In this document: in pieces, positions 1 to 64,000 of the stretch | Numbering within the stretch: the first letter of the stretch is position 1 | Layout: each line of letters starts with the position of its first letter | Assembly (NCBI RefSeq): GCF_000422645.1 | Contig: NZ_AUGL01000002.1 | Location: 62,001-126,000 of the forward strand | Direction: 5' to 3' | DNA from: Ferrimonas futtsuensis DSM 18154 | GTDB lineage: Bacteria > Pseudomonadota > Gammaproteobacteria > Enterobacterales > Shewanellaceae | Length of the DNA stretch: 64,000 nt | Notes under the pieces: generated by a model | What the model saw: the letters and a program-made list of their open reading frames with translations, nothing else | The model's database searches: none | Told to the model about the DNA's origin: nothing | Position numbers and translations under genes: made by a program

Positions 1-36
1 TTGGCGGTCTGATAGTGGGTGTATCGGCAGCATATA

Positions 37-56
37 GAATCACTTGAGAGTGATTC
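37..56. repeat. Perfect inverted repeat, 8-bp arms
   Basis: GAATCACT (37-44) and AGTGATTC (49-56) are perfect reverse complements around a 4-base loop. No T-run follows on either strand, so it is not an obvious intrinsic terminator. It may be an operator or an RNA hairpin of a gene outside the window. Confidence 0.5.
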
Positions 57-112
57 CGGGAGATAACGCAAATAAATCAGTAAGTAAAAGTAAGCATTCT
101 TAGGGGGGAGGG

Positions 113-138
113 GCCCCGACCAGGGAAAGAGTCGGGGC
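113..138. repeat. GC-rich stem-loop after the Crp-like gene
   Basis: GCCCCGAC (113-120) pairs perfectly with GTCGGGGC (131-138) across a 10-base loop, 10 bases beyond the stop codon of the minus-strand regulator. Read on the minus strand it is followed by a C-rich run, not by U residues. It could stabilise the 3' end, but it lacks the tail of a standard intrinsic terminator. Confidence 0.45.
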
Positions 139-147
139 GTCGCAGGG

Positions 148-885
148 TTAATTGGGGCACTTCAAATATTGAATGTAGTAATTGAGATGGCGGATATCCA
201 CCAGGGAGACCAGGGCGTCCAGATCCTCGATGGCTAAAGTCCCGTATCTCTTTCTAATCATCTCCTGGCCAATCAACTCTTTTATGACCGAGATGCAATA
301 TTGTTTGGTGACACCGGAAAAACTGGCGATGTCGTCATATTTTAACGGCGCACTGCGAAATTCAATTTCGTGGCCATAAAGAAAGATGATCACCAGGCAC
401 ATAATAATGTGCTGCTTTTTATCCAGCAGGCTGCTCATCACCGACCAGTCGCGGGTGGCGGCGTTGCTGATCTCGTAACGCCGCAGGCAGAACTCAAACA
501 GGGCTTCTGACTTGCTGGCCAGTTTGTGCAGACAGTTTCCTGGAACGGCTCTGATCACCGTGGAGTCCAGGGCCACATAGCTTTTGTTGAGCCAGGGGTT
601 GTTGCCGTTGGGAGCATGACTGGTGAGCAGGGTCTTGGGCAGCCAGATGCCCGTCACTTTGCTCAATTCAGCCGGATAGTCCACCACCTCTTTGAGCACC
701 CCTCTCTCTACGTAATTGAGGGCCGCCTCCTGAAAGCTGGGCAGGAAGCAGTCTCCTTTTCTTAGCTCTATTAAACCGCTGTGATTCAGGATTTCGGACG
801 CGAGGAGGGAGTCGAGGCCGTTTCTTATCAGGAGATCCGTCAGGGAGTCCGGCGGTGGGGACCACGAAAAGCTGGGGTTCTTCAT
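148..885 (-). CDS. Crp/Fnr-like transcriptional regulator
   Basis: Predicted 245-residue DNA-binding regulator. The C-terminal quarter reads as a winged helix of the Crp type: a stretch like YDDIASFSGVTKQYCISVIKE (helix-turn-helix), then a GxLxI/EDLDAL wing and last helix. The N-terminal part has the length of a cyclic-nucleotide-binding fold but no clear phosphate-binding cassette, so the ligand is unknown. I chose ATG at 885; an in-frame TTG at 921 would add 12 residues but has poor ribosome-binding context. It is divergent from the flagellin-protease gene, and the shared 426-bp gap holds two palindromes. Regulation of that neighbour or of itself is possible but is inference. Confidence 0.6.
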   Translation of the reverse strand: MKNPSFSWSPPPDSLTDLLIRNGLDSLLASEILNHSGLIELRKGDCFLPSFQEAALNYVERGVLKEVVDYPAELSKVTGIWLPKTLLTSHAPNGNNPWLNKSYVALDSTVIRAVPGNCLHKLASKSEALFEFCLRRYEISNAATRDWSVMSSLLDKKQHIIMCLVIIFLYGHEIEFRSAPLKYDDIASFSGVTKQYCISVIKELIGQEMIRKRYGTLAIEDLDALVSLVDIRHLNYYIQYLKCPN

Positions 886-970
886 CGATGTTGTCTGCTC
901 AACCTTGATTATTTTCTGCAACCCCAGGGCGCTACAACCGGGTCACAATGTCAATTATTGTCGTCAAAGT

Positions 971-982
971 CTTCACGTGAAG
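971..982. repeat. 12-bp perfect palindrome
   Basis: CTTCACGTGAAG is its own reverse complement and lies 86 bp upstream of the chosen start of the Crp-like gene. Candidate operator only; I cannot assign a factor. Confidence 0.4.
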
Positions 983-1158
983 TGTCGTGGGAATCGAAAG
1001 GATCCCATCGAAGCCACTCTTTTTGAGGCTTTCTTAAACAGAGTGGAACCTTAAAGGGACGTGGGTAAAAAAAATGTAAACGTTCACTTCGTGGCGGGTG
1101 GTCAATAAGTACTTCTACCATGGTCCGAAATCGAGGGTATCACATCCGCTCGTGTTTG

Positions 1159-1180
1159 AATGGTAAACGGGTTTACCATT
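1159..1180. promoter_or_regulatory. 22-bp perfect palindrome, candidate operator
   Basis: AATGGTAAAC (1159-1168) and GTTTACCATT (1171-1180) are perfect reverse complements around GG. The site ends 65 bp before the -35 element of the FliA promoter and lies between two divergent genes. Such symmetry fits a dimeric regulator. It resembles TyrR or LacI-type half sites only loosely, and the spacing differs from the TyrR box. Confidence 0.55.
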
Positions 1181-1245
1181 TGCGGCATATTCAGCCAATT
1201 TATTTTAAGTTTGTTACATCGCGCTCAAAAGTGTCAGTTTGTGTA

Positions 1246-1272
1246 TAAAGTCACTATTGAGTGCGCCGATAC
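1246..1272 (+). promoter_or_regulatory. Sigma-28 (FliA) promoter
   Basis: TAAAGTCA at 1246-1253, an 11-base spacer, then GCCGATAC at 1265-1272. This matches the enterobacterial FliA consensus TAAA-N15-GCCGATAA at every position except the last. The expected transcript starts near 1280, about 30 bases before the GTG start of the flagellin gene. Confidence 0.85.
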
Positions 1273-1311
1273 CCAAGACAAGTTCGAGTACAAACTTGGT
1301 AAGGGGGTGTC

Positions 1312-3108
1312 GTGCGAATAGCCACCAATACGACATCGATGTTCACCAGCCAGTTGCTGCAGCGCAGTAGCAGTGGCGTGGCAGCGTCGATGGAGAGGAT
1401 GTCGTCTGGGCTGAGGATTAATTCGGCCAAGGATGACGCTGCCGGGTTGCAGATCACCAACAGGCTAACGTCCCAAATTAACGGATTGAATGTCGCCATC
1501 AAGAATGCATCTGACGCCATCTCTATGGCGCAAACTGCAGAGGGTGCCGTTCAGGAGGTGACCGAATCTCTGTTTCGAATCCGCGACCTGAGTCTGCAGG
1601 CTGCCAATGGTTCAAACAGTGATGAGGACAGGCAGGCGCTCCAGAAAGAGGCGGCAGCGCTGCTGGAGGAGATTGACCGCACCAATACCACCACCTCTTT
1701 TGGTGGCAATAGGTTATTCAAGGAAACCGACGCTTCCCGGGTAGACCCCATCGAGAGGGAGATTGTCAGTAAGCTTGCCAACAGCTGGCTGAAAGAGTCT
1801 GAGGAGTTGATTAAGGACAAGCTGGGAATTGATGGCAAGAACACCACGCTGAAGATCGACCTCGAACACATGGACGGTCCCGGCGGAACGGCGGCAAGTG
1901 TCTCCTCTCTGGTGGCGGGCAGTACCGCCTACAATCAGGTGATGACCATTGACCTGGATGACTTCGGTGCTGGGGCAGGAGGTGGCAGCCTGGAACTGGA
2001 TGAAACCATTCTCCACGAGATGGTGCACGCCATTCAGGGGGCGAACTTCGATCAATGGGGAAGCACGGCGACCTGGTTTAAAGAGGGCAGCGCCGAGGTG
2101 ATGCGAGGGGCCGACGACCGGCTCAGTGCGGACATTGCCAATCATGGCGGCGGTGCCACCGGTATTGGTGCCATCTGGACTCAGCTCAAGGCCGATGTGG
2201 CCAGCACGGCCAACCCAACCACCGGCATTGGCACTGCCGCTGCTTACTCAGGCGGCTACGTGGTCAACCGCTACATCGACCACGAACTGGGTGGCGGCGG
2301 ACTCAAGGCGGTCAACACGGCCATGGCCGGTGGTGCCACCCTGGATGCGGCACTCAATACTGCGTCCGGTGGGCGCTGGGGGAACGTCAATGCCCTGTTT
2401 GCCGAGCTCGATGGCGCAGGCGGTGGCGGTGCCGCGACCAAGTTTGAGGAGTTCATCAACACCCAGATGGATCTCACCAATGCCGATAATGGCTCGCTGG
2501 CCGGTTTCGATGTGACCGGTGCCGGCCCCGAGTTGGACAACGTCATGCAGGGTGTCACCGGAGATGGCAGTGGTGCGGCCTCCTTCGACGAGTACTTTGT
2601 GTCCGGTGACGACGACAACGACGGCGGCGACTTTGATCCCGGCAGCTACGATCCCTCGGCCATTGGGGCGACGGAAGTTGCCCTGGCGGACTACGCTCCG
2701 GAAATTGGAGAGGGAGAGGGGGGGTATCAGATTGCGGCTCAGGTGGGCGCCAATGCCAACGAGGAGATCACCTTCAACCTCGGCAGTTTTGGCACCAAGT
2801 ACCTGGGTCTGGACAGAATCGATCTGACCAAGGACCCTCAGTCTGCCATTGAAGCGGTGGATGATGCGCTTAAGATTGTGGACTCGTCGCGGGCCTCTTT
2901 GGGGGCAACGGTGAATCGCCTGGAGCACACCATCGCCAACCTGACCAACATCACCGAGAACACGTCGGCCAGCCGTTCCCGCATTCGGGATACGGATATG
3001 GCAAAGGAGTCCTCCTACCTGGCCAAACAGCAGGTGTTGCAGCAATCCGCCTCGGCGATGCTGGCTCAGGCCAACCAGTTACCCTCGGCGGCATTGTCGT
3101 TGCTGTAG
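1312..3108 (+). CDS. Flagellinolysin: flagellin with inserted zinc metallopeptidase
   Basis: Predicted 598-residue proteolytic flagellin. Residues 1-140 are a normal flagellin D0/D1 region ending in the typical SFGGNRLF turn. Residues about 505-598 are the C-terminal D1/D0 region with the usual [10 protein letters not shown] motif and coiled heptads. Between them, in place of the variable surface domains, sits a gluzincin peptidase: H235-E236-x-x-H239, then E258 exactly 18 residues later in a KEGSAE context. An Asp-rich segment at about 433-442 could bind calcium. Assembly into the filament would display many protease copies on the cell surface, as described for flagellinolysins (peptidase family M9-like). 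GTG start with GGGGG just upstream. Transcribed from the FliA promoter at 1246-1272. No chaperone or other flagellar gene is adjacent. Confidence 0.92.
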
Positions 3109-3122
3109 TTGGATGGCAAAAC

Positions 3123-3157
3123 CGGCCCCGTCACAGCTGCGGCGGGGCTGAATTTTA
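3123..3157 (+). terminator. Possible terminator after flagellinolysin
   Basis: CGGCCCCG (3123-3130) pairs with CGGGGCTG (3143-3150), with one G-U pair, around a 12-base loop, followed by AATTTTA. The U-tract is weak. Confidence 0.45.
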
Positions 3158-3317
3158 TCTCGATGGTGCAGCTGCAGGCCGGATTTTTCCTCCAGGGAAA
3201 AATGGCTGGGAAGCCGTCAGCGCATAGCCCAGCCTGTCCGGGCCTCTGTGTGTTGTGCATTCGTCTGCCCCGTTCAGGGCCCATGCTCTTGCCGCCAGAG
3301 GAGATAGGCGGCAGTCA

Positions 3318-3345
3318 TTCAACTTCCCTGCCTCTGTGATACACT
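3318..3345 (+). promoter_or_regulatory. Putative sigma-70 promoter for DUF2066 gene
   Basis: TTCAAC (3318-3323), 16-base spacer, TACACT (3340-3345), with TGA directly before the -10 as an extended -10 element. It lies 33 bp upstream of the GTG start at 3378. Confidence 0.45.
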
Positions 3346-3377
3346 CTGGCCATTGATATTGACCCTCAGGAATCTTC

Positions 3378-4448
3378 GTGAAACGACTCGCTTTTTTACT
3401 GCCTCTGCTGTTCTGTACATCCGCTATGGCGGTGGAGGTGGCCAACCTCTATCAGGCCCAGGTTCAGGTGGAAGGGCGTGAACGTGCCGAGCGCCAGCAG
3501 AAGATTCCCGATGCCCTGGTGCAGACCCTGGTTCGCCTGACCGGTGATGCGGCCGTGGCCGAGGATCCCCGGATGAAGGGGATGCTCGGCAACGCCACCC
3601 GCTTTGTCTCCAGTTTTGGCTATGGCGGCGACCCGCTGACTCTGACCATCCAGTTTGATGGCTCACTGCTGGTGAAAGAGATGCAGGAGCGACAACTGCC
3701 GGTGTGGGGCAAGCAGCGTCCGCTGACTCTGGGGTGGGTTGCCCTGGAAGATGAGTTGGGGGAGCGGCAGTTGATGTCGGAGCAGTTGGATGCCGAGATG
3801 CTGGCGGCCTGGCGAGAACAGTCACGGCTGCGCGGTTTGCCTCTGTCCCTGCCATTGATGGATCTTGAAGACGCCATCCGGGTGGGCCTCAATGATGTCT
3901 GGGGGTTCTTTGTGGATCCTGTGGCCGAAGCCAGTGAGCGCTACCAGGCGGACTTCTTTATGCTGGCCCGGGTCTGGCCCGGCAAGGAGGGCTGGTACTA
4001 CACCCTGGCTCTCTACCCTTATCAGCAGGGCAGTCAGGAAGATGGATATGGCTTTGGCAATGTTCGTCGCAGTGTGATGCAGAAGAGCGGCCAGGTCGAA
4101 GGTCTGGAGCAGGGGCTGATGGCTCTGCAGCAGGAGCTGGCCGGATACTACGCCCGTCGTTACGCCACTGTGGCCAGTGATGAGGAGGCGCAGAAGCAGC
4201 TGGTGTTTGAGATTCAGGGCAGCATGGCGGAACTGGTCTCGGTCGAACGCTACCTTCGAGGGCTCAGCGCCATCTCCAGCCTGCAGGTGACCGGCTTACA
4301 GGGTCGTCAGGTGAGTTTTGCCGTGGAGCTGGTGGGGTCCGCCGACGCTCTGGCGCAGATTCTGGAGCTGGAACCCAGGGTGGAGACGTTGGTGGCTGAC
4401 GACGAAATGGTCATTCAGACCCGATATCGCTGGATCGGTAACCAGTGA
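3378..4448 (+). CDS. DUF2066 family protein, exported
   Basis: 356-residue protein starting with a signal peptide (MKRLAFLLPLLFCTSAMA, cleavage near residue 18) and matching the DUF2066 family of gammaproteobacteria. Function is unknown. Family members commonly lie directly upstream of hda, as here, with a 66-bp gap. GTG start preceded by AGGAA. No catalytic motif is apparent; the mature protein is expected in the periplasm. Confidence 0.75.
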   Translation: MKRLAFLLPLLFCTSAMAVEVANLYQAQVQVEGRERAERQQKIPDALVQTLVRLTGDAAVAEDPRMKGMLGNATRFVSSFGYGGDPLTLTIQFDGSLLVKEMQERQLPVWGKQRPLTLGWVALEDELGERQLMSEQLDAEMLAAWREQSRLRGLPLSLPLMDLEDAIRVGLNDVWGFFVDPVAEASERYQADFFMLARVWPGKEGWYYTLALYPYQQGSQEDGYGFGNVRRSVMQKSGQVEGLEQGLMALQQELAGYYARRYATVASDEEAQKQLVFEIQGSMAELVSVERYLRGLSAISSLQVTGLQGRQVSFAVELVGSADALAQILELEPRVETLVADDEMVIQTRYRWIGNQ

Positions 4449-4514
4449 AATTGGGACGGGCCGGAGCCCGTGCTACAATGACGCCATCTTGCGGACTGGA
4501 GCTGTAAATCCCTA

Positions 4515-5222
4515 GTGCAATCGAATTCACCCATTCAGCTCTCCCTGCCTGTACATCTGCCGGACGATGAGACCTTCGGCAGTTACTACCCGGCGGCCAA
4601 CCAGCAGTTACTGGAGGCGATTCGTCAGGTGGCCGAGGGCAAAGGGGAGACCGTTACCTACCTGTGGGGACAGGCCAAGTCTGGCCGTACCCATCTGCTG
4701 CACGCTGCCTGTGCCCACGCCCGAGAACTGGAGCGTCAGGCGTTCTATCTCCCTCTGGGCATCCATGCCAGTATGTCCCCTGCGGTGCTCGAAGGGCTGG
4801 AAGAGATCTCCCTTGTCTGCCTGGATGATGTCGATCAGCTGGCTCGAAACCCCTTCTGGGAGGAGGCGGTGTTTGATCTCTATAACAGGATCAACGAGCG
4901 CGGTGATTGCAAGCTGATTGTCTCGGCCAGTTGCCCCGCCGGCCAGGCTGGATTCCTGTTGCCGGATCTGGTGTCCCGGTTGAATTGGGGGGTGCATTAT
5001 CAGGTGCAGTCCCTGACCGATGAGGAGAAGCTGACGGCACTGCAGCGTCGGGCCAAAGCGCGGGGACTGGAGCTGCCGGAAGATGTGGGCCGGTTTATGC
5101 TGACCAGGCTGGCCCGGGATCTGCGCACCCTGTTTGATGTGCTGGACAGGTTGGACAAGGCCTCGATGCAGGCACAGCGACGACTGACCATCCCCTTCGT
5201 CAAAGAGACTCTGCACCTCTAG
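4515..5222 (+). CDS. hda: DnaA regulatory inactivator Hda
   Basis: 235-residue AAA+ protein that, bound to the DNA-loaded sliding clamp, triggers hydrolysis of DnaA-bound ATP and so prevents over-initiation. The N-terminal clamp-binding motif QLSLPV is at residues 8-13. The degenerate Walker A (GQAKSGRTHLLHAAC) lacks the usual Lys, as in E. coli Hda, and the C-terminal RLARDLRTLFD segment matches sensor 2. GTG start; E. coli hda also uses a weak non-ATG start, which keeps its level low. Neighbour yfgD/bepA order resembles E. coli. Confidence 0.95.
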   Translation: MQSNSPIQLSLPVHLPDDETFGSYYPAANQQLLEAIRQVAEGKGETVTYLWGQAKSGRTHLLHAACAHARELERQAFYLPLGIHASMSPAVLEGLEEISLVCLDDVDQLARNPFWEEAVFDLYNRINERGDCKLIVSASCPAGQAGFLLPDLVSRLNWGVHYQVQSLTDEEKLTALQRRAKARGLELPEDVGRFMLTRLARDLRTLFDVLDRLDKASMQAQRRLTIPFVKETLHL

Positions 5223-5247
5223 TGAGTTGACGGAGTGAGAAGATAAC

Positions 5248-5278
5248 AAAAGGCCGCATCTGCGGCCTTTTCTGTTTT
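5248..5278. terminator. Bidirectional terminator between hda and the lipoprotein gene
   Basis: AAAAGGCCGCA (5248-5258), loop TC, TGCGGCCTTTT (5261-5271), then more T. It serves hda on the plus strand and the convergent lipoprotein gene on the minus strand. Confidence 0.9.
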
Positions 5279-7172
5279 AGTTGTTTTCCACCTTCCAGTC
5301 TGGCGCTTTGCCCAGATGGCGATGTCGTCCCTCTTTAGGTGAAAGCAGGGAGGGCATCGCCTGAACCCGCGGTGCCGAGGTGGCATCTTCCAGGGTCAGG
5401 TTTTGGGCCCAGCTCTCGCCACTGCGCATCTGGGTGGGGCTGGGCAGGCCGGAGATCAGCTCATTGGCATTCAATGAGGGCATCAGTTCGGTGAGCACCA
5501 GGTCCAGCCTGGGCAGAATCGCCGTTTCACCGATGCGGCCTCGCTGGCCCCAGTCGACAGTGATGTTGGATGCGGTGACCTGCTCAGGCAGGTCGGTCAC
5601 CGCCACATCCCGACGGATCTCATACCTGTGCATCATCATCGCCTCTTCGAACAGCATCGCCAGGTCCTCTCTGGAGGTGGAGTAGCTGTAATCATCGTTG
5701 GCCCGGTCGCCGGAGAAGAAGGCGGTGATGTCATCGGGCTGGTAGCTCTTCTGCAGGGTGGTGGCCTTACTGCCTCTGAACTGCACATCGGCCAGGGCCT
5801 TCATCTCGCTGCTCTGCAAAGGCAGGTCCCGGGTGAGATGGTCGGAGATCAACGCGTTCTGTTCGCTGCGCTGATAGAAGGCCTGCAGCAGGGTTGAGGT
5901 GTTGATGCTGTCCCAGGTGGTGCTGGGGAAGAAGTCGTTGGCATGGGCCAGTTCGTGATAGAGCAGGCTGGCCAGATCCGGTTCCAGGGCGCCCAGGCTA
6001 CGGCTGATTTCCAGATAGGGGGGGTAGTAGACGCTGGCATAGCTGTTGCCTTTCACGTAGCGCCAGGGAAGCAGGAAGCTCAGATCGCTGCCGAAGCCGC
6101 TGCGAAAGTCCGGATCTTCATTGATGGTGGCCATCTGCCAGGGTGATTGCCACAGATCCGATGGATCCAGATAGATGGCGCCGGTGGCGACCCAGTAGAA
6201 CGAGGGGCGCACATCGGAACTGATCACCACTGCGGTCACGGCCCCGAGCAAGCGGCGGAAGTCGCCATGGGTGTCACGCAGCTCCAGGAAGCTCTTGAAG
6301 GCATCCCCCATCCAGGGGTGGGAGACCACCACCCGCTCCATCACCTGATCCACCGTGGGGTTGGGGTGACTCTGACCCAGCAGTGGCAGAGTCTCTATGC
6401 TGCAGGGGGCGGAGGAGGCCAGTTGAGTCGAGTAGACACAGCGTCCCAGGGCATCGGCCCAAGGGGAGTCAGAGTTCCAGGCGATCACTCGGGTCAGGGG
6501 AGAATCAAACAGGGCGCCCGAGACAGGGGAGGGCTCGGTGGTGACCAGGACATAGGCGTTGTCACCGACATTTTGGCCATTGTCACTGGCGCTGGCGCTG
6601 ATGCGAATCAGGGTATCCTGGGTCACGACGGGCGCGGTAAAGGTCAGCAGTTCTGGGTCGCTGTTATCCATGTCGCTGATGCCGGGGCCGGACTCTTGCT
6701 GCCAGCTGATATTCTGCAGGGGCTGGTTGCGATCACCGCTGCGACCCAGGCGCATGGAGACCCGCCCGCCGGAGGGCACCACCTGGTCACCCCGGATCCG
6801 CGTTGCCGCCACCGATTCGGTGGTGCTGATGTCCACAGGAGCTTGGATGACATTGCCCTGGGTGTCGGTAATGGTCAGCTGAAATTCATAGAGGGTTGCC
6901 TGGGGGGCCTCGAAGGCCGCCATGGGCGATCTGGGGTTGGCGATGTTGACCGCCGGACCCGAGACTTGGGACCACTGGAAGCTGAGATCCCGGCTGGGTA
7001 CGCCATCGACGGTGGCCACCAGGGCAACACTGCCGTCGACCGCCGGGCTCAGGTTCAGCCTCAGCTGCGATGAGGGAGGAAGCGGCGTGGGATCAGGGGA
7101 GGAACCTCCGCCTCCTCCGCCACAGGCGGCGAGCAGAGTTAAGGCGGTCAGTGCAATCCAGTGCGTCTTCAT
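5277..7172 (-). CDS. Putative zinc-metalloprotease lipoprotein with Ig-like domains
   Basis: 631-residue exported lipoprotein of unknown role. A signal peptide ends in the lipobox LAAC followed by a Gly-rich, Pro-rich linker, giving a lipid-anchored N-terminus. Residues about 35-220 look like two Ig/PKD-type beta domains (FQWSQVSGP and ISWQQESGPG patterns are typical). The C-terminal half has an HExxH motif (H406-E-L-A-H410, in LLYHELAHANDFF), suggesting a zinc peptidase. I could not place the third ligand with certainty. ATG at 7172 has GGGAGAGAG upstream; an earlier in-frame ATG at 7199 would spoil the signal peptide. Confidence 0.65.
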   Translation of the reverse strand: MKTHWIALTALTLLAACGGGGGGSSPDPTPLPPSSQLRLNLSPAVDGSVALVATVDGVPSRDLSFQWSQVSGPAVNIANPRSPMAAFEAPQATLYEFQLTITDTQGNVIQAPVDISTTESVAATRIRGDQVVPSGGRVSMRLGRSGDRNQPLQNISWQQESGPGISDMDNSDPELLTFTAPVVTQDTLIRISASASDNGQNVGDNAYVLVTTEPSPVSGALFDSPLTRVIAWNSDSPWADALGRCVYSTQLASSAPCSIETLPLLGQSHPNPTVDQVMERVVVSHPWMGDAFKSFLELRDTHGDFRRLLGAVTAVVISSDVRPSFYWVATGAIYLDPSDLWQSPWQMATINEDPDFRSGFGSDLSFLLPWRYVKGNSYASVYYPPYLEISRSLGALEPDLASLLYHELAHANDFFPSTTWDSINTSTLLQAFYQRSEQNALISDHLTRDLPLQSSEMKALADVQFRGSKATTLQKSYQPDDITAFFSGDRANDDYSYSTSREDLAMLFEEAMMMHRYEIRRDVAVTDLPEQVTASNITVDWGQRGRIGETAILPRLDLVLTELMPSLNANELISGLPSPTQMRSGESWAQNLTLEDATSAPRVQAMPSLLSPKEGRHRHLGKAPDWKVENN

Positions 7173-7236
7173 AGGCTCTCTCCCATAGGGGGTTAACATG
7201 GGTGCAGGTGGCCGCCCTGGCCTGTCCGTACCCTTT

Positions 7237-7614
7237 CTATTGTTTCTTTTTTTTCAGTCCCAGACCCAGCTCTCTGCCGCGGCTGCGGGCATAAAAACTG
7301 CTGGCCAACAGCCAGCTTAACAGCAGTACTGTGGCCAGGGTTGGCCACCAGAACGCCTCTCTGGCGACCCACAGCTGGGTCAGGCTGGCGACCAGATAGA
7401 GGCAGGCGATAAAGCCTGACCAGGCATGGGTATAGGGCTTCCCCTTGAGCATGCCGGGAAGGGGCAGGAACAGCGGCACCAGCATCATCAGGCTGAATCC
7501 CAGTGAGTAGCCGCTCCCCGGGGACAACCACAGCTGCCACAGGGGAATGTACAACAGGCAGCTGAGGTAGCTGCCCAGGGCGAAGCGGCCCAGGCTTTCG
7601 CTGTGGTTCACCAT
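7237..7614 (-). CDS. DUF2069 inner-membrane protein
   Basis: 125-residue hydrophobic protein with about four membrane segments and a Lys-rich cytoplasmic tail (KKKKQ), matching DUF2069. The start ATG at 7614 comes one base after the stop of the yfgD gene, so the two are translationally coupled. Function unknown. Confidence 0.75.
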   Translation of the reverse strand: MVNHSESLGRFALGSYLSCLLYIPLWQLWLSPGSGYSLGFSLMMLVPLFLPLPGMLKGKPYTHAWSGFIACLYLVASLTQLWVAREAFWWPTLATVLLLSWLLASSFYARSRGRELGLGLKKKKQ

Positions 7615-7615
7615 C

Positions 7616-7966
7616 TTATTTGAGGATCTCCAGCACCTGCTCCGGGGGACGGCCGATGGCAGCACGATTGCCATGAACCACAATGGGGCGCTCAATCAGC
7701 TTGGGGGTGCTGAGCATGGCGGCGATCAGGGCATCATCCCCGGCATCGGCCAGGTTCTGCTCCTTGTATTCCGCTTCCTTGGTGCGCATCAGCTGGCGGG
7801 GGGCCAGACCCAGCATCTCCAGGATCTGACGAAGCTCCGCTTCGGAGGGAGCCTGTTTCAGGTATTCATAGACTTGGGGAGTCACCCCCTGCTCCTCCAG
7901 TAACGCCAGGGTTTGACGACTCTTGGAGCAGCGGGGGTTGTGCCAGATGCGGGTAGTTTGGGTCAT
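7616..7966 (-). CDS. yfgD: ArsC-family reductase-like protein YfgD
   Basis: 116-residue thioredoxin-fold protein of the ArsC/Spx type, with the active-site context HNPRCSKSR (C13). ArsC members reduce arsenate with glutaredoxin. The chromosomal YfgD branch next to bepA and hda has no proven arsenate role, and no ars operon is nearby, so a general thiol role is equally possible. It sits 64 bp downstream of bepA and is coupled to the DUF2069 gene. Confidence 0.85.
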   Translation of the reverse strand: MTQTTRIWHNPRCSKSRQTLALLEEQGVTPQVYEYLKQAPSEAELRQILEMLGLAPRQLMRTKEAEYKEQNLADAGDDALIAAMLSTPKLIERPIVVHGNRAAIGRPPEQVLEILK

Positions 7967-8030
7967 GGTAATGAACTTCCTGTGATCATGATCTCATTAT
8001 GGGGCCATTCTACGTCGGGCCGCCATCAGA

Positions 8031-9479
8031 TCAAAGGGATTTCATCTCCTGTTCCGACTTGCGCAGCTCTTTGATTCTGGCATCGATGCGCGCCTTCTGC
8101 AGAGGGTTATCTTTTGTCTGGCGGTAGGCATACTGAAGCTGCTCAATGGCCTGGCCGTAACCGGCCGACAGAGCCAGCAACTCAGCCTGGACCATATGGC
8201 GCTCGGCGGTCAATCCCATCTTGCGGTACACCTGGGACAGCAGATCGTAGGCCACCACACTGTCCTTATTGAGCAGTATTTGGTGCTCCAGCAGGGTGCG
8301 AGCCTCTTTGAGCTGGCCTGTTTGCAGCAGCACGTTGGCCAGGTTGATCTCAATGACGCTGTTGTCTGGCCGGAGTTTCTGGGCTTGTCGCAGCAGGGCA
8401 ATCGCCTCCTGAGGGCGTTTCTGCATCAGCAGGATGTCGGCGGCGGTATCCAGATAAAACAGGTTTTGCGGACTTTCGGCCAGCAGAGCGTTGAGCTCTT
8501 TCTCCGCTTCATCGAAGCGTTCCATATCCAGCAGGGTCAGTGCCTTACCATAATGGGCGGCCTCGATGACCACTGGGTCGCCCATTTTGGCCTGCTTATC
8601 GAACAGGAACAGGGCGTGGTCTCGGTCCAGCTTGGAGTAGCGCACCTGAACCCTGGCCTTGGCCAGATGAAACAGCAGGTTTTCCGGCACTGGGCGATAG
8701 GGGTAGAGGGCTGCCCGGGCCCGGGCATCCGCCACCCGGCTCTCGGGCAGGGGGTGGGTCAGCAGCATCTGGGGCGGCTTGCTGGCAAAGCGGTATTTGG
8801 CCGCCATCTTGCCGAAGAAACTGGGGACGGCACCGGGGTCAAACCCGGCGGCGGCCAGGGTCTTGATGCCGATACGGTCCGCCTCTTTTTCGTTGCTGCG
8901 GGTGTAGTTGATCTGTGCCTGCTGATTCAGGGCCAGGGTCGACTGCAGGGCGGCAATGCCCGCTTCCGGAGAGGCCATGGCCAGGATGATGGATCCAATC
9001 ACCCCTGCCAGCGTGGCGGGGGCGGTCTTCCTCTGCGCCTCGATGGCCCGGGCCAGGTGGCGCTGGGTAACGTGGGCGATTTCGTGTCCCAGAACCGACG
9101 CCAGCTCACTCTCGTTGTCCGCTTCGTTGAGAATGGCGGTGTGAACACCCACATGGCCGCCGAAGAATGCGAAGGCGTTAATTTCGTTGTTGTTGATCAG
9201 AAAGAAAGTGAAGGGGGTTTTGACGTTGTCCGCTCTGGCCACCAGACGGTTACCCAGATCATTGAGATACTCGTTCATCACGGGGTCGTGGATGATGGGA
9301 AGCTGACCGCGCAGCATCCGCATGTAGAAGTCCCCAATCTGGCTCTCTTTGTCGATGGAGAGCGTGCTGGAAGCCACGGTGCCAAGCTCAGGCAGTTCCG
9401 GTTGAGCCTGGACTGCAGTGAGTCCCAGTGTCGCGCTCAGTAGGGCGGCGCCCAGAGTGAGTGAAAAACGTCTGATCAC
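8031..9479 (-). CDS. bepA: Beta-barrel assembly-enhancing protease BepA
   Basis: 482-residue periplasmic M48 metalloprotease and chaperone that helps LptD and BAM assembly and degrades stalled outer-membrane proteins. Signal peptide at residues 1-25 (ends VQAQ). Zinc motif H132-E133-I-A-H136, with a further Glu in NEKEADRIG near residue 195. The C-terminal half is made of TPR repeats (for example YLDTAADILLMQKRPQEAI). E. coli BepA has 487 residues. GTG start at 9479 chosen because AAGGA lies 5 bases upstream; a longer frame begins without support. Confidence 0.93.
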   Translation of the reverse strand: MIRRFSLTLGAALLSATLGLTAVQAQPELPELGTVASSTLSIDKESQIGDFYMRMLRGQLPIIHDPVMNEYLNDLGNRLVARADNVKTPFTFFLINNNEINAFAFFGGHVGVHTAILNEADNESELASVLGHEIAHVTQRHLARAIEAQRKTAPATLAGVIGSIILAMASPEAGIAALQSTLALNQQAQINYTRSNEKEADRIGIKTLAAAGFDPGAVPSFFGKMAAKYRFASKPPQMLLTHPLPESRVADARARAALYPYRPVPENLLFHLAKARVQVRYSKLDRDHALFLFDKQAKMGDPVVIEAAHYGKALTLLDMERFDEAEKELNALLAESPQNLFYLDTAADILLMQKRPQEAIALLRQAQKLRPDNSVIEINLANVLLQTGQLKEARTLLEHQILLNKDSVVAYDLLSQVYRKMGLTAERHMVQAELLALSAGYGQAIEQLQYAYRQTKDNPLQKARIDARIKELRKSEQEMKSL

Positions 9480-9904
9480 GTGTGTCCTTGATGTCCGTTT
9501 CTGATGTTGTTCCGGCCAGTGTACCTGCATCCGCCTGTGAATGACCACTGTGTTGCACAGGCATTTACCCAAGGTCAATGGAGTAATGCTATGTTTTAAC
9601 TTAGGTTATTCCAGTCCTCGGCACGTGCTTCATACCGAATTGGCCGGGGTGGCTAGTGGGACGTGTTGATCTCCGCGGGTTAGAATCTGGCCGGGAATGC
9701 GGGCGAAAAAACTGTGAGCCGAGATCAGCATGCCCTATTTAGTCTGCTCAGAGGCCCTTTGGGTTCCAGAGACTTTACATAATCTTGCATCGTGGGTTTG
9801 TGGTTTGTCTGAGCTAGGGGGATAATGACGCCCGATTCGTGGCCGTTTCCTATCGGAGGTGAGTGTCCGATGGTTGAGCCTCATTAGTTGGCAAGGAAGT
9901 CAGG
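9480..9904. other. Long leader before the TusA-like gene
   Basis: 425 bp between bepA (minus) and the TusA-like gene (plus). It contains an imperfect 9-bp stem, 9665-9673 with 9721-9729 (GTTGATCTC and GAGATCAGC, one G-U), enclosing a GC-rich segment, and two nested short reading frames at 9825-9887. I recognise no known riboswitch or small RNA. Confidence 0.4.
9825..9887 (+). other. Possible leader peptide / minigene
   Basis: A 20-codon frame (ATG at 9825, TAG at 9885-9887) contains an internal ATG at 9870 preceded by a strong Shine-Dalgarno, GGAGGTGA (9855-9862), at 7-base spacing. From that ATG only five codons (MVEPH) are read before the stop, 17 bases upstream of the TusA-like start. This could couple or attenuate translation; no family is recognised. 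Confidence 0.3.
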
Positions 9905-10123
9905 ATGCAATTTGTTGATCTTTCTGCTTATCGCTGCCCAATGGCCTTTGTTCAGGCTAAGCTGGCGATGAAGGATCTTGGTCAGGACCAGGCGCTGGAG
10001 CTGCTTATCAGCGATCCGGCCACCTTACGGGATCTGATCCCCTATGCCCGGCGCTGCGGTTTTTCGGTGGAATCCGACACGCGGCCTCAGGGGACGGCAG
10101 TTTATCTGCGCCCGCATTATTAA
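9905..10123 (+). CDS. TusA-like sulfurtransferase family protein
   Basis: 72-residue SirA/TusA-fold protein. The conserved Cys-Pro pair is at C11-P12 (LSAYRCPM), the position that carries persulfide in TusA. The second half fits the beta-strand pattern of the family. TusA itself passes sulfur for tRNA 2-thiouridine; this divergent paralogue lies next to perM and its acceptor is unknown. AAGGAAG upstream is a good ribosome-binding site. 25 bp ahead of perM. Confidence 0.75.
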   Translation: MQFVDLSAYRCPMAFVQAKLAMKDLGQDQALELLISDPATLRDLIPYARRCGFSVESDTRPQGTAVYLRPHY

Positions 10124-10148
10124 AAGACAGAAAAGGTTTTAGAAAAGT

Positions 10149-11219
10149 ATGTGGAATCTACTCCGCAACTGGTACCAGGAGAAGTTCTCCGATCCTCAGG
10201 CGGTCACCCTGGCACTGATCCTGATGGTGGGCTTTGCCATCATCTACTTCTACGGCAAGCTGATCACCCCTCTGCTGGTGGCCGTGGTGCTGGCCTACAT
10301 GCTGGAATGGCCGGTGGCGCAGATGGCCAACCGCGGCTTGCCTCGCTCCCTGGCGGTCTCGCTGGTGCTGCTGGTGTTTGTCGGGGTGATGATGATGTTC
10401 TGTCTCATCGCCCTGCCGCAGATCTGGAACCAGGGGATCAGCCTGGCCCGGGAACTGCCCGAGATGATTGGTCAGGCTCAGGGGATGGTCCTGACACTGC
10501 CCCAACAGTATCCTGATGTGATCAGCGAGAAGCAGGTCCAGGAGCTGATGCAGAATCTCAACAATCAGATTCTGGCCTGGGGACAGCAGGTGCTGCAGAT
10601 CTCTCTGGGCTCCCTGGTGGACCTGGTGGCCCTGGCGGTATACGCCATTCTGGTGCCCCTGCTGGTGTTCTTCTTCCTCAAGGACAAACGCCAACTGCTG
10701 CGCAGCCTCAGCCGTTTTGTGCCCAGCAACCGTGAACTGGCCAAGCAGGTGTGGGCCGAGATGAACGGCCAGATCGTCAACTACATCCGCGGCAAAGCCA
10801 TCGAGATTATGATCATTGGCGTGGCCAGCTACCTCACCTTCCTGTTTATGGATCTGCGTTATGCCGCCCTGTTGGGGCTGGCGGTGGGGCTGTCGGTGCT
10901 GATCCCCTACATCGGTGCCACCGTAGTGACCATCCCGGTGGCCCTGGTCGGCTTGTTCCAGTGGGGGGTAACCCCACAATTCGGCTATCTGATGCTGGCC
11001 TACGGCATCATTCAGATGCTGGATGGCAACGTGCTGGTGCCCATCCTGTTCTCCGAAGCGGTTAACCTGCATCCGGTGGCGATCATCATCGCCGTACTGA
11101 TTTTCGGCGGCCTGTGGGGCTTCTGGGGCGTGTTTTTTGCCATCCCCCTGGCCACCCTGGTCAAGGCGGTGATCAATGCCTGGCCCAGCAGCGAGATGGT
11201 GCAGGAGGCGGGTCAGTGA
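10149..11219 (+). CDS. perM: AI-2E family transporter PerM
   Basis: 356-residue inner-membrane permease with about eight membrane helices and a periplasmic/amphipathic insert near residues 95-150, the layout of the UPF0118/AI-2E exporter family. Motifs near the C-terminus (LIPYIGA, GNVLVPILFSEAVNLHP) are family hallmarks. Substrate for PerM is not established. Linked to bepA and yfgD in E. coli too. Its TGA overlaps the GTG start of queE. Confidence 0.85.
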   Translation: MWNLLRNWYQEKFSDPQAVTLALILMVGFAIIYFYGKLITPLLVAVVLAYMLEWPVAQMANRGLPRSLAVSLVLLVFVGVMMMFCLIALPQIWNQGISLARELPEMIGQAQGMVLTLPQQYPDVISEKQVQELMQNLNNQILAWGQQVLQISLGSLVDLVALAVYAILVPLLVFFFLKDKRQLLRSLSRFVPSNRELAKQVWAEMNGQIVNYIRGKAIEIMIIGVASYLTFLFMDLRYAALLGLAVGLSVLIPYIGATVVTIPVALVGLFQWGVTPQFGYLMLAYGIIQMLDGNVLVPILFSEAVNLHPVAIIIAVLIFGGLWGFWGVFFAIPLATLVKAVINAWPSSEMVQEAGQ

Positions 11220-11890
11220 GTCAGCTTCCCGTTAACGAGATTTTCGAGACCATCCAGGGCGAGGGCCAGTTTACCGGCATGCCGGCGGTGTTCCTTCGTC
11301 TTCAGGGCTGCCCTGTGGGCTGCCCCTGGTGTGACACCCGCCATACCTGGGAGGTGGAGCCTGAGAACCAGGTGGACCCGGAGCAGATCATCGGTATCAG
11401 CGGTGATAAGCCTATCTGGGCCGGCTATGACGAAGCTCAACTGGTGGCTTTGCTCACCGATGGCCGCTACAGCGCCCGTCACCTGGTGATCACCGGTGGT
11501 GAACCCTGTCTGTACGATCTGACCGAACTGACCCGGCTGATGCACGCTGCGGGCTGGCGCTGTCAGATTGAGACCTCCGGCTGTGCCGAGGTACGTTGTG
11601 ATGAGCAGACCTGGGTGACGGTATCGCCCAAGGTAAACATGAAAGGCGGGCTGCCTGTGCTGTCGCAGGCACTGGCCCGAGCGGATGAGATCAAGCATCC
11701 CATCGCCACAGAGCGTCACATCGAGGAGTTGGATCAGCTTCTCGAAGGCCAGCCCTTGCCCAGAGAGCCGCAGATCTGCCTGCAGCCCATCTCCACCAAG
11801 AAGCGGGCGACCGAGCTGGCCATCGACACCTGCATCAAGCGCAACTGGCGACTGTCGGTGCAGACCCACAAGTACCTGGATATCGATTAA
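11216..11890 (+). CDS. queE: 7-carboxy-7-deazaguanine synthase QueE
   Basis: 224-residue radical SAM enzyme that contracts 6-carboxytetrahydropterin to 7-carboxy-7-deazaguanine, a step to queuosine in tRNA. The iron-sulfur motif is C32-x3-C36-x2-C39 (GCPVGCPWC), preceded by the QGEGQFTG substrate loop. E. coli QueE has 223 residues. GTG start at 11216 overlaps the perM stop by four bases; longer frames lie inside perM. Confidence 0.95.
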   Translation: MSQLPVNEIFETIQGEGQFTGMPAVFLRLQGCPVGCPWCDTRHTWEVEPENQVDPEQIIGISGDKPIWAGYDEAQLVALLTDGRYSARHLVITGGEPCLYDLTELTRLMHAAGWRCQIETSGCAEVRCDEQTWVTVSPKVNMKGGLPVLSQALARADEIKHPIATERHIEELDQLLEGQPLPREPQICLQPISTKKRATELAIDTCIKRNWRLSVQTHKYLDID

Positions 11891-11913
11891 GCCGTTGCCT
11901 AAGCCTTAAAGAG

Positions 11914-11940
11914 AAAGACCGCCATCTGGCGGTCTTTTTT
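11914..11940 (+). terminator. Intrinsic terminator after queE
   Basis: AAAGACCGCC (11914-11923), loop ATCT, GGCGGTCTTTTTT. Perfect stem with a long T-run. Confidence 0.92.
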
Positions 11941-12003
11941 GTCAGCATCACTTGGGTTGGTCGGCCAGCAGGCAGTTGTCGCTCTCACCGCGGACTCAGG
12001 GCC

Positions 12004-12029
12004 AAAAAAATCCCCGCCGGGGCGGGGAT
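12004..12029 (-). terminator. Intrinsic terminator after sdaA
   Basis: ATCCCCGCC (12010-12018) and GGCGGGGAT (12021-12029) form the stem; seven A residues at 12004-12010 give the U-tract on the minus strand, 22 bp past the sdaA stop. Confidence 0.92.
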
Positions 12030-12050
12030 CTTCAACTCTTTACGCAACCA

Positions 12051-13421
<1,371 letters not shown>

Positions 13422-13776
13422 AAACGGTATCCCTGTTGTGTCGTTGCCCGCAGGCGGATGGCTGATGGTAACCCAGGCGGAGGGAAAGCAAAATCCGACC
13501 TGACTCATACAGCATAATATCTTGCCGCCATGCTGTCCTGCCGATGTCTGCTCTGTTGTTCGATCAGGCACAGGGGGAGTGCTCTGGACCAAAACGGCCT
13601 GGGAATGGGATTCACACTGGATAGGACCCATACTGGTTAGAGACGCATTTCTGGTGCGGAATCGAATTGGGCTCACCTGGCAAAATTCGATCAACCGTGA
13701 TCCAGATCAGGATTTGCCCTTTGATTGGCCCGGCCCTGTGGCTATAGTGGTCCCAAGCTAATGGAATGGTTTCGCT
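13422..13776. other. Divergent promoter region sdaA/ycfP
   Basis: 355 bp between the divergent sdaA and ycfP genes. Apart from the ycfP promoter at 13721-13748, I see no gene or clear operator in it. Confidence 0.6.
13721..13748 (+). promoter_or_regulatory. Putative sigma-70 promoter for ycfP
   Basis: TTGATT (13721-13726), 16-base spacer, TATAGT (13743-13748), 28 bp before the ATG at 13777. Confidence 0.55.
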
Positions 13777-14331
13777 ATGATTATCTACCTGCACGGCTTT
13801 GATGCCACCAGTCCCGGAAATCACGAGAAGGTGCTTCAGCTGCAGTTTGCGGATGAAGATGTACGTTTTATCAATTACTCCACCCTGCATCCTCGTCATG
13901 ATATGCAGCACCTGCTAAAGGAAGTGGAGAAGCATAAGAAGTTCAGCGATGACGCCAATCCGTTGATCGTCGGCGTAGGCCTGGGCGGTTTCTGGGCCGA
14001 GCGGGTGGGCTTCCTCTGCGGCATGCGCTCCGTGGTGTTCAACCCCAACCTCTGGCCGGAAGAGAATATGGTGGGGCTGATTGACCGCCCCGAGGAGTAT
14101 CGGGACATCAAGGAGAAGTGCGTTACGGCGTTCCGCGAGCGAAACCGCGGCCACTGTCTGTGCGTCCTGGCCCGCAATGACGAGGTGCTGGATACCGCGC
14201 GCATCGAGTCCGAGTTGGGGGCTTACTATCCGGTGATCTGGGACGAAACCCAGACTCATAAGTTCAAGGATATCTCCAAACAACTCAGGGCTCTGTCCCA
14301 ATTTAAAACGGAAGAACGCAACTGCGCGTGA
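13777..14331 (+). CDS. ycfP: UPF0227 family alpha/beta hydrolase-like protein YcfP
   Basis: 184-residue protein with the opening MIIYLHGF and the core [17 protein letters not shown], close to E. coli YcfP (180 residues). The fold is an alpha/beta hydrolase, but the nucleophile elbow reads GVGLGG with no Ser, as in the family, so hydrolase activity is doubtful. HKF near residue 168 is conserved. Function unknown. Confidence 0.9.
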
Positions 14332-14344
14332 TTCGTTGAACACT

Positions 14345-14369
14345 AAGGCGGCCTCGGGGTCGCCTTTTT
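14345..14369 (+). terminator. Intrinsic terminator after ycfP
   Basis: AAGGCGGCC (14345-14353), loop TCGG, GGTCGCCTT (14358-14366) with one G-U pair, then TTT. Confidence 0.85.
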
Positions 14370-14414
14370 GTTTGCTGCTATATTGAAACTAACTGTGTGA
14401 TTGCGGGTGCTTCG

Positions 14415-14687
14415 ATGAAACGGCTGTTGGTAAAGGTGACAGGCAAGGTCCAGGGGGTGTGGTTCCGGGCCTCAGCTCAGGAGACGGCACTCCGACTCGG
14501 GGTGACCGGTTATGTGCGCAACCTGGATGACGGCAGCGTAGAGATGCTGGCCCAGGGGGCAGACAGGGCGGTGGACGCCATGCTGGACTGGGCCCATCAG
14601 GGCCCGCCCAGTGCCCAGGTGTCCGACGTGCTGGTGTCCGATTACGACGGCAGCGATCTCTACCTGGATTTCGAGGTTACTGAGTAG
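14415..14687 (+). CDS. Acylphosphatase
   Basis: 90-residue acylphosphatase, hydrolysing acyl phosphates such as acetyl or carbamoyl phosphate. Catalytic R18 lies in GVWFRAS and N36 in GYVRNLDDG, with the usual spacing. ATG at 14415 chosen by comparison with the family; the frame runs back to 14397. The last 11 bases overlap the 3' end of the convergent csiV gene. Confidence 0.92.
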   Translation: MKRLLVKVTGKVQGVWFRASAQETALRLGVTGYVRNLDDGSVEMLAQGADRAVDAMLDWAHQGPPSAQVSDVLVSDYDGSDLYLDFEVTE

Positions 14688-15735
14688 AGTCTGTGATCTG
14701 GGCGCTTGCTGGCGCTTCAGTGGGCGATTCAATCACTGGCAACGTCTCGGTTGGCGTCGCCTCCAGCGGAGGCATCTTGCTGGGCTGGGTCATACGGCGA
14801 ATCTGTACCACCATCCCCAGCCTGGGGTGATCGAAGTAGTGGATCTCCCGGCTGCGCACCCGGCGGCTCTGCTCCAGCCTGATTTGGTTCAGGAAGGGCT
14901 CGGTTTCCACGGTTGTGTCCACCGCCTCTCCCTCTGATTGCTCAAGGGCACCTGTGATCACCATGGGTGCGCCATTCGCCAAAGGCTCCCCGTCCCCTGT
15001 CTCCAGCACTGGCACCGGCCTTTCCCCCTCTTCGCGAAGCTGAAGCTGGGTGTCGATGTGCAGGAACTGATTAAGGTAGATGCGAATCCAACCATCGAGC
15101 TGCCACATGGGCTGGCTCTCTGCCGCCTGGGGCATCAGCCAGGAGAGATCAAAGGCGCCGCTGTCTGCGGGGCTCTGTTCCGGGATCAGCCGACCATCGG
15201 CCTGGTAGCGGTCGGCGAAGTTGTGGCCGCTGTAGAGGCGGTAGGCCTGGCTGTTGCCCCGGCTGTAGACCGGCTGTTGCCAGCCGGTGTGCAGCAGCAG
15301 CTTGGCACCACCTCGTTTGAGCTTGGCCAGAGCCTCGTCAAACTCGATCTCACTCTCCGGCAGCAGGTAGGGTTCGCCCAGTCGAGGATCCCCCATGTTG
15401 ATCGCCGTGACCCGGACCGGCAGGTCGATGGGTTGCTCGGGCTGGTCGGGCTGAGGCTGGCATTCCGGTTGATCCGGCTGCCAGCCGAAGCTCTGGCAGT
15501 CGCTCAGCGCCAGCTCCAGTGAGCTGGTGTCCGGCATCACCGCAGGGCCGAGAAGATCGCGCTGGGCAGCGATTTTCATCGGAGACAGCTCTTCTGGGAA
15601 GCGCTCGCTGGTGGTCTGGGGACGCTCAAACACCACCAGTTCCACCTCAAACCAGGTGGCCTCTTCGGCGGCGCTAACGCCGCTGCCCAGCAGGGCGGTG
15701 AGCCCAAACAGGGCGCGGTACAGTGGTTTGCTCAT
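14677..15735 (-). CDS. csiV: CsiV family periplasmic protein
   Basis: 352-residue exported protein with a signal peptide (cleavage near SAAEE, residue 22) matching CsiV, a peptidoglycan-binding factor described in Vibrio cholerae as needed for cell-shape integrity. The conserved N-terminal WFEVELVVFERP strand is present. A Glu/Thr-rich C-terminus follows a conserved RSREIHYFDHPRLGMVVQI stretch. It is coupled to mfd: its ATG shares one base with the mfd stop (TGATG). Confidence 0.8.
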   Translation of the reverse strand: MSKPLYRALFGLTALLGSGVSAAEEATWFEVELVVFERPQTTSERFPEELSPMKIAAQRDLLGPAVMPDTSSLELALSDCQSFGWQPDQPECQPQPDQPEQPIDLPVRVTAINMGDPRLGEPYLLPESEIEFDEALAKLKRGGAKLLLHTGWQQPVYSRGNSQAYRLYSGHNFADRYQADGRLIPEQSPADSGAFDLSWLMPQAAESQPMWQLDGWIRIYLNQFLHIDTQLQLREEGERPVPVLETGDGEPLANGAPMVITGALEQSEGEAVDTTVETEPFLNQIRLEQSRRVRSREIHYFDHPRLGMVVQIRRMTQPSKMPPLEATPTETLPVIESPTEAPASAQITDSTQ

Positions 15736-18700
15736 CAGATCCCCAGTTGGCTTAGCAGCTGTTCCACCGCCTCCAGGCGGGCAGGGGTTTCCTGCAACTC
15801 GCCCTGGAAGCGCAATTTATTGGGGCCATCCATTCGCAGGAGGCCAGCTTGGGATTGTAACAGACCTATGAGGATTTCCGGAGTCACACTGGTGTCCGGC
15901 CCAAACTCGATGCTGCCCCCCTTGGCGTGCGCGTCGATGCGGCGGATGCCCGCAGCCATGGCACGCAGTTTCAGACGGGTCAGGGTCAGCAGATTCTCTG
16001 TGGCGTCCGGCAGTTTGCCGAACCGGTCCACCAGCTCCACCCGGGCTTCGGTCAGTTCGTCCACGCTGTTGCAGGAGGCGATGCGTTTGTAGATTGCCAG
16101 TCTGGTATTGACGTGGGGGATGTACGCCTCCGGCAACAGGGCCGGAATCTTCAGCTCCAGCTCGGTCTGTTCTGCCAGGATCTGATCCAGGCTGGGCTCC
16201 TTGCCAGCCTTGAGGGCGGCCACCGTCTGCTCCAGCATGTCCATATAGAGGCTGAAGCCTACCTTGGCGATGTGGCCGCTCTGTTCATCCCCCAGCAGTT
16301 CACCGGCTCCGCGGATCTCCAGATCCTGGGTGGCCAGCATAAAGCCCGCTCCCAGGTCTTCCAACTGCTCGATGGCCTCCAGTCGCTTCTTGGCGTCTTT
16401 GGTGAGGCGCTTGCCCTGGGTCAGCAGGTAGGCGTAGGCCTGGTGATGGGAGCGGCCCACCCGTCCCCTCAGCTGATGCAGCTGGGCCAGGCCGAAGCGG
16501 TCGGCCCGCTCGATGATGATGGTGTTGGCACTGGGGATATCGATGCCGGTTTCGATGATGGTGGTGCACACCAGCACGTTGAAGCGTTGGTGGTGGAAGT
16601 CGCTCATCACCCGTTCCAGCTCCCGTTCGCGCATCTGGCCATGGGCGATGGCGAAGCGGGCCTCGGGCACCAGTTCCGCCAGCTCCTTGGCGCACTGCTC
16701 TATGGTGTCCACGCTGTTGTGCAGGAAGTAGACCTGGCCGCCGCGGAGGATCTCCCGCATCAGCGCTTCGCGAATCAGGTTGCCCTCCTTGGGGCGGACG
16801 AAGGTCTTCACCGACAGTCGCCGTGCCGGCGGTGTGGCGATGATGGACAGGTCGCGCATGCCGGACATCGCCATATTCAGGGTGCGGGGGATGGGGGTGG
16901 CGGTCAGGGTGAGGATGTCCACCTCGGCCCGCAGCGCCTTGATCTGCTCCTTCTGGCGAACGCCGAACCTGTGCTCCTCATCGACGATAAGCAGCCCCAG
17001 GTCGGTGAACTTGATGTCCGACTGCAGCAATTTGTGAGTACCGATGACGATGTCCACCTTGCCTTCGGCGAGCTGATTCAGCACCTGCTTTTGCTCGCCG
17101 GCGGTCTTGAAGCGGGACATCACCTCGATGCGCACCGGCCAGTCGGCGAAGCGGTCGCGGAAGTTTTCATAGTGCTGCTGGGCCAGCAGGGTGGTGGGCA
17201 CCAGGACCGCCACTTGCTTGCCTCCGGCCACCGCCACAAAGGCGGCGCGCATGGCCACTTCGGTCTTGCCGAAGCCAACGTCGCCGCACACCAGGCGGTC
17301 CATGGCGTTGCTGGTGCGCATGTCGCGTACCACGGCATCGATGGCGTGGTGCTGGTCCACGGTCTCTTCGAAGGGGAAACCGGCGGAGAACCGCTGATAC
17401 TCAGGCTCATCCAGTTCGAAGGCGAAGCCCGGCTTGCTCTCTCTTTGGGCATAGATGTCCAGCAGTTCGGCGGCCACGTCCCGGACCTTCTCGGCGGCCT
17501 TGCGCCTGGCCTTGTCCCAGGCTTCGCTGCCCAGCCGGTTAAGCTGGACCTCAGACTCTTCACCGGCGCTGTAGCGGCTGATGAGGTGCAGGGCATTCAC
17601 CGGCACGTAGAGCTTGGCCTGGTCTTTGTACTCCAGCACCAGGAATTCGGTGCTCATGCCACCGGCCTCCAGGGTCTGCAGTCCCTGATAGCTGCCGACG
17701 CCGTGCTTGAGGTGTACCACAGGCTGGCCCACCTTGAGTTCCGCCAGGTTGCGGATCAGGGTGTCGGAGCTGACGGTCTTGCGCTGGCGACGACGTTGAC
17801 GTACCCGGCCGCCCAGCAACTCCTCTTCGCAGATGAGGGCCAGCCCCTCTTGCTCCAGCAACACACTCTGTTCCAGGGGGCTGACGATGATGCCGATGGC
17901 GGCGTCGTCGTCGAGGAACTGGTCCAGGTGATTGAACTGGCTCAGGGTCAGCTGCATGGGGCGCAGCAGCTCCAGCAGGGCCTCCCGGCGCCCCTCGGAC
18001 TCGACGCTGAACAGGGTGCGCTTCGCCCCTTCCAGCCGCTGTGCCAGGGCCTGGGTCGGCACCTTGAGCTGGTGATTGACCGCCACATCGCCGATGGCTG
18101 AGACCCTGGCTTTGGGCTCTTTGGCGATCTCGCTGATCTCGCGGGAGAGCTGAATACGGCCATGGGGTTTGATGCGGGCGAACAGCTCTTCGGTGTTCAG
18201 GAACAGGGTGTTGGGGGGCAGCAGCGGCCGCAGTGGATCCACCCCGTAGTTGTCGAAGCGCTGGGTGGCGTCGGACAGGAACTTGTCGCAGGCTCCCTGA
18301 ATGTCCCCCGAGGTCATCAGCTGCACCTGATCGGGCAGATAGTCGAACAGGGTGGCGGTGGACTCGAAAAACAGCGGCAGATAGTTCTCGGCGCCGGCGG
18401 GCATCAGGCCTCGGCTGATCTGCTGATAGACGGACTCCGCTTCGTTGCTGATGCGGCTGAAGTGCTGGCCCCAGCGGCTTCGGAACCCTTCGATCGCCTT
18501 GTCATTGGTGGGAAACTCCCGGGCGGGCAGCAGACGTACCCGCTCCAGGCTGCCCTGGGTGCGCTGACTGTCCACATCGAAGGTACGAATGGACTCCAGC
18601 TCATCATCGAACAGATCCAGTCGCAGAGGCTGCTCGCTGCCCATGGGGAACAGATCGATGATGGAGCCTCGAACCGCAAATTCGCCATGCTCATACACCT

Positions 18701-19169
18701 GCTCCACATGGTGGTAGCCCGCCTGGGTCAGGTTATGGCGCAGGGCGTCGATGTCGATGCGCTGGCCGGGTTCCAGCAACAGCACGCTGCTGCCCACATA
18801 ATCCACCGGGGGCAGCCTGACCAGGGCGGTGTTGACCGGAACGATCACCAGGCCATTCTGGGTCTGAGGCAGACGATAGAGTGCCTCCAGGCGCTGGGAG
18901 ACGATGTCCTGATGAGGCGAAAAGCTGTCGTAGGGCAGCACCTCGCGATCCGGAAACAGGGTGACGGTCATCTCCGGGCAGAGATAGGCCAGCTCCTGCT
19001 CCAGGTGCAGGGCAGAGGGGGTGTCCTGGGTGATCAGTAAGCTGACTCCCTGATGCTGTCGGGCCAGGCGGCTGATGGTCAGGCTAAGGGCACTGCCGGT
19101 AAGGCCGGTAAGACGGCGCTTGCATCCGGCGCCGGCGGGGGCCGGCGCCAGGGGGGAAAAACTACTCAT
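15735..19169 (-). CDS. mfd: Transcription-repair coupling factor Mfd
   Basis: 1144-residue ATP-dependent translocase that dislodges RNA polymerase stalled at DNA damage and recruits UvrA. In order: N-terminal UvrB-homology module, RNA polymerase-interacting CarD-like domain near residues 470-540 (VGQPVVHLKHGVGSYQGL), superfamily 2 helicase motor with Walker A GDVGFGKTE and box DEEHRFG, then the C-terminal TRCF domain. E. coli Mfd has 1148 residues. Start ATG at 19169. The next gene, csiV, overlaps its stop. Confidence 0.97.
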   Translation of the reverse strand: MSSFSPLAPAPAGAGCKRRLTGLTGSALSLTISRLARQHQGVSLLITQDTPSALHLEQELAYLCPEMTVTLFPDREVLPYDSFSPHQDIVSQRLEALYRLPQTQNGLVIVPVNTALVRLPPVDYVGSSVLLLEPGQRIDIDALRHNLTQAGYHHVEQVYEHGEFAVRGSIIDLFPMGSEQPLRLDLFDDELESIRTFDVDSQRTQGSLERVRLLPAREFPTNDKAIEGFRSRWGQHFSRISNEAESVYQQISRGLMPAGAENYLPLFFESTATLFDYLPDQVQLMTSGDIQGACDKFLSDATQRFDNYGVDPLRPLLPPNTLFLNTEELFARIKPHGRIQLSREISEIAKEPKARVSAIGDVAVNHQLKVPTQALAQRLEGAKRTLFSVESEGRREALLELLRPMQLTLSQFNHLDQFLDDDAAIGIIVSPLEQSVLLEQEGLALICEEELLGGRVRQRRRQRKTVSSDTLIRNLAELKVGQPVVHLKHGVGSYQGLQTLEAGGMSTEFLVLEYKDQAKLYVPVNALHLISRYSAGEESEVQLNRLGSEAWDKARRKAAEKVRDVAAELLDIYAQRESKPGFAFELDEPEYQRFSAGFPFEETVDQHHAIDAVVRDMRTSNAMDRLVCGDVGFGKTEVAMRAAFVAVAGGKQVAVLVPTTLLAQQHYENFRDRFADWPVRIEVMSRFKTAGEQKQVLNQLAEGKVDIVIGTHKLLQSDIKFTDLGLLIVDEEHRFGVRQKEQIKALRAEVDILTLTATPIPRTLNMAMSGMRDLSIIATPPARRLSVKTFVRPKEGNLIREALMREILRGGQVYFLHNSVDTIEQCAKELAELVPEARFAIAHGQMRERELERVMSDFHHQRFNVLVCTTIIETGIDIPSANTIIIERADRFGLAQLHQLRGRVGRSHHQAYAYLLTQGKRLTKDAKKRLEAIEQLEDLGAGFMLATQDLEIRGAGELLGDEQSGHIAKVGFSLYMDMLEQTVAALKAGKEPSLDQILAEQTELELKIPALLPEAYIPHVNTRLAIYKRIASCNSVDELTEARVELVDRFGKLPDATENLLTLTRLKLRAMAAGIRRIDAHAKGGSIEFGPDTSVTPEILIGLLQSQAGLLRMDGPNKLRFQGELQETPARLEAVEQLLSQLGI

Positions 19170-19238
19170 GATTCGGGCTTACTGAAGTTAGGTGCGGCTA
19201 TTGTAGGCAAGGGGGGCGGGCGCTTCCACCCCAGCGTG

Positions 19239-19820
19239 TCAGGGGGTTTGCTGTTCGCGTCGGGCCTGGGCCCTGGCACGAAGCAATCTCTGCTCCACCT
19301 GCAGACTGGCATGGACCAGCCGTTCCTGATCCGCTTCGATGATGCTGGTGAAGTCCAGATCCCACAGGAAGCCGCTCTCCTGGGGCTGACACTGAGTCAG
19401 TTCGGCGACGGCAAAGACCGCGACATTCTCTTCTGGCACCAGAATCTTGATCTCCAGGATGGTGCCAGGCTCCAGGGCATGGTCACTGCGAACCTGGGCA
19501 CCACTGCCCCCAAAACGGACGCCCTGACAGCGGTACCTTGCTTCGGTGCTTCTCTCCAGCTGTAGCTGCAGCACCATATCCAGCTTGAGATTTTGCAGGC
19601 TCAGGTACTCCGCCAGTTCGGCGGCATGCTGCGCCAGGCTGGCCATCAGGGGCTGGCAGCGCTGCTCCACTTCATTGACCTGAGCCATCAGCTTGAAGGC
19701 ACGGGGCATCATGGTCAGCAGGGTATCGGTGTCCACCAGGCGCTTGTCCGCAGGCAGAGGGTCGGCGAACAGGGTGAACTCGCAGGTTACACTGAAAAAG
19801 CTTTGTTGCGTCTCGGACAT
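19239..19820 (-). CDS. PilZ-like domain protein
   Basis: 193-residue cytoplasmic protein with a helical N-terminus and a PilZ-like barrel at about residues 90-160. The usual arginine cluster and (D/N)xSxxG motif are degenerate: I read RYRCQGVR then FGGSG at 103-107, so c-di-GMP binding is uncertain. PilZ proteins occur at the same place, between mfd and lolC, in other gammaproteobacteria. Divergent from lolC, 69 bp upstream of mfd. Confidence 0.7.
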   Translation of the reverse strand: MSETQQSFFSVTCEFTLFADPLPADKRLVDTDTLLTMMPRAFKLMAQVNEVEQRCQPLMASLAQHAAELAEYLSLQNLKLDMVLQLQLERSTEARYRCQGVRFGGSGAQVRSDHALEPGTILEIKILVPEENVAVFAVAELTQCQPQESGFLWDLDFTSIIEADQERLVHASLQVEQRLLRARAQARREQQTP

Positions 19821-19890
19821 GGCCTGAACTTGTCTATTGGGGGCGAATAACTTTATTATCCGATAACTTATCTATTTGGCAAATGGTTAG

Positions 19891-21114
19891 ATGTCGCCTT
19901 CTGTCTCCCTGCTTATCGGGTTGCGTTACTGGCGTGCCCGAAAGGACACCCAGTTCGTCTCCTTTATTACCTTCTTCTCCGTGGTGGGTATCGCCCTGGG
20001 GGTGGCCGCGCTGATCGTGGTCAGCTCAGTGATGAACGGCCTGGAGGGACGGCTGAAGACCCGCCTGCTTGGCGCCGTACCCCAGGTGCTGGTGTCCCAG
20101 GCCCGTTACCTTGACAACCCCGCTGAGCTGCAACAGACCCTGGCTACTCAGCCCGGAGTCGTCGGGGTGACCCCACTTGTGGGCACCGAAGCGATGCTGC
20201 AAGGGGAGGGGGCGCTCAGCGGTGCACAGATTCTCGGCGTGGATCCACATCAGGAGTCTGGTTTCTCAACGGTGTCCAGTCATCTGCTCAGCGGGCGCTG
20301 GCAGGATCTTCAGCCTGGTCAGTACCAGATCCTGATGGGGGCCCGTCTGGCCAGCCGTCTCAACCTGCTGCCCGGTGACAAGGTGCGGGTGATCTCCGCC
20401 ACCGGCGCCGTCTATGGCCCCATGGGAAGGCTGCCAAGCCAACGGGTGTTTACCCTGGCCGGTGTGTTTGAACTCGGCGCCGAAGTGGATGGCAACCTGG
20501 CCTATGTACACATCAATGATGCCGCTCGTCTCACCCGGTTGGGCAAGGGGCGGGTGGCGTCGATGCGCCTCTACCTGGATGACGCCTTCACGGCGCCGGC
20601 TCTGGCGGCCCAGCTGCAGACTCAGCTCGGGGAGGGTTACCGGGTGCAGGACTGGCGCAACGATTACGGTCAGTTGTTCAGCGCGGTCAAGATGGAGAAG
20701 AACATGATGGCGATGCTGCTGGCGCTGATCATCGCCATTGCCGCTTTCAACGTGGTCTCCGCCCTGGTGATGATGGTCACCGACAAGACCTCCGACATCG
20801 CCATCCTCAAAACCATGGGACTGAGTCGTGCCTCGGTGATGGGGGTGTTCTCCGTCCAGGGGATGACCAGTACCCTGCTCGGGGTGGTGGTCGGTGCCCT
20901 GGCCGGGCTGGCGCTGGCGTTCAACCTGCAAGGGGTGATGGCCGCCCTGGGGATCTGGCTGCTGCCCCCGGGCCAGCCACTGCCGGTGATCCTCAACTAT
21001 GGCCAGATAGGCCTGATCCTGGCCGGTGCCATGCTGATCAGCTACCTGGCGACTCTCTACCCCGCTTGGCGGGCTTCCCTGATTCAACCCGCTGAGGCGT
21101 TACGTTATGAGTGA
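19891..21114 (+). CDS. lolC: Lipoprotein-releasing ABC transporter permease LolC
   Basis: 407-residue inner-membrane subunit of LolCDE, which extracts lipoproteins from the inner membrane and hands them to LolA. Four membrane helices: one near residues 23-48, three at the C-terminus, with a large periplasmic domain between. Paralogous to LolE. Its end overlaps lolD by 8 bases. Confidence 0.92.
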
Positions 21115-21790
21115 TCTATTGCTGCGTTGTGAGCAGCTGGGCAAAGAGTATCGGGAGGGTAAGCTGGCCACCCGGGTACTGACGGACCTGAACCTGGAGG
21201 TTAACGCCGGCGAGCTTCTGGCGGTGGTGGGCAGTTCCGGCTCGGGCAAGAGCACCCTGCTGCACATCATTGGCACCCTGGACACCCCCAGCGAGGGCCA
21301 GGTGTGGTTTAAGGGGCAGGAGCTGTTTGCCCTGAGCGATGGCGCCCGCACTCAACTGCGTAACCGGGAGTTGGGGTTTGTCTATCAATTTCACCACCTG
21401 CTGCCGGAGTTCACTGCCCTGGAGAACGTCATCATGCCGCTGCTGATCGCCGGTCAGTCCAAGGCCCAGGCCAGGACTCGGGGTGAGGAGCTGCTCAACC
21501 GGGTTGGCCTGAGCCACCGCATGGAGCACAAACCCTCTGAGCTCTCCGGCGGGGAACGCCAGCGCGTGGCCATTGCCCGGGCGTTGGTCAACCGCCCAGC
21601 CCTGGTGCTGGCGGACGAGCCCACGGGGAATCTGGATGAGGCCACCGCCGAAGAGGTGTATGAACTGATTCGGGAACTGGCCGCCCAGGAGGGCACCGCT
21701 TTCGTGGTGGTCACCCATGACCGTGAGTTGGCGGCCCGGCTGGACCGTCAGCTGATGATGCATGGCGGCCGATTGCAGGCCGCTCAATGA
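21107..21790 (+). CDS. lolD: Lipoprotein-releasing ABC ATPase LolD
   Basis: 227-residue ATP-binding subunit. Walker [10 protein letters not shown] at residues 42-50, signature LSGGERQR, Walker [12 protein letters not shown] and the H-loop His in VVTHD are all intact. Sits between and overlaps both permease genes, giving 1:1 coupling of the complex. Confidence 0.96.
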
Positions 21791-23025
21791 AGAACCTGGC
21801 TCTTATCTGGCAACTGGGATGGCGCTTCCTGCGCACCCGCCACAGCAACCGCTTTATCTCGGTGATCTCCCTCTCTTCCATCATCGGCGTTGCCCTGGGG
21901 GTCACGGTGCTGATCCTGGTGCTGTCTGCCATGAATGGCTTCGAAAGAGAGCTCAAAGATCGCTTGTTGGCGGTGGTCCCCCAGGCGGAGCTCATCGCGG
22001 TGGACAGCCCCATACTGGATTGGCAGGGGATGGCGGACGATGCCCTGACAGAGCCAGGTGTGGCGGCGGCGGCTCCGTTCACCCTGGTCAATGGTTTGCT
22101 GCAAAAAGGCGAGAAACTCAAGGGCGTGTCGGTGAGAGGGGTGGATCCCAGGCTGGAGGCCCGGGTCTCCGATGCCCACAGCTATATGTCGTCTGAAGCC
22201 TGGGGATCACTGTCCGACGGCGATTCGCCCCTGGTGCTGGGCAAAGCCCTGGCGGCCGAACTGAACCTGAACCTTGGGGACAAGGTGACCCTGTTGGTCC
22301 CCCGGCCGGCCACGCAGGGGCAGCGCCCTCCCAAGCGGGTGGTGTTTACCCTGACCGGCCTGTTTGACCTGGGCGGTGAAATTGACCGCACCATGGCCTT
22401 TACCAGCCTCAGCCGCGCCTCGCAGATACGGGACTTCGGCCAGGGAGTTGGGGGCTTGAGGCTGAAACTGGACGATCTGTTTGCCGCGCCTCAGGTCATT
22501 CGGGCCGTCGGCTATCGACAGACCCACTATCTCTATCTGAACGACTGGACCCGTACTCAGGGGCACCTCTACTCCGACATTCAGTTGATTCGCAGCCTGA
22601 TGTATCTGGTGCTGGTGCTGATGGTGGCCGTGGCCAGTTTCAACATCATCTGCTCCCTGGTGATGGCGGTTCGGGACAAACAGGCGGAGATCGCTATTTT
22701 GCGCACCATGGGCCTGGAGCGCCGGGCGGTGATGGGGGCCTTCCTGGTTCAGGGGGCCCTGACCGGCCTGACCGGCTGCCTGTTGGGGGCTGCTCTGGGC
22801 AGTGCCCTGGGCTGGCGCCTGTCCGACCTGGTGCGTGCCATCGAGCAGAGTCTGGGGATCACCCTGCTTTCAGGGGATGTTTACTTTATCGATTTTCTGC
22901 CTTCACAGCTGATCTGGAGTGACGTGGTGTCAGTGACGGTGCTGGCCTTCCTGGTGACCGTGGTGGCGTCTCTCTATCCCGCCTGGAAAGCGGCGGCGCA
23001 GGAGCCGGCCCAGGCACTCAGGTAG
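21787..23025 (+). CDS. lolE: Lipoprotein-releasing ABC transporter permease LolE
   Basis: 412-residue partner of LolC with the same topology (N-terminal helix near residues 24-50, periplasmic domain, three C-terminal helices) and the same [13 protein letters not shown] amphipathic segment. It binds lipoprotein acyl chains. ATG overlaps the lolD stop (ATGA). Followed by a strong terminator. Confidence 0.92.
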
Positions 23026-23030
23026 GCCGG

Positions 23031-23064
23031 CAACAGAGGCACCCCTCGGGTGCCTCTGTTGTTT
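23031..23064 (+). terminator. Intrinsic terminator after lolE
   Basis: AACAGAGGCACCC (23032-23044) and GGGTGCCTCTGTT (23048-23060) give a 13-bp perfect stem with a 3-base loop, then GTTTGG. Confidence 0.88.
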
Positions 23065-23145
23065 GGTTCTGAGATACGCGGCAGCGGGCCGTTGATCCTC
23101 CTCTGAGCAGATATCCGTCCGTGCCATTAAGGTGGATAAGCGATC

Positions 23146-23173
23146 AAAAAAGGCTCCCTCGGGAGCCTTTTTT
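23146..23173. terminator. Bidirectional terminator
   Basis: AAAAAAGGCTCCC (23146-23158), loop TC, GGGAGCCTTTTTT (23161-23173). It lies 22 bp beyond the stop of the minus-strand DUF2062 gene and also faces lolE readthrough. Confidence 0.92.
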
Positions 23174-23194
23174 AACGCTGTGATTCGGGCAGGC

Positions 23195-23794
<600 letters not shown>

Positions 23795-23824
23795 AGCGGT
23801 TTGTTATCGCCTAAACAGAGTCAG

Positions 23825-26014
23825 GTGAACAGTTTTCTTCTTGGTTGGGTGGCAGCCATCAGCTCAGGCCTGTTCTGGCCGGCATTACTGCCTCCCGGGT
23901 TTCTGGTCGTCACTGGAGCGGCCGCCCTCTGGCTAGTGCGGCAAAAGCCGTTGTTGGCCGGAATACTGCTGGGCGTCTGCTGGTTCGCCTGGCACGGCGA
24001 CCGTCATATCACTGCGGCACAGCCCCTGAGTGAGGGGGAGCACCAGCTGGTGGCGAGGCTGCTCACTTTACCAACCCGCGGCGCACTATACCAGCGAACT
24101 TTATGGCAGGTCGAGAGAATCGGAGAAACCCCATTGAAGTTCCACCATCCCGATCGCATCTGGCTGACCTACCAGGGGGAGACCCAGTGGCAGCCGGGCC
24201 ACCTCTACCAAATGAGGGTCAAGTTGCGGCCTCCCATGGGTACCTTCAATCAGTTTAGCTGGAACCAGAGACGCCATGCATTGGCCAACCGGGTGGTGGC
24301 CCAGGGACGCATCCTGACGATGGAACCGGTAGCGCAACACAGCCATTGGCGCGTCCCCCTGGCCCAGAGCCTTGAACAGGCTGTTGCTTCCCTGCCCAGA
24401 GGCGACCTGCTGTGGGCCCTGGCCATGGCGGACCGCCGTGGGCTCAGTGATGAGCGTTGGCAGACGCTCCGGGCCGCAGGCCTGACTCACCTGGTGGCAA
24501 TCTCAGGGCTGCACCTGAGTCTGGTGGCGCTGCTGCTGGTGACTCTGCTCGGCGGGTTGGCAAGACGACTGTGTCCCTCTCAGGGGGGCGGTGCCCGTTT
24601 GCCGGTGTTGCTGGTGGCTGCCCTCGGGGTCATAGGCTATGCCCTGCTGGCCGGGTTGGGGTTGGCGACCCAGAGGGCCCTGATCATGGCTCTGGCCGCC
24701 ATGGTGATGCTGGCCACCGGGCGCTTTGGCCGCCCCTGGGAGCTGCTGCTCAGGGCCGCAGCATTGCTGCTCCTGCTGGACCCCCTGGCGGTGCTGGGGC
24801 CGGGCTACTGGCTCTCCTGCTGCGCCGTCGGAATCATCATGCTGCTGGTGGCTCAGGCGCCCGGGTGGAGTCGCGGTCGCCTGGCCAGCCTGGTGTGGAT
24901 TCAGTGTGGACTGACGCTGTTGCTGGGGTTGGTGCAGCTGGGGTGGTTTGGCTCTCTGTCACTCCATGCCTTGTGGGCCAACCTGCTGATGGTGCCCTGG
25001 GTGTCCGTGGTGGCTCTGCCCCTGACTCTGGTGGCCGCTCTGGGGCTCTGGTTGTCGCTGCCGTTTGCCGACAGCGGCTTGTGGCTGGCGGATATGGTCC
25101 TGTGGCCACTGGAGTGGGTGGCCCAGACTGCCCAGTCCCTGCCGGGAGCCAGCCTGGGCTGGGCTCATGGAATGATGACTCTGGTGTTGCTGCCCCTGGC
25201 GCTGTGGCTGGTGTGGCGACCGCCTGTGCCCAAGGCCAGGTATCTGGCGCCGGTGCTGGTGATCCCCACACTGCTGACCCAGTTGGAGCGGTCGCCTCTG
25301 AGTTGGCAGGTTCATGTGATGGATGTGAGGCAGGGGCTGAGTGTGGTGGTGGAGAAGCAGGGCAGGGCGCTGGTGTACGACACAGGAGCCGCCTTTCCGT
25401 CTGGCTTCAGCTACGCCGAACGGGTGGTGGATCCCTTCATGAGAGGCCGGGGGATAGGCCACCTGGATTACCTGGTACTCTCCCACGGCGATAACGACCA
25501 CGCAGGCGGCGCGACAGCGATGAAACGTCTGTGGCCCGGGCTCAAAGAGATCTCTGGAGAGGAGTGTAAGCGAGGCCCCACTCGTTGGCAGGGGCTTGAG
25601 CTGGCCTGGCAGCAGTTCGACTACCGGGGCAACAATGGTTCCTGCATCTTGCGTATCTCCGACGGCCAGTACAGCGTGCTGCTTCCCGGTGACATCGAGG
25701 CGGCCTCCGAGGCCAGGATGACTCCCAGGCGGGCCACCCTGCTGATCTCACCTCACCACGGCAGTCGCAGTTCCAGTACCGAGCCCTGGGTCAGGGCGGT
25801 GTCTCCCGGCATCGTTATCCACCCGGCAGGCTGGCGTAATCGCTGGCGCTTCCCTCATCCCGAGGTAGAGGCCAGGTATCAGGGGCAGGGGGCCATTCAG
25901 AAAACCACGGGGCGTCAGGGACAGGTGAGTGTTCACTTTCACCCCCAGGGAGTGACTCTGCTGAGCTACAGCGAGGATCTGGCTCCCTATTGGTATAACC
26001 AGCGAGGCTGGTAG
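23825..26014 (+). CDS. comEC: DNA internalization protein ComEC/Rec2
   Basis: 729-residue inner-membrane channel for uptake of single-stranded DNA in natural transformation. N-terminal helices and OB-like domain, central competence domain with many membrane helices (residues about 200-480; LTHLVAISGLHLSL is the family signature), and a C-terminal metallo-beta-lactamase-like domain with LSHGDNDHAGG. GTG start at 23825; an earlier frame runs into the divergent gene. E. coli ComEC has 754 residues. Confidence 0.92.
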   Translation: MNSFLLGWVAAISSGLFWPALLPPGFLVVTGAAALWLVRQKPLLAGILLGVCWFAWHGDRHITAAQPLSEGEHQLVARLLTLPTRGALYQRTLWQVERIGETPLKFHHPDRIWLTYQGETQWQPGHLYQMRVKLRPPMGTFNQFSWNQRRHALANRVVAQGRILTMEPVAQHSHWRVPLAQSLEQAVASLPRGDLLWALAMADRRGLSDERWQTLRAAGLTHLVAISGLHLSLVALLLVTLLGGLARRLCPSQGGGARLPVLLVAALGVIGYALLAGLGLATQRALIMALAAMVMLATGRFGRPWELLLRAAALLLLLDPLAVLGPGYWLSCCAVGIIMLLVAQAPGWSRGRLASLVWIQCGLTLLLGLVQLGWFGSLSLHALWANLLMVPWVSVVALPLTLVAALGLWLSLPFADSGLWLADMVLWPLEWVAQTAQSLPGASLGWAHGMMTLVLLPLALWLVWRPPVPKARYLAPVLVIPTLLTQLERSPLSWQVHVMDVRQGLSVVVEKQGRALVYDTGAAFPSGFSYAERVVDPFMRGRGIGHLDYLVLSHGDNDHAGGATAMKRLWPGLKEISGEECKRGPTRWQGLELAWQQFDYRGNNGSCILRISDGQYSVLLPGDIEAASEARMTPRRATLLISPHHGSRSSSTEPWVRAVSPGIVIHPAGWRNRWRFPHPEVEARYQGQGAIQKTTGRQGQVSVHFHPQGVTLLSYSEDLAPYWYNQRGW

Positions 26015-26060
26015 CTAATGGGGGTAATTGACGGTTTAATCGACATTTGTTCACCATGCG

Positions 26061-26089
26061 TTGGTATCCATGCCCGGTGTGGGTAGAAT
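26061..26089 (+). promoter_or_regulatory. Putative sigma-70 promoter for msbA operon
   Basis: TTGGTA (26061-26066), 17-base spacer, TAGAAT (26084-26089), 30 bp upstream of the msbA ATG. Confidence 0.55.
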
Positions 26090-26119
26090 GGCCCCTTATA
26101 TTGAAATTCGGTTAACTCT

Positions 26120-27889
26120 ATGAGCGCCAAACCAACTCCAATGGAGAAGGGACAGACCTGGGCAACCTTTAAGCGTCTGTGGCCCTATGTTCTCCCCTAC
26201 CGCGCCGCGTTTGTTGTCTCCATTCTGGGGATGATCACCTATGGTGCGGTGGACGCCGGTATGATCTGGCTGGTTCAGCCCCTGATTGATAATGCGCTGA
26301 CTGCGGGCAACAGCGACGTGCTGAAGATGGCCCCCTTTATCGTGATAGGGATGTTCCTTGTCCGCGGCTCCGCCAACTTTGTGTCGACCTACTGCCTGGC
26401 CTGGGTCAGCCAGAAGGTGGTGCAGAGCATGCGCCAGATGGTGTTTGAGAAGTACCTCAACCTGCCGGTGAGCTACTTTGACACCCAGAGTTCCGGGGAC
26501 CTTATCAGTCGCATTACTTACGACACCGAGCAGGTGGCCCGGGCCTCCAGCAGCGCGCTGGTGAGCATGGTGCGCGATGGTGCCACGGTCATCGGCCTGC
26601 TGTTTATCATGTTCTATCAGAGCTGGCAGCTGTCGCTGATCTTCTTCCTGATTGGGCCCCTGGTCGCCTGGGTGATCACCCTGGTAAGCCGTCGTTTCCG
26701 GAAGGTTTCCAAGGCGATTCAGAAAGCGATGGGGGGCGTGACCACCGCCTCTGAGCAGATGATCAAGGGGCATAAGAACGTGATCGCCTTCGGCGGTCAG
26801 GAGATCGAGGCGGAGCGTTTCGCCAGAGTGAACAACCGCAATCGTCAGCAGAACATGAAGCTGTCGGCGGCTCAGGCGATCAGCCAGCCGGTGATTCAGA
26901 TCATCGGCTCCGTGGCCCTTGGCGTGGTGCTCTATGTGGCCAGCTTCGACTTCATTTTCCAGAGCCTGTCTCCCGGTACCTTTATCACCATCGTCGGTTC
27001 CATGATGGGTCTGATGCAGCCGCTCAAGCACCTGACCCGGGTCAACGCCGACTTCCAGCGTGGCATCACCGCCGCCCACTCGGTGTTTGAGGTGCTGGAC
27101 ACGCCGAATGCCGCCGACAATGGCAGCCATAAGGTGGACCGGGTCGAGGGGGCGATCAGTTTCAAGGATGTGACCTTCTGCTACCCCAACACCAACAAAG
27201 ATGATCCGGCCCTGCGCGGTGTGTCCCTGGAGGTGCCGCCCGGCAAGACCCTGGCCCTGGTGGGCCGTTCCGGCTCGGGCAAGAGTACCATCTCCAGCCT
27301 GCTGCCCCGTTTCTACGATGCTACCGACGGCATGATTCAGGTGGACGGGGTGGACGTGAACGAGTACGTCCTGAGTAACCTGCGCAGCCAGATTGCCATG
27401 GTGTCTCAGCAGGTGACCCTGTTCAATGACACCATCGCCAACAACATCGCTTACGCTTGCGAGCAGTGCAGTCGTGACCAGATCGAAGCCGCTGCCGAAG
27501 CCGCCTACCTGATGGAGTTCGTTAAGGATCTGCCACAGGGGCTGGATACCATGGTGGGTGAAAACGGCATCCTGCTCAGCGGTGGTCAGCGCCAGCGCAT
27601 CGCCATCGCCCGCGCCATCCTGAGGGATGCTCCCATCCTGATCCTGGATGAGGCCACCTCGGCCCTGGATACCGAGTCTGAGCGTGCCATTCAGGCGGCC
27701 CTGGACAACTTGCAGAAGGGGCGCACCTCGGTGGTGATTGCCCACCGCCTCTCCACCATCGAAAATGCCGACATCATCATGGTGGTGGACAAGGGCCAGG
27801 TGGTGGAGCAGGGCAACCATCAGCAGCTGCTTCAGCATGGTGGCATCTACAGTCAACTGCACCAGATGCAGTTCGGTGACAATGAGTAG
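26120..27889 (+). CDS. msbA: Lipid A flippase MsbA
   Basis: 589-residue half-transporter that flips lipid A-core across the inner membrane with ATP. Six membrane helices in residues about 20-310, then the nucleotide-binding domain: Walker A GRSGSGKST at 382-390, signature LLSGGQRQR near 484, Walker B LILDEATSALD, H-loop in VIAHRLST. E. coli MsbA has 582 residues. First gene of msbA-lpxK-ycaR-kdsB; its stop overlaps the lpxK start. Confidence 0.96.
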   Translation: MSAKPTPMEKGQTWATFKRLWPYVLPYRAAFVVSILGMITYGAVDAGMIWLVQPLIDNALTAGNSDVLKMAPFIVIGMFLVRGSANFVSTYCLAWVSQKVVQSMRQMVFEKYLNLPVSYFDTQSSGDLISRITYDTEQVARASSSALVSMVRDGATVIGLLFIMFYQSWQLSLIFFLIGPLVAWVITLVSRRFRKVSKAIQKAMGGVTTASEQMIKGHKNVIAFGGQEIEAERFARVNNRNRQQNMKLSAAQAISQPVIQIIGSVALGVVLYVASFDFIFQSLSPGTFITIVGSMMGLMQPLKHLTRVNADFQRGITAAHSVFEVLDTPNAADNGSHKVDRVEGAISFKDVTFCYPNTNKDDPALRGVSLEVPPGKTLALVGRSGSGKSTISSLLPRFYDATDGMIQVDGVDVNEYVLSNLRSQIAMVSQQVTLFNDTIANNIAYACEQCSRDQIEAAAEAAYLMEFVKDLPQGLDTMVGENGILLSGGQRQRIAIARAILRDAPILILDEATSALDTESERAIQAALDNLQKGRTSVVIAHRLSTIENADIIMVVDKGQVVEQGNHQQLLQHGGIYSQLHQMQFGDNE

Positions 27890-28856
27890 CTGGTTCGAAC
27901 GTGCCTGGCAGCAGGGGAGCCCGGTCTTGTGGCTGCTGGCCCCGCTGACCCTGCTGTTTATCCTGGTCAGCGGCCTGCGTCGCCTGCTGTTTCGCCTCGG
28001 GGTGATGCCCAGCGTCAAGTTGCCGGTGCCAGTCATCGTGGTGGGCAACCTCAGTGTCGGCGGCAATGGTAAGACGCCGGTGGTGCTTTATCTGATTGAA
28101 TTGCTGCGCCGCCATGGCTATCAGGTGGGGGTGATCAGCCGCGGCTATGGCGGCCAGGCTGAAACCTGGCCCCAGTGGGTGTCCCAGGATACGGACCCAG
28201 CCCAGGTCGGGGATGAGCCCGCACTGATTGTCCAGCGAACCGGCGCGCCGATGGCGGTGGGGCCGGATCGCATCAAGGCGGCCCAGCTGCTGCTGGAGAG
28301 GGCGAAGGTGGACGTGATTGTGGCCGACGACGGCCTGCAGCATTACCGCCTTCAGCGAGACATCGAGTTGGTGGTGGTTGACGGAGAGCGTCGCTTCGGC
28401 AATGGTTTTCGCATGCCCATGGGGCCGATGCGAGAGCCCGTGAGTCGCCTCAAGAGTGTGGATATGGTGATCTGCAACGGCGGTCAGCATCAGGTCGGTG
28501 AATACCCCATGTCTCTGTCCCCGGACAGGTTGAACGCGGTGGATGGCAGTGATCGTGCCTTCGACCCGGACCTGGAGATTGTGGCCATGGCGGGGATCGG
28601 CAACCCCCCAAGGTTCTTCACCTCACTGGAGGAGCAGGGGCTGTCGCCGCTGCGCTGTGTCCCCTTTGCCGATCATTACCTGTACAGTGAGGCGGAACTG
28701 GCGGCACTGACCCCGGACGGCGAACTGCTGCTGATGACCGAAAAAGATGCGGTCAAGTGCCGTGGTTTTGCCCGGCCCAACTGGTTTTACCTACCGGTAA
28801 CTGCTAATTTACCGGAAGATTTTGATGGCGCGCTGCTGTCACGACTGAAGGAATAA
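27882..28856 (+). CDS. lpxK: Tetraacyldisaccharide 4'-kinase LpxK
   Basis: 324-residue inner-membrane kinase that phosphorylates the 4' position of the lipid A precursor. One N-terminal membrane helix (residues 16-32), P-loop GNLSVGGNGKT at 55-65, and the DDGLQHYRLQRD catalytic segment. ATG at 27882 overlaps the msbA stop by 8 bases. Confidence 0.95.
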   Translation: MSSWFERAWQQGSPVLWLLAPLTLLFILVSGLRRLLFRLGVMPSVKLPVPVIVVGNLSVGGNGKTPVVLYLIELLRRHGYQVGVISRGYGGQAETWPQWVSQDTDPAQVGDEPALIVQRTGAPMAVGPDRIKAAQLLLERAKVDVIVADDGLQHYRLQRDIELVVVDGERRFGNGFRMPMGPMREPVSRLKSVDMVICNGGQHQVGEYPMSLSPDRLNAVDGSDRAFDPDLEIVAMAGIGNPPRFFTSLEEQGLSPLRCVPFADHYLYSEAELAALTPDGELLLMTEKDAVKCRGFARPNWFYLPVTANLPEDFDGALLSRLKE

Positions 28857-28859
28857 ACA

Positions 28860-29036
28860 ATGGCGTTCGATACCAAACTGCTAGAGATTATTGCCTGCCC
28901 TGTGTGTAAGGGTAAGCTGGAGTTCAATGCGGCCGAGCAGACCCTGATCTGCAAGGCAGACCGTCTGGTTTACCCCATCGACGACGGTATTCCAGTGCTG
29001 CTGGAGAACCGTGCGACTGAGCTGAAGGAAGACTGA
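28860..29036 (+). CDS. ycaR: Trm112 family protein YcaR
   Basis: 58-residue small protein of the UPF0434/Trm112 family, beginning [20 protein letters not shown]. The CPVC pair and a later [20 protein letters not shown] are family hallmarks; only some of the zinc Cys residues are kept. It lies between lpxK and kdsB as in E. coli. Role unknown. Confidence 0.93.
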
Positions 29037-29038
29037 TC

Positions 29039-29782
29039 ATGGGCTTTGTGGTGGTGATTCCCGCCCGTTTTGCCTCTACCAGGCTGCCTGCCAAACCTCT
29101 GGCGGAGATCGCCGGAAAGCCGATGATCCAGTGGGTTTGCGAGCAGGCCCAGGCCAGCGGTGCCGACCGGGTGGTGGTGGCGACCGACGATCAGAGGGTG
29201 TTTGACGCCGTCTCAGGTTTTGGCGCCGAGGTGGTGATGACCTCAGCGCATCATAACTCAGGAACCGAGCGCCTGGCCGAAGTGGTCGAGCTGCTTCAGC
29301 TCGGTGAAGATCAGGTGGTGGTCAATGTTCAGGGTGATGAACCCCTGATCCCGCCCGCCAACATCCGTCAGGTGGCGCAAAACCTGATCGCCAGCGGGCT
29401 GCCCATGTCCACCCTGGGGGTGGCCATCGAAGACGCCGAGGAGATGTTCAACCCCAATGCGGTCAAGGTGGTGTGCGCCGCCGATGGCAGGGCCCTCTAT
29501 TTCTCTCGTGCGCCGATTCCCTACCACAGGGACGGGTTTGCCGATGGGCCAGCGGTCAGCCCTGGCGCGCTGCGTCATGTAGGCATCTATGGCTATCGTG
29601 CTGGCTTTATTCAGCGTTATGTCAGTTGGCAGCCCAGTCCACTGGAGGGGATTGAATCCCTGGAGCAGTTGAGGGTGCTTTACTACGGTGAAGGGATTCA
29701 TGTGGAGGAGGCCCAAGAGACCCCTCCGGCCGGCGTGGACACGCCGGAGGACCTGGAGCGGGTCAGAGAGATTCTCGAATAA
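29039..29782 (+). CDS. kdsB: 3-deoxy-manno-octulosonate cytidylyltransferase KdsB
   Basis: 247-residue enzyme activating Kdo with CTP to CMP-Kdo for the lipopolysaccharide inner core. Opens with [17 protein letters not shown] (nucleotide-binding) and has the VQGDEPLI motif; E. coli KdsB has 248 residues. Two bases after ycaR, closing the lipid A/Kdo operon. Confidence 0.96.
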
Positions 29783-29787
29783 TAGAC

Positions 29788-29812
29788 AGGCGGCCGTTGG
29801 GCCGCCTTTTTT
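29788..29812 (+). terminator. Intrinsic terminator after kdsB
   Basis: AGGCGGCC (29788-29795), loop GTTG, GGCCGCCT (29800-29807), then TTTTT. Confidence 0.92.
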
Positions 29813-29824
29813 GTGTCAGATGGC

Positions 29825-30199
29825 TCAGTCCGGCCAAACCTCAGATCTGGCTTTATTGATCTGCTGCTTAAAGGTGGTGGTGAGGGAAGCGCCATTAAGG
29901 TATTCGCTGGTGGCCCACTGGTAGGTGAGGCAGAGTACGGTGGCCAGGATGATGCCGCGCCAGGTTCGGGTGCCAAACAGCAGACTGAAGGCCACGGCCC
30001 CAAACAGGGCGCCCACCAGCCAACCCCAGTGACCACTTACTCTGTCCAATGACAGTTCCAACAGGGCCAAGGCGACGCACACGGTCAGTGCCCCAAGCAA
30101 AGGCCCGGGAGTGGGAGAGCGTATCAGCACCGCAGTCCCGTAAACTGGCACCATGGAGACCAGCAAAACCAGGGCGGCGAAAACCAGCAGATCAGTCAT
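29825..30199 (-). CDS. Small membrane protein, unknown
   Basis: 124-residue protein with about three to four hydrophobic helices spanning residues 3-95 and a polar C-terminal tail. I do not recognise the family. ATG at 30199 overlaps the last 8 bases of the hydrolase gene upstream, so the pair is probably co-translated. It converges with kdsB. Confidence 0.6.
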   Translation of the reverse strand: MTDLLVFAALVLLVSMVPVYGTAVLIRSPTPGPLLGALTVCVALALLELSLDRVSGHWGWLVGALFGAVAFSLLFGTRTWRGIILATVLCLTYQWATSEYLNGASLTTTFKQQINKARSEVWPD

Positions 30200-31043
30200 G
30201 CAGTCTGTTTCGATCCTCGTAGAGAGTGGTGACCCAACGCTCGGTGGTGATGAAGCGCCAGCTCCAGGAGGACAGGGATGTGGGGAAGGCTTTCTGCCAA
30301 GCCTCCAGTGGCGCATCCTTGTCCTGTTTCTTCGCCCATATTATTGAGTCTAGCAGCATTTTCTGGAACGTCTGCAGGTCGGCCTTGTTCGCCAGCTTGC
30401 CGTGACCCGGTATCACCCTGGTGTCTGCATCCATCCATTCCAGCGCCTTGGTGACCGCATTGAGGTATCCCTCCACACTGCCTCCTCCCTTGAGATCGAC
30501 GTAGGGGAACATGCCGTTGAAGAAGAGATCACCCATGTGGATCACATTGGCCTTTTCGAAACGAACCAGGGCATCGCCATCCGTGTGGCCATGAGGCAGG
30601 TGGATGACCCGAATGGTGTCGTCGTTGAGGTGGAAGGTGATCCCCTTATCGAAGGTCACCACAGGTAGGTGCTCAGGGGAGAACTTGGCATCGTCTGCCA
30701 GTCTCAGCCGGACATTGTGATGAGCGAACACCGTAGCAGGAGGCGCAAATTCGGCGTTACCGCCGGTGTGATCGCCGTGGTAGTGGGTGTTGAGCACATA
30801 GTTCACCGGACCAGGCTTGATGGCGGCCAGCGCCTGTTGGATGCGACCGGCCAGAGGCGCGAACTGGTCGTCGATAATGAGAATGCCATCGTCGCCGGCA
30901 CTGACACCGATGTTGCCGCCGCTGCCGGTGAGCATGTGCACCCCTTCCGACACTTTCTCGGAGAGGATCTTCACATCCTTAAAGCGATCCTCAGCGCTCA
31001 ACGGCAGGGAGAAGAGCAGGGTCATGAGAAGCAGTTTGCGCAT
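30192..31043 (-). CDS. Secreted metallo-beta-lactamase-fold hydrolase
   Basis: 283-residue exported MBL-fold protein. Signal peptide of about 17 residues (cleavage after LSA). Zinc motif H87-Y-H89-G-D91-H92 (THYHGDHTGG), later metal ligands in LPHGHTDGD and IPGHGK. This resembles the periplasmic group of MBL hydrolases related to class B3 enzymes and quinoprotein relay proteins; actual substrate unknown, and antibiotic hydrolysis is not implied. ATG at 31043 chosen because AGGATG lies 6-9 bases upstream; ATG at 31052 would overlap that site. Confidence 0.8.
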   Translation of the reverse strand: MRKLLLMTLLFSLPLSAEDRFKDVKILSEKVSEGVHMLTGSGGNIGVSAGDDGILIIDDQFAPLAGRIQQALAAIKPGPVNYVLNTHYHGDHTGGNAEFAPPATVFAHHNVRLRLADDAKFSPEHLPVVTFDKGITFHLNDDTIRVIHLPHGHTDGDALVRFEKANVIHMGDLFFNGMFPYVDLKGGGSVEGYLNAVTKALEWMDADTRVIPGHGKLANKADLQTFQKMLLDSIIWAKKQDKDAPLEAWQKAFPTSLSSWSWRFITTERWVTTLYEDRNRLHD

Positions 31044-31194
31044 AAAAATCATCCTGATGGTTGTTTGTTGATGAAAATAACACCAAATTCCTATGGTTGA
31101 TATACACCTCCGTTCATTGAGGGGCAGCTATTTTCTTGGGGGTAAGGGCGATACCTTAGAAGCGTGGCACAGGAAAGAAGCTCGCTACCAGATG

Positions 31195-31221
31195 AAAAAG
31201 GGCGCCTCGAGGGCGCCCTTT
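31195..31221 (-). terminator. Intrinsic terminator after the TonB receptor gene
   Basis: AAGGGCGCC (31198-31206) and GGCGCCCTT (31212-31220) form the stem; AAAAA at 31195-31199 gives the U-tract on the minus strand. Confidence 0.88.
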
Positions 31222-31230
31222 ATGGTGTGG

Positions 31231-33618
31231 TCAGTACCTGTAGGTCAGGTCCATGTAGTAGTAACCGCCATTGAACCCGAAGGGGGTGTTGGTGAGCGGA
31301 TAGATGAAGATGCCATTGAAGTTGTTGTCCTCGGGGCGCTTCTCCGGATAGGTGTCAAACAGGTTCTGGGCACCGGCGGTCAGGGTCAGGGCATCGGTCA
31401 GGGCGTAGCTGGCACTGAGGTCGGTGGTCCACTTGGCGTCGTATTTCACCTCGGTTCGGGAGTAGCCCACGGTGTAGGTGCCGAAGTAGCTGAACCTTAA
31501 GTGGGTGGTCAGATCGTTCAGGCTGTGAGTGAAGCCGAGGTTGCCCTTGTGGTGCAGGTTGGCGTCGGTGGCGCGAATCTCCTCCCGGCGGTCAAACAGC
31601 TGCTCCTGCTGACCACTCAGGATGGTGGGCAGGTTCACCGACTGAATCTCGGTGTCGTTGTAGGCGTAGGCCAGGTTGGCTTTCAGCTCACCCCAGCTGC
31701 CCAGGTCAAACTCCTGGGTGGCCACCAGATCCAGCCCCTGGGTGCGGGTGTCCAGGCCGTTGATGAAGAAGCGGGCGGATTCGGCGTTGGTGCCGGCAAA
31801 CAGCGTTTCAATTTGTGGGGAGGACTCCTTATCCACCGAGCCGGAGAGGATGATGCGATCGTCCACATCGATGCGGTAGGCATCCAGGGTGACGGTCAGG
31901 CCACTGTCGTGGCTGTACACCAGGCCCAGGCTGTAGGAGTGGGAGATCTCCGGCTCCAGCTCGTTCACTCCCAGGGCCTGGGTGATGGGCGCCAGGGTGT
32001 TGAAAGTGCCGGACTCACGGGGCACAAACTCGCCGGTGACCGGATCCGGATCGAAGAAGGTGGAGATGTTGGTGAAGTAGAGCTGCTGCACGCTGGGGGC
32101 GCGGAAGCCGGTGTTGGTGGTGGCACGCAGCGCCAGGGAGTCGGTGAGGTCCCAGCGACCCGCCAGCTTCCAGCTGGTGTTGCTGCCGAAGTCGGAGTAG
32201 TCCTCGTAACGGGCGGCGGCGGCCCAGTAGAACTGGTCGCTGTACTGGTTTTCCAGCTCCAGATAGAGCCCCAGGTTGTGACGGTCCTCGTCTACCGCAG
32301 ACTCGGGAGTGAAGCCGCCAAAGCCCTGGCTGCCGCCGGATTTGCCCTGGTAGTCGCCGCGAATGTAGGAGGCTTGCTCACCGGCTTCCACTTCATAGCC
32401 GCTGTTGCGCCAGCTGGCGCCCAGGGCAACCACCAGTTCGGAGTCGTTGGCAAAGTCGTAGTAGCGGGAGGCGTCGATGTTGAGGTTGAGTTCGTTGGTG
32501 GTCAGCTTGCCCGCATCAAACTCGGTCTGGCTGGTGGGGCCCAAGGAGGCGTTCAGGCTGTTTTTTACCCGGTACTCGAAGCTGTTCTGGCCATAACCGG
32601 CGGAAGCATCCAGGCTCCATTCACCCACCTCGAGTTCATAACCTACCAGCAGGGAGGCATCGATGATCTCCGGGTTGATCTGCGGCAGGAAGCCGTCGGG
32701 GTAGATCTCCGGGACGTTGCGACTGTCTCTGGCGCGGCGGTAGAAGGCGCCTGAGTTGGACTCACGCTCCGAGTAGCCGCCGAAGAAGTACAGCTGGTCG
32801 TCACCACCGAGGGCGGTGCCGGCGTTGAGGAACAGGCCGTAGTTCTGGTAGTCGCTGTCACCCACATGGTGGTTGTTGCGGTCGAAGCTCTCCTCGCGGG
32901 GATCCGGGCTGCCGTCGGCCAGCTCAGGGTACTGCTGGCGGGGGTCGTTGCCGGCGCGGTTGGTGGGGTTCTTGTGGTGGCTCTCCAGGGAGAGGTTCAG
33001 GAAACCCTCGTGACCAAACTGCATGCCGTGATTCAGGCCGACGCGCACCTGCTCACCGTCGCCTTCGTAGGTCTGACCCAGGTGGGTACTGATGCTGCCC
33101 CCCTGGTCGGCGTCCTTGAGCACCACGTTGATCACCCCGGCGATGGCGTCAGAGCCGTACTGGGCGGCGGCGCCGTCACGGAGGATCTCGATGCGCTTGA
33201 TGGCGGACATGGGGATGGCGTTCAGATCCACGTTGGAGGAGCCCTTACCCACGGTGCCGGAGAGGTGCACCAGGGCGGTGGTGTGACGGCGCTTGCCGTT
33301 CACCAGCACCAGGGTGTGGTCCGGAGACATGCCGCGCAGGTTGGCAGGGCGAACCGCGTCGGTGCCGTCGGTCACCGAGGAGAAGGGGAAACTGTAGCTG
33401 GGGGCGGCAAATTGCAGCGCCTTGGCGGTTTCCAGCTGACCTGTGGCGGCCAGGTCTTCGGCGGAGATGATGTCTACCGGGGCGGCAGAGTCGGTGGCGG
33501 TGCGCAGGGCAATGCGGGAACCCACCACTTCGATACGTTCAACAGCGGCCTCTTCGGCGGCCAACAGGGGGGCTGGCAGAGTTGCTGCGACAGCCAACGC
33601 AACAAGGTTTCTAAACAT
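31231..33618 (-). CDS. TonB-dependent outer-membrane receptor
   Basis: 795-residue beta-barrel receptor taking up a ligand with TonB energy. Signal peptide to about residue 21, TonB-box-like VERIEVVGSR near 27-36, plug domain to about residue 165 (LRGMSPDHTLVLVNGKRR, ILRDGAAAQYGSDAIAGVINVVL), then the barrel ending in the aromatic MDLTYRY. The plug has the form common in catecholate- or plant-compound-type receptors of marine bacteria; no TonB, ExbB or siderophore gene nearby, so the substrate is open. It stands as a single gene with its own terminator. Confidence 0.92.
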   Translation of the reverse strand: MFRNLVALAVAATLPAPLLAAEEAAVERIEVVGSRIALRTATDSAAPVDIISAEDLAATGQLETAKALQFAAPSYSFPFSSVTDGTDAVRPANLRGMSPDHTLVLVNGKRRHTTALVHLSGTVGKGSSNVDLNAIPMSAIKRIEILRDGAAAQYGSDAIAGVINVVLKDADQGGSISTHLGQTYEGDGEQVRVGLNHGMQFGHEGFLNLSLESHHKNPTNRAGNDPRQQYPELADGSPDPREESFDRNNHHVGDSDYQNYGLFLNAGTALGGDDQLYFFGGYSERESNSGAFYRRARDSRNVPEIYPDGFLPQINPEIIDASLLVGYELEVGEWSLDASAGYGQNSFEYRVKNSLNASLGPTSQTEFDAGKLTTNELNLNIDASRYYDFANDSELVVALGASWRNSGYEVEAGEQASYIRGDYQGKSGGSQGFGGFTPESAVDEDRHNLGLYLELENQYSDQFYWAAAARYEDYSDFGSNTSWKLAGRWDLTDSLALRATTNTGFRAPSVQQLYFTNISTFFDPDPVTGEFVPRESGTFNTLAPITQALGVNELEPEISHSYSLGLVYSHDSGLTVTLDAYRIDVDDRIILSGSVDKESSPQIETLFAGTNAESARFFINGLDTRTQGLDLVATQEFDLGSWGELKANLAYAYNDTEIQSVNLPTILSGQQEQLFDRREEIRATDANLHHKGNLGFTHSLNDLTTHLRFSYFGTYTVGYSRTEVKYDAKWTTDLSASYALTDALTLTAGAQNLFDTYPEKRPEDNNFNGIFIYPLTNTPFGFNGGYYYMDLTYRY

Positions 33619-33794
33619 CCGTACTATCCAAATAACTAAAGTGAATATGAAAGTGTGAGGATGTTAACACTTCGAAGAACGCCGAATTATAACCAAATCG
33701 TCTGATTCATCATGCTCCGGTCTAAAAATCGCTGAAATAACCCCCTGGTTTAACTGGGCTTAAGGTTGTGCTTTAGGCTGCTTTGGGTGTGGAT

Positions 33795-33819
33795 AAAAAA
33801 AGGGAGGCGTGAGCCTCCC
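33795..33819 (-). terminator. Intrinsic terminator after the RND operon
   Basis: GGGAGGC (33802-33808), loop GTGA, GCCTCCC (33813-33819), with seven A residues at 33795-33801 forming the U-tract on the minus strand. Confidence 0.92.
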
Positions 33820-33840
33820 GAACGACGGTGGGAAAATTCA

Positions 33841-36800
33841 TTACATCCAGTTGGGCAACTTGTTGTCGCTCCATTGCTTGATGCGGGCACAGCGTTGGGC
33901 GTAGAAATGACGCATGCGGCTGAGCAGCAGATAGCAGTAGGGCACCAGGAACAGGCTGGTGACGGTAGAGAACAGCAGGCCGCCGATGATGGCCAGAGCC
34001 ATCGGCGTATAGGAGGGGCCTCCGCCAGCCAGGCGGGTGTCGTTCAGGGCCAGGGGAACCAGCCCCAGCACTGTGGTGGCCACGGTCATCAGTACCGGCC
34101 GCAGACGGGACGCGGCAGCCTCGATGATCGCCTGCTTGAGACGGTCGATGTCTGGCTCTCTCTGGTTGATCTGGTCCACCAGCACGATGCCGTTGTTGAC
34201 CACCACCCCCATCAGAATCAGGATGCCGATCATCCCCATGATGGACATCTCCTGCCCCAGCACCATGAAGGTCCAGTAGACCCCGGTGATGGAGAACAGG
34301 ATGGAGGTGATCACCGCCGTGGGCAGCAGCAGGGATTCGAACAGCGCCGCCATGACGATGTAGATCATGGCGATGGCCAGCAGCATGTTGATCATCATGA
34401 TCTGTTCGCTGTCCTGCTGCTGGCGGAAGCCGCCGCCGAAGCTGTATTCGTAACCGGGAGGCCAGTGGATGGAGTCCAGCACCCGGGTCAGGTCGTCGCG
34501 CACTTCATCCATGGAGCGTCCCTCCACGTTGCCGCCAATGGTCAGTGCGGTCTGACGATTGAAGTGGCGAATCCCCTGCAGCTGAGGCTGGCTGGAGATA
34601 CTGGCCAGCATCTCCAGGGTATAGACCCGCTCGCCATCGCGGACGATGGGCAGTTGCTTCAGCTGCTGCAGGGAGTCGCGCCAGTGACGCTCCCAGGCGA
34701 GGAAGATCTGAATCTCGCCGCTGGGGTCATGTCGGAAGGAGCGCAGGTTCTGCCCGCGTACCGCCAGGGCCAGGGTCTGGGCGGCGTCACTGACCTGCAA
34801 TCCCAGACGGGAGAGCAGCTGACGGTCGAACTGCACCACCAGCTCCTGTTGACCGGCACCGGCGTCGGAGCGCACATCCTCCAGCCCCTCGATGCGGTTC
34901 ATCAGGGGGAGCAGCTGGTCCGCCAGCTCCATCAGCACCGTGGTGGAGCGGCCGGTCAGGGTGATCCTCATGCCGCTGTCGTCGCCGCCGCCCCAACCAA
35001 ATTCGGGCTCGGCGTTGGCCAGCCTGGGCATGTTATCGCGGATGGTCTGCTTGATGGACTCGATGTCTGCGGGCAGCTCGTCACGCATGATCAGGGTGGT
35101 GGTGGCGTTGTCGGTGGCGTAGTAGCTGTAGATGCTGTCGAACCCCAGAGCCTGCTGGTTGGCAAACAGGTACTCCTCCACCCGGTCCACCATCGCCTCG
35201 GTGACCGCCACCGGCTGGTTTTCTTGCAGGTGGTAGCGCAGGTAGAGGCGGGTGTTGTCGTCATCATCGTCCGCCATCTTGACCTGGCTGATGGGCAGGG
35301 CGGTGCTGGCGAGCAGCACCAGGGCGATGATCCCCGAGGTTTTGGGCCACTCCAGGCAGCGGGTCAGCCACTTTCTGTACCTGGGGTGGTGGCTGCTGCC
35401 CTTGGGGCTGGACTTCAGTCCCTTGAGACGGGAGAGCAGCAGGGGCAACAGGGTCTTGGCCAGCAGCAAGGAGGCCAGCAGGGAGATGCAGATGGCGATG
35501 GCCACATGCTCCAGGAACATGGTCAGCTGCACCTTGGTGCCGAAGATGTTGGGCAGAAATACGATGATGGTGGTCAGGGTGCCGGCCATCACCGCCAGGG
35601 CCACCTTGTTGACCCCGGCCAGAATCGCGTCCTTGGTGTCCTTGTACTTGCCGCTCTCCTGGGCTTGCAGTACCGACTCGGTCACCACCACCGAGTTGTC
35701 GATCAGCATGCCCACTGCCAGCAGCAGTCCCATCATCGACAGGATGTTGAGGCTGTAGTTCATCAGGTACATGGCCGCCAGGGTGATGGCGATGGAGATG
35801 GGCACGGACACCACCACAATCAGGGTCATGGGGATGTTGCGCAGGAACAGGAACAGCACCCCGAAAGAGAGGCCTGCGCCTATCAGGCCGGCCATCAGCA
35901 GGTCGTGCAGTGAGCTTTTTACCCCCTGGGCCTGGTCGTCCATGGAGAACAGCTCGATGCCCTGGAACTGGGGATTGTTGTTGGCCAGGGCGATCACCTT
36001 GGTCACCCGGTCGGCCACTTCCACCAGGTTGGCGCCGGACTCCTTGAAGATGTCCAGACCGATGGCGTAGGCGCGGTTGAGGTGACGGCCATCGATGCGC
36101 TCCGCCTGGGTGTAGCCAATCTCGGCCACATCACCCAGGTGCAGGCCAGGACGAATCACCAGGTTTTCGATCTCGCCGATGCTGCGAAACTCCCCTTTGG
36201 GAGAGAGTTGCCACAGGGTCTGCTGACTGCGCAAGGTACCACCGCTGAGGGTAAAGTTCTCCTGGCCCAGGCGCCGCTGCAGCGTGTCCGGGTTGACTCC
36301 CATGGTGGCCAGGGCATCGGCATCGACGCGAATCTCGATGCGGGGTTTGTCGACCCCGTAGAGGGTCACCTGGGAGACCCCGGGCAGGCGCTCCAGAGGA
36401 CGCTTGAGCTGGCTCTCCAGCAGGTCATAGGCGCCGCTGAGATCCCGCTTGGAGGAGATCCTCAGGGTATAGATGGGCATGTCCGCGGTGGAGAACTGGC
36501 GCAGCAGTACTCTTTCTACATCGCTGGGAAGCAGATGGCGCACCGAGTCCAGCCGCTCCCTGGCTTCCACCGTCTTGGAGGCGATGGGCACGCCCCAGTC
36601 GAAGCGCATCTCGATAAAGGCGCCATTCTCGGTGGAGTGGGAACGCATGCTCTTCACATCACTGAGGGTGGCCAGGGACTCCTCCAACACCGTGGTGATA
36701 CCGCGTTCCACCTCCTGGGGAGAGGCACCCTGGTAGGGCACTTCCACCATGATCTGGGGGATCTCCAGGCCGGGGAACATCTCCAGGGGCAACAGCCGGC

Positions 36801-36891
36801 TGGAAACCAGCCCCATCAGCAGCATCGCCAGGAAGGCCATGGTGATGGTCACCGGCCGCTTGAGCGCCAGTTTGGTCAGATTAGTGGTCAT
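33841..36891 (-). CDS. RND efflux transporter, second pump gene
   Basis: 1016-residue inner-membrane resistance-nodulation-division pump with 12 membrane helices and two large periplasmic loops. Helix 4 carries GMLIDNSVVV, where AcrB has the proton-relay pair Asp-Asp; here it is Asp-Asn. N-terminal FxxRP-type motif LKRPVTITM present. ATG at 36891 overlaps the upstream pump gene by 11 bases, so both are made together, perhaps as a heteromeric pump as in MdtBC. Substrate unknown. Confidence 0.9.
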   Translation of the reverse strand: MTTNLTKLALKRPVTITMAFLAMLLMGLVSSRLLPLEMFPGLEIPQIMVEVPYQGASPQEVERGITTVLEESLATLSDVKSMRSHSTENGAFIEMRFDWGVPIASKTVEARERLDSVRHLLPSDVERVLLRQFSTADMPIYTLRISSKRDLSGAYDLLESQLKRPLERLPGVSQVTLYGVDKPRIEIRVDADALATMGVNPDTLQRRLGQENFTLSGGTLRSQQTLWQLSPKGEFRSIGEIENLVIRPGLHLGDVAEIGYTQAERIDGRHLNRAYAIGLDIFKESGANLVEVADRVTKVIALANNNPQFQGIELFSMDDQAQGVKSSLHDLLMAGLIGAGLSFGVLFLFLRNIPMTLIVVVSVPISIAITLAAMYLMNYSLNILSMMGLLLAVGMLIDNSVVVTESVLQAQESGKYKDTKDAILAGVNKVALAVMAGTLTTIIVFLPNIFGTKVQLTMFLEHVAIAICISLLASLLLAKTLLPLLLSRLKGLKSSPKGSSHHPRYRKWLTRCLEWPKTSGIIALVLLASTALPISQVKMADDDDDNTRLYLRYHLQENQPVAVTEAMVDRVEEYLFANQQALGFDSIYSYYATDNATTTLIMRDELPADIESIKQTIRDNMPRLANAEPEFGWGGGDDSGMRITLTGRSTTVLMELADQLLPLMNRIEGLEDVRSDAGAGQQELVVQFDRQLLSRLGLQVSDAAQTLALAVRGQNLRSFRHDPSGEIQIFLAWERHWRDSLQQLKQLPIVRDGERVYTLEMLASISSQPQLQGIRHFNRQTALTIGGNVEGRSMDEVRDDLTRVLDSIHWPPGYEYSFGGGFRQQQDSEQIMMINMLLAIAMIYIVMAALFESLLLPTAVITSILFSITGVYWTFMVLGQEMSIMGMIGILILMGVVVNNGIVLVDQINQREPDIDRLKQAIIEAAASRLRPVLMTVATTVLGLVPLALNDTRLAGGGPSYTPMALAIIGGLLFSTVTSLFLVPYCYLLLSRMRHFYAQRCARIKQWSDNKLPNWM

Positions 36892-39800
36892 GCTGGCTCT
36901 CCATGGCAAATTGCTTGTTGTCGAACAGGCTGTAGAGCACCGGCAACACCACCAGGGTGAGCAGGGTGGAGATCATCAGTCCGGCAATCACGGTGATGGC
37001 CATGGGGGCGCGCATCTCGGCGCCTTCGCCCAGGCCGATGGCCATGGGGGCCAGGCCCAGGGTGGTGGTGAGGGTGGTCATCAGGATGGGGCGCAGCCTG
37101 GAGTGGGCCGCCTCCATGATGGCCTGGCCCCGTTCCACGCCCTCCTGGCGCAGCTGGTTGATGCGATCCACCAGCACGATGGCGTTGTTCACCACGATGC
37201 CCGCCAGCATGATCAGGCCGATGAAGACGATCACCGAGACGTGGGTGCCGGTGAGCCACAGGCCATAGACACTGCCTGCCAGGGCCATGGGTACCGCCGC
37301 CAGGATCAGCAGGGGGTGCAGCAGAGACTCAAACTGGCTGGCCATCACCAGGTAGACCAGGAACACCGCCAGGCCCAGGGCGATGTAGAGGGAGTTGAGT
37401 GAGTGCTCCATCTCCTCATTCTGGCCACCAAACTGGATGCTGGTGCCCGGGGGCAGGGACAGTGACTCCAGCAGGGTGGAGGCGGCGTCTACCCCCTCCT
37501 TGAGGGAGCCGTAGGCCAGGTTGGCGGAGACGATGGCCACCCGCTGCTGGGCGATGCGGTTGATGGACGCGGGACCAATCTCCTCCTTGATGGTGGCCAC
37601 CGCATCCAGAGCGATGGGGCGCTCGGAGCCCGGGTTGACGATCAGGCTGGCCAGATCCTCATGTTGATCCCGTTGGGCGGGCAGGGCCCGCACCAGGATG
37701 TCGATTTTGCGGTCACGCACGGTGTATCGGGAGGCCACACTGCCGCCGATCACCGAGGCGACGCGGTTGGCCACATCCGGGGCGGTCAGCCCCAGAGACG
37801 CCAGCTTGGCGTGGTCGAAGCGGATGGTCAGCTCGGGCTGGCCCTCCTTGAGGCTGTTCTGGATATCCTTGAAGCGATCGGATTGGGCCAGGGTGGCCGC
37901 CACCTGACCGCTGGCCAGACCCAGCATATCCAGGTCATAGCCGCTGATCTCCAGCTCCAGAGGGGTCTTGAAGCTGAACAGCTCCGGCGACTGGGCCGAG
38001 TACTCCAGATCCGGGATGCGCGAGGCGCTGTGGCGCAGGGCGCTCATCACCTGGGCTTGCTGGCTGGCGTCACTGAGCACCACCTGCAGCCGGCCCCAGT
38101 TTTCGCCGCCAATCTGGGAGGCGGAGCTGAGCAGGCCTCCGCTGCCCGCCTGGGAGTAGACCTTGTCCACCGCCTCATTGTCCATCAGGCTGTCCGCCAG
38201 GTGGCGCAGCACCTTGTCGGTGTGGCTGACCTCGGTGCCCGGTGGCAGCTGCACCTCCAGGTAGAACTCCCCCTGGTTCATGGGGGGAATCAGCTCCATA
38301 CCCAGACGTGGGGCCAGGGAGAAGGCCAGGGCGGTGACGGCCACCGCCACGCCCAGAGTCAGCACCCGGGCACTCAGGGCCAGGTTCAGCAGCTTGGGGT
38401 AGCCCCAGGAGAGGGCGCCGTAGAGGCGGTCAAAACCCCAGAGCACCGGGGTGAACAGCAGGGCGAACAGTTTGCGCAGGGCGCGAACAATCACCATCAC
38501 CACCGCAATCACCAGGCTGGGGATATAGGAGAACAGCAGCACGAAGGGGAAGCTGAACACCGTGGTCGCATGGTGACGCACCTTGCCCCAGCGGGTGGTG
38601 GGCTTGGCCTTGGGCTGGGAAGTGCCGTTGACCTTGAGCTCAATCCCCTTGCGGGAGGAGAGCATCGGAATGGCGGAAAGGGCCACCAGCAGGGAGGCGA
38701 TCAGGGCGAAGGTGACCGTCATCGCCTGATCGGCAAACAGCTGGCCGGCGATGCCGTCGACAAAAATCAGCGGCACAAACACCGCCAGGGTGGTGAGGGT
38801 CGAGGCGATGATGGCACCGCTCACTTCCCGGGTGCCGGTTTCGGCGGCCTGGTGCAGATCATCCCCCAGTCGGCGACGACGGTCGATGTTCTCCAGCACC
38901 ACGATGGCGTTGTCCACCAGCAGGCCCACTGCCAGGGCGATGCCGCCCAGGGACATGATGTTGAGACTGATGCCGGCGAAGTACATCAGATTGAAGGTGG
39001 CGATCACCGATACCGGAATGGAGAGGGAGATGATCATGGTGGGCTTAAGCTGGCCCAGGAACAGGAAGATCACCGCCATCGCCAGCACGGCACCCACCAG
39101 GGCGGCGCTGGTTACCTCATTGACCGCATTCTCAATAAAGCGGGACTGATCGTAGAGCAGGTTGACCGGGTAGGGGGTCTCCTCCTCAAGTTGCTTTAAC
39201 TTGGCCTTCAGGGCCTGGGCGACGGCGACGGTGTTGGCGTCCCCCTCCTTGTAGATGGCCAGTTCCACCGCTTCCTGGCCCTGACTGCGGGCGATGTTGT
39301 CTCGCTCCTTGAAGCTGTCTTTGACCTGGGCCACTTCAAACAGGCGCACCTGACGCTGATCGTCACGGTAGACCACCATCTGACGCAGCTCTTCCAGGTT
39401 TTGGAACTGATTGAGGGTACGGATCAGCAGTTCCTGATCGCCCTGGGTCAGCTTGCCGGCGGAGAGATTGAGGTTTTCGCTGCGAATGCGCTCAATCAAC
39501 TGGGCGGCGGTGAGATTCAGCTGGGCCATCTTCTGCTGGTCGATGAGGATCTGCACCTCCTGCTCCAGTCCGCCGGAGGGACGCACCGAGGCAACACCGG
39601 GCACGGTTTCCAGGGTGCGTTTGAGCTCCTCCTCCACCCAGGTGCGCATCTGCACCAGGGCGGCTTCATTGCTCTCCTGGGTGGTGACCGCCAGGCGTAC
39701 TATGGGGTCCAGATTGGGGTTGAAGCGCAGAATCAGCGGCTTATCCACATCCAGGGGCAGTTGGATGGCGTCCAGCTTCTCCCGGCTGTCGAGGGCGGCC

Positions 39801-40108
39801 AAGTCCATGTCGGTGCCCCACTCGAACTCCAGGTGAACGTCTGAGAGTCCGGCCCTGGAGGTGGAGGAGACCTGGCGCAGTCCTTTGACCACGCCGACGG
39901 ATTCTTCGATGGGTTTGCTGACCAGCTGCTCCACCTCTGCCGGCGCAGCCCCTGGATAGAGGGTGCGTACCGTCAGGGTGGGGTAGCTCATGTCCGGAAG
40001 CAGGTTGACGCTGAGGCGGCTCAGGCCCACCAGGCCAAACATGACGATGGCCAGGATGAACATCCAGACGGTAACCGGACGCTTGACTGAGGTGTTGATG
40101 ATTCCCAT
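36881..40108 (-). CDS. RND efflux transporter, first pump gene
   Basis: 1075-residue RND pump, longer than its partner because of an extra hydrophobic and basic insert after the first half (residues about 490-560). Helix 4 reads GLLVDNAIVVLENID. The repeated NAIVLVDRINQLR in the second half is typical. First of the two tandem pump genes, 9 bp after the adaptor gene. Proton-driven export across the envelope; needs a TolC-like channel encoded elsewhere. Confidence 0.92.
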   Translation of the reverse strand: MGIINTSVKRPVTVWMFILAIVMFGLVGLSRLSVNLLPDMSYPTLTVRTLYPGAAPAEVEQLVSKPIEESVGVVKGLRQVSSTSRAGLSDVHLEFEWGTDMDLAALDSREKLDAIQLPLDVDKPLILRFNPNLDPIVRLAVTTQESNEAALVQMRTWVEEELKRTLETVPGVASVRPSGGLEQEVQILIDQQKMAQLNLTAAQLIERIRSENLNLSAGKLTQGDQELLIRTLNQFQNLEELRQMVVYRDDQRQVRLFEVAQVKDSFKERDNIARSQGQEAVELAIYKEGDANTVAVAQALKAKLKQLEEETPYPVNLLYDQSRFIENAVNEVTSAALVGAVLAMAVIFLFLGQLKPTMIISLSIPVSVIATFNLMYFAGISLNIMSLGGIALAVGLLVDNAIVVLENIDRRRRLGDDLHQAAETGTREVSGAIIASTLTTLAVFVPLIFVDGIAGQLFADQAMTVTFALIASLLVALSAIPMLSSRKGIELKVNGTSQPKAKPTTRWGKVRHHATTVFSFPFVLLFSYIPSLVIAVVMVIVRALRKLFALLFTPVLWGFDRLYGALSWGYPKLLNLALSARVLTLGVAVAVTALAFSLAPRLGMELIPPMNQGEFYLEVQLPPGTEVSHTDKVLRHLADSLMDNEAVDKVYSQAGSGGLLSSASQIGGENWGRLQVVLSDASQQAQVMSALRHSASRIPDLEYSAQSPELFSFKTPLELEISGYDLDMLGLASGQVAATLAQSDRFKDIQNSLKEGQPELTIRFDHAKLASLGLTAPDVANRVASVIGGSVASRYTVRDRKIDILVRALPAQRDQHEDLASLIVNPGSERPIALDAVATIKEEIGPASINRIAQQRVAIVSANLAYGSLKEGVDAASTLLESLSLPPGTSIQFGGQNEEMEHSLNSLYIALGLAVFLVYLVMASQFESLLHPLLILAAVPMALAGSVYGLWLTGTHVSVIVFIGLIMLAGIVVNNAIVLVDRINQLRQEGVERGQAIMEAAHSRLRPILMTTLTTTLGLAPMAIGLGEGAEMRAPMAITVIAGLMISTLLTLVVLPVLYSLFDNKQFAMESQHDH

Positions 40109-40117
40109 GTGCCGTCC

Positions 40118-41191
40118 TTAGCGCTGGGCCAGTTGCAGTGGGGCGATAACCTCCACGCTGGCGTCGTCCTTCAGCTGGTGTTGTCCGCGCACCACCACCA
40201 GATCGTTCAGGGCCAGACCCTGGGTGATCTCCACCCGTCCCTCATCTTCGTAACCCAACTCTACGGCACGGCGCTTGGCTTTGCCCTGTTCGACCACGAA
40301 TACGGCGTGCCCCTGATCCTGGCGCAGCAGGGCGTTCTTGGAGATCACCAGGGTGCCCTCGTGGGCGTCATACTTGAGCCTGGCCCGGGCAAACATGCCG
40401 GCCTTGAGGCTGCCCTGGCCATTGGGCACGGTCAGGGTCACCTTGAAGGTGCCGGTATCGGCATCGACGATGGGGCTGATGCGCAGCACCTCAGCCTGGT
40501 GCTTGCGCTCATCCCCGCTGAGAATCAGCTCCGCCATCTGGCCCTTACGCACCTGGGGCAGCTCCTGCTCCGGCAGGTGAATGATGCCGTGCAACTCATC
40601 CTGACGGACGATGTAGAACAGCTCCTTGTACTGTTCGGCCATGTTGCCTCGCTTCACCAGACGTTTGGCGACCACGCCATCGAAAGGCGCTTCGGCACGG
40701 CTCTCTTTCAGCTGCAGGGCGGCCAGGTCGCGATCGGCGATGGCGGAGAGGCGGCGGAACTCCAGCTTGGCCATGGCCTCTTCACTGACCAGTTGTTGGT
40801 TGGCGATCTTTTTCAGGCGATTCAGTTCCTGATCAATCACATCCAATTCGGCCTGGGCCTTGTCGAGGTTGTAGCGGTAGCGCTCGGAGTCGATGCTGGC
40901 CAGCACCTGTCCCTGGGTGACTCTGTCTCCCTCTTCCACGTTCACCTGGGTGATGACCCCCGGGACCCGGCTGACCACCATCGCCTCTTCCGGGGCCTCC
41001 AGGATGGCGGTGGAGCTGTAGTAGGAGGCTACGGTGTCCTGAACGACCGGCTGGGTTTCCACCGGCAGGGTAACCACCTGCTCCTCGTTGGCGGTGTCGG
41101 TTTCCTTGCTGGTTTCATCGGCTGCGGGCGCCTGGCCACAGGCGGAGAGAACCCATACCAGGGAGAGGGCGGTCAGGGAGAGGCGTTTCAT
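40118..41191 (-). CDS. RND efflux periplasmic adaptor lipoprotein
   Basis: 357-residue membrane fusion protein linking the two RND pumps to an outer-membrane channel. Lipobox LSAC near residue 18 marks a lipid-anchored N-terminus, then a lipoyl-like half motif (VPGVITQVNVEEGDRVTQGQ), a coiled-coil hairpin (about residues 105-170), the second lipoyl half (EAPFDGVVAKR) and beta-barrel domains. First gene of the three-gene operon. Confidence 0.9.
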   Translation of the reverse strand: MKRLSLTALSLVWVLSACGQAPAADETSKETDTANEEQVVTLPVETQPVVQDTVASYYSSTAILEAPEEAMVVSRVPGVITQVNVEEGDRVTQGQVLASIDSERYRYNLDKAQAELDVIDQELNRLKKIANQQLVSEEAMAKLEFRRLSAIADRDLAALQLKESRAEAPFDGVVAKRLVKRGNMAEQYKELFYIVRQDELHGIIHLPEQELPQVRKGQMAELILSGDERKHQAEVLRISPIVDADTGTFKVTLTVPNGQGSLKAGMFARARLKYDAHEGTLVISKNALLRQDQGHAVFVVEQGKAKRRAVELGYEDEGRVEITQGLALNDLVVVRGQHQLKDDASVEVIAPLQLAQR

Positions 41192-41345
41192 GGCGCAAAT
41201 CCTTTATGTCGTTATTCGGAAGTTACGCTTGGAATGCACGGCCTGTGCCAACTTTTTAACAACTGTAAATCAATGGGTTACAAGAGGTCTGAGGAGTCAG
41301 GTAAACAAAGTGTTGAGGGGATTCACCAAGAGTTGGCGAGTTTTA

Positions 41346-42236
41346 TTAACTTAATTGAGCCAGTTTGCTAGTGCTGGCGTTTGACCTTCGAAGACCACTG
41401 CCGATTACGGCAACCAGCCCTCCCCATATGAGCATAAAGCCCAGCAGCTGCTCCGGCGGGCACAGTTCATTGAACACCCAGATCCCAAGCAGAAACTGCA
41501 GGCTGGGATCGATAAACTGCATCAGGCCATAGGTGGTGAAATTGACCTTCTGAATGCCGTGATTGAGCAGGGTCAGGGCAAACAGAATCAGTGGTGCAAA
41601 CCCCAACTGCAGCCACAGGCTGCACTCCGGGCTGACAAGACCGGGCTCTCCCTGCCAGTAAAGGTAGCCCCAGTATCCCAGGGCAATGGGAAGCACGGCC
41701 AGATGTTCCAGAGTGAGGGAGGTGAGGGTGTCCGTCTGGGCGCATTTTTTCAGGAAGCCATAGAGAGCAAACAGGGCGCCTATCCCCAGGGCCAGGAGTA
41801 CGGAGAAGCTATGGTTGCCAAACTGCAGCATCAGGCCAACGGCCGCAGCGATCAGGGCCAGCTTCTGCAGCCTCGAGAGTTGTTCCCTGAGCAGCACCAC
41901 GGCCAGCAGCACGGATACGAAGGGGGAGAGGTATTGCCCCAGGCTGGCGGCCAGGATCTGCTGGTTGAGGTAGGCCCAGATGCTGAGCAGGCCGGCGGCC
42001 ATGGCCAGCGGGGCTGCCGCCATACAGCACAGGGCGGCCTTGGGGTCTCTTTTGACCTGATGCAGCATCGGGCGCCAGCGTCCCCTGATAAGAAGCAGGC
42101 TGACCAGAACGGCGCTGGCCAGAATGATTCTCAGGGCCACCAAATGGGTCACCTGGGCGTCAGGCATCAGGTTCAGATAGAGCGGCAGCATCCCGAAGAT
42201 GCTGAACGCTATCACTATTTCCAGTTTATGAAACAA
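41346..42236 (-). CDS. RarD-like EamA family permease
   Basis: 296-residue membrane protein with ten helices in two EamA halves, like RarD (also 296 in E. coli), whose true substrate is unknown. The frame opens without ATG. I chose TTG at 42236 because GAGGTGG sits 5 bases upstream; TTG at 42254 is the longer choice. Paralogue of the next gene upstream. Confidence 0.75.
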   Translation of the reverse strand: MFHKLEIVIAFSIFGMLPLYLNLMPDAQVTHLVALRIILASAVLVSLLLIRGRWRPMLHQVKRDPKAALCCMAAAPLAMAAGLLSIWAYLNQQILAASLGQYLSPFVSVLLAVVLLREQLSRLQKLALIAAAVGLMLQFGNHSFSVLLALGIGALFALYGFLKKCAQTDTLTSLTLEHLAVLPIALGYWGYLYWQGEPGLVSPECSLWLQLGFAPLILFALTLLNHGIQKVNFTTYGLMQFIDPSLQFLLGIWVFNELCPPEQLLGFMLIWGGLVAVIGSGLRRSNASTSKLAQLS

Positions 42237-42337
42237 TGGACCCACCTCAGGCAAAACTGACCCAATGTAGCACCCAGGGTTGGCGCTGACAGTAAGCCGA
42301 GGCAGGAAATCGGAACTGGATCGCCTCTTAAAGCGGG

Positions 42338-43237
42338 TCAGTAGTGCGGCTTGGCGGCTCGGCGCCTTATCCCCAGCATCGCCTCCAGTGAGCAGAGCAG
42401 CAGCCCCAGCCAGATAAGGCCAAAGCTGACCGCCTTGACCTCGTCAAAGGCTTCGGCGAACACCAGGGTGGCCAGCAGGAACTGCAGACTGGGCTCGATG
42501 TACTGCATCAGTCCCACCATGGTCAGGCTGGTGCGGTTGATGGCCAGAGCGAAGAGCACCAGGGGGATCAGGGTGACCGGACCGGCGCCCAGATAGAGCA
42601 GCAGGGTGGGGGTATCCGCGGCGGCGAAGGTCAGCCCCTGGGTCTCTTGGCGCCAGATAAGGAAGGCCAGGGCTGGGGGGATCAACAGCATCGCCTCCAC
42701 CATGACGGAGTTCAGGGCATCGAAGCGGATGAACTTCTTAATCAGGCCGTAGAGGGCAAAGGCGCCACCCATCACCAGAGAGAGCCAGGGCAATTCGCCA
42801 TACTGCCACACCTGATAGCCGATGCCGGCGGTGGCCAGTACCACCGCGGCACGTTGGGCCGGACTGAGCCTATCCCCCAGAAAGAGTACCCCCAGGGCCA
42901 CCGCCATCAGGGGGTTGATAAAGAACCCCAGGCTGGCGGCGAGCACCTGGCCATTGGTCAGGGCCCAGGTAAAGCTGTACCAGGAGGTACACATGACGAT
43001 AGAGGCCAACAGGCAAAGCAACAGGGAGCGCTTATCCGCCCACATGGCGCCAAAGGAGAGCGTTGGCCTGCGTAGCACAAGAATAAGCAGCAGCATGGCC
43101 GGTGCAGAGGTGACGATTCTCAGGGCCAGCATCTCCTCCATCTGCGCACCCTCCAGGGGGGCGTAGTAAAGTGGCAGCAGGCCATAGGCCACGAAGGAGA
43201 GGGCAGCCAGCAGGTTGCCGAGTCGGGTTGCGCTCAT
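42338..43237 (-). CDS. RarD-like EamA family permease
   Basis: 299-residue ten-helix permease of the RarD family: NLLAALSFVAYGLLPLYY start, then ALRIVTSAP and a C-terminal LMQYIEPSLQFLLA motif shared with its neighbour (LMQFIDPSLQFLL). The two genes are tandem and same-strand, 101 bp apart, and probably arose by duplication. Drug/metabolite transporter superfamily; substrate unknown. Confidence 0.82.
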   Translation of the reverse strand: MSATRLGNLLAALSFVAYGLLPLYYAPLEGAQMEEMLALRIVTSAPAMLLLILVLRRPTLSFGAMWADKRSLLLCLLASIVMCTSWYSFTWALTNGQVLAASLGFFINPLMAVALGVLFLGDRLSPAQRAAVVLATAGIGYQVWQYGELPWLSLVMGGAFALYGLIKKFIRFDALNSVMVEAMLLIPPALAFLIWRQETQGLTFAAADTPTLLLYLGAGPVTLIPLVLFALAINRTSLTMVGLMQYIEPSLQFLLATLVFAEAFDEVKAVSFGLIWLGLLLCSLEAMLGIRRRAAKPHY

Positions 43238-43347
43238 GGGTGATGTTCAAGGGGGAAAGAGGGCGCCATTCTACTGCTGAGAGTAGGGCAGCAACAGGGG
43301 GCTCGGGGAGAAATTGAGGAGGAGTTCTCGAATGTGGGTCGCTGTCG

Positions 43348-43686
43348 TCAGCGTTTGGGCTGAGGTTGCAGCTGCTTCAGCTTGGAATCGAGCTCTCCGG
43401 TGACTGCGTCTTTCAGCATCACCCAGTCGCCCAGCAGGCTGTAGATGGGGTACTGGAAGGTCGCGGGGCGGTTTTTCTCGAATCCAAAATGGCCTGCCCA
43501 GGCAAATCCATAGCCGATGACCGGCAGGGTCAGCAGCAGCAGGTAGTTGCCGGAGGCCACGGCGATACCCGCCATCAACAGCACCAGAGCGGATCCGACG
43601 TAGTGGAGGATGCGGCATCGGCGATCCCGGTGCTCACCCAGATAGAAGGGGTAAAACTCGTCAAAAGAGCGAAAGCGCTTATCCAT
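43348..43686 (-). CDS. Mpo1-like (DUF962) protein
   Basis: 112-residue membrane protein of the DUF962 family: MDKRFRSFDEFYPFYLGEH start, the HYVGSALVLL and AGHFGFEKNRPATFQYPIYS motifs. The yeast member Mpo1 is an iron-dependent dioxygenase in alpha-oxidation of 2-hydroxy fatty acids; the His residues are conserved here. The start codon lies at the edge of a long inverted repeat (43685-43725). Confidence 0.85.
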   Translation of the reverse strand: MDKRFRSFDEFYPFYLGEHRDRRCRILHYVGSALVLLMAGIAVASGNYLLLLTLPVIGYGFAWAGHFGFEKNRPATFQYPIYSLLGDWVMLKDAVTGELDSKLKQLQPQPKR

Positions 43687-43725
43687 AAACCTGTTGTGAC
43701 CAAAAACTAATCACAACAGGTTTAT
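43685..43725. promoter_or_regulatory. 15-bp inverted repeat spanning the start of the DUF962 gene
   Basis: ATAAACCTGTTGTGA (43685-43699) and TCACAACAGGTTTAT (43711-43725) are perfect reverse complements with an 11-base spacer. In the minus-strand mRNA the hairpin contains the likely CAGG ribosome-binding site and the first two bases of the AUG, so it could mask translation. Equally it may be a DNA operator. Confidence 0.75.
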
Positions 43726-43897
43726 CATGGTGGTGCCGAGAGCGCCATACAGATTTCGAAAAAACACCAGCGAAAGGCAAAATTTTCACAGGCCAGGCCA
43801 ATTTCCGATGGTTCCGTGGCTCTACAGTGAGAAATCCAACGACCCATGGAGGAGTGTTGACCTCGCCCTGTCGCAACCCTGGTGTTCGTTGATCAAT

Positions 43898-44515
43898 CTA
43901 GTTGGCGCTCTTGGAGGCAAGGTCCGCCTGGGCACGCAGGACATCGAAGCCCTCGGCCTGCAACATCTCGGTAAGGCGGATGAGCGGCAGTCCCATCAGG
44001 GTGTTGGGATCTCGGCCACTCAAGCGATCGAACAGGGCGATGCCCAGACCTTCGCTCTTGAAGCTGCCAGCGCAATTGTAGGGTTGCTCCGCCTTGAGAT
44101 AGGCGTCGATCTGCTTATGGCTCAGGGTGCGGAAGTACACCTTGAAGGTTTCCACATCCACCTGGCTTTCACCGGTGTCTGTGTTGAGCAGGCACAGACT
44201 GGTATAGAAGGTGACCTTTTTGCCGCTGGCGGCGGTCAGTTGTTCTATGGCGGTCTGGTGATTGCCGGGCTTGCCGAGGATCTCATCATCGATCACCGCG
44301 ACCTGATCGGAGCCGATGACCCAGGCGTCGTCGTGCTGGGTTCCGGCGGCACGTGCCTTGGCTTCGGCCAGGCGCATAACCAGTTGATAAGCGGTTTCAT
44401 TCTCTAGAGGGGTCTCGTCCACTTCCGGCTTTTCACAACTGAAAGGAAGATTCAGTTTCTCGAGGATTTCACGACGAAAGGGCGAAGTGGAGCCCAAAAT
44501 AAGCGGCTTTTTCAT
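43898..44515 (-). CDS. yceF: Maf-like nucleotide pyrophosphatase YceF
   Basis: 205-residue Maf family house-cleaning pyrophosphatase. Opens LILGSTSPFRREIL, with VDETPLENE, GSDQVAVID and the later CAGSFKSEG motif. The YceF branch hydrolyses 7-methyl-GTP in E. coli. It lies divergent from yceD as in E. coli, which supports the assignment. Confidence 0.9.
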   Translation of the reverse strand: MKKPLILGSTSPFRREILEKLNLPFSCEKPEVDETPLENETAYQLVMRLAEAKARAAGTQHDDAWVIGSDQVAVIDDEILGKPGNHQTAIEQLTAASGKKVTFYTSLCLLNTDTGESQVDVETFKVYFRTLSHKQIDAYLKAEQPYNCAGSFKSEGLGIALFDRLSGRDPNTLMGLPLIRLTEMLQAEGFDVLRAQADLASKSAN

Positions 44516-44787
44516 AGGCTGTCTGGTAAAAAGTGAGACAAAATTTCAGGCCGCAAGCCTAGCAGACTCGGGGCCGGGGTACCATGGAGCCCCTTGATTT
44601 GGGTCAAACGTCCGCCACTCTAACCGGGTTCAATGAATTTACCCTGGGAAAATGGGGCAAAAATCAGGCATCAAGCTATATTTTGACAGCTTGGGCCAGC
44701 AGTATGGTTAGCCCTTAGCCAGCCTGGGTTTTGGCAGCTAAAATTTCCTTTGACTCAGCTTGAGACGATCGATAAACTGCGCGGCCT

Positions 44788-45315
44788 ATGCAGAATGTAC
44801 AAATTCCGGTTTCGCTCGACCCAAAACGAGCCGCCCAAAGACGATTGGTTTATGAAGGACTTCTTCTTGCCAAGAATCTGAAGCGATTGATTGGTGTGAG
44901 TTCCGGCGATTGCACTGATGCCGAGGTGACCGTTGAATGCGGCACTGACATCCAGGGGATAGTCTACCTCAAGGGGAAGGCTGTGACGGAGCTCACTCTG
45001 ACATGTCAGCGTTGTATGGAGCCTTTTCGGCAGACTCTCGCAGTTGAATTCGCATACAGCCCTGTGACCGACGATTCACAGGTCGAAGAGCTCCCGGATG
45101 CTTACGAACCCGTCGAGTTAGATGAACACGGTGAGGTTCGACTTCACGAACTGGTGGAAGATGAGCTGCTGCTGATGGTACCGATGATGCCTATGCATGA
45201 TCTGGCCGATTGCAGTCGCCCCGAAACCGAAGTCGTCGTCGGCGACCTGCCCAAAGAGAGTGAAGATGAGCGTCCGAATCCCTTTGCGGTGTTACAAAAG
45301 CTTAAGAGTAAGTAA
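44788..45315 (+). CDS. yceD: YceD (DUF177), 23S rRNA accumulation protein
   Basis: 175-residue DUF177 protein (173 in E. coli), with LTCQRCMEPF and the C-terminal RPNPFAVLQKLKSK typical of the family. It is linked to 23S rRNA accumulation in E. coli and plants. First gene of yceD-rpmF-plsX-fab; ATG at 44788 has little Shine-Dalgarno. Confidence 0.93.
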   Translation: MQNVQIPVSLDPKRAAQRRLVYEGLLLAKNLKRLIGVSSGDCTDAEVTVECGTDIQGIVYLKGKAVTELTLTCQRCMEPFRQTLAVEFAYSPVTDDSQVEELPDAYEPVELDEHGEVRLHELVEDELLLMVPMMPMHDLADCSRPETEVVVGDLPKESEDERPNPFAVLQKLKSK

Positions 45316-45331
45316 TTAGGAGATTGGGGCC

Positions 45332-45502
45332 ATGGCCGTACAACAGAATAAAGTTACCCGTTCACGTCGCGGTATGCGTCGTTCTCACGATGCGCTGACC
45401 ACTTGCCAGCTGTCTGTGGACGCTACTTCCGGTGAAACTCACCGTCGCCACCACGTAACCGCTGATGGTTACTACCGTGGCAAAAAGGTAATCAACAAGT
45501 AA
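45332..45502 (+). CDS. rpmF: 50S ribosomal protein L32
   Basis: 56-residue L32, beginning [20 protein letters not shown], with the C-terminal [11 protein letters not shown]. It has no zinc Cys quartet (only one Cys), the form found in many gammaproteobacteria. 16 bp after yceD, AGGAG 8-14 bases upstream, 12 bp before plsX. Confidence 0.97.
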
Positions 45503-45514
45503 GTTGATACCGAT

Positions 45515-46543
45515 TTGACTCATCTAACCCTAGCGTTAGATACCATGGGGGGCGATCACGGCCCCCATGTCACAGTGCCTGCAGCTTTGCAGGCATTGTC
45601 GGTTTACGCCGACCTTCATCTGATCCTCGTGGGCGACCGCCCCACCATCCTCTCTATCCTGCGTCAACATCAGGCCTGTGAATCAGAACGCCTGAGGATT
45701 TTGCACGCCGAGCAGGTGGTTCAGATGGGCGATAAGCCGCTGCATGCCCTGCGTCGACTCAAGCACAGTTCCATGCGACTGGCCCTGGACCTGGTGGCCA
45801 ATGGCCAGGCTCACGCCTGCGTCAGTGCCGGTAATACCGGTGCCCTGATGACCATGGCCAAGGTGGTGCTGAAAACTTTGCCTGGTGTCGACCGCCCCGC
45901 TTTAGTGACCGCGTTACCCACCATGACGGGTGACCCGGTCTATCTGATGGATCTCGGTGCCAACGCCAGTTGCGACTCCCATGCGTTGTTCCAGTTTGCC
46001 GTAATGGGCTCGGTACTCGCCGAGCAGGTGGCCAATAAGAGCAACCCCAGGGTGGCTCTGCTGAATATTGGTACTGAAGAGATCAAAGGAAATGATCAGG
46101 TTCAGCAGGCATCCGGCCTGCTGCAGTCCACACCGCACATTAATTACACCGGGTATGTGGAGGGTGACCGCATCTTCTCCGGCGAGGCCGACGTGATTGT
46201 CTGCGACGGCTTTGTGGGGAACGTTACCCTGAAGACCACGGAGGGGATAGCCCGCCTGTTGATGCACCAGATTGCTCAGTCGGTTAAGCGGAATCCGCTG
46301 GCCCGCTGCCTGAGCTGGCTGCTCAAGGGAAGGCTGAAAAAGCTGTTCTTGCAAATGAACCCCGACCACTATAACGGTGCGAGTCTGTTAGGATTGCGCC
46401 ATATTGTGGTGAAGAGCCACGGTAATGCTGATGAGCTGGCCTTTCTGCGCGCTGTCGAGGAAGCCATGACAGAGGTTCAAAGGCAAGTGCCTGGCAAGAT
46501 TGAAGCTCGACTCGAGTCGGTGTTACTAGAAAAGTCCTGTTGA
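45515..46543 (+). CDS. plsX: Phosphate acyltransferase PlsX
   Basis: 342-residue peripheral membrane enzyme converting acyl-ACP to acyl-phosphate for phosphatidate synthesis. N-terminal [14 protein letters not shown] and SAGNTGALM motifs are conserved. Start is TTG at 45515; the next ATG falls inside the conserved TMGGD motif and is too late. Links lipid synthesis to the fab genes downstream. Confidence 0.95.
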
Positions 46544-46550
46544 TATTCCT

Positions 46551-47516
46551 ATGTATACAAAAATTTTAGGTACTGGGAGCTACCTGCCCACCCAGATCCG
46601 CACCAATGCTGATCTGGAAAAGATGGTGGATACCTCCGATGAGTGGATTCTGGAGCGTACTGGAATCCGTTCACGCCACATCGCCACCGGCGATGAAAAT
46701 GTCTCTACCATGAGCTATCGCGCCGCGGTGAAAGCTCTGGAGATGGCCGGCATTGATGCCTCCGAGTTGGATATGATCATCTGCGGCACCTGCAGTGCCC
46801 CCAACTCCTTCCCCTCCGCCGCCTGTGAAGTGCAGGAACTGCTGGGTATCTCCGGCGTTCCCGCCTTTGATGTGGCTGCTGCCTGCAGTGGCTTCATCTA
46901 CGCCCTGGCTGTGGCGGACCAGTTTGTTAAATCCGGTGCCTGCAAAAAGGTGCTGGTGATTGGCGCTGATGCCCTGGCAGACATGTGCGATCCCGATGAC
47001 CGCACCACCATCATCCTGTTTGGTGATGGCGCCGGAGCCGCAGTCGTGGGTGCCTCGGAAGAGCCTGGAGTGCTCTCTACCCACATTCATGCCGATGGTC
47101 GTCAAGGGCCGCTGCTCAAGGCCGCTGCGCCTGTCCGCAGCAAGACCCCTCGCGTTTCCAGCAGCGACGAGTACATGTTTATGAAGGGGAACGAGGTGTT
47201 TAAGCACGCCGTGACCCGATTGGCAGAAGTGGTCGAAGAGACCCTGGAAGCCAACCAGATGGATCGCAGTGAGATCGACTGGCTGGTTCCCCACAACGCC
47301 AACTACCGCATTCTTAAGGCGACCGCCAAGAAGCTGAATATGGGTATGGACCAGGTGGTTCTGACCCTGGCCGAGCACGGTAACACCTCTGCGGCCTCCG
47401 TGCCCATCGCCCTGGATGTGGCGGTGCGTGATGGCCGCATCCAGCGTGGCCAGGTGCTGCTGCTGGAAGCCTTTGGCGCCGGTTTTGCCTGGGGCTCTGC
47501 CCTGATCCGTTTTTAA
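46551..47516 (+). CDS. fabH: 3-oxoacyl-ACP synthase III FabH
   Basis: 321-residue condensing enzyme that starts fatty acid synthesis from acetyl-CoA and malonyl-ACP. Active-site C112 in AACSGF, then VPHNAN (His) and EHGNTSAAS (Asn). Start ATG 7 bp after plsX. Confidence 0.97.
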
Positions 47517-47530
47517 AGGAATCTGAGATT

Positions 47531-48454
47531 ATGTCCAAGTTTGCTTTTGTATTTCCCGGCCAGGGCAGCCAGGCCGTAGGTATGCTGTCCGAGATTGCCG
47601 CCGAGAACCCGGTGATTGAACAGACCTTCGCCGAGGCTTCCGACGTACTGGGTTACGACCTGTGGCAACTGGTGAGCCAGGGCCCCGCCGAGGACCTGAA
47701 TCAGACCCAGCGTACCCAACCGGCCCTGCTGACCGCCAGTGTGGCGCTCTACCGCGCCTACCAGGCCGCAGGTGGTCAGGCGCCTGCCGCCATGGCGGGC
47801 CACAGCCTGGGTGAGTACTCCGCCCTGGTGTGCGCCGGTGTCATTGATTTCAAAGACGCGGTGAAACTGGTTGAACTGCGTGGCCTGGCGATGCAGGACG
47901 CGGTCCCTGCCGGTACCGGCGCCATGTACGCCATCATCGGCCTGGCCGATGACGCCATCGCCTCTGCCTGTGAGCAGGCGGCTCAGGGCCAGGTGGTGTC
48001 TCCGGTGAACTACAACAGCCCGGGCCAGGTGGTGATCGCCGGTGAAAAAGCCGCCGTCGAGCGTGCCGGTGAGCTGTGCAAAGAGGCTGGCGCCAAGCGT
48101 GCCCTGCCGCTGCCAGTGAGCGTGCCTTCCCACTGTGCCCTGATGAAGCCTGCTGCCGAAAAGCTGGCGGACGCCCTGGCCAAACTGGAGCTGAATGCCC
48201 CAGCCATTCCGGTACTGAACAACGTGGATGTGGCGGCTGCTGACGATGTCGACGCCATCCGTGATGCCCTGGTGCGTCAGCTGTACAGCCCGGTTCGCTG
48301 GACCGAGACCATCAACGCCATGGCAGAGATGGGAATTGAGACTACCTTTGAGTGTGGTCCCGGCAAAGTGCTCACCGGCCTGGCCAAACGAATTAACAAG
48401 ACGATCGCTGCAGCGGCGCTGAACGACTCGGCGACCCTGGCGGCGGCCCTATAA
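47531..48454 (+). CDS. fabD: Malonyl-CoA-ACP transacylase FabD
   Basis: 307-residue enzyme transferring malonyl from CoA to ACP. Nucleophile S92 in GHSLGE and catalytic H201 in VPSHCALM, at the same positions as in E. coli FabD. 14 bp after fabH. Confidence 0.97.
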   Translation: MSKFAFVFPGQGSQAVGMLSEIAAENPVIEQTFAEASDVLGYDLWQLVSQGPAEDLNQTQRTQPALLTASVALYRAYQAAGGQAPAAMAGHSLGEYSALVCAGVIDFKDAVKLVELRGLAMQDAVPAGTGAMYAIIGLADDAIASACEQAAQGQVVSPVNYNSPGQVVIAGEKAAVERAGELCKEAGAKRALPLPVSVPSHCALMKPAAEKLADALAKLELNAPAIPVLNNVDVAAADDVDAIRDALVRQLYSPVRWTETINAMAEMGIETTFECGPGKVLTGLAKRINKTIAAAALNDSATLAAAL

Positions 48455-48470
48455 CAAGGAAACGACTCCT

Positions 48471-49217
48471 ATGAGCATTAGTATGGATCTGAGCGGCAAG
48501 ATCGCCCTGGTCACCGGCGCCAGCCGTGGCATCGGTCGTGCCATTGCTGAGCAACTGGTTGCCGCCGGTGCCAAGGTGATTGGCACCGCCACCAGCGAGC
48601 GTGGCGCGGGCGCCATCAGCGACTACCTGGGCGACAACGGCCAGGGTATGGTACTGAATGTGACCGAACAGGCCTCCATCGATGAACTTTTTGCGGCAAT
48701 TAAGGCCGAACATGGTGACATCGATATTCTGGTGAACAACGCCGGCATCACCCGTGACAACCTGATGATGCGGATGAAAGAGGATGAGTGGAACGATATC
48801 ATCGACACCAACCTCACCTCAGTGTTCCGCACCTCCAAGGCGGTACTGCGTGCCATGATGAAGAAGCGCAACGGTCGCATCATCAACATCGGTTCCGTAG
48901 TCGGTACCATGGGTAACGCCGGTCAGGCCAACTACAGCGCCGCCAAAGCGGGCCTGCTGGGCTTCACCAAATCACTGGCCCAGGAAGTGGCCAGCCGTGG
49001 TATCACAGTGAACGCCGTGGCGCCCGGTTTCATCCAGACCGATATGACTGACGAGCTTACCGAAGACCAGAAACAGGGAATCATGGGCCAGGTGCCCGTA
49101 GCCCGTCTGGGTCAGCCGCAAGAGATTGCTGACGCAGTTGTATTTTTGGCCTCCGATCGTGCAAGCTATATCACTGGTGAAACTTTGCACGTAAACGGTG
49201 GGATGGTGATGGCCTAA
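48471..49217 (+). CDS. fabG: 3-oxoacyl-ACP reductase FabG
   Basis: 248-residue NADPH-dependent short-chain reductase of the fatty acid elongation cycle. TGASRGIG cofactor loop, catalytic Ser-Tyr-Lys in INIGSVVGTMGNAGQ and the following NYSAAK. AAGGAA 9 bases upstream of the ATG at 48471. Confidence 0.97.
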   Translation: MSISMDLSGKIALVTGASRGIGRAIAEQLVAAGAKVIGTATSERGAGAISDYLGDNGQGMVLNVTEQASIDELFAAIKAEHGDIDILVNNAGITRDNLMMRMKEDEWNDIIDTNLTSVFRTSKAVLRAMMKKRNGRIINIGSVVGTMGNAGQANYSAAKAGLLGFTKSLAQEVASRGITVNAVAPGFIQTDMTDELTEDQKQGIMGQVPVARLGQPQEIADAVVFLASDRASYITGETLHVNGGMVMA

Positions 49218-49307
49218 ATTTTGGGCCGGATCGTGATCCAGTAGGTAGTTTGACTCTAATTTCGCCTAAATGAAGCAATCTCCGTGGTTTGACCATTAAG
49301 ACCTTGC

Positions 49308-49335
49308 TTGCATTGTGGCATGAATCGAATAAACT
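49308..49335 (+). promoter_or_regulatory. Putative sigma-70 promoter for acpP
   Basis: TTGCAT (49308-49313), 16-base spacer, TAAACT (49330-49335), 48 bp before the acpP ATG. An own promoter would explain the high ACP level usual in bacteria. Confidence 0.45.
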
Positions 49336-49383
49336 ACTCGCAACTCTACGCAGATGCGTAAATTTAATAGGAAAGCGAAGACT

Positions 49384-49617
49384 ATGAGCAACATCGAAGA
49401 ACGAGTTAAGAAGATTATCGTTGAACAGCTGGGCGTGAAAGAGGAAGACGTTAAGGCTGAAGCTTCTTTCGTTGACGATCTGGGTGCTGATTCTCTGGAC
49501 ACCGTTGAGCTGGTAATGGCTCTGGAAGAGGAGTTCGATACCGAGATTCCTGACGAGGAAGCCGAGAAGATCACCACCGTTCAGGCTGCGATCGACTACG
49601 TTACTGCTAACCAGTAA
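49384..49617 (+). CDS. acpP: Acyl carrier protein
   Basis: 77-residue acidic carrier; phosphopantetheine is attached to S37 in [12 protein letters not shown] at 49384 with AGGAAAGCG upstream; the longer frame adds an unconserved basic tail. Followed by a terminator before fabF, so excess acp mRNA can be made. Confidence 0.97.
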
Positions 49618-49631
49618 GCAGAAGAATTATG

Positions 49632-49659
49632 AAACAGGCGGCATGGGCCGCCTGTTTTT
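49632..49659 (+). terminator. Terminator between acpP and fabF
   Basis: AACAGGCGGC (49633-49642), loop ATGG, GCCGCCTGTT (49647-49656), then TTT. It lies 15 bp after the acpP stop and 21 bp before fabF; probably partial. Confidence 0.85.
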
Positions 49660-49679
49660 GTTTCTGACGGAGAGAGACA

Positions 49680-50918
49680 ATGACCAAGCGCCGTATCGTA
49701 GTCACTGGCCTGGGTGCCGTGACTCCTGTCGGACATGATGTGGACACCACCTGGGCCAACCTTCTGGCCGGTAAGAGTGGCGTAACCCCCATCACCCACT
49801 TTGACGCCAGCGAGTTTGCTGTGCGTTTCTCTGCCTCAGTCAAAGATTTTGATATCGAGGCTTATCTTTCCAAGAAAGATGCCCGCAAGATGGACCTGTT
49901 CATCCAGTATGGTATGGCGGCTTCCATCCAGGCGATGCGCGACAGCGGCATCGAGGTGACCGAAGACAATGCCCACCGTATTGGCGCCGCTATTGGTGCT
50001 GGCATGGGTGGTTTGCAGCTGATCGAGGCCAATCACGACCAGTTCAAGAAATCTGGTCCTCGCCGGATCTCCCCCTTCTTCGTGCCCTCCACCATCATCA
50101 ATATGATTGCCGGCCACCTGTCCATCATGTATGGCTTCACCGGCCCCAACATCGCCATCACCACTGCCTGTACCACAGGGGTGCACAACATTGGCCATGC
50201 GGCGCGCATGATCGCCTATGGTGATGCGGACGTGATGGTTGCCGGCGGTGCCGAGATGGCCACCACCGAGCTGGGCGTGGGCGGTTTTGCGGCCGCCAAG
50301 GCGCTGTCCACCCGCAACGACGACCCCACCAAGGCCAGCCGCCCCTGGGACAAAGACCGTGATGGCTTTGTGATCGGTGACGGTGCCGGCGTAATCGTGC
50401 TGGAAGAGTACGAGCACGCCAAGGCCCGTGGCGCCAAGATCTACGCCGAACTGGTCGGCTTCGGCATGAGCGGCGACGCCCACCACATGACCTCGCCACC
50501 GGCGGACGGTCGTGGCGGTGCCGCTGCCATGCGTAACGCCCTGAATGATGGCGACGTTGCTCCAGAGAAGGTGGGTTACATCAACGCCCACGGTACCTCC
50601 ACCCCTGCCGGCGACATCGCCGAAGTGAACGGGGTGAAGTCTGTGTTTGGCGACCACGCCTACAAGCTGATGATGGGCTCCACCAAGTCGATGACCGGCC
50701 ACCTGCTGGGTGCCGCGGGCTCTGCCGAAGCGATCTTCACCATCCTGGCTCTGCACGACCAGAAAGTGCCGCCGACCATCAACCTGGAAAACCCCGATGA
50801 CGGGTGTGACCTGGACTTCGTTGGCCCCGTGGCCCGCGAGGCGGAGCTGGAGTACGCCCTGTGCAACTCCTTCGGTTTCGGTGGTACCAACGGCTCTCTG
50901 CTGTTCAAGAAAGCCTGA
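49680..50918 (+). CDS. fabF: 3-oxoacyl-ACP synthase II FabF
   Basis: 412-residue elongation condensing enzyme. Active-site C164 ([10 protein letters not shown]), with the two His in [11 protein letters not shown] and [13 protein letters not shown]. Last gene of the fab cluster. pabC and mltG, which usually follow, are absent; the tad locus converges instead. Confidence 0.97.
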
Positions 50919-50936
50919 GACTGAGTCTCAGAGCGA

Positions 50937-50968
50937 AAAACGGCGCCTCAGGGCGCCGTTTTTTTTTT
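50937..50968. terminator. Bidirectional terminator between fabF and tad locus
   Basis: CGGCGCC (50941-50947), loop TCAG, GGCGCCG (50952-50958), flanked by AAAA upstream and ten T downstream. Confidence 0.92.
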
Positions 50969-50977
50969 GCTGCAATG

Positions 50978-51586
50978 CTACAGCCGGTTTATCTCTACCC
51001 GGCGGTTGGCGGCGCGTCCCTCGCGGGTGTCGTTGTCCTTGAGGGGGGCCGATTCACCCTGGCTGTCGGTGGTCAGCTTGTCGCGATCCATCCCCAGCTG
51101 GGAGAGGGCATCGGCGGTATGCTCGGCCCGTGCCAGCCCAAGCTGCTGGTTGTAGCTCTCTGTGCCTGTGCTGTCGGTGTGGCCGGTGATGGTCAGAGGC
51201 TGAGCGTCGATGCGTTGGGCCAGTTCGCGCAAAATGGTGCGGGAGGCCTGAGTCAGGTCGCTGCGGTCAAAGTCGAAATAGATGCGGGCCAGAGGGGCAT
51301 CCTTGGCGATGCCTGTCTGCTTGAGCATCTCCAGGCAGTCGCTGCCCAGGTCGATGGCCTGGGTGCTGTTGGCCAGCTGTGAGGCCAGGGCAGAGCCATC
51401 CTGGCGAATCTGCAGTTGGCCATCCCGGTGATGGCCCATGGCCACCACCGGCGCTATGGCGACATTATGGCGCACCTCCAGGGTGTCGGTGGCGCACAGC
51501 TGGGCGATGCGGGCGTTGAGGGCGTCATCGGCCACGACCGGCAGGCTCAGCAGAGTCAAGGTAAGCAAGGTCAGTCTGTTGGTCAT
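50978..51586 (-). CDS. OmpA-family protein at the end of the tad locus
   Basis: 202-residue exported protein: signal peptide to about residue 19, an unassigned 90-residue segment with two Cys, then an OmpA-like peptidoglycan-binding domain (IYFDFDRSDLT, ITGHTDSTGTESYNQQLGLARA, NRRVEI). ATG at 51586, just 4 bp after tadG, so it is part of the tad operon. It may anchor the pilus machine to the cell wall; that is inference. Confidence 0.85.
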   Translation of the reverse strand: MTNRLTLLTLTLLSLPVVADDALNARIAQLCATDTLEVRHNVAIAPVVAMGHHRDGQLQIRQDGSALASQLANSTQAIDLGSDCLEMLKQTGIAKDAPLARIYFDFDRSDLTQASRTILRELAQRIDAQPLTITGHTDSTGTESYNQQLGLARAEHTADALSQLGMDRDKLTTDSQGESAPLKDNDTREGRAANRRVEINRL

Positions 51587-51590
51587 GATG

Positions 51591-53153
51591 TTATCCTGAG
51601 TGTCGGTAGTAGAGTCGGCTGATGCCATCGGATTGTGCGCCCTTGGCGATCAGCTCTTTGATGTACTCCTGCAGATCGGCGGCATTGGTGACGTCAATGA
51701 TGTTGTCACTGCCCACGCACTGCTGGAAGGCGGCCTGGTTGGAGGCCTGGAAATCGATGCCCAAAACTCCCATGAACAGGGGTGATTCATCCCGGGTGAA
51801 CTGGGCGCGAATGGCGTCGCAGAGCCCATGGCTGACCAACTGGGCGAAGGTGCTGGTATAGGGGCGCTCCTCGCCATCGCTGAGGATAATGATCATCTTG
51901 GCCCGGCGACGGTATTGTGCCCATTCCGCCGATGAGGCTGTGGTGGCGGGGCGTCCGGCGTCCATCACCTGAGCCCCTCGAATCAGCCCCTGGTACACTG
52001 AGGTGTAGCCTCCCGCCTGCATAGCCGAGATGTCATGGGCACTGGTGTCCAGTGGCAGGGTCTCGAAATTGGTGTTGCACAGCAGGTTGTCCAGCAGCTC
52101 ATGGCGCGTACCCGGCAATTGCATCTCCAGGTTGGTCGGCTTGTTGTTGAACAGGTCGTTGACTGTCGCGGACATATCCACCAGAAAGGTGGGATCCGGG
52201 TAGTCTCCGCCGCCATAGTAGTTGTTTGACAGGCGCCGAACCTCATGGACACTGAGCGCTTGCTCTGGCGTGCTGAAATCTGGGCAATCGCCATCTCGGA
52301 AGCATTTGGTCAGCGAGTCGGGCTCGATTAGAACCCATGGATTCCCTTTTTTCTCTTTTTGCTTCTCCCAGATCTCTGGCTGGTATGCCATTGACCACTG
52401 ATACCAGGGCAGGGTTTCATAGTCTTCTGGTAGGTTCGGATGAGCGGTGACGTATCTTAACTGGGTGGTGCACACTAGGTTGCCCTCCTCACGCTCTTGA
52501 GTGCGCATGTTAAAGGGGGCGAAACCGATGCGGTGGCTGAACCCTTCATCGTTGTCGGCAAGTATCTCTGCACTGATGGCATTCACCTGCTCTTTCAGGG
52601 TTTGGATCTTGGATCGATCGTTCCAGGTTTGTGTCATGGAGCCAGAAAAATCAGCGACAAACACAATGTCCACATTGCGTTCCAATCGGTTGGGGTAACT
52701 TTTGGCGATGGCACGGTTGGCCACCTTTTGCTGTTTATTGAAGCTGGGGATGACGCCTGTGCCGTCGCTGAACCAGGAATCGTGTTGGGTGGTGGCGCTG
52801 ACACGGTACTGAATAAACTCCTGGGGCTGGCCAACTATCACCTCCTCGCCATCGGTGCGTTCCACCTGGAGCTGCTCTATGGTTTCGATGTGGCGTACAT
52901 AGGCGTGAATGTAGGCCTGGGCCAGGCGTCGCCGGTATTGATCCGGTGTCTCTCCATCGGCCGCAGGCAGGTTGCGATTGGCCATGGACACCGCCATGGC
53001 CGCCGCTTCGGTGGCGTCCGCCAGGCGGTTTTTCTTCTGAATGTAACGGGTGCCCTCCACCGCCAGGAATACCATGCCGAACATGGGGGCCAGCAGCAAG
53101 GCCAGGTAGATGGCGGCGACACCGCGCTGAATCTTGGGGTTGAATCGTTTCAC
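51591..53153 (-). CDS. tadG: TadG-like protein with von Willebrand A domain
   Basis: 520-residue Tad protein: a hydrophobic RGVAAIYLALLLAPMF helix at the N-terminus, then a von Willebrand factor A domain with the metal site DFSGS at 168-172 and IIILSDGEE later. A long insert lies between them. GTG at 53153 chosen for AAGG 5 bases upstream; GTG at 53159 overlaps the tadF stop and is possible. Minor pilus or assembly component. Confidence 0.85.
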   Translation of the reverse strand: MKRFNPKIQRGVAAIYLALLLAPMFGMVFLAVEGTRYIQKKNRLADATEAAAMAVSMANRNLPAADGETPDQYRRRLAQAYIHAYVRHIETIEQLQVERTDGEEVIVGQPQEFIQYRVSATTQHDSWFSDGTGVIPSFNKQQKVANRAIAKSYPNRLERNVDIVFVADFSGSMTQTWNDRSKIQTLKEQVNAISAEILADNDEGFSHRIGFAPFNMRTQEREEGNLVCTTQLRYVTAHPNLPEDYETLPWYQWSMAYQPEIWEKQKEKKGNPWVLIEPDSLTKCFRDGDCPDFSTPEQALSVHEVRRLSNNYYGGGDYPDPTFLVDMSATVNDLFNNKPTNLEMQLPGTRHELLDNLLCNTNFETLPLDTSAHDISAMQAGGYTSVYQGLIRGAQVMDAGRPATTASSAEWAQYRRRAKMIIILSDGEERPYTSTFAQLVSHGLCDAIRAQFTRDESPLFMGVLGIDFQASNQAAFQQCVGSDNIIDVTNAADLQEYIKELIAKGAQSDGISRLYYRHSG

Positions 53154-53155
53154 TC

Positions 53156-53683
53156 TCACCTTCCCGGCATCACTGAGGTGGCAGAAATCAGGTGTTGGCC
53201 TATGACTCTGTCGTACCAGGAGCTGGAGGTCATGCACAGGGTCACCTGATAGAGGGGAAAGCGCTTGCCCTCGTCGTTCTCCGGCACCAGGGCTGACAGG
53301 GAGGCGATGCTGTTTTCGGGCTCACAGGAGGTCTCGCCTGCAAAGCTCTTGCTGAAGCTGGTTTGACTCCCCTCAACCAGGGATTGCACCGTAATGCCGA
53401 ACTGGTCCTGCTCCTCAACTTGACTCTTGTGCAGCAGCCGGGCGGCGATATCACGTATCTGCTTAAAATCCTCCAGGCTCAAGGTAACTCGACCCTCATA
53501 GAAGCGCTGACGCTCTTTGACCAGGTTTACCAGGGAGTAGCTGACTCTGTCCAGCTTGGCCCGGTTCAACACCTGTTGGGAGAGGTCGGCACTGAACAGG
53601 AACAGGGTGACCAGGAACGCCAGTACAAAGGCCATTTCGATGGCAAAGGCGCCTCCCTGCATTTTCGGTGCGTTAAGGCCCAT
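53156..53683 (-). CDS. tadF: TadF-like pseudopilin
   Basis: 175-residue pseudopilin with an N-terminal hydrophobic helix after the GGAFAIEMAF type III signal, cut by the TadV peptidase. ATG at 53683 overlaps tadE by 11 bases and has a GAGGGG site upstream; ATG at 53698 is the alternative. The longer frame is antisense to conserved tadE codons and not real. Confidence 0.82.
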   Translation of the reverse strand: MGLNAPKMQGGAFAIEMAFVLAFLVTLFLFSADLSQQVLNRAKLDRVSYSLVNLVKERQRFYEGRVTLSLEDFKQIRDIAARLLHKSQVEEQDQFGITVQSLVEGSQTSFSKSFAGETSCEPENSIASLSALVPENDEGKRFPLYQVTLCMTSSSWYDRVIGQHLISATSVMPGR

Positions 53684-54155
53684 AACCCCACCCCTCATGC
53701 TCCTGGATGGAGAGAAGGCGCCGGCTAATGGTTCGGTTGCCAACGACGCCAATGTAATAGACAGGCTGATAGTCATAGCTGAGCTCCACCTCAACGATGG
53801 GGCAACGGTCGTTACAGCTGGCGCTGGCATTGCCGGCGGCCAGGTCTGCCAGGCTGTCGTAAAAGGTACGATTGAGACGGTACCTCTCAATGTCCACCAG
53901 GCTGTGCCACATCTCACCGTCATGGTTGAACATTTCGGCCAGACGCTCGTCATAGCCCTGACCCATCCGCTCTCCCTCGAACACCCGGGTATCCCGGGCC
54001 GATTCCGACAGGGCGGTTTCGGTGAGGTTGACGATGTAGACGAAGCGACTCATCTCGAAGATGGCAAAGGTGGTGAGAAACAGCACCATGGCACCCAGGG
54101 CAAACTCAATGGTGAGGACACCGTGCTGCTTGCCTTTCGAGGTGACTTTGTTCAT
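53673..54155 (-). CDS. tadE: TadE-like pseudopilin
   Basis: 160-residue pseudopilin with GVLTIEFALGAM, the prepilin signal and helix typical of TadE, followed by an extracytoplasmic domain with two Cys (NRTF to CNDRC). Processed by TadV and needed for Flp maturation. Overlaps tadD by 4 bases. Confidence 0.88.
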   Translation of the reverse strand: MNKVTSKGKQHGVLTIEFALGAMVLFLTTFAIFEMSRFVYIVNLTETALSESARDTRVFEGERMGQGYDERLAEMFNHDGEMWHSLVDIERYRLNRTFYDSLADLAAGNASASCNDRCPIVEVELSYDYQPVYYIGVVGNRTISRRLLSIQEHEGWGYGP

Positions 54156-54853
54156 GGCGACAACCTCTGTAACTGTTGCAGCACTGGTCCCAGGGGTTGG
54201 TCTGGGTAGAGTGTGGCGAGCAGCCTGTGAGCCCGGTTCAGATCGCCCCCTTTGGCCCAGGCCAGGGCCAAATTGGCCTGGATCTGAGGATTGTCCGGAT
54301 GGCGGCGATAGAGGGGTTCGAGCATGGCAATGGCTTGTTGGTAGTGGCCCTGGGCGAGTTGCAGCATGGCCAGATTGTTTTTGACCGCCAGCTCATCATG
54401 CCCCCTAAGCCTGGCGCGGTTAAAGGCGGCCTTGGCCGCATCGTACTGCCCTAACTGGGCGCGAGCGACACCCTGCCTCAGGGCCAGTTCGCTGCTGGTC
54501 AGGCCTTGTTGCTGAGCCTTGGTGTAATGTTCCAGGGCCGCGGCAAACTCGCCCTGGTCGGCGGCAGCCTTGCCTGCCAGCAGGCTCTGCTGAGGGCTCT
54601 GGTGGCCGAGAGTCTCCAGGTGGCCTAGGTAGAATCGGGCAGACTCCAGATCGTCATTCCGGTAATAGGCGTGGGCCAGTTTCAGCAGCAAGGTTGTATC
54701 ATCGGGTCGGTTCTCCAGTTGCCCCCGCAAGTGATCCGCCAATCCGGCGTAGTTGCCGGCAGAGGTAAGCTGGAGTTCCGCAGAGGGGGCGGGTGCCTCT
54801 GTGGAGGCACAGGCCGAGAGCAGCATTAGGATTGGGAGGAGTTTTCTGATCAT
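54152..54853 (-). CDS. tadD: TadD TPR lipoprotein
   Basis: 233-residue pilotin-like lipoprotein of the Tad secretion system: signal peptide with lipobox LSAC near residue 15, then about five tetratricopeptide repeats (YYRNDDLESARFYL, GHYQQAIAMLEP). TadD helps the secretin RcpA reach the outer membrane. Confidence 0.88.
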   Translation of the reverse strand: MIRKLLPILMLLSACASTEAPAPSAELQLTSAGNYAGLADHLRGQLENRPDDTTLLLKLAHAYYRNDDLESARFYLGHLETLGHQSPQQSLLAGKAAADQGEFAAALEHYTKAQQQGLTSSELALRQGVARAQLGQYDAAKAAFNRARLRGHDELAVKNNLAMLQLAQGHYQQAIAMLEPLYRRHPDNPQIQANLALAWAKGGDLNRAHRLLATLYPDQPLGPVLQQLQRLSP

Positions 54854-55698
54854 GATTTGAAATCCAACATCAGCTGGGTGATTCCGGGGGCCAGAATCAG
54901 GATCACAATGGGAAACATGATGAGCAGAATCAGTGGGACACTCATCTTGGCGGAAAGCTTGCCAATCTTCTCCTCGACGGAGAGCACCTGCATCCGGCGC
55001 ATGTCTTCGGACAGGTCTGACAGCACCTTGGCAATGGAGGTGCCGTACTGAAGGTTTTGTATCAGGGTGAAGGAGAAGGAGCGGATTTCCGGAGTGGGTA
55101 CCCGTTCTGCAAGGTCGTGCAGTGCCCGTTCCAGCCCCTTGACCGCCGCTGCGTCAGAGGTTTTGCGAATCTGGTAGCACAGGTCCTGATCAAAGGATTG
55201 GAGCTCCTCCCCCAGATAGCGAAAAGCGGCTTCGATAGTCATGCCGGTCTGAATGCACACCGCCATCATATCCAGCATGTAGGGCAGCTGGCGGGCGGTT
55301 TTGGCGATGAGCCATTTTTTCCTCATCCCCAGGTAGAGATCCGGTAGCATGATGATGGCCACCAGAGTCAGGGCGGCGGTCATTATCTTGTGGGTCCCGC
55401 TGAGGCCGGACAAGGTGATACCGGCCAGGGCAGCAAGCAGGAGGCCATACTTGGCAGGCATAAAGTAGCGCGCCCAACTGCCGTGATAGATACCGGCCTC
55501 CACCAGCTTCTGCTGCAGTTCCGCTTGCTGGTTCTGACCAAACCGGTTCAGCAACTGATTGACCCAACTGATGGCGTTGCCCTCTTTGGGCTGCAGGTAG
55601 CCGCGGATTCGAGATTCCCGGCTGCGGCTCTGCACTGCCTGGGTCAGCATCCAGGCAACTGCGGCGGCGAACATCAGGGCGATGGCAAGATAGATCAT
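54850..55698 (-). CDS. tadC: TadC inner-membrane platform protein
   Basis: 282-residue type II/IV secretion-system F-like protein with one N-terminal helix, GspF-like cytoplasmic domain (MLDMMAVCIQTGMTIEAAF, VLSDLSEDMR) and two C-terminal helices. Pairs with TadB to form the platform driven by TadA. Four-base overlaps with both neighbours or one base with tadB. Confidence 0.92.
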   Translation of the reverse strand: MIYLAIALMFAAAVAWMLTQAVQSRSRESRIRGYLQPKEGNAISWVNQLLNRFGQNQQAELQQKLVEAGIYHGSWARYFMPAKYGLLLAALAGITLSGLSGTHKIMTAALTLVAIIMLPDLYLGMRKKWLIAKTARQLPYMLDMMAVCIQTGMTIEAAFRYLGEELQSFDQDLCYQIRKTSDAAAVKGLERALHDLAERVPTPEIRSFSFTLIQNLQYGTSIAKVLSDLSEDMRRMQVLSVEEKIGKLSAKMSVPLILLIMFPIVILILAPGITQLMLDFKS

Positions 55699-56606
55699 CA
55701 GCGAATCCCCCTGACCAGCAGCCAGATGATGGCCAACCCCAATGTCTCACTGCCCAGGACATAGAATAGGATCCAGCGGCCATCGGGGTGAAACAGCACA
55801 AACTGCAGATCGTCCGGATTCAGCCAGTGCATGATCCCCAGAAAGGCCAGCGGCAGGGCGGCGACGATCTTGGCGGAGAGGCGGGCTTCCGAGGTCAGGG
55901 CCATCTTCTTCTTCTCCATGGCCCTGGAGTCCACCAGAACCCGGATCAGCTTGGCCATCACCTGCTTAAGCTGGCCGCCCCGGCTCATGTTGGCGCGGAT
56001 GGTGACCACAAAGAACAGGTAGGCGGGGTAGGGGAAACGTTTGCAGGAGCGGTTAAACACCTGTTCCGGCGGTTCACCGAGTTTGAGGTGCTCTCCGACG
56101 TGCTTGAACTCCAGGCCGATGTCGTTATCCAGAGTCTTACCCACATAGATAATGGACTGGGTGATGCTGTCTCCGGCGGTGATGGCGCTCATCATGATGT
56201 TGAGGGCATCGGGGAACTCCACTTCAAATCTGGCTCGGCGGCGGCGCAGCATCAGGTTCCAGCCCCAGACCAAGGCGGCCAGGGTGACGGCAACGGGCAG
56301 CAGCACCGGGTTCAGCATCAGCCATTTCTGGTTCAGGTAGGAGGAGGCGGTAAATACCAGCATCAGGAACAGGCCGATTTTAATCCAGGCACCATCCCCC
56401 ATCAGTTCCAGTGCCGGGTCTGCCAGTTCCTTCAGCTTGAGATAGAGCCGCGACTTAGTCAGGTTTTTGAGGTTGACCGCCAGCGGGATCTGCACCTCTT
56501 CGATGGGCTCTTCCGGTCGCAGGAACTCTACCTTGGGATCCGGCTTATTTTTGCGGTAGAAGGCCAGGGCCAGGCCGCCGAGGATCAATGCGATGTACAG
56601 GCTCAT
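55698..56606 (-). CDS. tadB: TadB inner-membrane platform protein
   Basis: 302-residue GspF-like platform subunit with an N-terminal membrane helix, a helix near residues 80-115, the EFPDALNIMMSAITAGDSI motif and C-terminal helices. Overlaps tadA by 4 bases and tadC by 1. Confidence 0.92.
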   Translation of the reverse strand: MSLYIALILGGLALAFYRKNKPDPKVEFLRPEEPIEEVQIPLAVNLKNLTKSRLYLKLKELADPALELMGDGAWIKIGLFLMLVFTASSYLNQKWLMLNPVLLPVAVTLAALVWGWNLMLRRRRARFEVEFPDALNIMMSAITAGDSITQSIIYVGKTLDNDIGLEFKHVGEHLKLGEPPEQVFNRSCKRFPYPAYLFFVVTIRANMSRGGQLKQVMAKLIRVLVDSRAMEKKKMALTSEARLSAKIVAALPLAFLGIMHWLNPDDLQFVLFHPDGRWILFYVLGSETLGLAIIWLLVRGIR

Positions 56607-57883
56607 GCGGGCACCCCTGTCTGGAACGCCTCCATCAACTCGTCATGCAGACCGTAGTAGGCGGCTTGTCGCATCAGCATGGAGCGCTGCATCAGTCCGG
56701 AGGTGACAAATTCACCGGTGATCTTGTCCCTGGATTGCTGATCGTCGGAGTGGAACTGGAACAGCTCTTCCATCACCGCGTTGTCTCCCTCCAGGCCAAC
56801 CACTTCGCTGATGGAGGTGATCTTGCGGCTGCCGTCGCGCATCCGGTTGACCTGGACGATCAGGTGCACTGCCGAAACTATGGTGCGGCGGATGGCGGAC
56901 AGGGGCAGATTGAGATTGGCCATCATCACCATGGACTCGATGCGGGCCAGGGCGTCCCGGGGAGAGTTGGCGTGCAGGGTGGACATGGAGCCGTCGTGGC
57001 CGGTGTTCATCGCCTGCAGCATCTCGAACGCTTCGGGGCCCCGACACTCGCCCAGGATGATGCGATCCGGACGCATCCGCAGGGCGTTGATCACCAGGGC
57101 TCGCTGGGTGATGGCGCCGGTGTTCTCGACGCTGGGGGCGCGGGTCTCGAGGCGCACCACATGGGGCTGCATCAGCCTGAGTTCGGCGGCATCCTCGATG
57201 GTCAGGATACGCTCATCTTCGGCGATGAACTGGGACAGGGCGTTGAGCAGGGTGGTTTTACCCGAACCTGTGCCGCCGGAGATGACGACATTGAGGCGGC
57301 AGCGGGCGGCGATCATCAGCACTCTGGCCATGGGCTCCGACAGGGTGCCGAATTTCACCATATCCTCCAGGCCAATCTTCTGTTCCCGGAACTTACGGAT
57401 GGAGATGGTGGTGCCATCCAGGGCAACCGGCTTGAGGACGATGTTCACCCGGCTGCCATCGTCCAGGCGAGCATCCACCATGGGGGAGGACTCATCCACC
57501 CGTCGTCCAACGCGGGAGGCGATACGCTGGGCAATCTCCACCAGTTGCTGCTCATTGACAAAGGCCAGGTCGGAGCGGTGCAGCTTGCCACCCCGCTCGA
57601 AGAAGATGTCGTTGACCCCGTTCACCATGATGTCGGTGATGCTCTGGTCCTCCATCAGCGGCTGCAGTGGCCCCAGACCCACGAGTTCATCCACCAGGTT
57701 CTTCACCAGACCGGCACGCATTACCGCCGGCACCGGGGTGTGATAGTTGGAGGCCAGTACCCCGACCGCCCCCTCGATCTGGGCGGTGAGCTCGTTGCGG
57801 TTCATACCTGTGATGGCGCTGGCGTCCAGTACTTCAAAGATACGGTTGCGAAAGTCGGCGTAGATCGCCTTGCTGGTGCTCAT
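56603..57883 (-). CDS. tadA: TadA/CpaF pilus assembly ATPase
   Basis: 426-residue type II/IV secretion hexameric ATPase powering Flp assembly and, in TadA systems, retraction. Walker A GGTGSGKT at 203-210, Walker B region ERILTIEDAAEL, and the His-box-like TGHDGSMSTLHANS. Overlaps tadZ by 4 bases. Confidence 0.96.
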   Translation of the reverse strand: MSTSKAIYADFRNRIFEVLDASAITGMNRNELTAQIEGAVGVLASNYHTPVPAVMRAGLVKNLVDELVGLGPLQPLMEDQSITDIMVNGVNDIFFERGGKLHRSDLAFVNEQQLVEIAQRIASRVGRRVDESSPMVDARLDDGSRVNIVLKPVALDGTTISIRKFREQKIGLEDMVKFGTLSEPMARVLMIAARCRLNVVISGGTGSGKTTLLNALSQFIAEDERILTIEDAAELRLMQPHVVRLETRAPSVENTGAITQRALVINALRMRPDRIILGECRGPEAFEMLQAMNTGHDGSMSTLHANSPRDALARIESMVMMANLNLPLSAIRRTIVSAVHLIVQVNRMRDGSRKITSISEVVGLEGDNAVMEELFQFHSDDQQSRDKITGEFVTSGLMQRSMLMRQAAYYGLHDELMEAFQTGVPA

Positions 57884-59112
57884 CGTTTAAACACCTCTTT
57901 GAACAGGGTCAGGGGGGAGGACTTCTGGGGAGCCAACTGGCCGTTGATCAGCCGGTAGAGTGCAGTCAACGGCTTCTGCTTGCCCGATTCCTGCTTATGG
58001 AGGCGGCGCCCCTCCAGCACCAGATGAGAGGTCTGCTTGTTGAAGGGGATGACGATGTCCATCTCCCGCTCCATATACTGCTTCATCTCCTGCTGGCTCA
58101 GGGAGAAGGCGCCCTCTGGCCGGTGGTAGTTGGCCACCAGCAGCACCCGGGTGTCATCGCCGCTGTCCAGGTTGTGCTTGGCTACGGCCTCCAGCAATTG
58201 CTGGCCGTTGCGCAGTGAGGTAACGGAGGGCTCCAGCACCAAAACAATCATGTCGCTTCGCTGTATCAGCGTCCCGACCTCCAGGGGAAAGTCGATGGAG
58301 GCGGAGTAGTCCTCTATCAAGAAGTTGGCTCGACGCAGCAGAAGGTCACACAGGGTGTGGCTGAATTCAGTTAACTCTTTCTGGGGCGAGTCACCGGTGA
58401 GCCCCAGCAGGGAAAGCCGTCGGCTGACATGGGCCAGATAGCTGAAGGCGGCGTCCTCGTCCAGTTCGTGCAGCTGCAGGCTGATGTTTTTCACATCCTG
58501 CTTGGCCAGGTCTTTCTGGCCCAGAATGATGTCGATATTGCTGTGGCAGTACTTGTGATCCACCAGTATGGTTTCAGCGCCCGAGCCCGCCAGGGCTGAG
58601 GCCAGTTCGGTGGCGATCAGGGTATTGCCACAGCCGCCGCGACTGCCTACCACGGCAACCCGTTTGGCCTTGCGGTTCTGGCTGACTCCGGAGAACTTCT
58701 GCTGGTTGGCGTGCACATGGTGGAGGAACTCGGTGAGCTCCTGCTTGCCCACAGGCCAGAACAGGTAGTAGAACCCCATCTCCTTGAGGGCGCGCATGGT
58801 GGTGATGGCGTCCTCCTTGCCGATGATGATGATCCCCTTCTTGTTGGGCATCTGGCTGGCAAATTGACGGGCATCGGCCACCACATTGTCCGAGTCGTTG
58901 AGCTCCAGGATGACGATGTCCTGCAGCTTTTCCGGGTTGATCCCCTGAGACTCTCGCTGGCAATGAGGGGTTGGCCATCCCTCGAAACGGCATACCTCCA
59001 GGACCAGGTTGTGACACTCGGGAGTCTGGTAGAAGAGACTGAAGCCCGCCGGGCCCCGCTCTTCAGGTTCACTCTTGGCATTGGCGCTGATCGCCTTGGC
59101 GAGATCAAACAT
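57880..59112 (-). CDS. tadZ: TadZ/CpaE localisation protein
   Basis: 410-residue protein with an N-terminal receiver-like domain (about residues 1-135) and a MinD/ParA-like domain. The Walker A is deviant, SRGGCGNT at 157-164, with Arg158 and Asn163 where ParA-type proteins have Lys. TadZ places the Tad machine at the cell pole. Last quarter retains the hydrophobic ParA-like strands. Confidence 0.92.
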   Translation of the reverse strand: MFDLAKAISANAKSEPEERGPAGFSLFYQTPECHNLVLEVCRFEGWPTPHCQRESQGINPEKLQDIVILELNDSDNVVADARQFASQMPNKKGIIIIGKEDAITTMRALKEMGFYYLFWPVGKQELTEFLHHVHANQQKFSGVSQNRKAKRVAVVGSRGGCGNTLIATELASALAGSGAETILVDHKYCHSNIDIILGQKDLAKQDVKNISLQLHELDEDAAFSYLAHVSRRLSLLGLTGDSPQKELTEFSHTLCDLLLRRANFLIEDYSASIDFPLEVGTLIQRSDMIVLVLEPSVTSLRNGQQLLEAVAKHNLDSGDDTRVLLVANYHRPEGAFSLSQQEMKQYMEREMDIVIPFNKQTSHLVLEGRRLHKQESGKQKPLTALYRLINGQLAPQKSSPLTLFKEVFKR

Positions 59113-59113
59113 G

Positions 59114-59602
59114 TCAGAGGCCCCCTTTTGCCTGTGAGTCGGGGTGACGGGTGTGGGTTACCCGGTTGGCATCCACGGCACACCCGAGTCTGGGGTAGGG
59201 CTGTTTCAGGCTATGGGCTGGGCACTCGCTGGTCTGAGTTTTCCAAAGGGCAACTCGAAGGCTGATGGGGGTGTCCAGTCTGGTGTCCTCAACCAGCGTG
59301 ATGCGGCCGGGGTTGAGTCCGTCAGCCAGTAGAGATTGCCTGAGTTGCTTGGCTTGCCTTTCCCACGCGGGAGCATGGTGCAGGACAAAGCGGGCAGCAT
59401 CGGCATCAAACTGGGCAACCAGTTCCGACATCTTGGTTTTCATGGCGCTGGCATCCTTGCCCTTGGGGCTTAAGTCAAATCTGTGCTGCTCCGCATAGAT
59501 AACAGCTTCAGATCCCGGGGTATCCATGCCATGGTCGGCGCACCCACCGAGCAGGGCTGCGCCCAGTACGGCAGCCAGCAGAGAGGAAAGAGTTCGAATC
59601 AT
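59114..59602 (-). CDS. rcpB: RcpB/CpaD-like lipoprotein
   Basis: 162-residue lipoprotein (lipobox LGGC near residue 21) in the rcpB position, between rcpA and tadZ. Sequence is weakly conserved, but a C-terminal SLKQPYPRLGCAVDANR resembles the CpaD family's terminal NxGC segment. Likely an outer-membrane partner of the secretin. Symbol by position; similarity alone would be weak. Confidence 0.65.
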   Translation of the reverse strand: MIRTLSSLLAAVLGAALLGGCADHGMDTPGSEAVIYAEQHRFDLSPKGKDASAMKTKMSELVAQFDADAARFVLHHAPAWERQAKQLRQSLLADGLNPGRITLVEDTRLDTPISLRVALWKTQTSECPAHSLKQPYPRLGCAVDANRVTHTRHPDSQAKGGL

Positions 59603-60927
59603 TGGATAAAGCCTCCACGCTCCAGCAGCTCAAGGGTGATAGCCTGCTCCTTGGTGTCATTGGGGTTGGGATCCGGCAGATTAAACAGCCGGGTCAGGGT
59701 GGTGCTTCGTTGGATATGGGGAAGCACAATCTGATCTTGGGTGACCGGCTTGACCAGATTGACGGTGGCGATGATCACCAGTTCGGTTTTGCGCCGGGTG
59801 GTGGTGGCTTTGCGGAACAGGCCGCCGAAGAAGGGAATGTCGCCAATGCCGGGCACCCTGGCCAGCTCCTCCACCTCTTCGCTGCTCATCAATCCGCCTA
59901 GCATAAAGCTGTCGCCATCCCCCAGCTCGACGGTGGTCATGGCACGCCTGGCGCTGAGCTGAGGCACTTCGATCCCAAGGGTGCGCACATAGCCTTCGAT
60001 GGCGCTCACCTCTGGGGCCAGTTGCAGACGGATCTGCTCCTCGTTGATCACCTTGGCGGTCAGGTCCAGGCCGATGCCAAACTCCTTGAAACTGATGTTG
60101 GTGGTGTTGTTGTTGGTGACGATCACCGGTACTTCGCCGCCTACCAGGAAGCTGGCAGATTCACCGGAGATCACCGTGAGATTGGGCTCGGCCAGCAGCT
60201 CAGCCAGGCTGTCATCACCCAGGGCGGTGATGATGGTGGAGAGATCCGCCGCTTCGAAATCGGCGAAGGTGAAGGTGCCGGGCAGGGAGCCGATGGAGGA
60301 CCAGTCTACCCCCAGGGTTTCGTTGAATTCGTCGGTGACCTGGGCCACGGAGATCTTCACGTTCACCTGCTGGGGCCTGTCCAGCTCCAGCAGTTCGATG
60401 ATCCCCTCAAAGGTGTAGAGGCGGTGAAAGGTGGCCAGGCCGCTCTCCTTCATGCCGTTGTCGAACTCCAGCAGTTCGGTTTCGCCATAACGGTCGATAC
60501 GCTGGCGGCCCAGCAGCCCAGCCACCAGGGCATAGATCTCATCCCGCTGCTTGTCGCTGAACACCCTGCCCTTGACCGCCACCTGGCTGCCCATGGCGGC
60601 CAGCTGGATGTTGAGGTCCGGGTAGCGTAACCGTATTTCCTGCCTGACCGGGGCCAGGTCGATGTCGACCCGCACCAGATCCGAGGCCAGTACCTTGCCC
60701 GACTTGGCGTAGACAATCAGCCGGGTCTGACCCAGCCCCTGGCCGAACAGCACCAGCTGACGCTCTCCCACCACCTTGTAGTCCGCCACCCCGGGCTGAC
60801 TGACGAAGATGGTGCCCAGCTCTTCATTGAAATTGATATCCAGGGCGTCCCCTTGGGTAAGACTGCGCTCACCGGCGCTCAGGCAGAGGGGCAGGGCCAC
60901 CAGTAGCAGGGAAAATAGACGCATCAT
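59599..60927 (-). CDS. rcpA: RcpA/CpaC outer-membrane secretin
   Basis: 442-residue secretin for Flp pilus exit: signal peptide of about 19 residues, N-terminal BON-like and N1 domains, then the secretin domain with VPVIVTNNNTT, LGIEVPQLSARRAMTTVELGD and the typical VPGIGDIPFFGGLFR. Overlaps rcpC and rcpB-like genes by 4 bases each. Confidence 0.94.
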   Translation of the reverse strand: MMRLFSLLLVALPLCLSAGERSLTQGDALDINFNEELGTIFVSQPGVADYKVVGERQLVLFGQGLGQTRLIVYAKSGKVLASDLVRVDIDLAPVRQEIRLRYPDLNIQLAAMGSQVAVKGRVFSDKQRDEIYALVAGLLGRQRIDRYGETELLEFDNGMKESGLATFHRLYTFEGIIELLELDRPQQVNVKISVAQVTDEFNETLGVDWSSIGSLPGTFTFADFEAADLSTIITALGDDSLAELLAEPNLTVISGESASFLVGGEVPVIVTNNNTTNISFKEFGIGLDLTAKVINEEQIRLQLAPEVSAIEGYVRTLGIEVPQLSARRAMTTVELGDGDSFMLGGLMSSEEVEELARVPGIGDIPFFGGLFRKATTTRRKTELVIIATVNLVKPVTQDQIVLPHIQRSTTLTRLFNLPDPNPNDTKEQAITLELLERGGFIQ

Positions 60928-61736
60928 CGCAGTGCCTCCTGCCGCTGGATGGCGGTGTTGCCGCGCAGCTCCTTGATGCCGGTGTAGTTGGCGATCACAT
61001 CGCTGACCTCGGCATCGGGGATGGGGTGTTGTCGCTGGCTGCGGTAGATCTCGATGGACATGGTGCGCTGTGCCAGGGAGAGGCGGGAAACCGTCTGCGG
61101 CAACACCTCTATCACCACTGTGGTCTGTGTTTCGCCGTTGACCCCCACCTTGGCCTTGACCCCGTTGTCCGACTGATTATCCAGGGACATTACCCGCACG
61201 TTCTGCATCAGCAGTCCGGCGCGCACTCCGCCAAAGCTGGCCAACCTGGCGTGCGCGTCGGAGAGGTTGGTGTCCGGAGAGCTGACCGTCAGCAGGTCGA
61301 TGTAGTCGCCGGGATGGATGTAGTTGTCCACCAGGTTGGTGGCGGAGATGGTCAGCGGATAGAGCACCATCCCCTCTGAGGTAAGCAGGTCCAGATAGCC
61401 TGGCTGGCCGGGCTGGCTCAGCTGTTCGGGGAAGACCCACTCGCCGGCCGCTATGTCTCGGGCGGCCAGGGTGGCGGGAACCAGGCCCAGATCCACATTG
61501 TCACCCGCACCCAGTTGGGCCGCCTCTGCCTGGGGCAGGGTCACCCGCTTCAGGTGGGAAGCGTTCAGCTTATCTCCCATGGTCACAGATTCTGTGGCCT
61601 GCCACAGGGTAACCAGTTTGGCGTCGGGGGTGGCTGTGGCCGCAGGCTGGGTGTCGCCGCTGGCCAGATCCAGGATGCCGTAGAGGCCGAAGATCACCGC
61701 CAAAAAGGCGATAAGGTAGGTCACTTTTGAACTCAT
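60924..61736 (-). CDS. rcpC: RcpC/CpaB pilus assembly protein
   Basis: 270-residue protein with one N-terminal membrane helix (residues 5-25) and a SAF domain (about 40-105, LKRVTLPQAEAAQLG, AARDIAAGEWVFPEQL) followed by the RcpC domain (HPGDYIDLLTVS). Stabilises the secretin and periplasmic part of the Tad machine. Confidence 0.9.
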   Translation of the reverse strand: MSSKVTYLIAFLAVIFGLYGILDLASGDTQPAATATPDAKLVTLWQATESVTMGDKLNASHLKRVTLPQAEAAQLGAGDNVDLGLVPATLAARDIAAGEWVFPEQLSQPGQPGYLDLLTSEGMVLYPLTISATNLVDNYIHPGDYIDLLTVSSPDTNLSDAHARLASFGGVRAGLLMQNVRVMSLDNQSDNGVKAKVGVNGETQTTVVIEVLPQTVSRLSLAQRTMSIEIYRSQRQHPIPDAEVSDVIANYTGIKELRGNTAIQRQEALR

Positions 61737-61760
61737 AATGTGGTTCGCCGTTCGACTGTT

Positions 61761-62201
61761 TTAGGTGTTGGACGTCGAGATCAGAAGCTGGAATCCCACC
61801 CCCAGCAAGATGGCGAGGCCATAGGGGAGTCCCGGGTCTTCCTTGCTCCGGTCAAAAATTCGGTACTTGATGAGGTAGCCTGCGGCCAGCACACCGCCGA
61901 TAAGCAGTATCCAGAAGCTGGCGCGCAGCAGCTCATCCGGGGTCATCAGCGGCGCCAGGGCCATATACAGCTTGGCGTCGCCGCCGGCCCAGAAACGGAC
62001 CAGGTAGAGACCTAGGCCGATAACTGTGGCCAGGGTGAAACTCTGCAGTGCCTCCGGCCAGTTGCCGCCCATCAGGGCGGCCAGCCAGGTGAGCAGCAGC
62101 AGCAGCCCCACCTGGCCGTTGGGTATCCGCCGGTGGCGGACATCCCACAGGGCGATCCAACATGCTCCCAATGTAATAACAGCGGATAAAGATGGAAGCA
62201 C
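61761..62201 (-). CDS. tadV: TadV/CpaA prepilin peptidase
   Basis: 146-residue short type IV-class aspartic prepilin peptidase without the methylase half. Catalytic Asp in WDVRHRRIPN near residue 20 and in the GGDAK motif near residue 75. GTG start at 62201 with GGAAG upstream. It should cut Flp, TadE and TadF. 19 bp after flp. Confidence 0.9.
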   Translation of the reverse strand: MLPSLSAVITLGACWIALWDVRHRRIPNGQVGLLLLLTWLAALMGGNWPEALQSFTLATVIGLGLYLVRFWAGGDAKLYMALAPLMTPDELLRASFWILLIGGVLAAGYLIKYRIFDRSKEDPGLPYGLAILLGVGFQLLISTSNT

Positions 62202-62220
62202 AGTGGAACTTCCGCCTTGC

Positions 62221-62436
62221 TTAGGTAGTTGGTGTTGCTGCTGTTAATTTCTTTGCGATGCTTTCAAAAGCTTGCTGAAGTTCGGCAAGAAACTTTCCAT
62301 CGGTGGAAGCTAGTACACCGGCCAGCATGGCTGCCATAGCTACACCAATCAGGCCATACTCGATGGCGGTCACACCGCGCTCGTCGCGCTTGAAGGTGGT
62401 CAGGGCGGCTTGGACTTTGGCGTAGGTTTTGATCAT
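62221..62436 (-). CDS. flp: Flp/Fap major pilin
   Basis: 71-residue major pilin. The cleavage site G|VTAIEY matches Flp prepilins (Glu at +5, Tyr at +6), followed by a hydrophobic GLIGVAMAAMLAG helix and a short C-terminal domain. ATG at 62436 gives 12-base spacing to AAGGAG (62449-62454); GTG at 62442 would have 6-base spacing, and ATG at 62448 would abut it. Only one flp copy is present. Confidence 0.92.
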   Translation of the reverse strand: MIKTYAKVQAALTTFKRDERGVTAIEYGLIGVAMAAMLAGVLASTDGKFLAELQQAFESIAKKLTAATPTT

Positions 62437-62527
62437 GTTCACTGTCATCTCCTTATAAACATATTTAGGCGTGAATGAATCACGGAATTGATGTTATTGA
62501 GATGTTGTGACCTTAAAAAGATGGGTT

Positions 62528-62546
62528 CCATAAGAGAGGCTTATGG
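62528..62546. repeat. Inverted repeat in flp upstream region
   Basis: CCATAAG (62528-62534) and CTTATGG (62540-62546), 5-base spacer, about 92 bp upstream of the flp start. Candidate operator for the tad locus. Confidence 0.5.
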
Positions 62547-62626
62547 ATAAGGGCGTGGTTATAGTATTTTCAATAGCTTAGTTATTGGTTGCATCCACCT
62601 GATTTATTATTAATTTTTGATGAGTG

Positions 62627-62638
62627 TACCATTTGGTA
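62627..62638. repeat. Small palindrome near LysR 3' end
   Basis: TACCA (62627-62631) and TGGTA (62634-62638) around TT, 190 bp upstream of flp. LysR-type sites are often AT-rich dyads, but this is a weak hint. Confidence 0.3.
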
Positions 62639-62685
62639 TAGGTTGAGCAGTGGGATAGTCGGGTATTAGTGTCTGAGTATAGACG

Positions 62686-62716
62686 AAAAAGGGAGCGAAC
62701 AAGTTTCGCTCCCTTT
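62686..62716 (-). terminator. Intrinsic terminator after the LysR gene
   Basis: GGGAGCGAA (62691-62699) and TTCGCTCCC (62705-62713), with five A residues at 62686-62690 forming the minus-strand U-tract. Confidence 0.88.
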
Positions 62717-62745
62717 AAAAATCATCAAATTTGATGAGTCAATAA

Positions 62746-63627
62746 TTATTGACGGGCGTTTGCCAGTTTATTAAACAGCCACAGCCCGGCATCATGGAAT
62801 TGATGGCCATTGGGCCACAGTAATGTTGCACGCCAATCAAATTGAGAAATTCGGTCGAAGTCAAACTGGATAGGGGTCAGTTTGTTTTTTTCCAAATCCT
62901 GCTTAATGACGAAGTCAGGCAGGCAGGAGATGCCTATGCCACTGCGACAGAAACTCAGCAGGGTATTGAGATCCTCTACCTGCCAGACCTGCACCATATC
63001 GGTCATTTTGCGCATGGATTGCTCCGGCAAATTGGTGGGCAAAAGCAGCCTGGAGTGGCACAGGTTGGCGTAACGGATCGGCTGCCCCAAAGATTCGGCC
63101 AGCTGAGGCGAGGCGACCCAGTGACTGCTTATCTGAAAAGCATCAATGGAGGTGAAGTCCACCATATCGGTTTTCGGGAACAGGCCAAGAACTGCATCTA
63201 ATTGTTCATCTGAGATTTTTTGCAGGAGCGACTGACTGTTTTGCTGAACCAGATAGAGCTCCACATGGGGAAAGGTCTCGGCAAATTCTGACATGATGGA
63301 AAGAAGTTCCGGAGTGCCCACCAAGGGGTCGACTCCGATGCGCAGCCTGGGTTCGGCGACGCCCTCCAGGGAGCGGGCCTGTTCCGAGAAGTGCTCCACC
63401 TGAGAGAGCATCATCCTCGCGTCTTTGAGCAGACGCTGTCCCTTTTCTGTGAGTCTGGGGTATTTACCCTGACGGCTAAAGAGATCGAAGCCCAAATCAA
63501 TCTCCAGGTTTTGCACCTGTTGACTGATGGCCGCTTGGGTCTTTTTTAATTGTCGTCCTGCGGCGGTAAAGGATCCTTCCTCGGCGGCAGCAACAAAGGC
63601 TCTGACTGCTTCCAGTTGCAGTTTCAT
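62746..63627 (-). CDS. LysR-type transcriptional regulator
   Basis: 293-residue LysR regulator: N-terminal winged helix (LEAVRAFVAAAEEGSFTAAG, residues 5-24) and a co-inducer domain in the rest. ATG at 63627 has AGGAA upstream; the longer frame to 63699 adds an unconserved tail. It is divergent from the gene at 63900 and upstream of the tad promoter region. Target unknown. Confidence 0.9.
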   Translation of the reverse strand: MKLQLEAVRAFVAAAEEGSFTAAGRQLKKTQAAISQQVQNLEIDLGFDLFSRQGKYPRLTEKGQRLLKDARMMLSQVEHFSEQARSLEGVAEPRLRIGVDPLVGTPELLSIMSEFAETFPHVELYLVQQNSQSLLQKISDEQLDAVLGLFPKTDMVDFTSIDAFQISSHWVASPQLAESLGQPIRYANLCHSRLLLPTNLPEQSMRKMTDMVQVWQVEDLNTLLSFCRSGIGISCLPDFVIKQDLEKNKLTPIQFDFDRISQFDWRATLLWPNGHQFHDAGLWLFNKLANARQ

Positions 63628-63847
63628 AAAGCGGTTCCTAATAAAACTTGGGCACAAGTTATTTAGAAGAAATGGGTCGATTATTGGGGGCCCACTCATT
63701 AGAGATAATTATTGTTGGCGTTTTTGTCTGTCAAGATCAATAGTGAATGCCGCTCAGGGGTGACTTTTTTTCATCTGCGTTTGTTGCGTTATGCAAAAAT
63801 GTTGGGCTTTAACTTTTCAAGTCGCTGACTTAATAGAGTTTTTTGTA

Positions 63848-63864
63848 TTGGCACGGAAATTTCA
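63848..63864 (+). promoter_or_regulatory. Possible sigma-54-like element
   Basis: TTGGCACG (63848-63855), four bases, TTTCA (63860-63864). It fits TTGGCACG-N4-TTGCA except that the -12 GC is TC, and the -12 G matters. 36 bp before the ATG at 63900. Confidence 0.3.
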
Positions 63865-63899
63865 TAATCCCTCGCAAACCATTGTTTGGAGAGGAAAAG

Positions 63900-64000
63900 A
63901 TGACCCGAATAGCCACACTGCTACTGACCGTCTCAACGGGCGTCGCTGCCACACCTTTTGAAAACTGTCCAACGGAAGCCTTCCTGTTTCAGAAGGACAC
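63900..64000 (+). CDS. Secreted protein, 5' end only
   Basis: The window ends 33 codons into this gene. It starts MTRIATLLLTVSTGVAA, a signal peptide, then PFENCPTEAFLFQKD. The CPTEAFLFQ stretch resembles the start of large secreted marine-bacterial proteins carrying LruC-type domains, but 16 mature residues are too few to be sure. GAGGAAAAG precedes the ATG. Confidence 0.6.
   Translation, partial: MTRIATLLLTVSTGVAATPFENCPTEAFLFQKD

Follow-up and report, generated by a model that had tools for sequence, protein, structure and literature searches.

Ferrimonas futtsuensis DSM 18154 (genome G000; 4.30 Mb in 39 contigs) carries a flagellin gene with what looks like a zinc peptidase built into its middle, and the question raised by this locus is what such a protein does and where on the cell it might do it. 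The gene, called FlaMP here, lies near the left end of the window (the whole 64,000 bp stretch analysed, contig NZ_AUGL01000002.1, positions 62,001 to 126,000), where it occupies positions 1312–3108 of the plus strand as an uninterrupted frame that begins with GTG and runs for 598 codons, just 3' of a ribosome-binding-site-like AAGGGGG (1301–1307, plus strand). Its N-terminal D0/D1 arm (residues 1–138; positions 1312–1725) matches Pfam Flagellin_N (PF00669; residues 3–139, 129.1 bits, 1.5e-37) and its C-terminal arm (residues 505–598; 2824–3105) matches Flagellin_C (PF00700; residues 513–598, 87.4 bits, 8.3e-25). Both matches are above the cut-off and flank the peptidase domain (residues 139–392; 1726–2487), so the two flagellin halves are intact, as an earlier note on this DNA had stated. 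FlaMP is thus by all appearances a flagellin with intact arms and a central, predicted gluzincin-type zinc peptidase domain, and we consider it highly probable that it is a minor late-gene flagellin that copolymerises into the filament with the peptidase facing outward.

The family to which FlaMP belongs is clear. The earlier note had called it a flagellinolysin, and the protein-family search bears this out: residues 110–530 score 288.9 bits against the NCBIfam equivalog model NF033876.2 "flagellinolysin", whose curated cut-off is 205. As judged by this model FlaMP is an additional member of the known family (NF033876; Eckhard 2017, 2020), which is named MEROPS M101 in PMC7643111, and is no new kind of protein. 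The domain contains HEMVH (residues 235–239; 2014–2028, plus strand) and Glu258 in the motif EGSAE (2083–2085), the presumed third zinc ligand, followed three residues on by Ala261, and these make up the complete flagellinolysin motif set (HExxH, third-ligand Glu and the Ala of EGxA). When seven members are aligned (FlaMP, one MedPE gammaproteobacterium, three from Colwellia, and one each from Spongiibacter and Sulfuriflexus), H235, E236, H239, E258, G259, A261 and E262 are the same in all, and the catalytic motif residues are retained in all five Ferrimonas copies. By analogy with the family, His235 and His239 would be zinc ligands and Glu236 the general base. Chance occurrence of the motif is excluded, since the whole domain passes the curated family model and related sequences keep these residues. 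Glu258 is 19 positions past the second His, with 18 residues between them; this spacing had been noted correctly, but a gap of 18 is no signature, as it is 17, 18, 19 or 23 across the 17 rows compared and 24 in Clostridium haemolyticum FliA(H) by the published numbering (His237, Glu262; PMC5595980). Upstream of HExxH, D214 of IDLDDF is a candidate calcium-site residue; it is present in most aligned rows and absent in one (L069).

The earlier note had also called the domain "M9-like", and this holds for the fold and not for the family. Membership in Peptidase M9 (PF01752) is rejected at 14 bits against a gathering cut-off of 26, and Peptidase_MA_2 is the other sub-threshold Pfam match between the arms (18.9 versus 32.4 bits). 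The list of structural matches to a full-length model was filled by flagellins, so the peptidase domain was folded alone, and structure comparison then related its predicted fold to M9 collagenases such as ColT (4ar9) and the Grimontia collagenase (8jt1), from which FlaMP differs in its below-cut-off Pfam M9 score and in being embedded in a flagellin. Foldseek returned 132 matches in the PDB at E ≤ 10, none of them at E ≤ 0.001, with M1 aminopeptidases at the top; the M30 peptidase lugdulysin (7bb8) is 12% identical in the fold alignment, and only FlaMP has flagellin arms. A phmmer search of residues 140–512 against PDB sequences gave no matches up to E 10.

Two other putative metallopeptidases came to light. 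The gene at 5277–7199 (minus strand), 2.2 kb from FlaMP, encodes a 640-residue lipoprotein-like protein with a PKD domain (its sole Pfam match) and, by eye, a second HExxH (HELAH); it may be an unannotated metallopeptidase, and matches of 60–93% are found in four related species. On contig C22 a protein of the M9 collagenase family (L013:2467–4257; PF01752, 5.5e-80) is encoded. By raw count, 10 of 14 Ferrimonas genomes have matches below the cut-off that fall on one and the same part of the flagellinolysin model.

The FlaMP peptidase domain is under purifying selection and not drifting. Between G000 and G012 the dN/dS values (NG86) are 0.033 for the peptidase domain, 0.020 and 0.025 for the arms and 0.047 for residues 393–475, and between G005 and G009 they are 0.045, 0.050 and 0.025, and 0.103, respectively; synonymous distances are high (0.6–0.8), so these ratios are rough. 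By the same measure, constraint is weakest in the linker region. Residues 366–480 contain 20% Gly and 13% Asp, compared with 3–6% Gly and 5–7% Asp in the arm regions (1–138 and 481–598), so the richness in these residues that had been remarked upon is real, but its unusualness is partly explained by a shared Asp-rich insert of about 28 residues (GDDD....DF, ending in TEVA; about residues 428–455, positions 2593–2676, plus strand). This insert is present in nine of 17 aligned rows (the five Ferrimonas, two of the three Colwellia, and MedPE and its identical twin) and absent in the other eight, in an alignment that leaves out L149 and L152; model confidence in the insert is low and it has no confident predicted structure. 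The Asp-rich part is, on this alignment, a feature of lineage that is common only to a sub-group of the family.

How might a gene at such a site be expressed with the flagellum? A sigma-28 (FliA) promoter-like box, TAAAG-N14-GCCGATA, lies at 1246–1271 (plus strand), 40 nt before the FlaMP start codon. It is the single match in the window (none was found in 100 shuffled windows) and one of seven in the 4.3-Mb genome, where the reversed control pattern has none. The other six precede fliC and genes for FlaG (PF03646), FlgM (PF04316), FlgO (PF17680), MotY (PF18393) and a VC2046-family protein. The last of these, a protein of unknown function (L154, G000:C10:11881), stands behind a consensus box, a hint that the VC2046 family may have a flagellar role. 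Since FlaMP shares its type of box with fliC, flgM, flaG, flgO and motY of this genome, it very probably belongs to the late flagellar (sigma-28) regulon in spite of its distance from the flagellar clusters. The description of the gene as standing away from other flagellar genes is therefore true of the structural genes (fliC is on contig C19, with fliD-, flgK- and flgL-like frames recognised by eye), but it does not extend to the promoter or to the divergent neighbour of FlaMP, which also has a sigma-28-like box. All five Ferrimonas copies have the box, with a weaker −35 (TCAAG) in G009 and a changed last −10 base in G001. A relaxed pattern found it before the gene at eight of 14 flagellinolysin loci outside Ferrimonas and at none of the other six; two of the eight are identical sequences, and the box of L068 is about 130 nt from the start.

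According to the scheme that we favour, FlaMP would be transcribed with the late genes, pass through the export apparatus of the flagellum and, by way of its D0/D1 arms, copolymerise with FliC as a minor component of the filament; the central zinc peptidase would then face outward and cut extracellular proteins or peptides at the moving surface of the cell, perhaps in feeding, or in clearing matrix or foreign filaments. Protein feeding, degradation of matrix or host tissue, and attack on foreign flagella have been raised as possible uses for the family (PMC5595980, PMC7643111).

It is quite unlikely that FlaMP is instead a secreted protease that uses its flagellin arms to leave through the flagellar channel and is released as a monomer, with little remaining in the filament. 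Campylobacter secretion of the non-enzymatic flagellin FlaC is a precedent for such a route (PMC7643111), and the position of the gene outside the fliC cluster would suit it, but both FlaMP arms are of full length and conserved (dN/dS 0.020–0.050), and the C. haemolyticum member is reported to be found in filaments (PMC5595980). Another alternative, that the domain folds and is displayed but has little or no catalysis and acts as a surface for binding or structure (an adhesin), we consider very improbable: retention of the catalytic motif residues in every Ferrimonas copy at dN/dS 0.033–0.045, and the in vitro activity of two flagellinolysins (PMC5595980, PMC7643111), outweigh the divergence of the FlaMP domain from most other family members and the precedent of flagellin surface domains, which are variable and in many cases lack any known activity (PMC5595980, PMC7643111).

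There is also the matter of which filament FlaMP would join. Flagellin_N has five matches in G000: two on C19 (FliC and an FlgL-like protein), one on C6 (again FlgL-like), FlaMP itself, and a 278-residue orphan flagellin on C2 (L011:6747–7580) whose best NCBIfam model is LafA (322.6 bits, under the cut-off of 365). Contig C6 also has a second, lateral-type flagellar cluster (L012, G000:C6:196001–210000), a 14-kb stretch in which homologues of flgE–I, flgK, flgL, fliD, fliK and fliA, and no flagellin gene, were recognised by eye. The N- and C-terminal arms of FlaMP are 60% and 66% identical to those of FliC, and 47% and 46% identical to those of the C2 orphan, before which the strict sigma-28 pattern is absent. 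Because its arms are nearer to FliC and its promoter is of the late-gene type, the polar filament, made of FliC, is most likely the home of FlaMP. The least probable of the alternatives is that FlaMP is the filament protein of the C6 system, for although the 14-kb stretch of that cluster shows no flagellin of its own (the sole C6 Flagellin_N match being FlgL-like), a LafA-like flagellin is available on C2, and the FlaMP arms and promoter resemble polar-type FliC and the late genes around it.

Flagellinolysins are patchily distributed. Above-cut-off matches occur in five of 14 Ferrimonas genomes, and the same five are the only ones among the 152 genomes of the family (none in the other 138). 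The order sample has ten in 394 genomes, two of them Ferrimonas, and the class sample seven in 369, one of which is G000. Four Ferrimonas species carry FlaMP between uraA (of upp-uraA) and a DUF2066 gene that is followed by hda; the fifth, G001, has it elsewhere, next to what look by eye like genes for an SGNH hydrolase and an ABC transporter. The uraA/DUF2066 locus was compared in six of the nine genomes that lack FlaMP. By script reckoning the two genes are separated there by 361 nt (G008), 170 nt (G002), 47 nt (G004) and 133 nt (G011), and the space is about 4.0 kb in G007, with CobW-type GTPase-like frames, and about 2.1 kb in G006, with a TetR-like frame (frames identified by eye). The differing contents in G006 and G007 indicate that this is a variable site and not one dedicated to flagellinolysin. 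As for carriage on plasmids, a tblastn search with the domain matched only three of 72,556 plasmid records, all from Bacillus velezensis (NZ_CP097785.1, NZ_CP097781.1 and NZ_CP069392.1), each through a hypothetical protein with about 27% identity to the peptidase domain over 76% coverage.

Between uraA and FlaMP is a small divergent gene whose upstream end is at window 1–47 (minus strand). The mechanical open reading frame (L009:11539–12033, minus strand) reaches window 33, and its sigma-28-like box, TCAAG-N14-GCCGATA, is at window 22–47 (minus strand); because the box overlaps the end of that frame, translation probably begins at the ATG at L009:11988, immediately outside the window on its left side, which gives a protein of 149 amino acids that is coiled-coil-like by eye. 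It has no Pfam family above cut-off (the best is Med9, 18.2 versus 26.9 bits) and no NCBIfam match at E ≤ 0.01; no likeness to FlxA-type flagellar proteins is claimed. Three species with the locus (G000, G012 and G005) have the box, and in the fourth, G009, the match to the small gene is interrupted by a stop codon. A genus search at E ≤ 0.01 found the small gene in all five FlaMP-bearing species, with the G001 copy on another contig. Among the FlaMP-less genomes, G008 has a scrap of it with a stop, a frame of 460 codons in G002 contains a weak match (E 0.003), and it was not found in the other seven at the same threshold. Since the G008 scrap sits between uraA and DUF2066, that species has probably lost both genes. 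Between the two sigma-28-box genes of F. futtsuensis is a Crp-type helix-turn-helix protein gene (148–921, minus strand; PF13545, 2e-05, below cut-off); of the four species with the locus, two have it (L009 and L042) and two do not (L041 and L043).

One could imagine from this pattern that FlaMP and the small coiled-coil-like protein make up a sigma-28 module of two genes, retained or lost as a unit, in which the small protein would be a partner of FlaMP, as an inhibitor that silences the protease before export, an aid to export, or a cofactor at the filament surface; we regard this as unlikely. The small gene has no match near the 14 flagellinolysin loci outside Ferrimonas (flanks of about 1.5 kb in eight of them), so the pair has up to now been seen in Ferrimonas alone, and this speaks against the generality of such a module.

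The arms also carry some information on the origin of the fused gene. Their tree has 91 rows (80 scan matches, the best of at least that number, plus the order-sample loci, leaving out L069_FlaMP, L079_flagellin and two FlgL), and in it the flagellinolysins of Ferrimonas, two Colwellia, MedPE and its twin, and G207 group together with support (99/96), while those of order family f11, Spongiibacter and Sulfuriflexus fall outside this group. A single clade for the 16 flagellinolysins is rejected (p-AU 0.007), with meeting long branches flagged; more than one origin of the fused gene is therefore suggested and not more. PMC5595980 already reports transfer of the whole gene as well as insertion of just the domain, so we do not claim multiple origin as new.

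The family model, the intact arms and the catalytic residues all support the overall interpretation first put forward, that this is a protease-bearing flagellin, and it has recognisable counterparts. In C. haemolyticum FliA(H), too, a gluzincin metallopeptidase takes up the hypervariable region between flagellin arms, with the HExxH, third Glu and Ala three residues on, and its genome, like that of F. futtsuensis, has a second, ordinary flagellin (PMC5595980); its gene, however, is inside a flagellar cluster (PMC7643111), and that of FlaMP is outside. HgrFlaMP of the Gram-negative Hylemonella gracilis has the same architecture and is also encoded outside the flagellar cluster, next to a NUDIX hydrolase and a MarR regulator, in contrast to upp-uraA and DUF2066-hda in Ferrimonas, and its proteolytic activity has been demonstrated (PMC7643111), whereas that of the Ferrimonas protein is predicted. 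Titles and the beginnings of abstracts in the literature disclosed no Ferrimonas flagellinolysin, and the genus is not mentioned in the main texts of PMC5595980 and PMC7643111, whose supplementary tables may list it. Only two flagellinolysins had been characterised by 2020, and their cellular role was unclear (PMC7643111). What this analysis adds is the probable wiring into the late flagellar regulon, the patchiness within a genus and the paired small gene. Presence in five of 14 genomes, with a likely scar of loss in one species, signifies turnover of FlaMP within Ferrimonas; and with its conserved sigma-28 box, its candidate partner gene and close relatives that either carry or lack FlaMP, this marine host would offer a clean comparison for learning what a flagellar protease is for.
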